Assembly: GCA_014360055.1 (NCBI GenBank) | Contig: JACIYH010000015.1 | Location: forward strand, 1-47,731 | DNA length: 47,731 nt | Source of the DNA: Bacillota bacterium | GTDB taxonomy: Bacteria > Bacillota > Sulfobacillia > JACIYH01 | Reading direction: 5' to 3' | Part shown: in pieces, positions 1 to 47,731 of the stretch | Numbering within the stretch: position 1 is the stretch's first letter | Layout of the letters: each line of letters opens with the position of its first letter | Notes under the pieces: generated by a model | What the model was told of the DNA's origin: nothing | What the model saw: the letters and a program-made list of their open reading frames with translations, nothing else | The model's database searches: none | Made by a program: the position numbers and the translations under genes

Positions 1-18
1 TCCCACGTCGCTGACGGG

Positions 19-828
19 GTGATGAAGCTCCTGGAGATATTCCCGTGGGCGGGGGCCGAGTTCAAGGATCAACTGAGCCGTGAGGGGGAGTTCCTGGGAG
101 ATGGGCCGTGGGAGGTTAGCGTGGAACTCGCCAACGGCCGCCTGATGGTGGAGCGCTGGGACGGTCCCGGCTGGCGGTTGGAACTGGACATCCGGGTGCG
201 CGGGCGTGAGGCCCGGAAGGCCACCGACCTGGTGACCGTGGAGGCGGACGAGAAATCGCTCCGGGTGCGCTCGGCACGGTTTTTCGGCTGGAACTACTCG
301 GCCTCGGGAGTGCTGAGGCTGCCCCCGGGCGAGTATCACCTGCGGGGTGTTACCTCCAACGGGCGCATCGGCGCGCGGGGCTTGCGCTGCCGGATCCTGG
401 ACCTGGAGACGTCCAACGGACGTATCGAGGTGGAGGACATCGAGGGCGACCGGGTGGAACTGAACACCTCCAATGGTGCCATCGTGGCCCGGATCTCGGC
501 CCGCAACCTCGAGGCTGCTACGTCCAACGGCACCATCAGGGTGGAGGCCCGGGCGGTCAGGCAGGACAGATACGAACTGAGGACCTCGAACGGCAGCATC
601 AAGCTGATCTGTCCTGACCCCGAACCCGGCTACCGGGTGGACGCCACCACGTCCCTGGGTCCCATCGTGGTGGACCTGCCCGGCATGCCCCGCCAGTCGG
701 CCAGGGGGACGGCCGCCCGGGCCCAGCTCCAGGTGGCTACGCCTGGCTTCGAGGGCAGGGAACGCCGCCTCGATGCCAGGCTACGCACGTCCTGCGGCCC
801 CATAGTGGTATCGACGCGGGAGGAATGA
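19..828 (+). CDS. DUF4097-family beta-solenoid protein (possibly 5'-partial)
   Basis: The reading frame is open to the left edge of the window, so the true start may lie upstream; a GTG/ATG pair at 19-24 is only the first start visible. From about residue 110 a TSNG(R/A/T/S)I motif recurs roughly every 20 residues at least five times, then degenerates to TSLGPI and TSCGPI. This is the ladder typical of DUF4097 (YvlB-type putative adhesin) beta-solenoids. There is no signal peptide or membrane segment in the visible part. The MFS gene follows after 4 bases, so the two are probably co-transcribed. Bacillus YvlB and enterococcal LiaX carry this domain and are tied to cell-envelope stress; a similar role here is inference. 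Confidence 0.8.
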   Translation: MMKLLEIFPWAGAEFKDQLSREGEFLGDGPWEVSVELANGRLMVERWDGPGWRLELDIRVRGREARKATDLVTVEADEKSLRVRSARFFGWNYSASGVLRLPPGEYHLRGVTSNGRIGARGLRCRILDLETSNGRIEVEDIEGDRVELNTSNGAIVARISARNLEAATSNGTIRVEARAVRQDRYELRTSNGSIKLICPDPEPGYRVDATTSLGPIVVDLPGMPRQSARGTAARAQLQVATPGFEGRERRLDARLRTSCGPIVVSTREE

Positions 829-832
829 GCCC

Positions 833-2122
833 GTGCGCCGGGGACTCTGGACCTACTGGGGCCTCGTCCAGGCCGGCTATTCCGTGATGGGAGCGGTGGT
901 GATCCCCTACCTGCGCACGCTGGGTCTGGATCCGGCGCGCCTCGGCGTGTACCAGTCCGTGAACGGGGTGGCGGGAGCGGTGGGGTCCCTGGGCGGGGGG
1001 GTGGTGGGCGACCGCTGGGGGCGGCGGGAAGCCATCGTGCTGGCCCGTTTCCTGCACCTGGTTTCGGTCCTCGTGCTGCTGGCGGCCCGGCGCTGGGAGG
1101 CGGTGCTGGCGGTGGCGGTGCTGAGCGGCCTCGCCCAGATGGCCGGGCCGGCGTACTCGGCCCTGGTGGCGGGGGAGAGTGCTGGCTCCTCCCGGGCCAC
1201 CTTCTTTGGGGGGCTGCAGACGGTGGCCTGGGTGATGGGCGCCGCTCTGCCCCTCGTGGGCGGTTTTCTGGCGGATCGCTGGGGCGCCCGGGTGACCATC
1301 GCCGTTTCGCTGCCGTTCTTCGTGGCGGCCCTGGGCGTGGCCGCTGCGCTGGGTGTGCGTGGGTCGAGGGCGCCTGAGGCTCCGCCGACGTCGTCGCAGC
1401 CGGGCGGGGAGCAGGACTGGCGGCAGCCGGCGGGAGGGGCGCAGGCACGGGGGGTGCGGGGGGCGCGGTGGCGGGTGGCCTGGGAGGGTATGTGGGTCCC
1501 CGGCATGCGCTCCACGGTGGTGGGCCTCACCGTAGGCCAACTGATCAACGCGGCCGCCAACGGCATCATCAACCTGGCCCTGCCCCTGTGGGTGCAGGAT
1601 TACCTGGGGGGAGGATACGCGGAAATCGCCGGGGCGAGCAGCGCCGTAGCTGTGGGGTCAGCGGTGACCATCTACCTGGGGGGCAGGCTGGCCGATCGAT
1701 ACGGCCGCAAGAGGATAGGGACCTTCTGCCTGCTCTGGGCCGGCCTGGTATTCGCCGCCACCCCCCTGGTCAAGACCGTCTGGCACCTTTACGTCCTGCT
1801 GTTCTTCCTCTGTCTGGTTGCCAACGCGGCCGGTCCCGCCCTTAGTGCCGTGAGCGCCGAGTGCGTGCGTCCGTCCGTGCGCGCCACCTTCTCCGGTCTG
1901 CTCCAGGGTCTCTGGTGGGGTGGCCTGGCCGCGGGCAGTGCCGTGGGCGGCTTCCTGTACACCCGCGGTCCCGCCTGGGTGTGGATGGCGATCATGGTGG
2001 GTGGAGTGCTGCAAGTGCTGATCTGGCAGTTGCTGGTGCGGGAAACACTGGGACGCGAAGTGCCCGAGGCCGGGGCGGTGGCCCCGGCGGCACTGGCGCC
2101 CGCGAGGGGGACAGAAGCATGA
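833..2122 (+). CDS. MFS transporter
   Basis: A 429-residue integral membrane protein with about twelve hydrophobic segments in two halves. Both halves carry the MFS cytoplasmic-loop signature between TM2 and TM3: DRWGRRE in the first and DRYGRKR in the second. The central loop between the halves (about residues 175-225) is long and rich in Gly, Ala, Pro and Arg. A GTG start with GGGAGGAA just upstream fits well. The substrate cannot be read from sequence; drug or metabolite efflux is common for this size class. It overlaps the next gene by 4 bases (ATGA), so translation is probably coupled. Confidence 0.9.
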   Translation: MRRGLWTYWGLVQAGYSVMGAVVIPYLRTLGLDPARLGVYQSVNGVAGAVGSLGGGVVGDRWGRREAIVLARFLHLVSVLVLLAARRWEAVLAVAVLSGLAQMAGPAYSALVAGESAGSSRATFFGGLQTVAWVMGAALPLVGGFLADRWGARVTIAVSLPFFVAALGVAAALGVRGSRAPEAPPTSSQPGGEQDWRQPAGGAQARGVRGARWRVAWEGMWVPGMRSTVVGLTVGQLINAAANGIINLALPLWVQDYLGGGYAEIAGASSAVAVGSAVTIYLGGRLADRYGRKRIGTFCLLWAGLVFAATPLVKTVWHLYVLLFFLCLVANAAGPALSAVSAECVRPSVRATFSGLLQGLWWGGLAAGSAVGGFLYTRGPAWVWMAIMVGGVLQVLIWQLLVRETLGREVPEAGAVAPAALAPARGTEA

Positions 2123-2508
2123 GCGAGGAAAAGCTGCGTATCCTGCGCATGCTGCAGGAGGGGAAGATTACGGCGGACGAGGCGGCGCGGCTGCTGGCCG
2201 CGCTGGGCACGCCGGGGAAGGAGGAGGCGCCCGGTGCGCCCGGAGCGGGTGCGGCGAAAAGCAGGAGTCCCTGGTTACGCATCAAGGTCTCCAACCTGGA
2301 GACCGGTCGCACCATGATGAACGTCAACCTGCCCCTCAGTCTCCTCAGCGTGGGTGTGGGCATCGCCAAGCGCTTTGCCGACATCCCCGAACTGGAGAAG
2401 ATCGACCTGGATGAAATCCTGGCCGCCGTCAGGGAAGGAAGCCCTGGCAAGATCATAGAAGTCGAAGACGAAGACGGCGAGGAAAGGGTCGAGATCTCCA
2501 TCGAATAG
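2119..2508 (+). CDS. YvlB/LiaX N-terminal-like (SHOCT-like) protein
   Basis: A 129-residue protein. Residues 1-30 form a short two-helix module (KLRILRMLQEGKITADEAARL) that closely resembles the SHOCT-like segment heading many DUF4097/YvlB proteins. After a Pro/Gly/Ala linker, residues 50-129 hold an unassigned domain rich in acidic residues towards its end. ATG at 2119 overlaps the MFS stop and has a GAGGGGGA site upstream. It is separated from the DUF4097 gene by the transporter, so module and solenoid are split here instead of fused. Function unknown; the context suggests envelope-stress sensing. Confidence 0.7.
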   Translation: MSEEKLRILRMLQEGKITADEAARLLAALGTPGKEEAPGAPGAGAAKSRSPWLRIKVSNLETGRTMMNVNLPLSLLSVGVGIAKRFADIPELEKIDLDEILAAVREGSPGKIIEVEDEDGEERVEISIE

Positions 2509-2643
2509 CGCCCGTCGGGCCGCGCGCCACGGGTTGTGTGCACCGGGATGAGGGGCGTCCCTCGCAGGCGCGGGCTGCCGCGGCGGCGGAGTCGCGGCGT
2601 CCGCGTAGCCGGAGAGGGGCGCGGCAGGCAAGGGGGGAGGGGG

Positions 2644-2985
2644 TTGAGGTCGTTGCTGAGGCGGTGGCTGATCAACGCGCTGGGGCTGCTCATTCTGCCC
2701 TACATCGTGACGGGCATCGAGGTGCGGGGCATATGGGCGGCGCTGCTGGCAGCCCTGGTGCTGGGGCTGGTCAATGCCCTCATCCGCCCCTTTCTCCTGC
2801 TCGTCTTCCTCCCACTGAACCTGCTCACCCTGGGACTCTTCACCCTGGTGATCAACGCCGTGCTGCTCTGGCTGGTGGCAGCCCTGGTGCCCGGTTTCGG
2901 GGTGGCGGGTTTCCTGGCGGCCCTGGCGGGTGCCCTGGTGCTGACGCTGGTGAGCGGGTTGGCCTCCTGGCTGATCACCCGCTGA
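2644..2985 (+). CDS. yvlD: YvlD-like membrane protein (phage holin 4_2 family)
   Basis: A 113-residue protein with four hydrophobic segments and the conserved block ALVLGLVNALIRPFLLL followed by LPLNLLTLGLFTLVINA, characteristic of the PF04020 family (YvlD in Bacillus). The frame extends upstream to 2536, but that part is Arg/Gly-rich and non-conserved. TTG at 2644 directly follows a GGGGGGAGGG site and gives the family's usual length, so I use it. In Bacillus, yvlB and yvlD are neighbours, matching the DUF4097 and SHOCT-like genes here. Despite the family name there is no evidence of a phage lysis role. Confidence 0.82.
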   Translation: MRSLLRRWLINALGLLILPYIVTGIEVRGIWAALLAALVLGLVNALIRPFLLLVFLPLNLLTLGLFTLVINAVLLWLVAALVPGFGVAGFLAALAGALVLTLVSGLASWLITR

Positions 2986-3007
2986 GTATTCCCGGGAGGT
3001 GTGTGAT

Positions 3008-3808
3008 GTGGCAGAAGTCGATCTGGTGAACACGGGGTTACCCCTCCGCCTGGGAGACGGGGGACAGCTATACTTCAGAGAGGGGCTGCCTGCCGTGCAG
3101 CCGTCGCTGCGTCCCTGGGAGGAACTGCGCCCGGTGCTTAAGGACCCGGGCAGCCGTCCTGAAGGCACCGCCTATCTCATGTACCGGGACGTCTGCTGGC
3201 CGCAGCACCGGGAATCCCTCGAGGGACACCGGCTGCGTTACGACCTCACCGTGATACCGGCGGCCCGGGCGGGGAAGGAGCCTGTGCGCACCCACGGCCA
3301 CTACCACGCCACGGTACCGGGGAGCGACCTCACCTATCCGGAACTGTATCACGTGGTGTGCGGGGAGGCCTGGTTCCTGCTCCAGAGGCCGGGCCCGACG
3401 GGAGCGACCGAAGTCGTAGTGCTGCGGGGGCGACCGGGCCAGTACGTGCTGGTGCCGCCCGGTTACGGTCACGTGACCGTCAATGTGGGGAAGTCCACCC
3501 TGGTGATCGCCAACTGGGTCGAGCGGCACTTTGCCTCCTCCTTCTCCGAGATGCGGGCGCGGGGCGGGGCGGCGTACCACGTGCTGGACGGGCCTGCCGG
3601 CCTGGAACTGGTCCCCAACCCGGCCTACGGCGAGCCGGTCCCCGTCCGCATGCGCGACGCTTTCCCCCTGCGCGCCCTGGGCCTGGCCGAGGGAGAGCCT
3701 TCCTATCCCGCGGGGGTACGTGAGCCGGAGCGGTTGGGCTTTCTGGTGGATCCCGGGTCATGGCGCGACGTGCTCGCCAGGGCCTGGCAGGAGGGCGGGC
3801 TCGCTTGA
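3008..3808 (+). CDS. pgi: Glucose-6-phosphate isomerase, cupin (archaeal) type
   Basis: A 266-residue cupin protein resembling PF06560 enzymes, which interconvert glucose-6-phosphate and fructose-6-phosphate using a bound metal. Candidate metal ligands are in THGHYH (about residues 95-100), the Glu of YPELYH (about 112) and the His of PPGYGHVTVN (about 155). GTG at 3008 lies 7 bases after GGGAGGT and is preferred over the in-frame GTG at 2999, which overlaps that site. Bacteria usually use the unrelated classical PGI, so this is an uncommon type for this clade. The product, fructose-6-phosphate, is the substrate of GlmS encoded further along. The next gene overlaps its stop. Confidence 0.82.
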   Translation: MAEVDLVNTGLPLRLGDGGQLYFREGLPAVQPSLRPWEELRPVLKDPGSRPEGTAYLMYRDVCWPQHRESLEGHRLRYDLTVIPAARAGKEPVRTHGHYHATVPGSDLTYPELYHVVCGEAWFLLQRPGPTGATEVVVLRGRPGQYVLVPPGYGHVTVNVGKSTLVIANWVERHFASSFSEMRARGGAAYHVLDGPAGLELVPNPAYGEPVPVRMRDAFPLRALGLAEGEPSYPAGVREPERLGFLVDPGSWRDVLARAWQEGGLA

Positions 3809-4854
3809 CCCGGCGTCAAGCCCCCGTGGCGCACAGCCGTGCCGGGGAACCAGAGCGTGATACCGGTGGCCCGGCGCCGGAGGACGGTTTGCGGGGCGAG
3901 GGCGCGTCGCGGGGGGGCGGGCCCGGGGGAGCGGAGTCGTGGGATGGCTGGCGCCTGGTAGCCGATTACCACACCCATACCCGCTTCAGCCACGGACGGG
4001 GGAGCATCGCCGACAATGTGGCGGCTGCCGCCCGCGCCGGCCTGGCTGAGGTGGGCATATGCGACCACGGACCGGCCCTGCTCTTCATCGGCCTGCGTTC
4101 CGAAGAACGGCTGGATGAGATGCGCCGCCAGGTGGAGCAGGCAGGGGCCGGCAACCCCTCGGTCAAGGTGTTGCTGGGCGTCGAGGCCAACGTGATCTCC
4201 CCGGACGGCGACCTGGACATCTCCGAGGGGGCCGTCGCCGGCCTTGACATCCTGCTCGTGGGGCTCCACCCCCAGATCCGGCCCTCCCTGTGGCAGGGGG
4301 CGTGGCCGCTGGTGTGGAAGAACGGGGTGGGGTGGGTCAGCCGCATGCTCGGGCTGGACGGGAGGGCGGCGGCGGAGGCGCGGCGGCTCAACACGCTGGC
4401 CCTGGTGCGGGCGGTCGAGCGTTACCGGGTGCTGGCCGTCACCCACGCCGGCTTGAAGATGCACGTGGACATGGAGGAGTTGGCGGAGGTGTGCGCCCGG
4501 CGGGGGACGGCCATCGAGATCAACAGCCTGCACGGGTACCCGCGCGAGGAAGATCTGGCGGTGGCATTGCGGTGTGGCGCCCGGTTTATCATTTCGTCCG
4601 ATGCCCACCATCCCGCCCGGGTGGGGTGGCTCGAGGCCGGGCGGGAACGGGCGCGGCGGGCGGGCATCCCCCCCCACCTGGTCCTCAACGCGTGCAAGGA
4701 GCAGGCGTCTTCGCCCGGTGCTGACCAGTTGCGGTCGGGCCCGCCCGGCGCCGCTTGCGGCCAGCAGGCGCGGCAGCGGTGGCGGCGGGAGCGGGGGTGG
4801 GCTGAGAGGGGGCGAACCGGATTCGGGGCGAAGAACGGAATGGCCGGCTGGTGA
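3805..4854 (+). CDS. PHP-domain phosphoesterase
   Basis: A 349-residue protein of the polymerase-and-histidinol-phosphatase fold. Metal-binding motifs are visible in order: DYHTHTRFSHG, GICDHGP, LGVEANV, VTHAG and SSDAHHP. A TTG at 3805 overlaps the previous stop and follows AGGAGGG. The first 45 and last 55 residues are low complexity and probably disordered. PHP hydrolases are often found just upstream of rapZ in anaerobic Bacillota, as here; the physiological substrate is unknown (histidinol phosphatase-like or nucleotide phosphoesterase). Its 3' end overlaps rapZ by 4 bases. Confidence 0.82.
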   Translation: MTRRQAPVAHSRAGEPERDTGGPAPEDGLRGEGASRGGGPGGAESWDGWRLVADYHTHTRFSHGRGSIADNVAAAARAGLAEVGICDHGPALLFIGLRSEERLDEMRRQVEQAGAGNPSVKVLLGVEANVISPDGDLDISEGAVAGLDILLVGLHPQIRPSLWQGAWPLVWKNGVGWVSRMLGLDGRAAAEARRLNTLALVRAVERYRVLAVTHAGLKMHVDMEELAEVCARRGTAIEINSLHGYPREEDLAVALRCGARFIISSDAHHPARVGWLEAGRERARRAGIPPHLVLNACKEQASSPGADQLRSGPPGAACGQQARQRWRRERGWAERGRTGFGAKNGMAGW

Positions 4855-5687
4855 TCATCACGGGGCTCTCCGGGGCGGGCAAGTCGCTGGCGGTGCGGGC
4901 CCTGGAAGACCTGGGCTTCTTCTGCGTCGATAACCTGCCACCCGAGCTCATCCCCAAGTTCGCCGAACTGTGCCAGCAGGGCAGGATCCAGCGGGTGGCC
5001 CTGGTGGTGGACATCCGGGGAGGGGAATTCTTCGGCGAGGTTTTCTCCGCCCTGGAGCACCTGGAGTCGGTGGGCTTCCCCTATCAGATCCTCTTCCTGG
5101 AGGCGTCGGACGAGGTCCTCGTGCGGCGCTACAAGGAAACTCGCAGGCTGCATCCCCTGGCGCCGCACGGTGGCGTGCTGGAGGGTATTCGGGAGGAGCG
5201 CAGGCGGCTGCAGGAATTGCGCGGCAAGGCCCATATCGTGCTGGACACGTCGGACCTGTCTCCCCAGAAGCTGCGCGAAGAGATCACCCATCTATTCACG
5301 GGGAGGCGGCGGGGCCTCATCGTGGTGATCCGCACCTTCGGCTACAAACACGGCGTGCCCCGCGATGCCGACCTGGTGTTTGATGTGCGCTTCCTGCCCA
5401 ATCCCAACTACGTGGAAGACCTGCGCCCCCTGGATGGCACCGACCCGCGGGTACGGGACTATGTGCTGCGCTGGCCCGTCTCGCGGCGCTTTCTGCGGCT
5501 CCTGGGGGGCCTCCTCCGCTTCCTTTTGCCCCAGTACGTGGCCGAAGGCAAGACCCAACTCACGCTGGCGGTGGGGTGTACGGGGGGCCGGCACCGCTCC
5601 GTGGTGGTGGCCGAGTACCTGGCCGACTTCATCCGCCGGCTGGGGCATACCGTGCTTACGGAACACCGCGACATCGAGGAGGAGTGA
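4851..5687 (+). CDS. rapZ: RapZ-like nucleotide-binding protein
   Basis: A 278-residue P-loop protein. Walker A is GLSGAGKS at residues 5-12, followed by the family block CVDNLPPELIPKF. The C-terminal half has FGYKHGVPRDADLVFDVRFLPNP and the near-terminal GCTGGRHRSV. In E. coli, RapZ governs GlmS through a small RNA; the Bacillus homolog YvcJ binds and hydrolyses ATP/GTP, and its role there differs. The GTG at 4851 is within the PHP stop overlap; CTG at 4848 would give the usual RLVIITG opening, but GTG is the most credible start. It leads the rapZ-yvcK-whiA group. Confidence 0.93.
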   Translation: MIITGLSGAGKSLAVRALEDLGFFCVDNLPPELIPKFAELCQQGRIQRVALVVDIRGGEFFGEVFSALEHLESVGFPYQILFLEASDEVLVRRYKETRRLHPLAPHGGVLEGIREERRRLQELRGKAHIVLDTSDLSPQKLREEITHLFTGRRRGLIVVIRTFGYKHGVPRDADLVFDVRFLPNPNYVEDLRPLDGTDPRVRDYVLRWPVSRRFLRLLGGLLRFLLPQYVAEGKTQLTLAVGCTGGRHRSVVVAEYLADFIRRLGHTVLTEHRDIEEE

Positions 5688-5690
5688 AGT

Positions 5691-6692
5691 TTGCCTCTCG
5701 GTCGCAGGCCGCGCATCGTTGCCATAGGCGGAGGTACGGGGCTGTCCACGCTCCTGCGCGGTCTGAAGGCGTATCCGGCGGACATCACCGCCATCGTCAC
5801 GGTCTCCGACGACGGGGGCAGCTCCGGGCGGCTGCGCGGGCAACTGGGGGTTCCGCCCCCGGGAGACGTGCGCAACTGCCTGGTGGCGCTGGCGGAAGCA
5901 GAGCCCCTCATGCAGCAGCTTTTCCAGTATCGGTTCCCCTCCGGTTCCGAGCTGGAGGGACACAGCCTGGGGAACCTCCTGCTGGCCGCCCTGACCCAGT
6001 TGACGGGAGATTTCGAGCAGGCGGTGGCCCTGTGCAGCGGTGTCCTGAAAATCAGGGGACAGGTGCTCCCCGCCACCCGCGACCCCGTGGTCCTGGGTGC
6101 GGTACTCGATGACGGCACCGTGGTGCGCGGAGAGACCGCGGTGACCGCCTGCGGACCGCGGGCGCGCCGCCTGTTCCTGGAGCCGCCCGACCCCGAGCCG
6201 CTTCCGCAGGCGCTGGAGGCGCTGGAGCAGGCGGACGCCGTCGTCATGGGGCCGGGCAGCCTGTACACCAGCGTGATCCCGCCCCTGCTGGTGCCGGGTG
6301 TGCGCCGGCATCTGTGCCAGGGCCGCCACCTGCGCATTTACGTGTGCAACCTGATGACCCAGCCGGGGGAAACGGACGGCTACACCGCCTCGCGCCACGT
6401 GGAGGTACTTTTCGACCAGCTGGAAGCCCGTATGGTGGACGTGGCCGTGGTGAACTCGCAACTCCCCCGTCCCGGGGTGCTGGCCCGCTACCGGGAACAG
6501 GGTGCCGAGCCCGTGCTCCCCGATCTCGAGCGCCTGCGTGCCATGAAGGTGAGGGTGGTGAAGCGGCGGCTGCTGGACCGGGGCGCCTGGGTGCGGCACC
6601 ACCCCGGGCTCCTGGCCCGCGTGGTGATGGGGATCATCGATCCTGCCTACCTCCGCCCGACCCCCCTGACCCCCGACGCCCGGGGCCAGTAG
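5691..6692 (+). CDS. yvcK: YvcK/GlnR-type gluconeogenesis factor (CofD-like)
   Basis: A 333-residue protein of the CofD/YvcK fold. Signature segments are GGGTGLSTLLRGLK near the N terminus, VSDDGGSSGRLR, GDVRNCLVAL and MGPGSLYTSVIPPLL. In Bacillus, YvcK (GlmR) binds UDP-GlcNAc and adjusts carbon flow into peptidoglycan precursors, which fits the glmM and glmS genes in this window. A TTG start lies 6 bases after GAGGAGGAG and 3 bases after rapZ. The last 59 bases overlap, on the opposite strand, the 3' end of the inserted MazF-like gene. Confidence 0.93.
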   Translation: MPLGRRPRIVAIGGGTGLSTLLRGLKAYPADITAIVTVSDDGGSSGRLRGQLGVPPPGDVRNCLVALAEAEPLMQQLFQYRFPSGSELEGHSLGNLLLAALTQLTGDFEQAVALCSGVLKIRGQVLPATRDPVVLGAVLDDGTVVRGETAVTACGPRARRLFLEPPDPEPLPQALEALEQADAVVMGPGSLYTSVIPPLLVPGVRRHLCQGRHLRIYVCNLMTQPGETDGYTASRHVEVLFDQLEARMVDVAVVNSQLPRPGVLARYREQGAEPVLPDLERLRAMKVRVVKRRLLDRGAWVRHHPGLLARVVMGIIDPAYLRPTPLTPDARGQ

Positions 6693-7086
6693 AACGCCGC
6701 GATTGACCCTGCCCGGGCCCTGCGAGCATGCGCAGGAGGCCGGAGCGTACCGGCCGATAGACCTGTGTCGGCAGCCTCCCTATGTAGCCCACTAACCGAT
6801 CCACGCCCACAGCCCTCGTCTGATCTAGCAATGCGAGGGAAGGGCTGGGTAGACCTCCGATGCCTGCAGGGATGGGGGGATAAAGCGCCGGACTGCGGGC
6901 TGCCCAGGGCTGACAGCGGTCGGTGGTCAGGGGAGTCAAGAGTATAACGGGAAAACGGGGCTTTCCCAGTGTCTCGGGGACTCCCACTACGATGGCGGGG
7001 CGAAGGCCATGTTGTTCATGCCCCGGGGGCCTATGCTCCGGGAAGCGCACCGTCACGACGTCTCCCGGCATGAGTGGCCTACCCAT
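6634..7086 (-). CDS. MazF/PemK-family toxin-like protein
   Basis: A 150-residue protein with the PemK/MazF core: PGDVVTVRFP at the start, LRPAIVVGVP, then ILLTPLTT and an ALLDQTRAVGVDRL segment. Family members are mRNA-cleaving toxins. The core ends near residue 115; the remaining Gly/Arg/Ser-rich tail is translated antisense across the 3' end of yvcK, so the natural C terminus may have been lost when the module inserted. The ATG at 7086 overlaps the stop of the HTH gene upstream and sits behind GAGGGG, implying coupled translation. It could also be an inactive remnant; no key residue was tested. Confidence 0.78.
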   Translation of the reverse strand: MGRPLMPGDVVTVRFPEHRPPGHEQHGLRPAIVVGVPETLGKPRFPVILLTPLTTDRCQPWAARSPALYPPIPAGIGGLPSPSLALLDQTRAVGVDRLVGYIGRLPTQVYRPVRSGLLRMLAGPGQGQSRRSTGPGRRGSGGSGGGRQDR

Positions 7087-7471
7087 CTTGCTGCCCCTCG
7101 TCCATGATGACTACGCCGCTGCCGACCCGATACCGGAGTGGTTTGCCTTTGGGTGGCCCACCGGGCCCCCAGTCGTAAGGTTCGAGTTCGTCCAGGCGGG
7201 ACAGGTCGGATTCCAGCCAGGCGCGGTCATCGACGGTCGGTGCCCGCTCCACCTTGCGGTCGTCCGCCGCCGGTGCCCGGTGCCCGGCCCTCCGTGGTTC
7301 CCGGTCCTCGGGTGGCTGAAGGAACGCCTCCAGGTCGCTCTCCCGCACCCGCCACAGGCGGCCGACCTTCACCGCGCGTAGCGTTCCGGTCCGCAGGTAC
7401 CGCATTACGGTCAACCGGCTTATGCTTAGCCTGTCTGCCACCTGCTCCGGGGTAAGGAGCCGTTCGGTCAA
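7079..7471 (-). CDS. Excisionase-type HTH protein, probable antitoxin
   Basis: A 130-residue protein. Residues 4-52 form a MerR/excisionase-like winged HTH (LTPEQVADRLSISRLTVMRYL...GRLWRVRESDLEAFL). A charged linker follows, then a C-terminal stretch with PYDWGPGGPPKG that may bind the toxin. The frame runs back to 7546, but that codon lies inside the promoter, so the start must be internal. TTG at 7471 is best placed, 6 bases after GAGGTG; GTG at 7480 is an alternative. The toxin-like gene follows with an overlapping start. The direct repeats around the promoter suggest this protein represses its own transcription. Confidence 0.75.
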   Translation of the reverse strand: MTERLLTPEQVADRLSISRLTVMRYLRTGTLRAVKVGRLWRVRESDLEAFLQPPEDREPRRAGHRAPAADDRKVERAPTVDDRAWLESDLSRLDELEPYDWGPGGPPKGKPLRYRVGSGVVIMDEGQQDG

Positions 7472-7504
7472 CCCAATCACCTCACTGCGTGTTGCCCACT
7501 TATG

Positions 7505-7544
7505 GCTACCTGTCGCTACTTTAACGCATCTTAAGCTACCTGTC
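7505..7544 (-). repeat. Two 10-bp direct repeats flanking the -10 (candidate operator)
   Basis: GACAGGTAGC occurs at 7544-7535 and again at 7514-7505 on the reverse strand, exactly 30 bp apart. One copy overlaps the -35/spacer and the other the start-site region of the HTH/MazF promoter. The spacing is about three helical turns, so two protomers could bind one face. Autorepression by the HTH protein is inference. Confidence 0.5.
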
Positions 7545-7546
7545 AA
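7518..7546 (-). promoter_or_regulatory. Promoter of the HTH/MazF module
   Basis: Reading the reverse strand: TTGACA (7546-7541), a 17-base spacer, then TAAAGT (7523-7518). The -35 is perfect and the -10 matches at 4 of 6. Transcription would begin near 7511, about 40 bases before the TTG start at 7471. Confidence 0.65.
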
Positions 7547-7547
7547 T

Positions 7548-7562
7548 GCCTCATGCTGAGGC
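7548..7562. repeat. Short inverted repeat between divergent promoters
   Basis: GCCTCA-TGC-TGAGGC forms a perfect 6-bp dyad just upstream of the -35 of the reverse-strand promoter. It could be an additional protein site; nothing further supports it. Confidence 0.3.
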
Positions 7563-7597
7563 TCTTCGGGCAGTGGTGGTTGCGGCCCCGGGTAACG

Positions 7598-7624
7598 GTG
7601 CCAGGAGTGCCAGGAGTGGCAGGA
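7598..7624. repeat. Three 9-bp tandem units upstream of whiA
   Basis: GTGCCAGGA, GTGCCAGGA and GTGGCAGGA follow each other without gaps, ending 8 bases before the candidate whiA -35. They may be an operator or a simple slippage product. Confidence 0.5.
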
Positions 7625-7632
7625 TCAGACCA

Positions 7633-7661
7633 TTGTCGGCCCCCGCCTAGGGTGCTAAACT
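7633..7661 (+). promoter_or_regulatory. Candidate whiA promoter
   Basis: TTGTCG (7633-7638) and TAAACT (7656-7661) are separated by 17 bases; each matches the SigA consensus at 4 of 6. The inserted reverse-strand module cuts whiA off from yvcK transcription, so a separate promoter is expected here. Confidence 0.45.
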
Positions 7662-7688
7662 CAAAGGTGGGTGCGCGGGGGGCCTGGA

Positions 7689-8621
7689 TTGTCCTTCACC
7701 GTTGAGGTCAAGGAAGAGCTGGCGCACGTGATGCCGTCGCGCCCCTGCTGCCGGCGTGCGGAGTTGCTGGCGCTCTGGTGGTATGGTCGCCGCCAGGGTT
7801 CCTGGCTGGTGGAAAACGCGGCCATCGCCCGCAAGGTGGTGCGCCTCAGCCGGGGAGCGCTGGGCGAGCCACCGCGGGTGGAGATGGTACGGGCGGGGAG
7901 GCACTACCGCTTCCTGGTGGCGCCGCCCGTGGGGCTGCCGGCTCCCGGGGAAGCGGATGGGGCACCCCGCAACGGGTGCTGCCGCCGTTCTTTTCTGCGC
8001 GGGGTGTTCCTGGCCTCCGGCTGGGTGGCCGACCCCGGCCGCGGGCATCACCTGGAGCTGGCCCTGCCTTCCCGGGAGGCGGCAGAGGAAGTACTCACCC
8101 TGCTGCGGAGCGAGGAATTGCCCGCCCGGATGGCCCGGCGGCAGGACACCTACCTGGTGTACCTGAAGGACGGCGAACAGGTGTCCCGTTTCCTCATCAT
8201 GGCCGGCGCCCACGGCTCGGTGATGCGGTTTGAGAACGTGCGCGCCCTGAAGGAAGTCAAGAACCTGGTGAACCGGCTGGTCAATGCGGAAACGGCCAAC
8301 CTGGGCAAGGTGGTGGACGCTTCCTGGCGCCAGGTGGAGGACGTGCGGGTCATCCTGGCGGCCGGGCTGTGGGAGCGGCTCCCCCGGGCCCTGCAGGAGG
8401 TGGCCCTGGCCCGGCTGCGTCACCCCGAGGTAAGCCTGAGGGAACTGGGTGAGATACTGCAACCCCCGGTGGGGAAATCAGGGGTGAACCATCGCCTGCG
8501 CCGCCTGCACCGGTGGGCGGAGCGGGCCCGGGCAGGAGGCTGTGAGGAACCCGGGCAGCAGGAATTGACGGAGGTGTATGGAAATGATACGCGATGTTGC
8601 AAAGGCCTTAAGGAAGACTAA
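7689..8621 (+). CDS. whiA: WhiA, sporulation/cell-division regulator homolog
   Basis: A 310-residue protein opening with SFTVEVKEELAHV, the invariant WhiA start. It has the LAGLIDADG-like N-terminal fold segments (SFLRGVFLASGWVADPGRGHHLEL) and a C-terminal HTH (LRHPEVSLRELGEIL...GKSGVNHRLRRL). TTG at 7689 restores the family N terminus; an in-frame GTG at 7671 would add six unconserved residues. WhiA is a DNA-binding protein that influences division and chromosome segregation in Bacillota and sporulation in Actinobacteria. It is the third member of the rapZ-yvcK-whiA group, displaced here by the toxin-like insertion. Confidence 0.93.
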   Translation: MSFTVEVKEELAHVMPSRPCCRRAELLALWWYGRRQGSWLVENAAIARKVVRLSRGALGEPPRVEMVRAGRHYRFLVAPPVGLPAPGEADGAPRNGCCRRSFLRGVFLASGWVADPGRGHHLELALPSREAAEEVLTLLRSEELPARMARRQDTYLVYLKDGEQVSRFLIMAGAHGSVMRFENVRALKEVKNLVNRLVNAETANLGKVVDASWRQVEDVRVILAAGLWERLPRALQEVALARLRHPEVSLRELGEILQPPVGKSGVNHRLRRLHRWAERARAGGCEEPGQQELTEVYGNDTRCCKGLKED

Positions 8622-8624
8622 TTT
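8597..8624 (+). promoter_or_regulatory. Candidate hdr-flx operon promoter inside whiA 3' end
   Basis: TTGCAA (8597-8602), a 16-base spacer and TAATTT (8619-8624) lie at the end of whiA, about 80 bases before hdrC. A GC-rich dyad (CCCCGCGGGG) follows in the leader. It is weak but is the only promoter-like signal upstream of a seven-gene redox operon. Confidence 0.35.
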
Positions 8625-8635
8625 TTTGCCGACCT

Positions 8636-8653
8636 TTGTTACCAAAGGAACGA
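8636..8653 (+). promoter_or_regulatory. Candidate Rex-type operator
   Basis: TTGTTAC-CAAA-GGAACGA matches the clostridial Rex consensus TTGTTAA-N4-TTAACAA at 10 of 14 defined positions. The left half is strong, the right half weak. It sits just after the candidate -10, where a repressor would block initiation. rex itself is at 16609. An overlapping dyad, CCTTTG-TTAC-CAAAGG (8633-8648), is an alternative reading. Confidence 0.25.
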
Positions 8654-8702
8654 TCCCCCGGGTTCCCCGCGGGGGGCCGGGGTGGGGAGGGAGGCCGAGA
8701 GG

Positions 8703-9353
8703 GTGAGCAAGGCCGTACTGCATCTCAGCGAGGGGACGGAGCCGGGGTTTCTGCGTGAGGTGGAACAGGAAGCGGGAACGAGGGTGTCACTCTGCTATCA
8801 GTGCGGCAAATGTGCGGCGTCCTGTCCGGTGTCGTTCGTGATGGACCTGGAACCGTACCAGGTGATGAGGCTGGTGCAACTGGGCGCCCGCGACGAGGTG
8901 CTGCGCTCCCGCACCATCTGGCTGTGTGCATCCTGCACTGCCTGCAGCGAGCGCTGCCCCCGGGAAGTGGACGTGGCCGCCACCATGGATGCCCTGCGCG
9001 CGCTGGCCCGGCGCTCCGGTTACCGGCCCGCCGAGGCGCAGGTGGCCCTGTTCCACGGCATCTTCCTGGACAACGTGCGGGACACGGGGCGGCTGCACGA
9101 ACTCGGCCTCATGGTGCGTTACAAGCTGAGGAGCGGTGACCTCTTCTCCGACCTGGACGTGGGATTGCCCATGATGCGCCATGGTAAGCTGAAGCCCACT
9201 CCCCACCGCATCCGGGGTGTGGAGCAACTGAGGGTGCTGTTCGCCCGCGTGCGTGCCCGCGAGGCCGCGGCCGTCCGCCAAAGCACGGGGGCAGACCGCG
9301 AGAGCGAGGCCGCGGCAGGGGGCCGGCCGGAGAAGGGAGGGGAGGGGCGGTGA
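8703..9353 (+). CDS. hdrC: Heterodisulfide reductase subunit C-like (HdrC)
   Basis: A 216-residue iron-sulfur protein with two [4Fe-4S] motifs: CYQCGKCAASCP (about residues 32-43) and CASCTACSERCP (about 77-88). It matches HdrC, which links HdrA to HdrB in soluble heterodisulfide reductase complexes. The C-terminal 40 residues are low complexity. GTG at 8703 follows GGGAGG; GTG at 8682 is possible. It starts a run of seven overlapping or closely spaced genes ending at 15571. Confidence 0.88.
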   Translation: MSKAVLHLSEGTEPGFLREVEQEAGTRVSLCYQCGKCAASCPVSFVMDLEPYQVMRLVQLGARDEVLRSRTIWLCASCTACSERCPREVDVAATMDALRALARRSGYRPAEAQVALFHGIFLDNVRDTGRLHELGLMVRYKLRSGDLFSDLDVGLPMMRHGKLKPTPHRIRGVEQLRVLFARVRAREAAAVRQSTGADRESEAAAGGRPEKGGEGR

Positions 9354-10219
9354 AATACGCGTACTTCCCGGGGTGCTCGCTGTCGGGGACGGCGCGCGAG
9401 TACGAACGGTCCACCCGGGCGGTGGCCCGGGTGCTGGGCCTCGAACTGGAGGAGATCCCGGACTGGTCCTGCTGCGGGGCGACCTCGGCCCACGCCACCG
9501 ATAAGCTGCTGAGTCTGGCCCTGCCCGCGCGCAGCCTGGCGCGGGCCGACGAGATGGGCCTGGACGTGGTGGCACCGTGCGCGGCCTGCTTCAACCGCCT
9601 GCGCACCACCGTGCACGCCGTGCGCTCGGACCGGAAGGTGCGGCAGGAGGTGGAGGAGGTCCTGGGCCAGCCGTACGCGGCCTGCTCCGACGCGTACGCC
9701 CTGCCGGACGTGATCGTCAACCGGCACGGCCTGGACAACATCGTCCCCCACCTGAAGAAGAGCCTGGGTGGCCTCAAGGTGGCCTGCTACTACGGCTGCC
9801 TGCTGGTACGCCCGTCGGCCGTCACCGCCTTTGACGACCCCGAAGATCCCCAGACCATGGACCGGTTGGTACGGGCGCTGGGCGGGGAGCCGGTGGTGTG
9901 GCCGGCCAAGACCGAGTGCTGCGGTGCGTCCCTCAGCATTACCCGCACCCGGGTGGTGTGGCAGCTGGCCGCCCAGATCCTCACCGCCGCCCAGAAGGCG
10001 GGGGCGGAAGCCATCGTGGTGGCCTGCCCCTTCTGTCAGTCCAACCTGGACATGCGCCAGGTGCAGGCCCAGAAGTGGAGCGGCCGGCGCTGGAACATCC
10101 CCGTGTACTACTTCACCCAGCTTTTGGGGGTGGCCCTGGGGCTGCCTCCCGGGGAGCTGGGGCTGGAGAGCCATTTCGTGGACCCGCTCGGGGTCCTGCG
10201 CCAGAAGGCGCTGGTGTAA
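9350..10219 (+). CDS. hdrB: Heterodisulfide reductase subunit B-like (HdrB)
   Basis: A 289-residue protein with both cysteine-rich CCG-domain motifs complete: C9, C41-C42, C77, C80 and C150, C190-C191, C226, C229. In methanogen HdrB these bind two noncubane [4Fe-4S] clusters that reduce the heterodisulfide. All ligands are present, so catalysis on a disulfide is plausible. In a bacterium without coenzyme M or B the acceptor is unknown (a DsrC-like protein, ferredoxin partner or other thiol). GTG at 9350 overlaps the hdrC stop. Confidence 0.92.
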   Translation: MKYAYFPGCSLSGTAREYERSTRAVARVLGLELEEIPDWSCCGATSAHATDKLLSLALPARSLARADEMGLDVVAPCAACFNRLRTTVHAVRSDRKVRQEVEEVLGQPYAACSDAYALPDVIVNRHGLDNIVPHLKKSLGGLKVACYYGCLLVRPSAVTAFDDPEDPQTMDRLVRALGGEPVVWPAKTECCGASLSITRTRVVWQLAAQILTAAQKAGAEAIVVACPFCQSNLDMRQVQAQKWSGRRWNIPVYYFTQLLGVALGLPPGELGLESHFVDPLGVLRQKALV

Positions 10220-10231
10220 GGGGGGCGGGGC

Positions 10232-12208
10232 ATGAAGCGCATCGGCGTATTCCTCTGTCACTGTGGCTCCAACATCGCCGGGACCGTGGATATCGACCGG
10301 CTGCAGGAAGCGGTGCGCCGGATGCCGGGCGTGGTGTACGTGGAGCAGAACAAGTACACCTGCTCGGAGCCCGGCCAGGAACAAATCCGCAAGGGGATCA
10401 AGGAGCACCGCCTGGACCGGGTGGTGGTGGCGGCCTGCTCGCCCCGCATGCACGAGAACACCTTCCGGCGCACGGTGGAGTCGGCGGGCCTCAACCCCTA
10501 CCTGCTGGAGATCGCCAACGTGAGGGAGCATTGCTCGTGGGTCCACAAGGACCGGGAGGAGGCCACCGCCAAGGCCGTCGACCTGGTGCGCCGGGCGGTG
10601 GCCAAGGTGGTGTTCAACCGACCGCTCCAGAAGGCCCGGATACCGGTGGAGAAGCGGGCCCTGGTGATCGGGGGCGGCATCGCCGGCATCCAGGCCGCCC
10701 TGGACATCGCCGACGCCGGCCACGAGGTGTGGCTGGTGGAGAAGGAGCCCTCCATCGGCGGGCGCATGGCCCAGCTGGACAAGACCTTCCCCACCCTGGA
10801 CTGCTCCCTGTGCATCCTCACCCCCAAGATGGTGGACGTGGCCCAGCACCCCAACATCCGGTTGCTCACCTACTCGCAGGTGGAGAACGTGGGCGGGTAC
10901 GTGGGTAACTTCGAGGTGACCATCCGCAAGCGGGCCCGTTCCGTGGACGAGTCCAAGTGCACAGGGTGCGGCAGTTGCTGGGCCAAGTGCCCCCACAAGG
11001 TGCCCTCGGAGTTCGACCTGGGACTGGGACAGCGTAAGGTCATCTACGTGCCTTTCCCCCAGGCGGTGCCCAACAAGCCCGTCATCGACCGGGAGCACTG
11101 CGTCTACTTCAAGACGGGCAAGTGCCGGGTGTGCGAGCGGTTCTGCCCGGCGGGGGCCATCGACTTCACCCAGGAGGACGAACTGATCACCGAGCGGTTC
11201 GGGGCCATCGTGGCGGCCACCGGATTCGACCTCTTCGACCACGCCCGTTACGGGGAGTACGGAGCGGGGCAGGACCCCGACATCATCAGCGGCCTGCACT
11301 TCGAGCGGCTGGTGAACGCCTCCGGCCCCACCGAGGGCAAGATCAAGCGGCCGTCCGACGGTAAGGTCCCCCGCAGCGTTGCCTTCATCACCTGCGTGGG
11401 CTCCCGCGACGACCACAAGGGGATCAGCTACTGCTCCCGGGTGTGCTGCATGTACACGGCCAAGCACGCCATCCTCCTGTCCGAGAAGGTGCCCGGCTGC
11501 CGTAGCTATGTCTTCTACATGGACATGCGCACCCCGGGCAAGGGATACGAGGAGTTCTACAAGCGCTCCCAGGAGATGGGCACCCAGTACGTGCGGGGCC
11601 GGGTGGCGCGCATCTACCGCGAGGGCGACCACCTGGTGGTGCAGGGCGAGGACACCCTGCTCGGGCGCAAGGTGCTGGTGGAGGCGGACATGGTGGTGCT
11701 GGCCACCGGCATCACCCCGCGGCGGGACGCCGGCGAACTGGCCCGCACCCTGGGCATCTCGTACGACCAGTACGCCTTCTTCAACGAGGCCCATCCCAAA
11801 CTGCGCCCGGTGGAGACCAACACGGCCGGTATCTACCTGGCCGGAGCCTGCCAGGGTCCCAAGGACATCCCCGACGCCGTGGCCCAGGCCAGCGGGGCGG
11901 CGGCCAAGGTGACGGCCATGTTCTCCAAGGACACCCTCACCGCCGACCCCCTCATCGCCACCGTCAACGAGGCCATCTGCTCGGGGTGCCTGTGGTGCAA
12001 GCCCATCTGCCCCTACCGGGCCATCGACGAGAAGATCATTACCGAGCGGGTGCGCGGGCGCACGGTAAGCCGCCGCGTGGCTACGGTGAACGCCGGGCTG
12101 TGCCAGGGTTGCGGCGCCTGCACGGTGGCCTGCCGGGATGGGGCCATGAACCTGCTCGGGTTCTCCAATGAACAGGTGCTGGCGGAGGTGGAAGCGCTAT
12201 GCCGGTGA
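10232..12208 (+). CDS. hdrA: Heterodisulfide reductase subunit A-like (HdrA), bifurcating flavoprotein
   Basis: A 658-residue protein with the full HdrA layout. There is an N-terminal domain with HCG (10-12) and a Cys-containing insert; the FAD-binding GGGIAG at 147-152; the LDCSLCILTP segment near 190-198; a ferredoxin motif CTGCGSCWAKCP at 243-254; a second Cys group at 290-305; and a C-terminal two-cluster ferredoxin (CSGCLWCKPICP near 583 and CQGCGACTVAC near 624). HdrA is the site of flavin-based electron bifurcation. No in-frame TGA indicates selenocysteine. SD GGGGCGGGG precedes ATG at 10232. Its end overlaps the MvhD-like gene. Confidence 0.95.
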   Translation: MKRIGVFLCHCGSNIAGTVDIDRLQEAVRRMPGVVYVEQNKYTCSEPGQEQIRKGIKEHRLDRVVVAACSPRMHENTFRRTVESAGLNPYLLEIANVREHCSWVHKDREEATAKAVDLVRRAVAKVVFNRPLQKARIPVEKRALVIGGGIAGIQAALDIADAGHEVWLVEKEPSIGGRMAQLDKTFPTLDCSLCILTPKMVDVAQHPNIRLLTYSQVENVGGYVGNFEVTIRKRARSVDESKCTGCGSCWAKCPHKVPSEFDLGLGQRKVIYVPFPQAVPNKPVIDREHCVYFKTGKCRVCERFCPAGAIDFTQEDELITERFGAIVAATGFDLFDHARYGEYGAGQDPDIISGLHFERLVNASGPTEGKIKRPSDGKVPRSVAFITCVGSRDDHKGISYCSRVCCMYTAKHAILLSEKVPGCRSYVFYMDMRTPGKGYEEFYKRSQEMGTQYVRGRVARIYREGDHLVVQGEDTLLGRKVLVEADMVVLATGITPRRDAGELARTLGISYDQYAFFNEAHPKLRPVETNTAGIYLAGACQGPKDIPDAVAQASGAAAKVTAMFSKDTLTADPLIATVNEAICSGCLWCKPICPYRAIDEKIITERVRGRTVSRRVATVNAGLCQGCGACTVACRDGAMNLLGFSNEQVLAEVEALCR

Positions 12209-12705
12209 ACGAGCCGCACGGTGCGGCCCAGGCCGCGGCGCCCGGCGGAGCCACTGCCGGAGCACGCCCGGGGACGGCGGAGTGGGAGCCGCGCATCATC
12301 GGGTTCTGCTGCAACTGGTGTTCTTACGCGGGGGCCGACCTGGCCGGTACCAGCCGCCTGGAGTACCCGCCCACCGTGCGGGTGATCCGGGTGCCCTGCT
12401 CGGGCCGGGTCAACCCCCAGTTCATCGTGCGGGCCTTCCAGAAGGGGGCCGATGGGGTGCTGGTGGCGGGATGCCACCCCGGCGACTGCCACTACTCCAC
12501 GGGCAACTACTTCACCCGCCGGCGCCTGCAGGTGGCCCGCCGCTTCCTGGAGTACCTGGGGATCGACCCCCGCCGCCTGCGCATCACCTGGATATCGGCG
12601 TCCGAGGGTCAGAAGTTCGCGGACACCGTGCGCGAAATGACCGAAGAGGTCAGGGCCCTGGGGCCCAACCGCGTGATGAGGGATGAGCTATGGGCGGCGA
12701 ACTGA
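12199..12705 (+). CDS. flxD: MvhD/FlxD-type iron-sulfur protein
   Basis: A 168-residue protein. After a 28-residue low-complexity leader come the MvhD cysteines: FCCNWCSYAGAD (C37, C38, C41), PCSGRV (C67) and GCHPGDCHY (C92, C97). MvhD carries a [2Fe-2S] cluster and passes electrons into HdrA from hydrogenase, formate dehydrogenase or a flavin oxidoreductase. No hydrogenase genes are nearby; the neighbouring Flx-like genes supply the donor side. It overlaps hdrA (10 bases) and the next gene (16 bases). Confidence 0.88.
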   Translation: MPVNEPHGAAQAAAPGGATAGARPGTAEWEPRIIGFCCNWCSYAGADLAGTSRLEYPPTVRVIRVPCSGRVNPQFIVRAFQKGADGVLVAGCHPGDCHYSTGNYFTRRRLQVARRFLEYLGIDPRRLRITWISASEGQKFADTVREMTEEVRALGPNRVMRDELWAAN

Positions 12706-13703
12706 AGACTGCGAGCGGGGGCATGACGGGTGTCCGGTCGGGCGTCGGCTCGGAGCTGGCGGAGCGCGCGGCCGGCCTGCTGGCGGGCGGCGAGGTAAGG
12801 ATGTTCCTGGGGTACGGGGCCGGGCGCACGCCCCTGCGGGTGCGGCCCCGGCACGTGCTGCGGCCGGAAGCGGCCGGCGGGCTGGTGTGGAACGAGTTCT
12901 GCGCCCCCTCCCTGGCCAAGTACCTCCTCGAGGAGCAGGAGGAAGAGGGCCGGGTGGGGGTGCTGGTCAAAGCCTGCGACCTGCGGGCGGTCAAGCGGCT
13001 GGTGGCCGACCGGCGGGTGGAGCGCGAGCGCGTCCTCCTGGTGGGAGTAGGCTGTCCGGGTGTGGTGGACGCCGGCAAGGTGGAGGCTCTGCTGGCGCGG
13101 GCCGTACCGGGAGAGATGGTGGAGGAAGCCGGGGTGCGGGACGGGGTGCTGGTGGTGCAGACCCGCTCCGGCGTCCGCGAGTTCCCCCGGGAGGAGTACC
13201 TGCTCGAGCGCTGCCTGCACTGTGAGGATCCCAACCCCCGGGACGTAGACCTCTTCGTGGGTCCGGAAGTGGCGCCCTGGCCGGCCCGGCCCCACGACTA
13301 TGCGGAGGTGGCCGAGGTGGCGGCCCTGGGGGCGGCGGAGCGGGCGGCCTACTGGGACCGCCAGTTCGCACGGTGCCTGCGCTGCTTCGCCTGCCGCAAC
13401 GTGTGCCCGGCCTGCAGTTGCCGGGAGTGCTGCTTCGACGTGTGGGAGCCCATGTGGCTGCCCCGTGAGGTCAGCGTCTCCGAGCAATACATGTTCCACT
13501 TCACGCGCGCCTTCCACGTGGCGGGCAGGTGCGTGGACTGCGGCGAGTGCGAGCGGGTGTGCCCGGTGGGTATCCCTCTCATGAAGCTCAACCGGGCCCT
13601 GCAGAAGGAAATCGCGGAACTGTTCGGCGTGGAACGGCCCTGGGAGCCCCAGGAGAAGGAGCCCCTGGCCATGTACACTCCGGACGATCCCGACTTCCAT
13701 TGA
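12690..13703 (+). CDS. flxC: FlxC-like 4Fe-4S protein
   Basis: A 337-residue protein. The N-terminal 200 residues contain the KACDLRA motif seen in FrhB-like and FlxB/C proteins. The C-terminal part has an unusual cysteine cluster RCLRCFACRNVCPACSCRECC (229-248) and a ferredoxin motif CVDCGECERVCP (281-292). Position between MvhD-like and AsrA-like genes matches the FlxC slot of FlxABCD-HdrABC clusters described in sulfate reducers and clostridia. ATG at 12690 follows GAGGGATGA. The exact electron path through it is not known to me. Confidence 0.75.
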   Translation: MGGELKTASGGMTGVRSGVGSELAERAAGLLAGGEVRMFLGYGAGRTPLRVRPRHVLRPEAAGGLVWNEFCAPSLAKYLLEEQEEEGRVGVLVKACDLRAVKRLVADRRVERERVLLVGVGCPGVVDAGKVEALLARAVPGEMVEEAGVRDGVLVVQTRSGVREFPREEYLLERCLHCEDPNPRDVDLFVGPEVAPWPARPHDYAEVAEVAALGAAERAAYWDRQFARCLRCFACRNVCPACSCRECCFDVWEPMWLPREVSVSEQYMFHFTRAFHVAGRCVDCGECERVCPVGIPLMKLNRALQKEIAELFGVERPWEPQEKEPLAMYTPDDPDFH

Positions 13704-13716
13704 GGGAGGTGGTCTC

Positions 13717-14742
13717 GTGAGGTGCCTCGAACGCAAGGACCTGCGTGCCTTCCTGGATAAGCTGGCCTCGACCGCCTCCCTGGTGGCCCCCGTGCGGGAG
13801 GACGGGGTGGTGGTGTTCCGGCCGGTGCCCTCGGGTGAGCAGGTGGAGCTGGACTACGTGAACCCCGTACGCTCGGCCAAGGAGTTCTTCTTCCCCCAGA
13901 CCGAGGTGATGTTCCGGTTCCTGCCCTCGCCCATGGCGAGTATCACCCCCGTGGAGCCCGACCGGCAGATCGTCCTGTTCGGCATCCGGCCCTGCGACCT
14001 GGCCGCCCTCTCTTTGCTGGACGAGGTCTTCCTGGGGGGCGACTACCGGGATGCCTACTGGGGCAGGCGCCGGGAACTCACCACCCTGGTGGGCCTGGCC
14101 TGCGAGCGGCCGGACGAATCTTCCTGCTTCTGCACCGCCTTCGGCATCACCCCGGGGACGGCCGAGGGCGCCGACGTCATGCTGTATCCCGCCGGCGACT
14201 GGCTGGGGGTGGAGGTACTCACTCCCAAAGGCCAGGCCCTGGTGGACGGCGCGCTGCCCGGGGCCGGGGAAGCGGGGGAGGCAGGGGAGCGCGTGAAGCA
14301 GGAATACCTCAACCGGGCGGTCCCCCTGGGGGAGCGCGTACGGCCGGGCGAACTGTCGAAGGAACTCGACGACCGCTTCGACGATCCCTACTGGGAGGAA
14401 GCGTCGCGGCGCTGCCTTGGCTGCGGCATCTGCACCTACCTGTGCCCCACCTGTCACTGCTTCCTGGTCACCGACGTGGCCAAGCGGGACGACGGGGTGA
14501 GGCTGCGCTGCTGGGATAGCTGCCAGTTCAAGGACTTCCTGCTCATGGCCGGGGGCCACAACCCCCGTCCCACCAGGAAGGAGCGTACCCGCCAGCGCTT
14601 CCTGCACAAGCTCAATTACTTCGTGCACCGGTACGGGCGCTACCTGTGCACGGGCTGCGGGCGGTGCGTGCAGCACTGCCCGGTGGGCCTGGACATGGCC
14701 ACCGTGATCGCCGACCTGCGGGGGGTGACCCAGCATGCCTGA
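13717..14742 (+). CDS. flxB: FlxB-like 4Fe-4S protein (AsrA/HydB-related)
   Basis: A 341-residue protein related to anaerobic sulfite reductase subunit A and sulfhydrogenase beta subunits. It contains GIRPCDLAAL (about 89-98), extra cysteines in SCFCTAF, and two C-terminal ferredoxin motifs: CLGCGICTYLCP at 233-244 and CTGCGRCVQHCP at 311-322. It would relay electrons from the flavin/NAD(P)H subunit to the Hdr module. GTG at 13717 is preceded by GGGAGGTGG. It overlaps the next gene by 8 bases. Confidence 0.82.
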   Translation: MRCLERKDLRAFLDKLASTASLVAPVREDGVVVFRPVPSGEQVELDYVNPVRSAKEFFFPQTEVMFRFLPSPMASITPVEPDRQIVLFGIRPCDLAALSLLDEVFLGGDYRDAYWGRRRELTTLVGLACERPDESSCFCTAFGITPGTAEGADVMLYPAGDWLGVEVLTPKGQALVDGALPGAGEAGEAGERVKQEYLNRAVPLGERVRPGELSKELDDRFDDPYWEEASRRCLGCGICTYLCPTCHCFLVTDVAKRDDGVRLRCWDSCQFKDFLLMAGGHNPRPTRKERTRQRFLHKLNYFVHRYGRYLCTGCGRCVQHCPVGLDMATVIADLRGVTQHA

Positions 14743-15571
14743 GGCCAATCCCATGATGCCCCATCTGGCCCGGATCGAGGAGATCGTGGCCGAGACCGCT
14801 TCCGGAGACGTGAAGACCTTCCGGGTCCAGTTCCTCGACCCCGAGGTTCCTTTCTCGCACCTGCCCGGCCAGTGCGCCATGGTCTCGGTGCTGGGGGTGG
14901 GTGAGGCCATGATCTCCATCAGTTCCAGCCCCACCCGGCCCCGTCCCCTCGAGCTGGCCGTCAAGCAGGTGGGCCGCCTCACCACCCGGCTGCACGAGAT
15001 GGAGCCCGGGGACGTCATCGGCGTCCGCGGGCCTTACGGCAACCACTTCCCCGTCGAGGACATGAAGGGGAAGGACCTCCTCTTCATCGGCGGCGGCATC
15101 GGCCTGGCGCCCCTGCGCTCCCTCATCAACTACGTCCTGGACAACCGGGGGGATTACGGTAAGATAGACATCATCTACGGGGCACGTTCCCCTGGGGACC
15201 TGTGCTTCAAGCGGGAACTGTACGACGAATGGCCCGCCGCGCCCGACACCCGGGTGTTGCTCACCGTGGACCGGGGGGACGAGGATTGGAAGGGGGCGGT
15301 GGCCCTTGTCCCCCACTTCCTCGAGCAGGTGCATCCCGATCCCCAAGGCAAAGTTGCTATTACATGCGGGCCCCCTATCATGATAAAATTCACCCTGGAG
15401 TCTCTCAAGAAACTGGGCTTTGCGGATGAGCAGATCGTCACCACGCTGGAACTCAAGATGCAGTGCGGGATCGGTAAGTGCGGGCGGTGCAACATCGGCT
15501 CCCGTTACGTCTGCCTGGACGGGCCCGTGTTCACCCTGGCTCAGCTCAAGGCCATGCCCGCCGAGTACTGA
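14735..15571 (+). CDS. flxA: FlxA-like FAD/NAD(P)H oxidoreductase subunit
   Basis: A 278-residue ferredoxin-NADP reductase-like protein. The flavin-binding segment is ISISSSPT (about 60-67), the nucleotide-binding loop GGGIGLAP is at 119-126, and the C terminus has the dihydroorotate-dehydrogenase-type [2Fe-2S] motif (C244, C249, C252, C260). It resembles AsrB and sulfhydrogenase gamma subunits. As FlxA it would oxidise or reduce NAD(P)H and feed FlxB/FlxC/FlxD and HdrA. It closes the redox operon. Confidence 0.88.
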   Translation: MPEANPMMPHLARIEEIVAETASGDVKTFRVQFLDPEVPFSHLPGQCAMVSVLGVGEAMISISSSPTRPRPLELAVKQVGRLTTRLHEMEPGDVIGVRGPYGNHFPVEDMKGKDLLFIGGGIGLAPLRSLINYVLDNRGDYGKIDIIYGARSPGDLCFKRELYDEWPAAPDTRVLLTVDRGDEDWKGAVALVPHFLEQVHPDPQGKVAITCGPPIMIKFTLESLKKLGFADEQIVTTLELKMQCGIGKCGRCNIGSRYVCLDGPVFTLAQLKAMPAEY

Positions 15572-15584
15572 GGTCGGTGAAAAG

Positions 15585-16607
15585 ATGGGGGCGACTTTGG
15601 CGGAGGGCGTCCGGACTCTTCCGCGCGGGTCTCCGTCCGTTCCCTTCCGGGGTACCCGCTGGGCTTTCCTGGCCCGGGATATGGAAGGGGTGCGGGAGTG
15701 GATCCGGGCCACCCTGGAAAACGCCGACGGGCTCATGGGGCAGGCGGGAAGGCATCTCCTGCAGGGGCAGGGCAAACACCTTCGCCCCGGGCTGGTGCTC
15801 CTCTGTGCCCGGCTGGGCAACTACCGGCCCGAGCGGGCGATACCCGTGGCGGCGGCGGTGGAGATGGTGCACATGGCCACCCTGGTGCACGACGACGTCA
15901 TCGACGGCTCTCCGCGGCGGCGGGGGTGGCCCACGGTGAACGCGGCCTGGAACGACCGGGTGGCGGTGCTGCTGGGCGATTACCTTTTCTCCCGCGCCCT
16001 CACCCTGGGTTCGCGCTACGGGGGCCGGGAAGTGGTGGACATCCTCGCCAGCGCCGTGGAGGAGATGTGCAAGGGGGAGATGGACCAGGAGGCCCACCGC
16101 TTCGACATCGGGCAGACGGTGGAGCAGTACCTGGAGCGCATCGGCCGCAAGACGGCCCGCTTTATCTCCGACTGTTGCCGTGCGGGGGCGGTGCTGGGTG
16201 AGGTGCCGGCGCCGGTGATGGACGCGCTGGGGGAGTACGGGTACGGCCTCGGCCTGGCCTTCCAGATCGTGGACGATGTGCTGGACCTGGCCGGCTCGGG
16301 GGCGGAAATGGGCAAGCCAGCCGGCAGCGACCTCCGGGAGGGGGTGCTGACCCTGCCGGTGATATATGCTCTGGAGGGAGAACACGGCGAGTGGATCGGC
16401 CAGATCATCCGCGCCCGCCGGTTCGGGGAGGAAGAATTGAGTCGGTTGAGAAATATCGTTCAGCAAGGTGGCCACCTGGAGCGGGCCCGGGAAATGGCTC
16501 GCTCCCTCAAGGAAGAGGCCCTGCGGGCGCTGGCGTGCCTGCCTCCCGGCCGGATCACCCGGCTCCTGGGGGAAGCGGCCCAATTCGTGGTGGAGCGGAG
16601 GTTCTGA
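15585..16607 (+). CDS. Trans-polyprenyl diphosphate synthase
   Basis: A 340-residue IspA/HepT-type enzyme. The first Asp-rich motif is HDDVIDGSPRRRG and the second is DDVLDLAG, with GQGKHLRPG before them. It elongates allylic diphosphates with isopentenyl diphosphate; chain length cannot be judged safely. ATG at 15585 follows GAGGTCGGTGA 13 bases after flxA. The first 30 residues are not conserved, so a later start (ATG in DMEGVREW) is possible. A polyprenyl chain could serve a quinone or the undecaprenyl carrier; its place between flxA and rex hints at a link to respiration. Confidence 0.88.
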   Translation: MGATLAEGVRTLPRGSPSVPFRGTRWAFLARDMEGVREWIRATLENADGLMGQAGRHLLQGQGKHLRPGLVLLCARLGNYRPERAIPVAAAVEMVHMATLVHDDVIDGSPRRRGWPTVNAAWNDRVAVLLGDYLFSRALTLGSRYGGREVVDILASAVEEMCKGEMDQEAHRFDIGQTVEQYLERIGRKTARFISDCCRAGAVLGEVPAPVMDALGEYGYGLGLAFQIVDDVLDLAGSGAEMGKPAGSDLREGVLTLPVIYALEGEHGEWIGQIIRARRFGEEELSRLRNIVQQGGHLERAREMARSLKEEALRALACLPPGRITRLLGEAAQFVVERRF

Positions 16608-16608
16608 G

Positions 16609-17262
16609 ATGGGCAACAGGGGGTCGGAGTTCCGTATCCCGGAAGCCGCCATCAGGCGGCTCCCGGTGTATCTGAGGGTACTGGAAGAACTGGCCGAGGA
16701 CGGCGTCGATGTGGTCTCGTCGGCGGAACTGGCGGCCCGCGTGGGCTTCACCCCGGAGCAGATCCGCAAGGACCTGGCCTATTTCGGCGCTTTCGGCACC
16801 CGCGGGGTGGGCTACGACCCGGCCCTGCTGGGGCTAAAGATCAAGCGCATCCTGGGGCTCACCCACGAGGTGCCCGTGGCCCTGGTGGGGGCGGGCAACC
16901 TCGGTACGGCCCTGGCCCGGCACAACCTCACCCGGCACAAGGAAGTCCGCATCAGTGCCATTTTTGACCGGGACTGGGATAAAGTAGGGAAATCCATCGG
17001 AGGTGTGGAAATCCTCCCCCTGGAGGACATGGAGAAGGAAATCAGGGCGCAGGGCATCAAGATGGCCATTATCGCCGTCCCCCCCGGAGAAGCCCAGGCG
17101 GTGGCGGATCGGCTCATGGATGCCGGAGTGGAGGCCATCCTCAATTTCTCCCCCGCCAAGCTGCAGGCCCGCCCGGGGACGTACATCCAGAATATCGACC
17201 TCATGACCGAGTTGCAGGCCCTGGCCTATTACACCACCCTGCGCACGGCTGCGGAAGGGTGA
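16609..17262 (+). CDS. rex: Redox-sensing transcriptional repressor Rex
   Basis: A 217-residue protein. The N-terminal winged helix (residues 11-70) includes FTPEQIRKDLAYFGAFGTRGVGY, the Rex DNA-recognition segment. The Rossmann domain has GAGNLG at 94-99 and an acidic D120 after the second strand, fitting NAD(H). The C-terminal helix (NIDLMTELQALAYYTTL) is the domain-swap helix. Rex releases DNA at a high NADH/NAD+ ratio. Its gene follows the NAD(P)H-linked Flx/Hdr operon and polyprenyl synthase with 1 base spacing, so it may control them. Confidence 0.95.
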   Translation: MGNRGSEFRIPEAAIRRLPVYLRVLEELAEDGVDVVSSAELAARVGFTPEQIRKDLAYFGAFGTRGVGYDPALLGLKIKRILGLTHEVPVALVGAGNLGTALARHNLTRHKEVRISAIFDRDWDKVGKSIGGVEILPLEDMEKEIRAQGIKMAIIAVPPGEAQAVADRLMDAGVEAILNFSPAKLQARPGTYIQNIDLMTELQALAYYTTLRTAAEG

Positions 17263-18068
17263 AGCCGGTGGGTTCCCCGCTGTGGTTGCTGTCCGCCTCC
17301 TGGGTGGACTGGCTCCGCTACCTGGTGGACATCGCCGCCGTGGCCCTCATCTTCTACTGGGTGTTCCGGCTGGTGAGGGGCACGCGGGCGGTTCAACTCA
17401 TCAAGGGCATCGTGGTGCTGTTCGTGGCCGGGGCGGTCTCCGACTGGCTGGAACTCACCACCCTGAAGTGGCTCTTCGACCAGGCCCAAATCGCCCTCCT
17501 GGTGGCCCTGCCGGTGGTGTTCCAGCCGGAATTGCGCCGGGCCCTGGAGCAATTGGGACGGGGTAGCCTCTTCGGAAGGGACTGGTTCGTGCGTTCATAC
17601 AGCACGAAGGCCCTGGACGAGGTGGCCAGGGCGGTGGCATCGCTTTCCCGGGAGAAGGTGGGCGCCCTCATCGTGCTCGAGCGGGCTACCCGGCTGGGAG
17701 AGTACGTGGAGACGGGCATCCGCCTGGATGCGGCCGTGTCCTCCGAGTTGCTGGTCAACCTCTTCATTCCCAACACCCCGCTCCATGACGGGGCGGTGAT
17801 CGTTTCCGGCGACCGCGTCCTGGCCGCCGCCTGCTTCCTTCCCCTGGCGGAAGCGACCCGCCTGGGTACCGAACTGGGGGCCCGTCACCGGGCGGCGGTG
17901 GGCATCAGCGAGCGTTCGGACGCGGTGGCGGTGGTGGTGTCGGAGGAGACCGGCCAGGTGGCGGTGGCTTCAGACGGGAAGCTGGTGCGGAACGTGGACC
18001 CCGCCGCAGTGCGGGAGATGCTGGACGCCTTCTTCCCCTCCGAGACCCGTTTCCTGCGCCGCACCTGA
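17259..18068 (+). CDS. cdaA: Diadenylate cyclase CdaA
   Basis: A 269-residue membrane protein with three N-terminal hydrophobic helices (about 15-85) and a cytoplasmic DAC domain. The catalytic motifs are DGAV at 177-180 and GARHRAA at 207-213 (the family RHR motif). It makes c-di-AMP from two ATP. GTG at 17259 overlaps the rex stop; GTG at 17268 is an alternative with better spacing from GGAAGGG. It is followed by cdaR, glmM and glmS, the classical Bacillota arrangement. Confidence 0.95.
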   Translation: MKPVGSPLWLLSASWVDWLRYLVDIAAVALIFYWVFRLVRGTRAVQLIKGIVVLFVAGAVSDWLELTTLKWLFDQAQIALLVALPVVFQPELRRALEQLGRGSLFGRDWFVRSYSTKALDEVARAVASLSREKVGALIVLERATRLGEYVETGIRLDAAVSSELLVNLFIPNTPLHDGAVIVSGDRVLAAACFLPLAEATRLGTELGARHRAAVGISERSDAVAVVVSEETGQVAVASDGKLVRNVDPAAVREMLDAFFPSETRFLRRT

Positions 18069-18170
18069 GCACGGAGGGACGGTCCGTCGCAGCGGTGGCC
18101 CGATCGCGGGCTCAGCGTGCAGTGAGGCGGCGGGTACCGGAGGGCAGGCGGACGGCGCGAGGTGCTGGTG

Positions 18171-19367
18171 GTGAGTGCGATCGATCGCTGGCTGGAAAGG
18201 GATGTGACTCTCAAAGTCCTCGCGGTGGTGCTGGCCATCGTGCTCTGGCTGCGGGTGGGCTCCGGCCAGAGCCCGGTGGTCACCGTCACCGTGCCCGGGG
18301 TCTCGCTCCATACCGTGGGGGTGCAGGCCGGTCTGGCGGTGGCGGAGTTGCGCCCGTCCCAGGTGGACGTGGCCGTACGGGCTCCCCGGCCCGTGCTCGA
18401 CCGCCTGGACCCCGCCACCCTGCGAGCGGAGGTCGACCTGGCTGCGGCGGGGGCGGGGCAGTTCGCGCTGCCGGTGACTGTAAAGGCCCCCCGTGGTGTG
18501 CAGGTAGTGGAGGTCTCCCCCACCCATGCCCGCGTGACGGTGGATTACCTGGCGGAACGCCGGGTCCCCGTGCAGGTGCAGGTGGTGGGGGTGGTGGGCG
18601 AGGACTACCGGGTGGAGTCCCCCCTGCCCAGCCCGGCGGAGGTCCTGGCCAGCGGACCCCGCGGGCAGGTGGCCCTGGTCCGCTACGCGGTGGGTACGGT
18701 GGATGTGACAGGTGCCACCACCGATTTTTCGCGCACCGTCGACTTGCGGCCCGTGAACGGCCACGGTCAGGAAGTCACGGGGGTGGAACTGAAACCCGGT
18801 ACGGTGGAAGTCCGTTTCAGCCTGGTGAAGCTGCCTCCGGCCAAGGAGGTACCGGTCGAGGCCGATCTGCGGGGGCAACCTCCCCTAGGGTTTGCCGTGC
18901 GCGAGGTGGTGGTGAGCCCTTCGCGTGTAAAGGTGCGCGCCCCCCAGCCGCAACTCGACCAGGTGGGCGCGGTGAAAACCAGGCCCATTTCCCTGGAGGG
19001 GGTGACCGCGGACAGCGAGCGGGAGGTGGCGGTGGCACTGCCGGAGGGTGTGGCCATGGCCGATCCTCCCACCGTGCTGGTGTACCTGCGTATAGTGGAG
19101 GACGTGGGTGAGCGCGAGTACCCCGAGCTACCCGTGACCGTGCGCAACCTGCCCGAGGGGATGACGGGCTCCTGCCAGCCCGCCCGGGTGAAGGTGGTGG
19201 CACGGGGGCGCAAGGACATCCTCCAGGGTGCCGCGCTCGAGCCCTGGGTGGATGGTGCCGGGGGGGCTGGGGAACGGCAGGTGGCCGTGCGGGTGGAGGC
19301 TCCCCCCGGGGTGGAAATCCTCTCGGTGGAGCCCGCTCAGGTCACCCTCACCACCGGGAGGCAGTAG
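18171..19367 (+). CDS. cdaR: CdaR (YbbR-domain) regulator of CdaA
   Basis: A 398-residue protein with one N-terminal transmembrane helix (about 13-30) followed by at least four extracellular YbbR beta-domains; repeating segments such as VEVSPTHARVTV, VVVSPSRVKVRA and VEPAQVTLTT close successive domains. YbbR proteins bind and modulate CdaA from outside the membrane. Three in-frame GTG codons (18162, 18168, 18171) lie by a GAGGTG site; 18171 has the best spacing. A 102-base gap separates it from cdaA. Confidence 0.9.
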   Translation: MSAIDRWLERDVTLKVLAVVLAIVLWLRVGSGQSPVVTVTVPGVSLHTVGVQAGLAVAELRPSQVDVAVRAPRPVLDRLDPATLRAEVDLAAAGAGQFALPVTVKAPRGVQVVEVSPTHARVTVDYLAERRVPVQVQVVGVVGEDYRVESPLPSPAEVLASGPRGQVALVRYAVGTVDVTGATTDFSRTVDLRPVNGHGQEVTGVELKPGTVEVRFSLVKLPPAKEVPVEADLRGQPPLGFAVREVVVSPSRVKVRAPQPQLDQVGAVKTRPISLEGVTADSEREVAVALPEGVAMADPPTVLVYLRIVEDVGEREYPELPVTVRNLPEGMTGSCQPARVKVVARGRKDILQGAALEPWVDGAGGAGERQVAVRVEAPPGVEILSVEPAQVTLTTGRQ

Positions 19368-19382
19368 GACCGGCACCATGCT

Positions 19383-20789
19383 ATGGGCGAGAATACTATG
19401 GATGGAGAGGCGGGGCGGTTAGCGTTGCTGTTCGGTACTGATGGGGTGCGCGGGATAGCCAACGTGGAACTGACACCCGAACTGGCCTTCCGGGTGGGGC
19501 GGGCGGCGGCGGGCGTGCTGGGCGGCGGCGGTCGCCTCCGCTTCGCCGTGGGCAGGGACACCCGGATCTCCGGGCACCTCCTGCAGAGTGCCCTGGTAGC
19601 CGGTCTTCTCTCTGCCGGGGCCGACGTCCTCGACCTGGGCGTGATCACCACCCCCGGTGTGGCGTATCTGACCCGGTTCCTGGGCTGCCAGGGCGGGGCG
19701 GTCATCTCCGCCTCCCATAATCCCGCCGAATACAACGGCATCAAGCTCATCTCCGGCCTGGGGTACAAGTTCCCCGACGAGGTAGAGGGGAAGATCGAAG
19801 CCGTGGTCCTGGGCGAGGACAGCCTGCCCCGTCCCGGCGGAGCCGGGGTGGGTCGCCTGGAAGACGCCAGGGGAGCGCGGGAGAAGTACATAGGGTATCT
19901 GGCCGGGACCCTGCCCGGACCGCTTCCGCCCCTGGCCGTGGCGGTGGACTGCGCCAACGGGGCGACGGCGGAACTGGCGCCCCAACTGCTGGCCCGGGTG
20001 GGTGTGCGGGTGACGGCCATCAACGTGGAGCCCGACGGACTCAACATCAACGCCGGGTGTGGCTCAACCCATCCGGAGGCTCTGGCCCGGGTGGTGGTGG
20101 AGTGCGGGGCCGACCTGGGGATCGCCCACGACGGGGACGGCGACCGTACCATCGCGGTGGATGACAACGGCCAGGTGGTCGACGGGGATGCCATCATGGG
20201 CATCCTGGCCCACGCGCTGCACCAGGAGGGGCGCCTGCGCGGCGGTGCGGTGGTGGCCACGGTGATGTCCAACCTGGGGCTGGAGGTATTCCTCCGCCAG
20301 GTGGGGCTGGGCCTGATACGTACCGCCGTGGGTGACCGCTACGTGCTGGATGAGATGCTGCGCGGGGGGTACAGCCTGGGCGGAGAGCAGTCGGGACACA
20401 TCATCTTCCTCGATCACGCCACCACCGGCGACGGCATGCTCACCGCTCTGCAACTCCTGTGGGTGCTGGCGAGGTCCGGGGCCAGGCTCTCCGCCCTGGC
20501 GGGGTCGATTCCGCGCTACCCCCAGGTACTGCGCAACGTCAGGCTCCCCGGGGAGACCCGCTACCAGCCCACTCCCCGTATTGAGCGCGCCCTGCAAGAG
20601 GCGCGTCGGGTTTTGGGGGAACGCGGGAGGGTCCTCGTGCGTCCTTCAGGTACGGAGCCCCTGGTGCGCATCATGGTGGAGGGCGAGGACGCCGCCGAGG
20701 TGACGCGGCAGGCGGCCGCCCTGGAGGAGGTGATCGCCGGGGAGCTATCAGCACTGGCAGCGGCCCGGCCGCCAAACCCGGTATCCTGA
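19383..20789 (+). CDS. glmM: Phosphoglucosamine mutase
   Basis: A 468-residue alpha-D-phosphohexomutase with all four signatures: LFGTDGVRG at 16-24, the phosphoserine loop ISASHNP with S111, the metal loop DGDGDR at 250-255, and the phosphate-binding RPSGTEPLVR near the C terminus. It converts glucosamine-6-phosphate to glucosamine-1-phosphate for UDP-GlcNAc synthesis. ATG at 19383 is used; ATG at 19398 is equally possible since neither has a strong SD. In several Bacillota GlmM binds CdaA and inhibits it, consistent with the clustering. Confidence 0.95.
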   Translation: MGENTMDGEAGRLALLFGTDGVRGIANVELTPELAFRVGRAAAGVLGGGGRLRFAVGRDTRISGHLLQSALVAGLLSAGADVLDLGVITTPGVAYLTRFLGCQGGAVISASHNPAEYNGIKLISGLGYKFPDEVEGKIEAVVLGEDSLPRPGGAGVGRLEDARGAREKYIGYLAGTLPGPLPPLAVAVDCANGATAELAPQLLARVGVRVTAINVEPDGLNINAGCGSTHPEALARVVVECGADLGIAHDGDGDRTIAVDDNGQVVDGDAIMGILAHALHQEGRLRGGAVVATVMSNLGLEVFLRQVGLGLIRTAVGDRYVLDEMLRGGYSLGGEQSGHIIFLDHATTGDGMLTALQLLWVLARSGARLSALAGSIPRYPQVLRNVRLPGETRYQPTPRIERALQEARRVLGERGRVLVRPSGTEPLVRIMVEGEDAAEVTRQAAALEEVIAGELSALAAARPPNPVS

Positions 20790-20876
20790 GGGTACCCGGA
20801 AGGCGCGCGGCGCGCGGCGCCGGGACCGGGAAGGCGTGCGGGTACATCCGGGAGACGTCTTAACGGCTGAGGCAGA

Positions 20877-21028
20877 GAGCGCCGGGACTTCCCCTGCCCG
20901 GCGCGGGGGAAGTCGACGAGGGTGGGGTTAATCGAGATTTCGGCGGATGCCCCACGGTTGGCCACGACCGTAAGAGGCCTCACAAATCCCGGGAGCGATC
21001 CCGGGGACAAAAGGGCCGGGTGGCGAAA
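20877..21028 (+). ncRNA. glmS ribozyme/riboswitch
   Basis: The 5' leader of glmS matches the glmS catalytic RNA. Cleavage is expected between A20878 and G20879, just before GCGCC. P1 pairs GACTTCCCC (20886-20894) with GGGGAAGTC (20906-20914). The core reads CGACGAGGGTGGGG, then TCGAGATTTCGGCGGATG, nearly invariant in this class. P2 pairs TGGGG with CCCCA (20923-20927, 20950-20954). CCACGACCGTAAGAGG follows, and P4 is CCCGGGA-GCGA-TCCCGGG (20988-21005) capped by a GNRA loop. The 3' end GACAAAAGGG...GGCGAAAGGAG runs into the glmS SD. Glucosamine-6-phosphate is the known cofactor; binding leads to self-cleavage and loss of glmS mRNA. Confidence 0.93.
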
Positions 21029-21038
21029 GGAGAACAGC

Positions 21039-22958
21039 ATGTGTGGAATAGTGGGCTACGTGGGCCCGCGGCCCGCGTTGCCTGTGCTGTTGGACGGACT
21101 GTCCCGCCTGGAGTACCGGGGATACGACTCGGCGGGCGTGGCGGTGTTTGACGGGGACCGGGTGCTGGCCTGCAAGCGGCAGGGCCGGCTGTCCCGCCTG
21201 GAGGCGGCACTGGCCCACGAAATCCTCGCCGGCGGGGGAACGGGTCCCGACGGCAGGCGCGCCCGTACAGGCATCGGGCACACCCGCTGGGCCACCCACG
21301 GGGTGCCTTCTGATGAGAACGCCCATCCCCACGGGGACTGCAGCGGGCGTTTCTGGGTCGTCCACAACGGGATCATCGAGAACTACCGGGAACTGAAGGA
21401 GGAACTGGCCGCCCGGGGTCACCGGTTCCTGTCCCAGACGGACACGGAGGTGATCCCCCACCTGATCGAGAGCCTGTACGAGGGGGACCTGGTGCGGGCG
21501 GTGGGGGCCGCCACCCGCCGCTTGCGGGGGTCCTACGCGGTGGCGGTAATGTCCCCCCTCCATCCCGACACGCTGGTCGCGGTGCGCCAGGAGAGCCCCC
21601 TGGTGGTGGGGCTGGGCGAAGGCGAGAATTTCCTTGCCTCAGACGTGCCCGCCCTGCTGGAGTATACGCGAAACACTTACATCCTGGACGAAGGTGAGAT
21701 GGCGGTGCTCACCCCGGATCGGGTGGAGGTGGCCGACCGGGCCGGGCGCCCCGTGGCCAAGAGGGTGTTCCGGGTGACCTGGGACGCCAGCATGGCCGAG
21801 AAGGGCGGCTACGGCCACTTCATGCTCAAGGAGATCCACGAACAGCCAACCGCCCTCAGCCAGACCCTCGCTCCCCGGCTCACCGAAGAGGGAGAGGTGC
21901 GTGGGGAGGAGGAAGCCCTCGACCCCGCCTGGCTGGCCCGGTTCCGCCGCGTGCACCTTCTGGCCTGCGGGACCGCCTACCACGCCGGACTGGTGGGGAA
22001 GTACCTGCTGGAAAGGCTGGCGCGCATACCTGCGGAAGCGGAGCTTGCCTCCGAGTTCCGCTACCGCGAGCCCCTGGTGGACCGCGACACCCTGGCGGTG
22101 GTCATCAGCCAGTCGGGTGAGACCGCCGATACCCGGGCGGCCCTGCGGGAAGCCCGCGCCCGGGGGGCGGGAGTGCTGGCCGTCGTCAACGTGGTGGGTA
22201 GCTCCATCGCCCGCGAGGCGGAGCGGGTGCTGTACACCTGGGCGGGGCCGGAGATAGCCGTGGCCTCCACGAAGGCCTACTCCTGCCAGGTGGCGGTGCT
22301 CACCCTGCTGGCGCTGCACCTGGGCCGCCTGCGGGGGACCCTGCCCGCCGAGGAAGCGCGTCGCCTGGGGCGGTCGCTGCGGGCCCTGCCCGCTGTGGTG
22401 GAGCGGGCGCTGTCCGGGGCTGCCCGCGTCGAGGAAGTGGCCCGGTGCGTCGCCGTTCACGAGGATGCCTTTTTCATCGGCCGCGGCCTGGATTACGCCG
22501 TGGCGCAGGAGGCCCAGCTCAAACTGAAGGAAATCTCGTACATCCATGCCGAAGCCTACCCGGCCGGGGAACTCAAGCATGGCACCCTGGCCCTCATCGT
22601 ACCCGGGACGCCCGTGGTGGCCCTCGCCACCCAGCCCGACCTGAGCGAGAAGACCATGTCCAACGTGGAGGAAGTGCGGGCCCGGGGCGGCCACGTGTAC
22701 CTCTTCGCCCCCGCCTCCCTCACGGGAGGACCCGGGGAGGGCCCGGGTGGGCGACCGGCCCCCGGTGGGGGCGAGGCGTCTGCGGGGGCGGAGGCCGCTG
22801 CGGGGGTAGAGGTGATAACCCTCCCCGAGGTCGACCCCCGGCTGGCACCGGCGGCGGCGGTAGTACCCATGCAGTTGCTGGCCTACTATGCTGCCGTGGC
22901 CCGGGGCTGTGATGTCGACAAACCCCGTAACCTGGCCAAGAGCGTCACCGTAGAATAG
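21039..22958 (+). CDS. glmS: Glutamine--fructose-6-phosphate aminotransferase
   Basis: A 639-residue enzyme. The N-terminal nucleophile Cys2 is in MCGIVGYVG; GHTRWATHG and the HNGIIENY segment complete the glutaminase half. Two SIS domains follow (LACGTAYHAG, ISQSGETADT, ASTKAYSCQV, ELKHGTLALI), ending in the invariant LAKSVTVE. It makes glucosamine-6-phosphate from fructose-6-phosphate and glutamine. ATG at 21039 follows AAAGGAG. A 30-residue Gly/Ala/Pro-rich insertion lies near residues 558-588, in the second SIS domain. Expression is governed by the upstream ribozyme. Confidence 0.97.
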   Translation: MCGIVGYVGPRPALPVLLDGLSRLEYRGYDSAGVAVFDGDRVLACKRQGRLSRLEAALAHEILAGGGTGPDGRRARTGIGHTRWATHGVPSDENAHPHGDCSGRFWVVHNGIIENYRELKEELAARGHRFLSQTDTEVIPHLIESLYEGDLVRAVGAATRRLRGSYAVAVMSPLHPDTLVAVRQESPLVVGLGEGENFLASDVPALLEYTRNTYILDEGEMAVLTPDRVEVADRAGRPVAKRVFRVTWDASMAEKGGYGHFMLKEIHEQPTALSQTLAPRLTEEGEVRGEEEALDPAWLARFRRVHLLACGTAYHAGLVGKYLLERLARIPAEAELASEFRYREPLVDRDTLAVVISQSGETADTRAALREARARGAGVLAVVNVVGSSIAREAERVLYTWAGPEIAVASTKAYSCQVAVLTLLALHLGRLRGTLPAEEARRLGRSLRALPAVVERALSGAARVEEVARCVAVHEDAFFIGRGLDYAVAQEAQLKLKEISYIHAEAYPAGELKHGTLALIVPGTPVVALATQPDLSEKTMSNVEEVRARGGHVYLFAPASLTGGPGEGPGGRPAPGGGEASAGAEAAAGVEVITLPEVDPRLAPAAAVVPMQLLAYYAAVARGCDVDKPRNLAKSVTVE

Positions 22959-22964
22959 TGCCGC

Positions 22965-22994
22965 CGGGGCCGGGGCCGGGCCGCCCCGGCCCCG
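22965..22994 (+). terminator. GC-rich hairpin after glmS
   Basis: Seven bases after the glmS stop, a perfect 12-bp stem CGGGGCCGGGGC/GCCCCGGCCCCG encloses a 6-base loop. No U-run follows, so it may be a non-classical or Rho-aided terminator or an mRNA 3'-end stabiliser. Confidence 0.45.
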
Positions 22995-23067
22995 CCCCCC
23001 TGCGCGGCCCTCCGGCCCCGCCCCCCGGCGAAGGAAAATGGGGGCGGGGGGAAGAATACCCCGGGGG

Positions 23068-23535
23068 ATGCTGGGTCTAGGCGTTGACGTGGTTGCCGTG
23101 GCGCGCTGGCGCCGCCTGTTGCGGTCATACGGGGAACGCGTGGCGGGGCGGGTTTTTGCCCCGGAGGAACTCGCGCAGTGCCGCGGACCACGCGCCCCCG
23201 AGCAATTGGCCGCCCGGTGGGCGGGCAAGGAAGCGGTGGCCAAGGCCCTGGGGTGCCGCCCCGGGTCGTGGCGCGACGTGGTGATCCAGCGGGACCCTGA
23301 TGGCGTGCCGCGGGTGTTGCTCCGGGGGGCGTGGAGGGAGGCCGCCCGCGCGCGGGGCGTGACTTCGTGCCACGTTTCCCTCAGCCACGAGAAGACGGTG
23401 GCCGTGGCTGTAGTATTGGCCGTGGCCGGTGATGCCGTGGGTGGCGACGCAGTGGCCCATGGCGCGCTGGCTCAAGAAGCCGGGGCTGGCGCCGCGGCGC
23501 CTGCGGGGACCCCTGGCGTGGTGGAGGAGAAATGA
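23068..23535 (+). CDS. acpS: Holo-[acyl-carrier-protein] synthase
   Basis: A 155-residue phosphopantetheinyl transferase. LGLGVDVVAVARW at the start carries the metal-binding Asp; RWAGKEAVAKALG holds the second acidic ligand; HVSLSHEKTVAVAVV is the C-terminal core. It transfers 4'-phosphopantetheine from CoA to ACP. ATG at 23068 gives the family N terminus; ATG at 23038 would add ten Gly-rich residues. The last 35 residues are an Ala/Gly tail beyond the usual domain. It overlaps nnrDE by 4 bases. Confidence 0.88.
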   Translation: MLGLGVDVVAVARWRRLLRSYGERVAGRVFAPEELAQCRGPRAPEQLAARWAGKEAVAKALGCRPGSWRDVVIQRDPDGVPRVLLRGAWREAARARGVTSCHVSLSHEKTVAVAVVLAVAGDAVGGDAVAHGALAQEAGAGAAAPAGTPGVVEEK

Positions 23536-25124
23536 AGGCTGTCACCGGTGCCGAGATGCGCCAGATCGACCGCCTGGCCCAGGAAGAGGCGGCCATCCCC
23601 GGCCTCATCCTGATGGAGAACGCAGGGCGGGCCGTGTTCGGACAGGCCCTCAGGATGCTGGGGGGAGAGCCGGGCGGGCGCCGGGTCCTCGTGCTGTGCG
23701 GCAAGGGGAACAACGGAGGCGACGGCCTGGTGGTGGCCCGGCACCTGTGCCATCACGGCACCGAGGTCCGGGTGTTGCTGGCGGCCTCGCCCGAAGAACT
23801 CAAGGGGGATGCCGCCGCCAACCTGGCCATGGCCAGGGCCGAGGAGGCCCTGCCCGGTGCCCGCCTTGCCGTGCGCTCCCTCTCCGGGCGGGACTGGGAG
23901 GATGCCCTCGCGGAGGAACTCGCAGCCGCCGACCTGGTGGTTGACGCTCTCCTGGGGACGGGCATCCAGGGGGGTGCCCGGGGGCCGGTGGCGCAGGTCA
24001 TCGAGATACTGAACCGGGCGGAGCGGCCGGTCCTGAGCGTGGACGTGCCCTCGGGGCTGGACGCCGACACCGGTGCGGTGAGAGGGCCCTGTGTGCGGGC
24101 GCGGGTGACGGTTACCCTGGGTCTTCCCAAGGTGGGCCTGCTCATCTACCCGGGAGCGGAGTATGCCGGGCGGGTACTGGTGGCCGACATCGGCATTCCG
24201 CCCGGGCTGGTGGACCGGGTCAACCCGCAGGTGGAGATGCTGGAGGAACCCCAGGTGGCCGCCTGGCTGCCCGCCCGGCCCCCGGCCGCCCACAAGGGGA
24301 CCTTCGGCCACCTGTGGGTGGTGGCGGGGTCCCAGGGAATGGTGGGCGCGGCGAAAATGGCGGCCATGGCGGGTCTGCGGGGAGGAGCGGGGCTGGTGAC
24401 CCTGGCCCTGCCCGCACGCCAGCAGCCGGTGGTGGCGGCGGGCCTGTCCGAGGTGATGACGCGGGGTCTGCCGGAAGAAGAGGGGATGCTCAGCGCTTCC
24501 GCCCTGGATGTACTCAAAGAGGCGGGCCGCGGGGTGGAAGCCTGGGCCATAGGGCCGGGGCTGGGGCGGTCTCCCGGGGTGGCCACCCTGGTGCGCGACT
24601 TCGTGCGCTGGTGCCCGGCCCCCCTGGTGATCGATGCGGACGGCCTGTGGGCCCTGGGTTCGGACCTGTCCCTCCTGCGGGACAGGGAGCACCCCACCGT
24701 GCTCACACCGCACCCGGGTGAGATGGCGCGCCTGCTCGATAGTACGGTAGCGAGCGTGCAGGCGGATCGCCTCGGGGCGGTGCGCGAGGCGGCCCGGCGC
24801 GCGCGGGCGGTGGTGGTGCTGAAGGGGGCCCGCTCCCTGGTGGGGACACCCGCCGGGCGGGTGTTCATCAATCCCACCGGCAACGTGGGCATGGCCACGG
24901 GAGGATCGGGGGACGTGCTCACCGGCCTGGTGGGGGCGTTCCTGGCCCAGGGAGTGCCGGCCGAGCGGGCCGCCTGCCTGGGTGTGTTCCTGCATGGCCT
25001 GGCAGGAGATCTGGCCGCCGGGCGGCGGGGACGGCTGTCCCTGGTGGCCGGGGACATCCTGGCCTGGCTGCCTCAGGCGGCCCGGCGCCTGGAACGTCTT
25101 GCCCGCAGCCCGGCAGCAGGCTGA
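23532..25124 (+). CDS. nnr: Bifunctional NAD(P)HX epimerase/dehydratase
   Basis: A 530-residue fusion protein. The N-terminal YjeF domain (about 1-220) contains GKGNNGGDGLVVARHL and interconverts R- and S-NAD(P)HX. The C-terminal ribokinase-like domain (about 235-520) contains HKGTFGHLWVVAGS and NVGMATGGSGDVLTG, and dehydrates S-NAD(P)HX with ADP or ATP. It repairs hydrated NAD(P)H. The acpS-nnr-alr order is common in Bacillota. ATG at 23532 overlaps the acpS stop with GGAGGAGAA upstream. Confidence 0.93.
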   Translation: MKAVTGAEMRQIDRLAQEEAAIPGLILMENAGRAVFGQALRMLGGEPGGRRVLVLCGKGNNGGDGLVVARHLCHHGTEVRVLLAASPEELKGDAAANLAMARAEEALPGARLAVRSLSGRDWEDALAEELAAADLVVDALLGTGIQGGARGPVAQVIEILNRAERPVLSVDVPSGLDADTGAVRGPCVRARVTVTLGLPKVGLLIYPGAEYAGRVLVADIGIPPGLVDRVNPQVEMLEEPQVAAWLPARPPAAHKGTFGHLWVVAGSQGMVGAAKMAAMAGLRGGAGLVTLALPARQQPVVAAGLSEVMTRGLPEEEGMLSASALDVLKEAGRGVEAWAIGPGLGRSPGVATLVRDFVRWCPAPLVIDADGLWALGSDLSLLRDREHPTVLTPHPGEMARLLDSTVASVQADRLGAVREAARRARAVVVLKGARSLVGTPAGRVFINPTGNVGMATGGSGDVLTGLVGAFLAQGVPAERAACLGVFLHGLAGDLAAGRRGRLSLVAGDILAWLPQAARRLERLARSPAAG

Positions 25125-25141
25125 GCGGGAGGGGGTGCAGG

Positions 25142-26350
25142 GTGGCTGCGGCGCTGGGGGCGCTGCTGGAACGTAACCTGCGGCCCACCTGGGTCGAGGT
25201 GGATCTGGATGCCCTGGCCGCCAATGTACGGGAATTGGTGCGCCTGGCGGGGGGCAGCCAGGTGATGGCCGTGGTGAAGGCGGACGGCTACGGCCACGGC
25301 GCGGTGGAGGTGGCGCGGACCGCCCTGGAGGCCGGCGCGCGCTGGCTGGCGGTGGCCTGCCTGGAGGAAGGACTCCAGCTCCGGCATCACCGCGTGACGG
25401 CGCCCGTGCTCGTGCTGGGGTACTTGCCCCCCGAGGAGGCACGGGCGGCGGTTGACGCGGATCTGTCCTGCTGCGTGTTCGCCGACGAGACGGCGCGCGC
25501 CCTGGCTCAGGCGGCGGCGCGGTCGGGCAGGCGGGCGCGCGTGCACGTCAAGGTCGATACCGGCATGGGACGGCTGGGTATCCGGCCGGAAGAGGCGGTG
25601 GCCTTCGTGCGCCGCCTGAAGGGGATTCCCGCCCTGGAGGTCGAAGGGATATTCACGCACCTGGCCACCGCCGACGAGGAGGACCTTTCCTTCGCGCGGG
25701 CGCAGCTGGAACGCTTCCTGACCACGGTGATGGCGCTGGAGCGCGAGCAGGTGCACGTCCCCTTCCGCCACGCCGCCAACAGTGCCGCCCTGTTGCGACT
25801 CCCGGACGCCCGGTTCAACCTGGTGCGACCCGGGCTGGCCGTGTACGGTGTGTCGCCGATGCCGGGGTTGCCGGCGGTGCCCCTGCGGCCGGTGCTCACC
25901 TGGAAGACGCGGGTGGCCCAGGTCAAGGTGATGCGGCCGGGGGAGACCGTGGGTTACGGTCGTACCTGGCACAGCCGGGGAGGCGAGGTGGTGGCCACCC
26001 TGCCCGTGGGGTATGCGGATGGGTACCGCAGGGCGCTGTCGAACCGGGGGGAGGTGCTGGTGCGCGGGCGGCGGGCCCGCGTGGCGGGGAGGGTGTCCAT
26101 GGACCAGGTGACGGTGGTCCTCCCCGCCGGAGTGGAGGTCGCCGCGGGGGAAGAGGTGGTCCTGCTGGGGTCGCAGGGGGAGGAGACCATTTCGGCCTGG
26201 GAGATGGCTCGGGCCGCGGATACCATTCCTTACGAGGTACTGGTGGGGATCGGGCGGCGGGTGCCCAGGGTGTACCTCCGGGACGCTGGTGCGCCGCGCA
26301 TCGAGGCGGTGATGACGGGTTTTGCCGGAAGGGGTGAAGGGAGTGAGTGA
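25142..26350 (+). CDS. alr: Alanine racemase
   Basis: A 402-residue PLP enzyme. The catalytic lysine K46 is in VVKADGYGHG. Other family blocks are HVKVDTGMGRLG, FRHAANSAALL, NLVRPGLAVYG, LPVGYADGYRR and GRVSMDQ. It produces D-alanine for peptidoglycan. GTG at 25142 has a purine-rich GGAGGGGGTGCAGG before it. The gene is directly followed by an ndoAI/ndoA pair, as in Bacillus. The stop overlaps the antitoxin start. Confidence 0.95.
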   Translation: MAAALGALLERNLRPTWVEVDLDALAANVRELVRLAGGSQVMAVVKADGYGHGAVEVARTALEAGARWLAVACLEEGLQLRHHRVTAPVLVLGYLPPEEARAAVDADLSCCVFADETARALAQAAARSGRRARVHVKVDTGMGRLGIRPEEAVAFVRRLKGIPALEVEGIFTHLATADEEDLSFARAQLERFLTTVMALEREQVHVPFRHAANSAALLRLPDARFNLVRPGLAVYGVSPMPGLPAVPLRPVLTWKTRVAQVKVMRPGETVGYGRTWHSRGGEVVATLPVGYADGYRRALSNRGEVLVRGRRARVAGRVSMDQVTVVLPAGVEVAAGEEVVLLGSQGEETISAWEMARAADTIPYEVLVGIGRRVPRVYLRDAGAPRIEAVMTGFAGRGEGSE

Positions 26351-26630
26351 GGCGCGCAGGATAACCATCACCTTGCCGGCGGATTTGCTGGACGCGGTCG
26401 ACGGGATCGTGGCCCAGGAAAAGCGCAGGCGCAGCGAGGTGATCTGCGATGCCCTGCGGAGGCACCTGGAGTGGCGCCGCCGCCAGGTACTGCGGCAACA
26501 GCTGGTACGGGGCTACCAGGAGATGGGTCAGCTCAACCTGCGCCTGGCCGAGGACGGTACCACCTGGCCGGTGGAGGCGGCCTGGGCTGCGGGGGGGCCC
26601 CTGACGGGGACGGAGGGTGCGGGGTTGTGA
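26343..26630 (+). CDS. ndoAI: Ribbon-helix-helix antitoxin (EndoAI/MazE-type)
   Basis: A 95-residue protein. Residues 4-40 ([19 protein letters not shown]...[15 protein letters not shown]) form a CopG/MetJ ribbon-helix-helix DNA-binding domain, followed by a charged helix and a flexible C terminus that would wrap the toxin. GTG at 26343, behind GGGTGAAGGGA, overlaps the alr stop; the longer frame to 26322 lacks a comparable site. It partners the next gene through a GTGA overlap. Confidence 0.88.
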
Positions 26631-26974
26631 TCAGGCGGGGGGACGTCTTTTACGCCGACCTGAGCCCGGTGGTGGGATCGGAACAGGGGGGAGTGCGGCC
26701 GGTGCTCGTCATCCAGAACGACATCGGCAACCGGTACAGCCCCACCACCATCGTCTCTGCCATCACCTCGCAGATCGCCAAGGCCAGGTTGCCCACCCAC
26801 GTCGAACTCCCCGCCCGCGAGTCGGGCCTGGACCGGGATTCGGTGATCTTACTGGAGCAGATACGCACCATCGACAAACGCCGGCTGCGCCAGCGGGTGG
26901 CCCACCTGGGCGACGAGATCATGGAGAGGGTGAACGAAGCCCTCGCCATCAGCGTGGGGCTTAGGGAGATCTGA
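26627..26974 (+). CDS. ndoA: EndoA/MazF-type endoribonuclease toxin
   Basis: A 115-residue protein nearly matching the Bacillus EndoA pattern: [73 protein letters not shown]. Family members cleave mRNA at short motifs (UACAU for Bacillus EndoA; unknown here). The conserved R of [10 protein letters not shown] and the T/S of TSQ are present. GTG at 26627 overlaps the antitoxin stop. It is clearly distinct from the MazF-like gene at 6634, so the window has two MazF systems. Confidence 0.95.
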
Positions 26975-27009
26975 GGGCGCCGCCCGCGGGCGGTAAGGGG
27001 GGATGAGGA

Positions 27010-27990
27010 TTGCAGTTTGCCAGGTTACCACGTCTTCGGCTGGCAGGGTTGCCCACTCCCCTGGAAGAGGCGACCCGTCTGGAGCGGCTCTTCCCGGGGA
27101 CGCGCCTGTTCCTCAAGCGGGACGACCTTACCCATCCCGCCCTGGGGGGGAACAAAGCCCGCAAGCTGGAGTTCCTGCTCGCCGACGCGCGGCGGCAGGG
27201 GGCCGACGTGGTACTCACGGTGGGGGGACCCCAGTCGAATCACGCGCGCATCACTGCCGCCCTGTCCGCCCGCCTGGGCTGGGAGTGCATCCTGGTCCTG
27301 GAGGGGGCGGAGCCTCCTGAGGCCCAGGGCAACCTCCTCATCGACCGGCTGCTGGGTGCCGACGTGCGCTTCGCCGGTGCGCGGCCCGCCCAGGAGGTGA
27401 TGGAGGAGATAGCCGCGGGGCTGGAGGCACAGGGCCGGCGGCCCTATGCCATCCCCGTGGGCGGATCGACCCCCCTGGGGGCGGTGGGGTACTGCCTGGC
27501 CATGGAGGAGATGCTGGCCCAGGCAAGCGATGCCGGCGTGGTGGTGCACCGGGTGTATGTGGCCACGGGCTCGGGCGGTACCCAGGCCGGCCTGGTGCTG
27601 GGTGCCAGGGTCCTCGACCCGTCCCTGCGGGTGACCGGGGTGAGCGTGAGCCGGTCGGCGGAAGAGTCCCGTTCCCGGGTGGCGGAACTGGCCACGGGGG
27701 CGGCCTCCCTGTTGGGCCTGCCCGTGAGGGTGGAGGCCGCCCGAGTGGAGGTCCTGGACGGCTACGTGGGGCCCGGGTACGGTGTACCCACCCCCGGGTG
27801 CCTGGAGGCCATCCGCCTGCTGGCGCGCGAGGAAGGGGTGCTGCTCGACCCCGTGTACACCGGTAAGGCCATGGCCTGTCTGCTCGATCACCTGCGCCGG
27901 GGAGTGATCGGGGAAGGCGAAAACGTAGTATTCTGGCACACGGGGGGTGCCCCGGCCCTGTTCGCTTATTCGCAAGAGTTGGAGGTTTGA
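27010..27990 (+). CDS. D-cysteine desulfhydrase / ACC deaminase family enzyme
   Basis: A 326-residue PLP-dependent enzyme of fold type II. The PLP lysine is in GGNKARKLEFLLADA; GGPQSNHARITAA and ATGSGGTQAGLVLG (phosphate loop) follow; VYTGKAMACLLDHL and FWHTGGAPALFAY close the fold. The family includes D-cysteine desulfhydrase and 1-aminocyclopropane-1-carboxylate deaminase; motifs do not separate them for me, though the former is commoner in anaerobes. TTG at 27010 follows GGGGGGATGAGGA. Confidence 0.88.
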   Translation: MQFARLPRLRLAGLPTPLEEATRLERLFPGTRLFLKRDDLTHPALGGNKARKLEFLLADARRQGADVVLTVGGPQSNHARITAALSARLGWECILVLEGAEPPEAQGNLLIDRLLGADVRFAGARPAQEVMEEIAAGLEAQGRRPYAIPVGGSTPLGAVGYCLAMEEMLAQASDAGVVVHRVYVATGSGGTQAGLVLGARVLDPSLRVTGVSVSRSAEESRSRVAELATGAASLLGLPVRVEAARVEVLDGYVGPGYGVPTPGCLEAIRLLAREEGVLLDPVYTGKAMACLLDHLRRGVIGEGENVVFWHTGGAPALFAYSQELEV

Positions 27991-27996
27991 ACGCAG

Positions 27997-28707
27997 TTGT
28001 TGCCCCTCATAGGGATAACCAGCAGCGTGGACGAGGAGAAGCGCATCAGGGTCCCCGCCGGGTATGCGGCTGCCGTGGAGGCGGCCGGGGGCATCCCGGT
28101 GGTGCTGCCCGTCCTCAAACCGGAGAGGGCGCCCGAGGTGCTGTCCCACCTGCATGGCCTCCTGCTCTCGGGGGGTGTGGACGTGGACCCCTCCTACTAC
28201 GGCGAAGACCCCCTCCCCGGCCTGGGACGCATCACCCCGGAGCGAGATGCCTTTGAGCTGGCCCTGACCCGGCGGGCCCTGGAGGCTGGAGTCCCCGTGC
28301 TCGGGATATGCCGGGGCGTGCAGGTGCTCAACGTGGCCGCGGGCGGCACCCTCTACCAGGATCTGGCCTCTCAGCGGGAGCGCGTGCTCAAACACAGCCA
28401 GGAAGCCCCCCGCTGGCACGAGAGCCACACCGTGCGCGTCGAGCCGGGGAGCAGGCTGGCGGCCATACTGGGGGTGACCGAGGCGCGGGTGAACTCCTTC
28501 CACCACCAGGCGGTCCGCGAAGTGCCCTCCGGGCTGCGGGCGGTGGCCTGGGCCCCCGACGGTGTGATCGAGGCGGTGGAGGCTCCCGACCACCGTTTTG
28601 TCATGGGGCTGCAGTGGCATCCCGAGGAGATGTGGAGGCGGGATCGCCTGCACCTGAAACCCTTTGCCGCCCTGGTCGAGGCCGCACACAGCCTTCTGCC
28701 GCGTTGA
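27997..28707 (+). CDS. Gamma-glutamyl-gamma-aminobutyrate hydrolase-like (peptidase C26)
   Basis: A 236-residue class I glutamine amidotransferase-like hydrolase. It starts LPLIGIT, has LLLSGGVDVDPSYYGE, the nucleophile Cys in LGICRGVQVLNVAAGG, and His-Glu in GLQWHPEEM. PuuD members split gamma-glutamyl amide bonds, for example in putrescine catabolism; the substrate is unproven and no other puu genes are near. Paired TTG codons at 27997 and 28000 serve as start after GGAGG. Confidence 0.88.
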   Translation: MLPLIGITSSVDEEKRIRVPAGYAAAVEAAGGIPVVLPVLKPERAPEVLSHLHGLLLSGGVDVDPSYYGEDPLPGLGRITPERDAFELALTRRALEAGVPVLGICRGVQVLNVAAGGTLYQDLASQRERVLKHSQEAPRWHESHTVRVEPGSRLAAILGVTEARVNSFHHQAVREVPSGLRAVAWAPDGVIEAVEAPDHRFVMGLQWHPEEMWRRDRLHLKPFAALVEAAHSLLPR

Positions 28708-28759
28708 GAGGCGCAGCGGTCAAGAGCAGGCCGTCCGTCGCCCGGGAGCTGGCAGAAGC

Positions 28760-28786
28760 TTGACATAGGGAGAAGCGGCATACACT
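28760..28786 (+). promoter_or_regulatory. Promoter upstream of the MutL/KOW operon
   Basis: TTGACA (28760-28765) and TACACT (28781-28786) are separated by 15 bases; the -35 is perfect, the -10 matches at 4 of 6. The DNA around it is noticeably AT-richer than its surroundings. Transcription would start near 28793, leaving a leader of about 64 bases before the first gene. Confidence 0.5.
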
Positions 28787-28856
28787 GTTAGAAAACTATG
28801 TGGGTCCCGGCAGGAACGTCCATGCAAAGGCAGAATATCTTTGACGAGTTGGGACG

Positions 28857-29291
28857 ATGACGGACGAACGTGAAGTCCTGGAATGGTCGGTTTTCCTTTT
28901 CGCCCGCCATCCCGGCCGCGGCCTGGTGGCGGTGGGAGCGGTGCTGGCCTCCGCCGCCCTGGCCTGGTGGTGGTTCTCCGACCCGCTGGTGGTGGCCGCC
29001 ACCCTGGCCGTGCTGGGGGCGGCCCTGGCGCCTTATCTGTTCCCCCTGAGATACCGGCTCGACGAGAGGGGAGTGAGACTCAAGAACGGGCTGCTCTGGG
29101 ATTACCGCCCCTGGGAGAAGTTTTTCGACTACCGGGTTTTCCCCGACGCCGTCCAGCTCTATTTCGACCAGCGGGAGTTGCGGGGGCGCATCCTCAAAGG
29201 GCACCTTTTGTTTTTCGACCGGGAGGGGAAGCTGAACGATCGCATAGTGGATATGGTGAAGAGAAAGGTGCGGCGAACAGAGGAGGGTTGA
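28857..29291 (+). CDS. Small membrane protein with PH-like C-terminal domain, unknown
   Basis: A 144-residue protein not assigned to a named family. Two hydrophobic helices lie at about 20-40 and 44-63 with a short turn between them. The soluble remainder (YRLDERGVRLKNGLLWDYRPWEKFFDYRV...) resembles the strand-and-tryptophan pattern of bacterial PH-like (bPH2/YcxB-like) domains facing the cytoplasm. ATG at 28857. It is the first gene after the promoter and ends one base before the first MutL-type gene, so it is likely part of that operon, perhaps as a membrane anchor or sensor. Confidence 0.7.
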   Translation: MTDEREVLEWSVFLFARHPGRGLVAVGAVLASAALAWWWFSDPLVVAATLAVLGAALAPYLFPLRYRLDERGVRLKNGLLWDYRPWEKFFDYRVFPDAVQLYFDQRELRGRILKGHLLFFDREGKLNDRIVDMVKRKVRRTEEG

Positions 29292-29292
29292 A

Positions 29293-31193
29293 ATGAGCCG
29301 AAACGGGCCACGGACCATCCTGGCCACAGACGTGGGGAGCACCACCACGAAGGCCATCCTCATTGAGAACCTGGGCAGCGAGTACCGGCTGGTGGGGAGA
29401 GGGGAGATGCCCACCACCGTGGAGGCGCCCTGGGAGAACGTGATGATCGGGGTGCGCAAGTCGATACGGCGGCTCGAGGAGCTCCTCGAACGCCGTTTTT
29501 TGGACCCCTCGGGCCGCCTGATCCGACCGGCCGCGGGGAAGGAGGGTGTGGACTACTACGTGTCCACCTCTTCCGCCGGGGGCGGGTTGCAGATGATGGT
29601 GGCCGGGCTGGTTTCCACCATCAGTGCGGCTTCCGCGCACCGGGCCGCCCTGGGGGCGGGGGCCGTGGTGCTGGACGTCATCGCCGTGGACGACGGGCGT
29701 TCCACCTCGGAGCAGATCAGTCGCATCACCGAGCTGCGGCCTGACATCATCCTCATGTCCGGGGGCGTCGATGGGGGGTCGGTCTCCTACATCGCTGCCA
29801 TCGCGGAGACCATCGTTCAGGCCAACCCCCAGCCCCGCTTCGGGGCCACCTACAAGCTGCCCCTGGTGTACGCGGGAAACCGGGACGCCCAGGACCTCGT
29901 CCTCGGGGTGGCCGGCTCCGAGCTGGACGTGCACCTGGTGGAGAACCTGCGCCCCGCCACGACGTGGAGAACCTGGGCCCCGCCCGCGAGGCCATCCACG
30001 AGCTTTTCATGAACCACGTCATGGCGCAGGCGCCCGGGTACGGGGAACTGATGGAGTGGGTCGACGTGACCATCATGCCCACCCCGGGGGCGGTGGGCCG
30101 CATCATCAACCTGATGGCGCAGGAGTACAGGGCCAACATCATCGGGGTGGATATCGGAGGTGCTACCACCGACGTTTTCTCCAGCTTCGAGGGGACCTTC
30201 ACCCGCACGGTGAGTGCCAACCTGGGCATGTCCTATTCCATCTGTAACGTCCTGGAGGAAGCCAAGTTCGACAACATCCTGCGCTGGGTGCCCTTCGGGG
30301 TGGACGAGGTCAAGCTGTCCAACTGGATCGCCAACAAGATGGTGCGCCCCACCACCATCCCCATGACCCTGGACATGCTGGTGCTGGAGCAGGCCCTGGC
30401 CCGGGAAGCCCTGCGCCTGTCCTTCGCCCACCACAAGAGCCTGGCCCGCAAGGTGGAGAAGGAAGAGGCACGGGCAGCCTGGCACAGCGCCCAGCAGGAG
30501 ATCTGGCGCGCCGCCGGCCGGGAGATCATCGAGATGAGGAAGCTGGACATGCTGGTGGGCTCGGGTGGCGTCCTCTCCCACGCGCCCCGGCGCCAGCAGG
30601 CGGCCATGATGCTCATCGACGCCTTCCAGCCCGAGGGCGTGACCCAGCTGGCGGTGGACTCCATCTTCATGATGCCCCACCTGGGGGTCCTGTCCACCAC
30701 TTACCCGGAGATCGCAGCGGAGGTGTTCGACAAGGACTGCCTCATCCGCCTGGGCACCTGTATAGCACCGGTGGGCAAGCTGCGCGACGGGCAGCCTGCT
30801 CTGACGGTGCGGGCCCACCTCCCCGGCGGAACGGTAGAGGAGAAGCTGGCCTTCGGCCAGATCAAGCGCATCCCCCTGGAGGTGGGGCAGACGGCCAGGG
30901 TCGAGGTCACGCCCGTGGGGGCCCTGGATGTCGGAGCCGGCAGAGGACGGCGGCTGGAGGCCACCGTACACGGCGGCCTGGTGGGGATCATCATCGATGC
31001 CCGCGGACGCCCGCTGGAACTCCCCACCGACCCCGCCCGCCGCGTGCAGAAGTTGACGGAATGGATCGCGGCCATGGATCTCTATCCGCTGGACCTGCTC
31101 GGGAAGTATCAGGCCTCTCACGCACCGGGTAAGGCAGCGGCAGCAGGTAGGCCAGAGGGAGGGGAGAAGCGTGGCGGTTTCTGGCGTCGCTGA
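29293..31193 (+). CDS. MutL/GlmL-family ASKHA ATPase, copy 1 (frameshifted)
   Basis: About 633 residues when a single frameshift is repaired. Phosphate-1 loop DVGSTTTKA (13-21), SAGGGLQMMVAGL, LMSGGVDGGS, phosphate-2 loop GVDIGGATTD (about 284-293) and GSGGVLSHAP (about 422-431) define the MutL/GlmL family of the actin/Hsp70 fold, known as accessory proteins of B12-dependent aminomutases. The frame breaks near 29956: frame 1 carries ...VENLRPA, while HDVENLGPAREAIHELF continues in frame 3. Adding one base gives perfect length agreement with copy 2. The C-terminal 30 residues are a basic, low-complexity tail. ATG follows GAGGAGGGTTGAA. Confidence 0.85.
29953..29964 (+). other. One-base deletion site in MutL copy 1
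   Basis: Within the C-rich run around CCCGCCACGACG the reading frame changes. One extra base (for example GCCCAC instead of GCCAC) would restore the continuous protein and the exact residue count seen in copy 2. A real mutation, phase variation or a sequencing error are all possible. Confidence 0.75.
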
Positions 31194-32514
31194 GTACGTG
31201 GTGCAACGCGTGCGCAAGGTGCGCAAGCTGCCCCTCCCGGGAGAGGTGCTGGCGGGGCTGGGCGACCGGGTGGAACCCGATACCCCGGTAGCCCGCATCA
31301 GCCTGCGGCCCGGCATCCCCTGGGTGCTGCCGGTGGCACGCCTGCTGGGCATTCAGCCCGACGAACTGGGTAAGGCCATGCTGGTCAAGGTGGGAGACCA
31401 GGTCAAGACCAAGCAGGTCATCGCCATCGCGGAGAAGGGCCTGTACGGGCGGAAGGAGTACGAGTCGCCTACCGACGGGGTGGTAGAGGATATCTCCACC
31501 GCCTCCGGCCGGGTGATCATCAGGGAGGAGTTCGGCCGGGAGGAGCCCCCGGTGGAGGTGGATGTGGCTTTCGAGCTGGGTTGCCGTCCCCGGGACGTGC
31601 CCCGCTACATGCTCACCCCCGTGGGCAAGGAGGTCAAGAAGGGGCAGATGATAGCCAAGAAGGGCGAGCAGGCTGCCTTCTTCACCAAGACCTGCCTGGC
31701 TCCCGTTTCGGGCGTCATCGCTGACATCAACCCCCAGACGGGCATGGTGACCATCGCCCGGCCCTTCAAGGAAGTGGTGGTGAAGGCGTACATCAGCGGG
31801 GTGGTGACCGAGGTACTGCCCCGCCGCGGCGTGGCGGTGGAAACCCCGGCCGTGCGGCTCACCGGCATATTCGGGCTGGGACGGGAGACCCACGGCGACA
31901 TCCACGTGGTGGCCTCCCGGCCGGACGAACCCCTCACGGCCGATCTCATCGATGCCTCCTGCGCGGGCAAGGTCGTGGTGGGAGGCGGGTACGCCACCAA
32001 CGAGGCCCTGGTGAAAGCGCTGGAGGTGGGGGCGCGGGGCGTGGTCACCGCCACCGCCGACTACCTGGACCTGGTGCGCTCCCTGGGCGTGCGGCTGGGG
32101 GTGGGTATCACCGGCCAGGAAGACATCAACATCACGGTCATCCTCATAGAGGGCTTCGGCCAGTTGCAGATGCGCGAGCACGTCTTCCGGGCCCTGAAGG
32201 CCCTGGAGGGGCGGCAGGCTTCCATTAACGGGGCCACCCAGATCAGGGCGGGTGCCATACGCCCGGAAATCGTGGTCCCCTTCACCGATTACCAGGGACC
32301 GGTGGCCGAGGAGAGGGTGGCGGACGAAGAACTATCCCGTGGTCAGCGCGTGCGCCTCATCACGGACCCCTACTTCGGCCGCCTGGGCCACATCACCGAT
32401 ATCCCCAGGCTTCCCATGGTAGCGGAGACGGAGGCCCGCGTGCCCATGGTGGAGGTAGAGCTGGACGGGGGGGAGCGGGTGGTGGTCCCCCGCGCCAACG
32501 TGGAGCTGTTCTAG
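31171..32514 (+). CDS. Barrel-sandwich/KOW-like protein, copy 1, unknown function
   Basis: A 447-residue soluble protein with no named family known to me. Region 1 (about 10-175) has RnfC-like or lipoyl-like barrel-sandwich segments: KVGDQVKTKQVIA, SPTDGVVEDIS, TPVGKEVKKGQMIAKKG and APVSGVIADINPQTG, but no lipoyl-lysine motif. Region 2 (about 200-350) is alpha/beta with GKVVVGGGYATNEALVKALEVGARGVV and VGITGQEDINITVILIEGFG. The last 60 residues (RGQRVRLITDPYFGRLGHITDI...RVVVPRANVELF) resemble a KOW/SH3 barrel. GTG at 31171, after GGGAGGGGAGAAGC, overlaps MutL copy 1. Its fixed position after an ASKHA ATPase suggests a complex. Confidence 0.8.
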   Translation: MAVSGVAEYVVQRVRKVRKLPLPGEVLAGLGDRVEPDTPVARISLRPGIPWVLPVARLLGIQPDELGKAMLVKVGDQVKTKQVIAIAEKGLYGRKEYESPTDGVVEDISTASGRVIIREEFGREEPPVEVDVAFELGCRPRDVPRYMLTPVGKEVKKGQMIAKKGEQAAFFTKTCLAPVSGVIADINPQTGMVTIARPFKEVVVKAYISGVVTEVLPRRGVAVETPAVRLTGIFGLGRETHGDIHVVASRPDEPLTADLIDASCAGKVVVGGGYATNEALVKALEVGARGVVTATADYLDLVRSLGVRLGVGITGQEDINITVILIEGFGQLQMREHVFRALKALEGRQASINGATQIRAGAIRPEIVVPFTDYQGPVAEERVADEELSRGQRVRLITDPYFGRLGHITDIPRLPMVAETEARVPMVEVELDGGERVVVPRANVELF

Positions 32515-32553
32515 CCGCTGGCGCGGCTCCGCGGGGGCGCACGGCAGGGAGGG

Positions 32554-33000
32554 ATGAGTGTGCCGCGCTGGCTGGACAACTGGATGATCTACGAGATCAC
32601 TCCCCAGGAGCGCGACGAGCTGATCGAAAAGCTGGCCCGCCTGGTCAAGCGCTTCGGCCTCTATACTCCTGCCATTTTCGTGCTGGAGACGGGTAAGGAC
32701 CTGAGCTGGCTGGGCAGCCAGTTCATGCACCTCTTTTCCCCGGTCATCACCATAGTCTGGAACGATTTCCAGAAGCTTGCCTTCCTGCTGGAAGATAAGC
32801 AAAACGTGGAGCGCCTGATCCGGCGCATCGAAGAGATGTCCGAAGAGGAAAAGAAGGAGGCGCAGGCGCGCAGGAAGAAACGGAATGCCCCGCCTGCCTC
32901 TGCGCCTGCGCCAGAGCATCGTGTTCCGGAGAACACGAGCGCGTCAGCCACTGGGAAGCCCGGGAGGGAGAAGACCAGTGTCGGCAAAGGTGCCCGCTGA
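32554..33000 (+). CDS. Small protein between the two pairs, unknown
   Basis: A 148-residue protein. The first 100 residues are compact: PQERDELIEKLARLVKRFGLYTPAIFVLETGKDLSWLGSQ, then FSPVITIVWNDFQKLAFLLEDKQNVERLIRRIE. They contain one or two amphipathic or weakly hydrophobic segments that may sit on a membrane. The last 45 residues are a Lys/Arg/Pro/Ala-rich tail. ATG at 32554 or GTG at 32560; the latter is better spaced from AGGGAGGG. It overlaps MutL copy 2 by 23 bases. I recognise no family; the body reads as conserved, the tail does not. Confidence 0.72.
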   Translation: MSVPRWLDNWMIYEITPQERDELIEKLARLVKRFGLYTPAIFVLETGKDLSWLGSQFMHLFSPVITIVWNDFQKLAFLLEDKQNVERLIRRIEEMSEEEKKEAQARRKKRNAPPASAPAPEHRVPENTSASATGKPGREKTSVGKGAR

Positions 33001-34807
33001 GATCACGTCGGTCCTGGCCACCGACTGCGGCAGTACCACCACCAAAGCCATCCTCATCGAAAAGAGGGGTGAAGAGTACCGGCTGGTGGTACGGGGGGAA
33101 GCGCCCACCACCGTGGAGCGTCCCTTCGAGGACGTCACCATGGGCGTGCGCAATGCCGTGCGGGAGGTCGAGGAACTCACCGGCCGCAGGATCCTGTCGG
33201 AGGAGGGTATCATCACGCCCCGCCGGCCCGATGGCAGCGGTGTGGACCTGTACCTTTCCACCTCCAGCGCGGGGGGCGGGTTGCAGATGATGGTGGCGGG
33301 GGTGGTCAAGAGCATGACCACCGAGAGTGCCCAGCGCGCGGCGCTGGGTGCGGGGGCCATCGTCATGGACGCGGTGGCCGTGGACGACGGCCGCAAGACT
33401 CATGAGAAGATCGCCCTTATCCGCCACCTGCGTCCCGATATGATCCTGCTCTCGGGCGGGGTGGACGGGGGCACGATCACCCACGTGGTACAGATCGCCG
33501 AACTGCTGGCGGCGGCGGAGCCCCGGCCCCGCCTGGGCATCGGCTTCCGCCTGCCCGTGATCTACGCCGGCAACCGGGACGCCCGGCCCCACATGGAGCG
33601 CATCCTGGGGGAGCGCTTTGACCTCCGCATGGTGGAAAACCTGCGTCCGGTGCTGGAGAAGGAAGTGCTGGGGCCGGCGCGGGAGGAGATCCACAACCTG
33701 TTCATGGAGCACGTGATGGCCCAGGCGCCGGGATACAACAAGCTCATGACCTGGACGGGGGCTCCCATCATGCCCACGCCGGCCGCCGTGGGGCTGGGCA
33801 TGCAGACCGCCGCGCGCGAGTACGGCCTGAACGTGATCGGGGTGGACATCGGCGGGGCCACCACGGACGTGTTCTCCGTGTACGGGGAGCGCTTCGTGCG
33901 CACGGTGAGCGCCAACCTGGGCATGTCCTACTCCATCTGCAACGTGCTGCTGGAGGCGGGGCTGCCCAACATCGTGCGGTGGATACCGTTCCCGGTGGAT
34001 GAGGCGGACATCCGCAACCGCATCCGCAACAAGATGATCCGCCCCACCACCATCCCCCAGACCCTGGAGGAACTGGCCATCGAGCAGGCCCTGGCGCGGG
34101 AGGCCCTGCGGCTTGCCTTCGAGCACCACAAAACGCTGGCGGTGGGGCTCAAAGGAGTGCAGCGCCAGCGCACCATAGACGACACCTTCACCCAGACCGG
34201 CGCGGAGACATACATCAACCTCATGGAACTGGGGATGCTCATCGGGTCAGGCGGGGTGCTCTCCCATGCCCCCAGGCGGGTGCAGGCCGCGCTCATGATG
34301 CTGGATGCCTTTGGGCCTGAAGGCGTCACCCGCCTGGCGGTGGATTCCATCTTCATGATGCCCCAGCTGGGTGTGCTCTCCACCGTGCACGAGAAGGCGG
34401 CCGCCCAGGTGTTCGACCGGGACTGCCTGATCCACCTGGGTACCGCGGTGGCGCCGGTGGGTCAGGGTCGCGAAGGGGAGCCCTGCCTGGCGGTGACCCT
34501 GCACCTCCCGGGCGGTAAGACGGTGCGGGAAGAAGTCCCATTCGGTCACATCCGGCGTCTCCCCCTTGAGGTGGGTGAGGAGGCGGAGGCCGAACTTCAC
34601 CCCGCCCGGGGCTTCGACGTGGGGCGCGGCCGTGGTCACGCCCTGCGCACCACCCTGCACGGGGGGGTGGTGGGTATCATCCTGGACTGCCGGGGGCGCC
34701 CCCTGGCGCTGCCGTCTGAACCGGCCAGGCGCTGGCAGAAGCTCAGGGAGTGGGCCCTGGCGGTGGACCTCTGCCCGCGCGGGTTCCTCGAGAAGCTGCC
34801 CGGTTAG
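32978..34807 (+). CDS. MutL/GlmL-family ASKHA ATPase, copy 2
   Basis: A 609-residue intact paralog of copy 1. It has DCGSTTTKAILIEKRG (16-31), STSSAGGGLQMMVAG, LLSGGVDGG, GVDIGGATTDVFS (about 288-300), RTVSANLGMSYSICNVL and GSGGVLSHAPRR (about 423-434). Nucleotide-binding loops are complete, so ATP hydrolysis is likely. Known GlmL/MutL relatives are encoded beside glutamate mutase or ornithine aminomutase genes, which are absent here. GTG at 32978 after GGGAGGGAG gives the family N terminus; the frame upstream is the out-of-frame tail of the previous gene. Confidence 0.9.
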   Translation: MSAKVPAEITSVLATDCGSTTTKAILIEKRGEEYRLVVRGEAPTTVERPFEDVTMGVRNAVREVEELTGRRILSEEGIITPRRPDGSGVDLYLSTSSAGGGLQMMVAGVVKSMTTESAQRAALGAGAIVMDAVAVDDGRKTHEKIALIRHLRPDMILLSGGVDGGTITHVVQIAELLAAAEPRPRLGIGFRLPVIYAGNRDARPHMERILGERFDLRMVENLRPVLEKEVLGPAREEIHNLFMEHVMAQAPGYNKLMTWTGAPIMPTPAAVGLGMQTAAREYGLNVIGVDIGGATTDVFSVYGERFVRTVSANLGMSYSICNVLLEAGLPNIVRWIPFPVDEADIRNRIRNKMIRPTTIPQTLEELAIEQALAREALRLAFEHHKTLAVGLKGVQRQRTIDDTFTQTGAETYINLMELGMLIGSGGVLSHAPRRVQAALMMLDAFGPEGVTRLAVDSIFMMPQLGVLSTVHEKAAAQVFDRDCLIHLGTAVAPVGQGREGEPCLAVTLHLPGGKTVREEVPFGHIRRLPLEVGEEAEAELHPARGFDVGRGRGHALRTTLHGGVVGIILDCRGRPLALPSEPARRWQKLREWALAVDLCPRGFLEKLPG

Positions 34808-34819
34808 GAGGGGATGGGG

Positions 34820-36028
34820 ATGGCCCACGCATACACCCCCGGCCTGAAGGTATCCGAATACGCCGTGGTACGGCGGCAGCGGCGGCTGCCCATCCCGGGG
34901 CGGGTCCTGGTGGAGCAGGGCCAGCGGGTCAGTCCCGATACGGTGGTGGCAGAGGCGTCCCTGCCCGGCAACCCCAACACGGTGAACGCGGCGGCGGCGC
35001 TGGGCGCCGACCCCTCGGACCTGCCGCGCCTCATGGTGAAGAAGGTGGGGGACGCGGTCAAGAAAGGCGAGGTGATCGCCCGCTACCGGGCCCTGCTGGG
35101 CCTGGTTTCCGGCACCTGCACGTCGCCTGTGGACGGGACCATCGAGTCGGTGTCCGAGGTCACCGGGCAGGTCGTCGTGCGCGAGCCTCCCATCCCGGTG
35201 CAGGTGAGGGCCTACCTGGAGGGCGTGGTCACGGAGGTGATGCCCCGGGAAGGGGTGGTGGTGGAGGCGGAGGGCGCCTTCATCCAGGGCATTTTCGGGG
35301 TGGGAGGCGAGACCTACGGGGAGATCCAGGTGCTGGGGGCCGGGCCGGACGATGTGCTGGACGCGGCGGCGATCCTGCCCGCCCACCGGGGCAAGGTGCT
35401 GGTGGGGGGAGCGCTGGTCACGGGTGCCGCCCTGCGGCGGGCGGCGGAGGTGGGTGCCCGCGGGGTGGTGGCGGGCGGCATCATCGACCGGGACCTGGTG
35501 GCATTCCTGGGCCACGACATCGGGGTGGCCATCACCGGACACGAAGACATCCCCATCACCGTGATCGTGACCGAGGGTTTCGGCCGCATGACCATGGCCC
35601 ACCGCACCTTTGAATTGCTGCAATCCCTCAGCGGCCGTGTGGCCTCCCTCAACGGTGCCACCCAGATCCGGGCCGGCGTCATGCGCCCCGAGATCGTGGT
35701 CCCCGTGGATCGCCCCAGGCTCCCCCGCGTTGCAGGCGGTGCCGGCACCGGGCGCGCGGGTGGCGCGGAGCCCGCCGATGCGGGCGGGGCCGGGGGCGCG
35801 GGGCCGGCTGATGCCGACGCCGGGGAGGGGTCCCAGGGTCTGGTGCCCGGGACGCGCATCCGCATCATCCGCGAGCCCTACTTCGGGCAACTGGCCCACG
35901 TCACTGAACTGCCGCCCGAGTTGCAGGTGATCGAGACGGAGGCGAAGGTCCGCATCCTGCGGGCCCGCCTGGATTCCGGGGAACTGGTAACGGTGCCCCG
36001 CGCCAACGTGGAGATCATCGAAGACTAG
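34820..36028 (+). CDS. Barrel-sandwich/KOW-like protein, copy 2, unknown function
   Basis: A 402-residue paralog of the protein at 31171. Shared landmarks in the same order are RRLPIPGRVL, KVGDAVKKGEVIAR, SPVDGTIESVSEVTG, VVTEVMPREGVVVE, GIFGVGGETYGEI, HRGKVLVGGALVTGAALRRAAEVGARGVV, VAITGHEDIPITVIVTEGFG, SLNGATQIRAGVMRPEIVVP and a C-terminal PYFGQLAHVTEL...LVTVPRANVEII. It lacks one of the sandwich segments of copy 1 and has a 35-residue Gly/Ala linker before the KOW-like domain. ATG at 34820 is 6 bases from AGGAGGGG; ATG at 34814 is too close. Confidence 0.8.
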   Translation: MAHAYTPGLKVSEYAVVRRQRRLPIPGRVLVEQGQRVSPDTVVAEASLPGNPNTVNAAAALGADPSDLPRLMVKKVGDAVKKGEVIARYRALLGLVSGTCTSPVDGTIESVSEVTGQVVVREPPIPVQVRAYLEGVVTEVMPREGVVVEAEGAFIQGIFGVGGETYGEIQVLGAGPDDVLDAAAILPAHRGKVLVGGALVTGAALRRAAEVGARGVVAGGIIDRDLVAFLGHDIGVAITGHEDIPITVIVTEGFGRMTMAHRTFELLQSLSGRVASLNGATQIRAGVMRPEIVVPVDRPRLPRVAGGAGTGRAGGAEPADAGGAGGAGPADADAGEGSQGLVPGTRIRIIREPYFGQLAHVTELPPELQVIETEAKVRILRARLDSGELVTVPRANVEIIED

Positions 36029-36089
36029 CGCAGGAATTCGCGTCCTGGGGGTAGAAAGCTCCTCCAGCCTGCCGCCGGACAAAACCAGG

Positions 36090-36983
36090 GTGGCCGGCAG
36101 GGGGGTATGGCGACCGGTGACGGGATCCGCACTCCCGGAAACGGTGGTACGGGATCTGCTCAACGACGGGACGGTGCTCGAGCGGGTCAAGGTCGAGGAC
36201 TTGCTCCCCGTGGCCGCCGGGGTGCGCCCGGCCGCGCTGGTCGTGATTCCCTCCGATCTCCCCGACGCCCTGACCCTGGGCGGGGCCATCGATGCGCTGG
36301 TGAGCCAGCGCAGGGTGCGCTGGCAGGCAGCGGTTCGCCCGCTGGCCAGGCTGCGCCGGCAGGCGGAGGCGTTGCGCGAGGTGTACGCCCGCGTGGTCGA
36401 GGCCAGCGCGAGTTACCGGGGCCTGAAGGGGTGGATCGAGCGGTTGGGGCTCAGCGCCTGGCAACTGGAGGTGCGACCCACGGTACGCTACCTGGTGGTC
36501 TACCGGGACCCTTCCCCGGTGCCGCTGCTGGCCGAACTGGCCCAGATGCTCACCGAACGCCGGAAGCGCATAGCGGGTTGGGTGGAAACCGACCCCAAGT
36601 TTGCCGAGTTGCTGGGGAAGGTCCTGGGATACCCGGCCTGCTGCCTGGACAACTACGTCCGGCACCTGGCGCAGGGGGTGCCATACGAAGACGGTATGGC
36701 GGCACAACTGGCCGCCAGGGTGGCCCGGGGGGAGGAGCCCGACGAGGCCGTCTTTTTTGCGGCCGGATTCCTTCCCTGTGACCCGGGTTGTCCTGCGGCC
36801 CGCGCCGTCGGCACCGGTATCAGGGAGGCACTGGCGGCGTGGGGACCGGAACTGGCGGAGCGCTGCCGGCAGGTCTGCCGCCACAACCTGGTCGAGGCGG
36901 CGCGGCCGCCGGCGGAGCGACGACGCTACGTGGAAGTGCTCGAACGTACGAGGAGGCTTTTGGGCGGGTATGACGAGGCGTAA
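36090..36983 (+). CDS. Cysteine-containing protein, DUF483-like, unknown
   Basis: A 297-residue soluble protein. The middle is helical and Arg-rich; residues 175-200 hold LGYPACCLDNYVRHL, resembling the YPxCC motif of DUF483-type proteins, and a second cysteine group follows in FLPCDPGCPAAR and RCRQVCRHN. Together these could bind a metal. The GTG at 36090 is the first start; GTG at 36117 is possible and neither has an ideal SD. A 61-base gap separates it from the MutL/KOW genes, and it overlaps the glycosylase gene by 14 bases, so it may belong with either. Confidence 0.65.
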   Translation: MAGRGVWRPVTGSALPETVVRDLLNDGTVLERVKVEDLLPVAAGVRPAALVVIPSDLPDALTLGGAIDALVSQRRVRWQAAVRPLARLRRQAEALREVYARVVEASASYRGLKGWIERLGLSAWQLEVRPTVRYLVVYRDPSPVPLLAELAQMLTERRKRIAGWVETDPKFAELLGKVLGYPACCLDNYVRHLAQGVPYEDGMAAQLAARVARGEEPDEAVFFAAGFLPCDPGCPAARAVGTGIREALAAWGPELAERCRQVCRHNLVEAARPPAERRRYVEVLERTRRLLGGYDEA

Positions 36984-37845
36984 CCGGAGCGGGCAGGAGG
37001 GGTTCCACGCCCGCCAGCAGACCTTTTCTTTCCTGGGGGGGCAGGAATCGCCCCCGCTGGTGTCTCCACCCCGTGAGCCGGAGATGCCCGCCGGGGCCGA
37101 TGCCCCGGGCCGGGCGGACGAGAGCCCGGCGTCCCCGGGCGAGCGGTCCTGGGCGGCGGCCCGGCTCACGGAGGGCTTTGAGGCCGACCGGTCCCGGGCG
37201 GCTACCCCGGAGGTATGGCCGCTCGATGGGGGCATACTGGCAGAGGGCGATGCTTTCCTGCAGGAACTGGAGGCTGCCGCCGACCTGGAGGAGTTGGGCC
37301 GGGTGGCGCGCGAATGCCGGCGCTGCCCCCTCCGGGAGGGGTGTCGCGGAGTGGTGTTCGGCGAGGGAGATCCGCGGGCCTTCATGATGTTCGTGGGGGA
37401 GGGCCCCGGTCAGACCGAAGACGAGATGGGGCGGCCTTTCGTGGGGAGGGCCGGCCAGTTGCTGGACCGCTGGATCGCCCTGCTGGGGCTCAAGCGCCAC
37501 CAGGTTTACATAGCGAACGTGGTCAAGTGCCGGCCTCCCGGGAACCGGACGCCGCTGACCGAAGAGATGCGCGCCTGCTGGCCCATCCTGCGCCACCAGC
37601 TGCGCCTGATCCGGCCCCGTATCCTGGTGTGCCTGGGCTCCCCGGCCCTGCAGGCCCTCGTCCACCCGGGAGCCCGCATAACGCGTCTACGGGGGAACTG
37701 GCTGGAGCGGGGCGACATCCGCATCATGGGCACCTTCCATCCGGCCGCCGTATTGAGGGATCCCACCAAGGAGCGCGCGGTGCACGAGGACCTGCGCCGC
37801 CTGCGGGCGGAGTACCTGCGCATTGCCCCCCGAGGGGGCGGATGA
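36970..37845 (+). CDS. Family 4 uracil-DNA glycosylase
   Basis: A 291-residue protein whose last 190 residues are a type 4 UDG. Cluster ligands are C116 and C119 (ECRRCPLREGC) with the Cys of VVKCRPPGNRTPLTEEMRAC and its C-terminal Cys. Motif A is GEGPGQTEDEMGRPFVGRAG (143-162) and motif B is FHPAAVLRDP. It removes uracil from DNA, mainly in archaea and thermophilic or anaerobic bacteria. The first 100 residues are low complexity and not part of the fold; a later start is possible. ATG at 36970 overlaps the previous gene. Confidence 0.9.
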   Translation: MTRRNRSGQEGFHARQQTFSFLGGQESPPLVSPPREPEMPAGADAPGRADESPASPGERSWAAARLTEGFEADRSRAATPEVWPLDGGILAEGDAFLQELEAAADLEELGRVARECRRCPLREGCRGVVFGEGDPRAFMMFVGEGPGQTEDEMGRPFVGRAGQLLDRWIALLGLKRHQVYIANVVKCRPPGNRTPLTEEMRACWPILRHQLRLIRPRILVCLGSPALQALVHPGARITRLRGNWLERGDIRIMGTFHPAAVLRDPTKERAVHEDLRRLRAEYLRIAPRGGG

Positions 37846-37846
37846 T

Positions 37847-38359
37847 TTGTCCCTGGACCATGAGCCGGCCGCAACGGATCGGGTGCAGGTGCTCAGTCGT
37901 TCGCCCGCCCAGACTCGCGGACTGGGTGAGCGCGTCGGTGCCCTGATGCAGAAGGGCGATGTGGTGGCCCTGGCGGGACCGCTGGGGGCGGGGAAGACCA
38001 CGCTGGTACAGGGCATGGCTGAAGGCCTGGGCTTCGCCGGCCGCGTGCGCAGCCCTTCCTTCACCCTGGTCAACGAGTACCCCACTCCGCGGGGCAAACG
38101 GTATCACCTGGACCTTTTCCGCCTCGAGCATAGCGGGGAGGCGGAGGAGGCGGGCCTGGGCGAGTTCCTCCCCGGTGACGGCATGGCGGTGGTGGAGTGG
38201 GCGGACCGGGCGGCAGATTTGCTCCCGTCCGAACACCTGGAGATAGCACTGGAGATGGGGCCGCAAGAAGAGGTACGCATTATCGTCCTCACGGCGCGGG
38301 GGAAGCGGTACCGCCTCCTGCTCGCCGCCCTCGCAAATGGGGGGCAGGGGCCGTGCTGA
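37847..38359 (+). CDS. tsaE: tRNA t6A biosynthesis ATPase TsaE
   Basis: A 170-residue P-loop ATPase with Walker A GPLGAGKTTLVQG, SPSFTLVNEY, the HLDLFRLE segment and VVEWADRA. TsaE drives turnover of the TsaB-TsaD complex that installs t6A37 on ANN-decoding tRNAs. TTG at 37847, just after the glycosylase stop and behind GAGGGGGCGGA, is preferred over TTG at 37823. It overlaps tsaB by 7 bases. Confidence 0.93.
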   Translation: MSLDHEPAATDRVQVLSRSPAQTRGLGERVGALMQKGDVVALAGPLGAGKTTLVQGMAEGLGFAGRVRSPSFTLVNEYPTPRGKRYHLDLFRLEHSGEAEEAGLGEFLPGDGMAVVEWADRAADLLPSEHLEIALEMGPQEEVRIIVLTARGKRYRLLLAALANGGQGPC

Positions 38360-39087
38360 TCCTCGGTGTTGAGACGGCCACCCGGTATACCTCGGTGGCG
38401 CTGGTGAACGGCGACCATGTGCTGGCCGAGCACACATACAGTGGTCCCCTGCGACCCTCCCAGGTCCTCATGGCCATGGTGGACCGGGTGCTGCGCGACG
38501 CCGGCGTCGGACGTAGCGACCTTCAGGGGGTGGCGGTGGGATGCGGTCCGGGCTCTTTCACCGGCCTGCGGCTGGGGCTGGCCACCGCCCAGGCCCTGGC
38601 CTATGCCCTGGGCATCCCCGTGGTGGGGGTAAGCACCCTGGAAACTATGTCCTTCCCCTGGCTGCGGACCGGCTGCCTGGTGGTGCCGGTGCTGGACGCG
38701 CAGCGCGGGCGCGTCTACGCCGCCGGATTCCCCCGGGACCCTGCCGGCTTTGTCCCCCGTACAGTGGAGTGGGAGGCCCTGCTCGACCACCTGGCCGCGC
38801 GGGGCTCCGAAAGGGCGACCGCAGGAGTGGCCCGGGTCATCCTGGTGGGGGAGTGGGCCTGGGTGCGGCGAGAAGAAGTGGCCTCCCGGTTGGGGGAGCA
38901 CGCCGTGGTGGTGGAACCTCACCTGGGTTACCCCCGCGCGGCGGCGGTGGCACACCTGGGCCGGGCGGCGCTGTTGGCGGGCTCACCCGGCGATCCCTTA
39001 GCCCTGCGGGCGGTGTACCTGCGCAGATCGGAGGCCGAAGAACTGTGGGAAAAGAGACGGTCCGGGACGTCGAGCGGGTGTATATAG
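38353..39087 (+). CDS. tsaB: tRNA t6A biosynthesis protein TsaB
   Basis: A 244-residue ASKHA-fold protein starting LILGVETATRYTSVAL, with GVAVGCGPGSFTGLRLGLATAQ and PVLDAQRGRVYAA, all typical of TsaB (YeaZ). It lacks the metal-binding histidines of TsaD and acts as its scaffold partner. GTG at 38353 overlaps tsaE. The 3' end overlaps rimI by 43 bases. Confidence 0.93.
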   Translation: MLILGVETATRYTSVALVNGDHVLAEHTYSGPLRPSQVLMAMVDRVLRDAGVGRSDLQGVAVGCGPGSFTGLRLGLATAQALAYALGIPVVGVSTLETMSFPWLRTGCLVVPVLDAQRGRVYAAGFPRDPAGFVPRTVEWEALLDHLAARGSERATAGVARVILVGEWAWVRREEVASRLGEHAVVVEPHLGYPRAAAVAHLGRAALLAGSPGDPLALRAVYLRRSEAEELWEKRRSGTSSGCI

Positions 39088-39533
39088 ACCAGATGACGCT
39101 GGCCGACCTGGACGGCGTGATGGCGGTGGAAGAGGTCTCTTATGTAACGCCCTGGTCACGCCGCGCCTTCGTGAGCGAACTCACCGAGAACATCCACGCC
39201 CACTACATCGTGGCCCGCCTGGGGCAGGAGGTGGTGGGATATGCGGGCATGTGGGTGATCCTCGATGAGGCTCATGTCACCAACATCGCCGTGCATCCTG
39301 ACTGGCGGCGGCGGGGGCTGGGGGAGCGCCTGCTCCGCGAACTGATCTACCGCGCCCGCGCGCGCGGGGCCACCCGCATGACCCTGGAGGTGCGCAAGTC
39401 TAACCTGCCGGCCCAGCGCCTGTACACCCGCCTGGGCTTTGTCCCCCGCGGTATCCGCAAGGGCTATTACTCCGATACCGGCGAAGACGCCATCATAATG
39501 TGGCTCGAAGACCTGTGGGACCAAAAATACTGA
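39045..39533 (+). CDS. rimI: Ribosomal-protein-S18-alanine N-acetyltransferase
   Basis: A 162-residue GNAT enzyme. Motif A is VTNIAVHPDWRRRGLGERLL; the later TLEVRKSNLPAQRLYTRLGFVPRGIRKGYY is the characteristic RimI C terminus. It acetylates the N terminus of ribosomal protein S18. GTG at 39045 lies inside the end of tsaB, 10 bases after GGAGG. The last codons coincide with the U-run of the reverse-strand hairpin next door. Confidence 0.92.
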   Translation: MGKETVRDVERVYIDQMTLADLDGVMAVEEVSYVTPWSRRAFVSELTENIHAHYIVARLGQEVVGYAGMWVILDEAHVTNIAVHPDWRRRGLGERLLRELIYRARARGATRMTLEVRKSNLPAQRLYTRLGFVPRGIRKGYYSDTGEDAIIMWLEDLWDQKY

Positions 39534-39564
39534 CCGACAAGCGCCGAGTGCCTTATTGTTGGTC
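39523..39564 (-). terminator. Terminator-like hairpin for the reverse-strand small gene
   Basis: On the reverse strand GACCAACAA pairs with TTGTCGGTC (8 of 9, one wobble) around a 15-base loop that contains the TAA stop of the small gene, then AGTATTTTT follows. A stem plus U-run in this direction supports real transcription of that gene. On the forward strand no U-run follows. Confidence 0.45.
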
Positions 39565-39738
39565 GCCCTGCAATAGCCGCAAAGCCTCGCCGACGCGCTG
39601 GGTGAAAGCTATCAGGTTGTTCCAGCCTATGACGTCTTCCCAGGTGGGATGCTCGGGGAAGCGCCCGGTGTCAATGGCGGCCTTGAGCGCCTGCGGGGCA
39701 GGCGGTCGCCCCTCTTCGTGATGGGGGGCGTTCGTCAT
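39553..39738 (-). CDS. Small hypothetical protein
   Basis: A 61-residue protein on the reverse strand. The C-terminal half (HPTWEDVIGWNNLIAFTQRVGEALRLL) has the composition of a folded amphipathic helix pair, unlike the Arg/Pro-rich text of shadow frames. ATG at 39738 has only a weak AAAGA before it and lies in one arm of a 10-bp inverted repeat. No family recognised. The rimI-tsaD gap, the hairpin at its end and its composition favour a real gene, with modest confidence. Confidence 0.42.
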   Translation of the reverse strand: MTNAPHHEEGRPPAPQALKAAIDTGRFPEHPTWEDVIGWNNLIAFTQRVGEALRLLQGDQQ

Positions 39739-39776
39739 TCTTTATCACACCCCGTCCGCCGTTTTTTGACGAACGC
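39728..39776. repeat. 10-bp perfect inverted repeat over a start codon
   Basis: GCGTTCGTCA (39728-39737) and TGACGAACGC (39767-39776) are exact complements 29 bases apart. In the reverse-strand transcript the upstream arm would pair with the ATG and first codons of the small gene, a possible start-sequestering hairpin. Confidence 0.5.
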
Positions 39777-40120
39777 TCTTCCGCGGGGGCAGCATGGCGC
39801 CCTGACTCGGGCCGCAGCCAGGCAGGATGGTGGGTAATTGCCAGTATACTGATTGCAGTTCTCAGCTTAGGCCGGGTATTCAGAACCCCAGAGCCAGACA
39901 TATTCAGATCTCAAGCGTCAGGTGTTACAGGCCCATAACCGGCCCGGAGTACTCTCTGCGAGTTGGGATCAACTGGCCACGGTGGGAACCGGCGGTGAAG
40001 GACAAGATAGCGGTTAGGGAGAACTGGTAACGGGTGCCGCCGGGGAGGTTCGTGGGCGCGCGGGGGCCTGGGTGCCACGGAGGTCTGCGGGCGCTGGCGG
40101 GTCACCGGGAAGGCTGGTGG
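39777..40120. other. Non-coding stretch before tsaD
   Basis: About 340 bases with lower GC than the surroundings and no convincing gene. A perfect 10-bp palindrome CAGTATACTG lies at 39842-39851 and contains a TATACT hexamer on both strands, but I find no matching -35 at proper spacing. A 67-codon forward frame here has no SD and ordinary shadow composition. It may hold the tsaD promoter and that of the small reverse gene. Confidence 0.5.
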
Positions 40121-41134
40121 ATGGACGGCGTGAAGGTGCTGGGTGTAGAGACGTCGTGCGATGAGACCGCCTGCGCGGTGGTGGAAGACGGGCGGCACCT
40201 GCTGGGGAACGTGGTGGCCTCACAGGCGAAGCTGCACCAGCGTTTCGGCGGGGTCGTGCCCGAGATAGCGTCGCGCCGCCACCTGGAAATGCTGCTGCCC
40301 GTGCTCGATCAGGCGCTGGCTGAGGCGGGCGTATCCTTGCGTGACATCGAGGCCGTGGCGGTCACCCCGGGGCCGGGGCTGATCGGAGCACTGCTCGTGG
40401 GGCTGGCGGCGGCCAAGGCCCTGGCCTGGGCGCTGGACGTCCCCCTGGTGCCCGTGCATCATCTGGAGGCGCACGTCTACGCAGCGTTCCTCGATTACCC
40501 CCACCTGGAGCCCCCCCTGCTGGCCCTGGTGGTGTCGGGCGGGCACACCGACTTTCTGTGGATGCCTTCGCACGGGTGCATGGAACTGAAGGGAAGATCG
40601 CTGGACGACGCGGCCGGAGAGGCATTCGACAAGGTGGGCAGGCTGCTCGGCCTGCCCTACCCGGGCGGCCCTCACGTGGAGGCGCTGGCGCGCGACGGGC
40701 AGCCCACTATCCCCTTTCCGCGTGCGTGGCTGGAGGGGACGCTGGACTTCAGCTTCAGCGGGCTGAAGACGGCGGTGGCGGTCTACCTGCGCCGGCACCA
40801 GGAAGCATACCGGGCCGCGGACGTGGCGGCCAGCTTCCAGGCCGCCGTGGCGGAAGTGCTGGCCGGGAAGGCCGCGCGGGCCTGTTCCACTTTGGGGGCC
40901 ACACGGCTGGTCCTGGCGGGCGGGGTAGCGGCCAACGCGGCCGTGCGGGAGTCGGTGCGCTCGCGCTGCGAGGAGGCAGGAGTTGAGCTGTACGTCCCCC
41001 GGCCGGCCCTGTGCACGGACAACGCAGCCATGGTTGCCGCGGCCGGCTATTTCGCCTGGCGGGAGGGGCGGCGGGCGGGGCTGGACCTCAACGCCAGCCC
41101 GGGCCTCACGCTGGAGGCGGTGGGGCCGGGTTGA
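40121..41134 (+). CDS. tsaD: tRNA N6-adenosine threonylcarbamoyltransferase TsaD
   Basis: A 337-residue ASKHA-fold enzyme. [15 protein letters not shown] opens the fold; [11 protein letters not shown] and [11 protein letters not shown] supply the metal-binding His (H114, H118); [17 protein letters not shown] and [13 protein letters not shown] follow, with the last Asp in LCTDNAAM. It transfers the threonylcarbamoyl group to A37 of tRNA. ATG at 40121 restores the standard N terminus; the frame upstream to 40034 is not conserved. The intervening 590 bases separate it from rimI. Confidence 0.96.
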
Positions 41135-41739
41135 GCGGCAGGCGGTTGCAGGTGCACCCCGGCGGTCCGGTCAATCCTATGGCGGGGTGGACGCGCCTCG
41201 TCAACCCCTGGCGGGCCGCCCTGAATTTCCTGGTGCTGTACCTGTGCCGGTTCCTGCCCTGGGTGGGTGTGAAGAGGTTCCTGTACCGTTGCCTGGGGAT
41301 GCGGGTGGGCCGGGACGTGGCGGTGGGGCTGGGGGCCATGTTCGACATCTTCTTCCCCCACCTCATCACGCTGGGGGACAACTGCGTGATCGGGTACAAC
41401 GCCACCATCCTGGCTCATGAATTCCTGGTGCGGGAGTGGCGGACCGGCCCGGTGGAGGTGGGGCGGGACGTCCTCATCGGGGCCAACGCCACCGTACTGC
41501 CCGGTGTGCGCATCGGGGACGGGGCCGTGGTGGGGGCAGGGGCGGTGGTGACCCGGGACGTGCCGCCCGGGGCCTTCGTGGTCGGTGTCCCGGCCCGGGT
41601 GGTCCCGCGTGGCACTCCGGCCGAGCGTCCGGTGGTCATGGATGGCACCGTGGCGGAAGCCCCGGTGGTCCCAGGTGGCGCCGCGCGGGAGCCGGGGGTG
41701 GCCCCCGATGGGGGGCAGGAGCCGGACGAGGTCTGGTGA
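41131..41739 (+). CDS. Hexapeptide-repeat acyltransferase
   Basis: A 202-residue left-handed beta-helix protein. [67 protein letters not shown] are the hexapeptide coils of the maltose/galactoside O-acetyltransferase group. A hydrophobic stretch at about 30-45 precedes the helix. The substrate is unknown; it could be a sugar or cell-wall component. TTG at 41131 overlaps the tsaD stop; ATG at 41179 is an alternative. The last 40 residues are low complexity. Confidence 0.85.
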
Positions 41740-41756
41740 TGCTGGGAAGGGAAGGG

Positions 41757-42920
41757 ATGGACTTGGAAGTCAAAGAGTTCCTGGAGAAGGTGACGGCGGC
41801 CTCCGGGGTCTCGGGTTTTGAAGGCACCGTGGCTTCCCTGATCCGGGAGGCGTGGGCGCCCCTTGCGGACGAGATCCGGACCGATACCATGGGGAGCCTG
41901 ATCGCGCGGCGTGCCGCCCGGGCAGACGGCGGCTTGGCTCCCCGGCCCGCCGGTGCGGGGCCCGCGGCGGCCGACGGCCCTGCCGGTACCCAGGTTGCGG
42001 GTGAGGGCTGGCGGGAGGCGGGCGGGCGGGGGCCGCTGCGCGTGATGATGGCGGCCCACATGGACGAGATCGGCCTCATGGTGAGCAAGATCGAAGAGGG
42101 GGGATTCCTGCGTTTTACCACGGTAGGCGGGTTCGACCGGCGCGTGCTGCCCGCCCAGGAGGTGCTGGTGCACGGGCGCGAGGACCTGCCCGGGGTGATA
42201 GGGGTGAAGCCGCCCCACCTCCTGCCCCGGGAGGAGGCGGAGAAGCCGTACAAGATGGAGGACATGTACATCGACGTGGGCCTCGAGGAAACGCGGGTGC
42301 GGGACCTGGTGCGGGTGGGGGACCCCATCACCGTGGGGTACGGGTGCCGATCCCTGCAGGGGGAACTGGTCGCCGGCAAGGGCATGGACGACCGCGCCGG
42401 GGTGGCCACCCTGCACGCCTGCCTGCAGGAACTGGCCCGCCTGCAGCATCCGCATGATGTGTTCCTCGTGGCCACCGTGCAGGAAGAAGTGGGCCTGAAG
42501 GGGGCCGTCACCTCGGCATACGGCATCGCTCCCGACGTCGGGGTGGCGGTGGACGTGGAGTTCGCCGAGCAGCCCGGCCTGCCCGAGGACCTGACGGTGG
42601 AACTGGACAAGGGTCCCGTGATCGCGGTGGGGCCCAACATCCACCCCTACGTGTTCTCGGTACTGGAGAAGGTGGCGAAGGAAGAGGGGATCCCCCATCA
42701 GGTGCGGGTGGTGCCGGGGCGCTCGGGAACCGACGCCTGGGCCATCCAGGTCACCAGGGAGGGCATCCCCACCGGCCTGATCGGCATCCCGCTGCGCTAC
42801 ATGCACACCAGCGTGGAGGTGGCGTCGGTGGCCGATATTAAGCGGGCGGGGCGGCTGCTGGCCCGCTTCGTGATGGCCCTGGACGCGGAGGCGCTGGCCT
42901 GCTGGAGGTGGGAAGCATGA
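41757..42920 (+). CDS. M42-family aminopeptidase, copy 1
   Basis: A 387-residue co-catalytic metallopeptidase. Ligands and catalytic residues are in MAAHMDEIGL (His, Asp), GMDDRAG (bridging Asp), VQEEVGLKG (catalytic Glu and ligand Glu), VDVEFAEQ (Asp) and LRYMHT (last His). M42 enzymes form dodecameric tetrahedral particles that trim peptides. A 35-residue Gly/Ala/Pro-rich loop interrupts the fold just before MMAAHMDE. ATG at 41757 is 6 bases after GGGAAGG; ATG at 41739 is possible. First of three paralogs. Confidence 0.92.
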   Translation: MDLEVKEFLEKVTAASGVSGFEGTVASLIREAWAPLADEIRTDTMGSLIARRAARADGGLAPRPAGAGPAAADGPAGTQVAGEGWREAGGRGPLRVMMAAHMDEIGLMVSKIEEGGFLRFTTVGGFDRRVLPAQEVLVHGREDLPGVIGVKPPHLLPREEAEKPYKMEDMYIDVGLEETRVRDLVRVGDPITVGYGCRSLQGELVAGKGMDDRAGVATLHACLQELARLQHPHDVFLVATVQEEVGLKGAVTSAYGIAPDVGVAVDVEFAEQPGLPEDLTVELDKGPVIAVGPNIHPYVFSVLEKVAKEEGIPHQVRVVPGRSGTDAWAIQVTREGIPTGLIGIPLRYMHTSVEVASVADIKRAGRLLARFVMALDAEALACWRWEA

Positions 42921-44056
42921 CTGCGCACGCCCAAGACCCCGGGCGCGAGACGCACCCCGGGTGGGAAGCGAGTGCCAACCGCGAGACCTCCGCCCCCCCG
43001 GCGCGGGGGCCGTACGACGAAGAGGCGGAACTGTTGGGGCAGTTGAGCGAGGCGGCGGGGATCTCCGGCTGGGAGGGAGAGGTACGGGGGATCATCCGCG
43101 GCCAACTGGAGAAGATGGGGGTGTGCTACCGCACCGACCACCTGGGTAACATCATCGCCTACCGGGGACCGGACGATGAGCACGCCGGCCTGCGGGTGAT
43201 GCTGGCCGCCCACATGGACGAGGTGGGGCTGGTGGTCTCTGGCATAGACAAGTCCGGCTTGCTCCGCTTCCGCAAGGTGGGGGGCATCGATGACCGGGTG
43301 CTGGTCTCCAAGAGTGTCCTGGTGGGAAAGAACCGCGTGCCCGGCGTCATCGGCGCCAAGCCCATCCACCTGCAGCAGCCCAAGGAGCAGGAGAACCCCT
43401 TCCGCGCAGAGGAACTGTTCGTGGACATCGGTGCCAGGAACAAGGAAGAGGCTGAGAAGGTGGCGAAAGTGGGTGACCCCATCGTCTTCGCCACCCGCTT
43501 CACGCGCCTGGACGAGCGGCGCGCCCGCGGGAAGGCCTTCGACGACCGCGCGGGGTGCCTGGTGCTGCTGGGTGCTCTACAGGAAAAGTACCGCGTTCCC
43601 GTTTACGGCGTATTCACGGTCCAGGAAGAGGTGGGGCTGCGGGGAGCGCAGGTGGCCGCCTACGCCATCGCACCGGGCCTGGGCCTGGCCCTGGAGGGAA
43701 CGGTGTGCTCTGACACCCCCGGCTCTGAGGAGCACCTCCAGGCCACCAGGATGGGCGCCGGGCCGGCCATCTCGGTGATGGACGCCGCCACCATCCACAA
43801 CCGGCGGGTGATCGAGCGCCTGGTGGAGGTGGCCGGAAAGGCCGGTATCCCCTATCAACTGCGCCGCACCACCTCGGGCGGCAACGATGCCGGGCGCATC
43901 CACCTGGCCCGCGCCGGGGCGGCGGCGGGAGGGCTGTCGGTGCCGTGCCGCTACATCCATTCCCCGGCTTCGGTGCTGGACCTGGAGGACGTGGTGAACA
44001 CGCGCCGGTTGCTGGTCGAATTCCTGCACAGCCTGGAAGAGGGGTGGACGCCGTGA
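42917..44056 (+). CDS. M42-family aminopeptidase, copy 2
   Basis: A 379-residue paralog with intact metal motifs: LAAHMDEVGL, FDDRAGC, VQEEVGLRG, LEGTVCSD and CRYIHSP. It has a 30-residue low-complexity N-terminal leader and no insertion before the His-Asp motif. The ligand in LEGTVCSD is Glu, where copies 1 and 3 have Asp; both residues are known in the family. ATG at 42917 follows GGAGGTGGGAAGC and overlaps copy 1 by 4 bases. Confidence 0.92.
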   Translation: MTAHAQDPGRETHPGWEASANRETSAPPARGPYDEEAELLGQLSEAAGISGWEGEVRGIIRGQLEKMGVCYRTDHLGNIIAYRGPDDEHAGLRVMLAAHMDEVGLVVSGIDKSGLLRFRKVGGIDDRVLVSKSVLVGKNRVPGVIGAKPIHLQQPKEQENPFRAEELFVDIGARNKEEAEKVAKVGDPIVFATRFTRLDERRARGKAFDDRAGCLVLLGALQEKYRVPVYGVFTVQEEVGLRGAQVAAYAIAPGLGLALEGTVCSDTPGSEEHLQATRMGAGPAISVMDAATIHNRRVIERLVEVAGKAGIPYQLRRTTSGGNDAGRIHLARAGAAAGGLSVPCRYIHSPASVLDLEDVVNTRRLLVEFLHSLEEGWTP

Positions 44057-45141
44057 AAGAGGAGACGCGCGAACTGATCCGGAACCTGACGGAAGCCTTC
44101 GGGCCCTCCGGTCAGGAAGAGCAGGTGCGGGAACTGATCGCCTCGCTGATGCGCCCGCACGTGGACGGGGTGCGCACCGACGCCCTGGGCAACCTCATCT
44201 GCACGCGAGGAGCGCGTCGGGTCGGCACCGCCGGCGGGCCGGCTGCCACTGCGGGGCGGCCCGGCGCCGCGGGCACAGCCACCGCGGAGGCGGGGGCGGG
44301 CGGGGGCAAAAAGGTGATGCTGGCCGCCCACATGGACGAGATCGGCATCATCGTCACCCACATAGACGACAAGGGGTTCCTGCGCTTCGGGACCATCGGC
44401 GGTGTCATGCCCCACCGGTGCCTGGGCCAGCGGGTCGTGTTCGCCAACGGCACCGTGGGGGTGTTTGGCCACGAGAAGCTGGACGACCCCAAGGACCTGA
44501 AATTCGAGAGGATGTTCGTGGATATCGGTGCATCTTCCCGCGCCGAGGCAGAGGAGAAGGTCAGGATCGGCGATGCCGCCGCCTTTACCCGGCCGCTGGA
44601 GAGGGCCGGCAACCGGCTGGTGGCCAAGGCCATGGACGACCGCATCGGCTGTGCCGTGCTGGTGGAGGTGGCGCGGCGGCTGGGGACCTCACCCCATGAG
44701 GTGTACTTCGTCTTCACCGTGCAGGAAGAGGTGGGACTGCGGGGCGCCCGCACGGCCGCCTTCGGCCTGGCCCCCGACGTGGCCATCGCGGTTGACATCA
44801 CCCTGACCGGTGATACACCGAAGGCGGAGACCATGGAGGTGAGCCTGGGCAAGGGCGCCGCGATCAAAGTTAAGGACGCCAGCCTGATCTGTCACCCCGG
44901 CCTGCGCCGGTCCCTCGAGGAGACGGCCCGCGCCCACGGGATAGCGTACCAGCTGGAGATCCTGGAGCGGGGCGGCACCGATGCGGGCGCCATGCAGCTC
45001 ACCCGGGAGGGTGTTCCGGCCGGGGTGATATCGGTGCCCTGCCGCTACGCGCACACGCCCTCGGAGATGGTCGACGAGGGAGATGTGGAAGCCTGCATCG
45101 AACTGCTGGTGAAGGCCCTGGAGGGACCCCTTGAGTGGTAG
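44053..45141 (+). CDS. M42-family aminopeptidase, copy 3
   Basis: A 362-residue paralog. Motifs are LAAHMDEIGI, MDDRIGC, VQEEVGLRG, VDITLTGDTPK and CRYAHTPSE, all complete. A 35-residue Gly/Ala/Thr-rich loop lies before the His-Asp motif, at the same site as in copy 1. GTG at 44053 overlaps the copy 2 stop and follows GAGGGG. Three overlapping M42 genes suggest co-translation and perhaps mixed oligomers; specificity of each is unknown. Confidence 0.93.
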   Translation: MKEETRELIRNLTEAFGPSGQEEQVRELIASLMRPHVDGVRTDALGNLICTRGARRVGTAGGPAATAGRPGAAGTATAEAGAGGGKKVMLAAHMDEIGIIVTHIDDKGFLRFGTIGGVMPHRCLGQRVVFANGTVGVFGHEKLDDPKDLKFERMFVDIGASSRAEAEEKVRIGDAAAFTRPLERAGNRLVAKAMDDRIGCAVLVEVARRLGTSPHEVYFVFTVQEEVGLRGARTAAFGLAPDVAIAVDITLTGDTPKAETMEVSLGKGAAIKVKDASLICHPGLRRSLEETARAHGIAYQLEILERGGTDAGAMQLTREGVPAGVISVPCRYAHTPSEMVDEGDVEACIELLVKALEGPLEW

Positions 45142-45743
45142 ACCTTCCCATCCTGGTGGTTTCTGACCGGCACCTCTTCCCCGGCGGTGCCGTGGCCATG
45201 GTGGAGGCGCTGAGCGCCTGCCTGCGGGGCGGGGCGCGGGGCATCGAGGTGGGCGATACCGACCTGGCCGGCCACGACATGCTGGCGCTGGCCCTGCGGC
45301 TGCGTGAGCCCACCCGGCAGGCGGGGGCGCTCCTGCTGGTAGCCGAACGCGCCGATGTGGCTCTGGCCGCGGACGCCGACGGCGTCCACCTCGGGCGCGG
45401 TGCCCTGCCCGCCCCCGCCGTCAGGAGACTGGCGCGTCGCCTGACGGCGTCCTTCGTGATCGGGCGGAGCGTGACCACCGTGGAGGAAGCCGCCCTGGGG
45501 CAACTGGAGGATGCCGACTTCCTTGTGTTCACGCCGGTGTGGCCGGAACCGGGGCTGGACGCGCTGCGCGCCGTGGTGGCGTCGGTGCGCCGCCCGGTCC
45601 TGGCGGGCGGGGGGCTGACACCGGAGCGGGTGCCCGCCCTGCGCGAGGTTGGGGTGGCGGGGCTGGTCCTGGGCCGGGAGGTGCTGGAGGCGTCCGATCC
45701 CGAGCGGGAGACCGCCCGCTTCCTGGCTGCCTGGCAGGCCTGA
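45135..45743 (+). CDS. ThiE/TenI-like (thiamine phosphate synthase superfamily) protein
   Basis: A 202-residue TIM-barrel protein. It keeps LVVSDRHLF at the N terminus, DADGVHLGRGALP, SFVIGRSVTTVEEA, and GGGLTPERVPALREVGVAGLVLGREVL. It lacks the QLREK motif that ThiE uses in the first half (GIEVGDTD instead), so it may be TenI-like, with an aromatase or unknown role, rather than a true thiamine phosphate synthase. No other thi genes are near. GTG at 45135 overlaps the third M42 gene. Confidence 0.75.
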   Translation: MVDLPILVVSDRHLFPGGAVAMVEALSACLRGGARGIEVGDTDLAGHDMLALALRLREPTRQAGALLLVAERADVALAADADGVHLGRGALPAPAVRRLARRLTASFVIGRSVTTVEEAALGQLEDADFLVFTPVWPEPGLDALRAVVASVRRPVLAGGGLTPERVPALREVGVAGLVLGREVLEASDPERETARFLAAWQA

Positions 45744-45748
45744 GGCCG

Positions 45749-45800
45749 GGGCCCGCACCGCCCCGCGGGCCCGCAGCCGTGTGCGGCCCGCGCCACACGG
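45749..45800 (+). terminator. Two consecutive GC-rich hairpins after the TenI-like gene
   Basis: GGGCCCGC/GCGGGCCC (45749-45756, 45765-45772) forms a perfect 8-bp stem; CCGTGTG/CACACGG (45777-45783, 45794-45800) a 7-bp stem directly after. No U-run follows either. They probably mark the end of the M42 operon, but factor-independent function is unproven. Confidence 0.4.
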
Positions 45801-45880
45801 GCCTGGGGAGTCGCCGGGGGCGGTTCTCAGGCGGCGGGCCGGCCGGGCGTGCGGCAGGATCTGGACTGGGTACTGTGGGG

Positions 45881-46441
45881 GTGTCCGCATTGAGCGAGTG
45901 TGGGGTGCCGGGGGGTCCGGCGGACCGGTGGCCTTTTGGGTCACCGCAGGTCGACCCCACGGCTTTCGTGGCACCGGGGGCGTGGCTGATCGGCAGGGTG
46001 GTGGTAGGGCCCGATTCCTCGGTGTGGTACGGCGCCTGCCTGCGGGGGGACGAGAACTGGGTCCGGGTGGGGCGGGAGTCCAACATCCAGGATGGTGCCA
46101 CGCTGCACCCCACCGGAGAGCATGAGGTAGTGGTGGGTGACCGGGTCACCGTGGGGCACCGGGCCATCCTCCACGCCTGCACCGTGGAAGATGACTGCCT
46201 CATCGGCATGGGGGCCATCGTGCTCGACGGTGCGCGCATCGGCCGGGGGTCGCTGGTGGGGGCAGGTGCGCTCGTGCCCCCCGGGAAAGAGATACCCCCC
46301 GGGAGCGTGGTGCTGGGGGTGCCGGGGAAGGTGGTGCGACCGGCCGGGGAGCGCGACGCCCACGAGATCGCCTATTCGGCCGCCCGTTATGTAGAGCTCA
46401 CCCGCATCTACCGCCTCCACGCCAGCCCTCCACCGTCATAA
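45881..46441 (+). CDS. Gamma-class carbonic anhydrase-like protein
   Basis: A 186-residue left-handed beta-helix protein. [64 protein letters not shown] and [31 protein letters not shown] are diagnostic of the YrdA/CaiE/gamma-CA group. The three expected zinc histidines (LHP, GHRA, LHAC) are present. Many such homologs show no measurable activity, so the catalytic role is open. The start is uncertain: GTG at 45881 or TTG at 45890, with no strong SD. Confidence 0.85.
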
Positions 46442-46590
46442 CTTCCGCCACAGGGGCGCGTCCTCCCGCGTGCCGATGCGCCCCCGCGTCCAGATGGGTG
46501 CCCGTTCGCACGGGGCATTTTGGCGGTGACGGGGGGAACCATAGCAGGCGGAGCGCGCGGGCGCGCCTGGGCCGGCGGGCGGGTGTTCCC

Positions 46591-47037
46591 TTGCAGTTCC
46601 TGGCTTTGCTGGGCGCCGCACTCAGCGGGGCGGCCATGACCGGACAGGCGGCCATCAACGGGGCCCTGTCCAGGCTGGTGGGGCTGGTGGCGACCACCTT
46701 CGTGGTGCAGGCGGTGGGGCTGCTCGCCAGCGGACTGGTGCTGCTGGGCGCCCGCTCCTTCCGGCACCTGGCCGGGATGGGCGGAGCCCCGCCCCTGCTC
46801 TGGACAGGGGGCCTCCTGGGGGCCTTCATCATCTTCACTATGGCTTTCGTCATGCCCCGGCTGGGGGCCGGGCTGGCCGTGGCGGTGGTGCTCACCGCCC
46901 AACTGCTGACCGCCCTGGTTTTCGACCACTTCGGCCTGCTGGGAATGCCGCGCGCGCCGGTCAACTGGGTCCGCCTGCTGGGAGCCGGGTTGCTGGTGGC
47001 CGGGGCCTGGCTGGTGAAGTATTCTACCCCCGGCTGA
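46591..47037 (+). CDS. DMT-family (DUF606/YdcZ) transporter half
   Basis: A 148-residue membrane protein with five hydrophobic helices. [20 protein letters not shown] near the N terminus and the [12 protein letters not shown] segment match the DUF606 family of small DMT-type transporters, which often work as pairs or dimers. TTG at 46591 gives the normal length; the frame upstream is Arg-rich and unconserved. Substrate unknown. The 150 bases before it hold no clear promoter. Confidence 0.82.

Positions 47038-47731
<694 letters not shown>

Follow-up and report, generated by a model that had tools for sequence, protein, structure and literature searches.

ATPases of the GlmL/MutL family (PF13941; NCBIfam NF040745, NF040744 and TIGR01319) are chaperone-like proteins linked to adenosylcobalamin mutases. 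GlmL itself, in the account given in PMC4682846, is a reactivating chaperone of glutamate mutase. With the DNA mismatch-repair protein MutL, the MutL-like ATPases considered here have only the name in common. Mismatch-repair MutL has a different fold from the GlmL/MutL ATPases.

Genes interrupted by a frame transition in a single genome are likewise a described phenomenon. In its treatment of 'Singletons', PMC3711429 expects single-genome frame transitions that are validated by BLASTp to stem from sequencing errors and not from genuine indels, an expectation formed on complete genomes up to 2013 that may not carry over to the present case. The locus analysed here, in a 47,731-nt stretch of DNA from a Bacillota bacterium (contig JACIYH010000015.1; the window), belongs to this kind: the break in the first of its MutL-like ATPase genes (copy 1) is also confined to one genome and is supported by homology and Pfam matches, and nothing notable distinguishes it from the cases treated under that heading. 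Here we argue that the break very probably reflects the loss, not programmed, of a single base at a short run of C. The loss is confined to this assembly, and the MutL/GlmL-type ASKHA ATPase gene that it interrupts is conserved in other respects.

A frame break in a GlmL/MutL-type ATPase gene

A preliminary description, made from the sequence alone, had reported a frame shift near position 29956, in a C-rich run inside the first MutL ATPase. The shift is present in the assembly: adjoining parts of the PF13941 profile lie in two different frames (Table 1), joined by a junction of 32 nt. The two open reading frames (ORFs) start 671 nt apart (29293 against 29964), which places the second part in the −1 frame. 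From 29745 onwards the −1 frame is open, and a stop codon at 30010–30012 closes the 0 frame, giving a 0/−1 overlap of 29745–30012; homology puts the switch between about 29947 and 29979. In a DNA alignment of seven sequences there is a single one-column gap, at the C run, within which the exact base cannot be placed. The run consists of four C in the window copy and of five in one congener (G002) and two other relatives (L015 and L022); in the other congener (G001) and in L007 the matching stretch does not consist of C alone.

Table 1 Features of copy 1 and its surroundings (window coordinates)
Feature	Position	Strand	Evidence
Copy 1, N-terminal half, followed by about 20 out-of-frame residues up to a TGA stop	29293..30012	+	Translation (ORF of 239 aa); PF13941 profile positions 1–183, 186.7 bits, cut-off 27 (Pfam)
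Copy 1, C-terminal half, −1 frame	29964..31193	+	ORF of 409 aa; PF13941 profile positions 187–450, 199.7 bits, cut-off 27 (Pfam)
C run at the frame break	29952..29955	+	DNA alignment; 32-nt junction
Two 21-nt imperfect direct repeats, starts 26 nt apart, spanning the break	29938..29984	+	Repeat search; second copy 95% identical
Barrel-sandwich protein gene (RnfC_N/NqrA_N-like)	31171..32514	+	Pfam; gene pair in relatives

The preliminary description had added that one extra base would make the protein colinear with the second copy, with 12 residues between the motifs ENLRP and GPARE in both. The junction measures 33 nt elsewhere against 32 nt here, and the residue count needs correcting: seven residues lie between the two motifs in copy 2 and in the intact relatives that carry the motif, and the figure of 12 is reached by counting from the first residue of ENLRP (E) to that of GPARE (G).

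Copy 1 is a GlmL/MutL-type ATPase, not a mismatch-repair MutL. Both of its halves, and copy 2, score above the PF13941 gathering cut-off of 27 and match profiles of the family, and no mismatch-repair family is among the Pfam matches of either half or of copy 2. Copy 2 (32885–34807, plus strand), which lies 1.7 kb downstream, is uninterrupted at 640 aa and matches PF13941 positions 1–450 with 421.7 bits (cut-off 27); a third copy, an uninterrupted ORF of 606 aa, is found elsewhere in the genome, on a different contig (G000:C57). Against the GlmL equivalog profile (NF040745, cut-off 475 bits), the halves reach 108.1 and 93.2 bits and the uninterrupted copy 2 reaches 220.7, and copy 2 is below the GlmL subfamily cut-off too (156.9 against 204.05 bits). 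The MutL-like proteins of the window are a divergent branch of the GlmL/MutL family. Among the 20 window ORFs and 10 further ORFs scanned, a subset of the genes, none matched a B12-dependent mutase family.

Conservation across the break

We compared the junction in 59 loci from the genome collection and in two other genomes of the genus (G001 and G002), matching the two halves of the gene separately. Measured from the end of a fixed N-terminal anchor to the start of a fixed C-terminal anchor, and thus covering the junction rather than the rest of the gene, the distance was 33 nt in 98 of 100 rows and 32 nt in two (L001 and L064), both of which are the window copy. Six loci contributed no row, five with matches that stopped short of the anchors (L058, L063, L073, L074 and L075) and one with no match (L004). 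Once places entered twice were removed (the window copy plus its genome's copies 2 and 3), 97 distinct places remained, of which 96 have 33 nt and the window copy alone has 32 nt. Judged by position and identity, orthologues of copy 1 account for 39 of the distinct places (L005–L040, L061 and the two congeners, L065 and L066). In both congeners the frame is open across the gene, encoding proteins of 640 and 645 aa, and the C-terminal half is 93% and 89% identical to that of the window.

Both halves of copy 1 still show purifying selection on the window branch. In a three-way comparison with the two congeners, from which codons differing in all three were excluded (20 in the N-terminal half and 41 in the C-terminal half), the window branch carries 3 nonsynonymous and 21 synonymous changes in the N-terminal half and 12 and 49 in the C-terminal half. 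Pooled, these make 15 nonsynonymous to 70 synonymous changes, where about 2.7–3.0 nonsynonymous changes per synonymous change are expected with no selection; the neutral share of the branch is at most about 11.5% (95% Poisson bound, simple site counts). The halves do not differ from eight hand-chosen neighbouring genes pooled (142 nonsynonymous to 447 synonymous changes; Fisher p 0.22). Left out of that pool were UDG (3/25 nonsynonymous/synonymous changes on the window branch), a DUF483-like gene (17.2/33.8) and the region at 28857–29288 (17.2/20.8); including them would shift the comparison ratio upwards, not downwards. No relaxation of selection after the break is found, and we reject the idea that copy 1 is an old pseudogene. 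Given the selection on both halves and the low neutral share, the break is either very recent or absent from the organism.

Origin of the break

The preliminary description had left three origins side by side: recent, programmed or an assembly error. A programmed −1 ribosomal frameshift, yielding a short and a long product, is extremely unlikely. One strict slippery heptamer does lie inside the 0/−1 overlap, at 29874, where it is the sole strict site, but it is about 75–80 nt upstream of the frame change placed by homology, and no strict X XXY YYZ heptamer is found at the shift itself. Within the 40-nt stretch compared for each copy, 7 of 100 rows, corresponding to 5 of 97 distinct places, contain the heptamer; the other copy-1 orthologues all lack it there, and the frame change recurs at none of the 96 other distinct places. 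With no heptamer at the shift and no frame change conserved among relatives, we reject programmed frameshifting; a recent event and an error both agree with a private break and with purifying selection. We give just as little credence to the C run being a reversible phase-variation switch, or a lineage-specific recoding site, that would tune copy 1 and also, by way of the overlap at its start, the downstream barrel-sandwich protein. Gene fission, in which the second half would be made as a separate protein from GTG 29964, ATG 30009 or ATG 30021, is very improbable as well: in-frame start codons do exist at these three positions, but the cut splits a single conserved ATPase domain, and GTG 29964, which had been suggested as a separate start, is an internal valine codon in the intact genes of both congeners (G001 and G002) and likewise in L015, in frame in all of them. 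By eye, none of the three candidate starts is preceded by a Shine–Dalgarno sequence, and the suggestion does not hold up.

Because no relative examined lacks the missing base, the unprogrammed one-base loss is most likely an ordinary error of sequencing or else a mutation of very recent origin. Our judgement leans slightly towards an assembly or sequencing error. Homopolymer errors typically involve runs longer than this one, which counts against this cause, and so, to some extent, does the quality of the assembly. When ORFs conserved between the congeners were used as queries against sampled parts of the window's assembly, frame splits appeared for 2 of 75 G002 queries and 1 of 80 G001 queries, and of these only the split in the MutL gene was clean; the same test on the congeners found 2 splits in 246 queries for G001 and 7 in 250 for G002. 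The second split in the window's assembly, on the minus strand at 46435–45267 with identities of 59% and 53%, does not count as clean and runs antisense to a plus-strand ORF. A generally poor assembly is thus not supported: by this measure the window's assembly has no marked excess of such breaks. The competing cause, a genuine mutation, is a real possibility that we hold to be the less probable: replication slippage would have removed one base from the C run, possibly with the aid of the 21-nt repeat that lies 26 nt downstream, leaving copy 1 as a very young null allele. A short C run with an imperfect repeat beside it is consistent with this, as are a single clean split in 75–80 queries from an assembly that is not obviously error-ridden and the presence in the genome of two further MutL copies with uninterrupted ORFs (640 and 606 aa). 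Against it, all of the 96 other distinct places are in frame across the junction, and the halves show no decay after the break, with selection that looks like that on neighbouring genes; any genuine mutation must therefore be very young.

Were the mutation genuine, translation would end at 30012 and the product, missing everything past profile position 183, would be inactive. Among the segments lost would be GVDIGGATTD and GSGG, which presumably bind nucleotide. The gene is best annotated as interrupted, neither as two genes nor as a case of recoding, and claims that the organism has lost copy 1 should await reads.

The barrel-sandwich gene and other features

The ORF of the barrel-sandwich protein starts inside the last codons of copy 1; if the break is genuine, lost translational coupling could therefore lower expression of this protein. 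The barrel-sandwich gene directly follows MutL in 54 of the 59 relatives' loci (L005–L063), which are labelled as coming from several phyla. In two of the remaining five (L022 and L060) the sequence stops at MutL or within it, in another two only about 135 and about 435 nt are left after it (L049 and L052, respectively), and the last (L054) has room after MutL and no barrel-sandwich match. The pair is present three times in the window's genome (at 29293–36028 and L115:10882–13879). DUF6754 is encoded downstream of the pair in L043 and L046, the only loci in which it was sought there and found, and some 8 kb upstream of MutL copy 3 in the window's genome (L115). Our literature search returned no paper naming DUF6754 and none combining PF13941 and RnfC terms. 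As far as we have seen, the MutL-like ATPase and the barrel-sandwich protein, with DUF6754 nearby, form an apparently uncharacterised conserved set, and the recurrence of the ATPase and barrel-sandwich pair in many lineages makes it worth studying in its own right.

A clean-looking frame split also occurs in another gene of one congener (G002:C23:232515–233910), the two parts of which are each 78% identical to G001. Elsewhere in the window, three M42-type peptidase genes lie apparently in tandem at 41436–45141, two of them identified by Pfam and the third suggested by a repeat. DNA identity between the window and G001 is patchy, at 85–92% up to 14.7 kb, 81–82% over 14.7–39.5 kb and 86–92% past 39.5 kb, except for 45869–47123 at 81%, a pattern that may reflect recombination between lineages.
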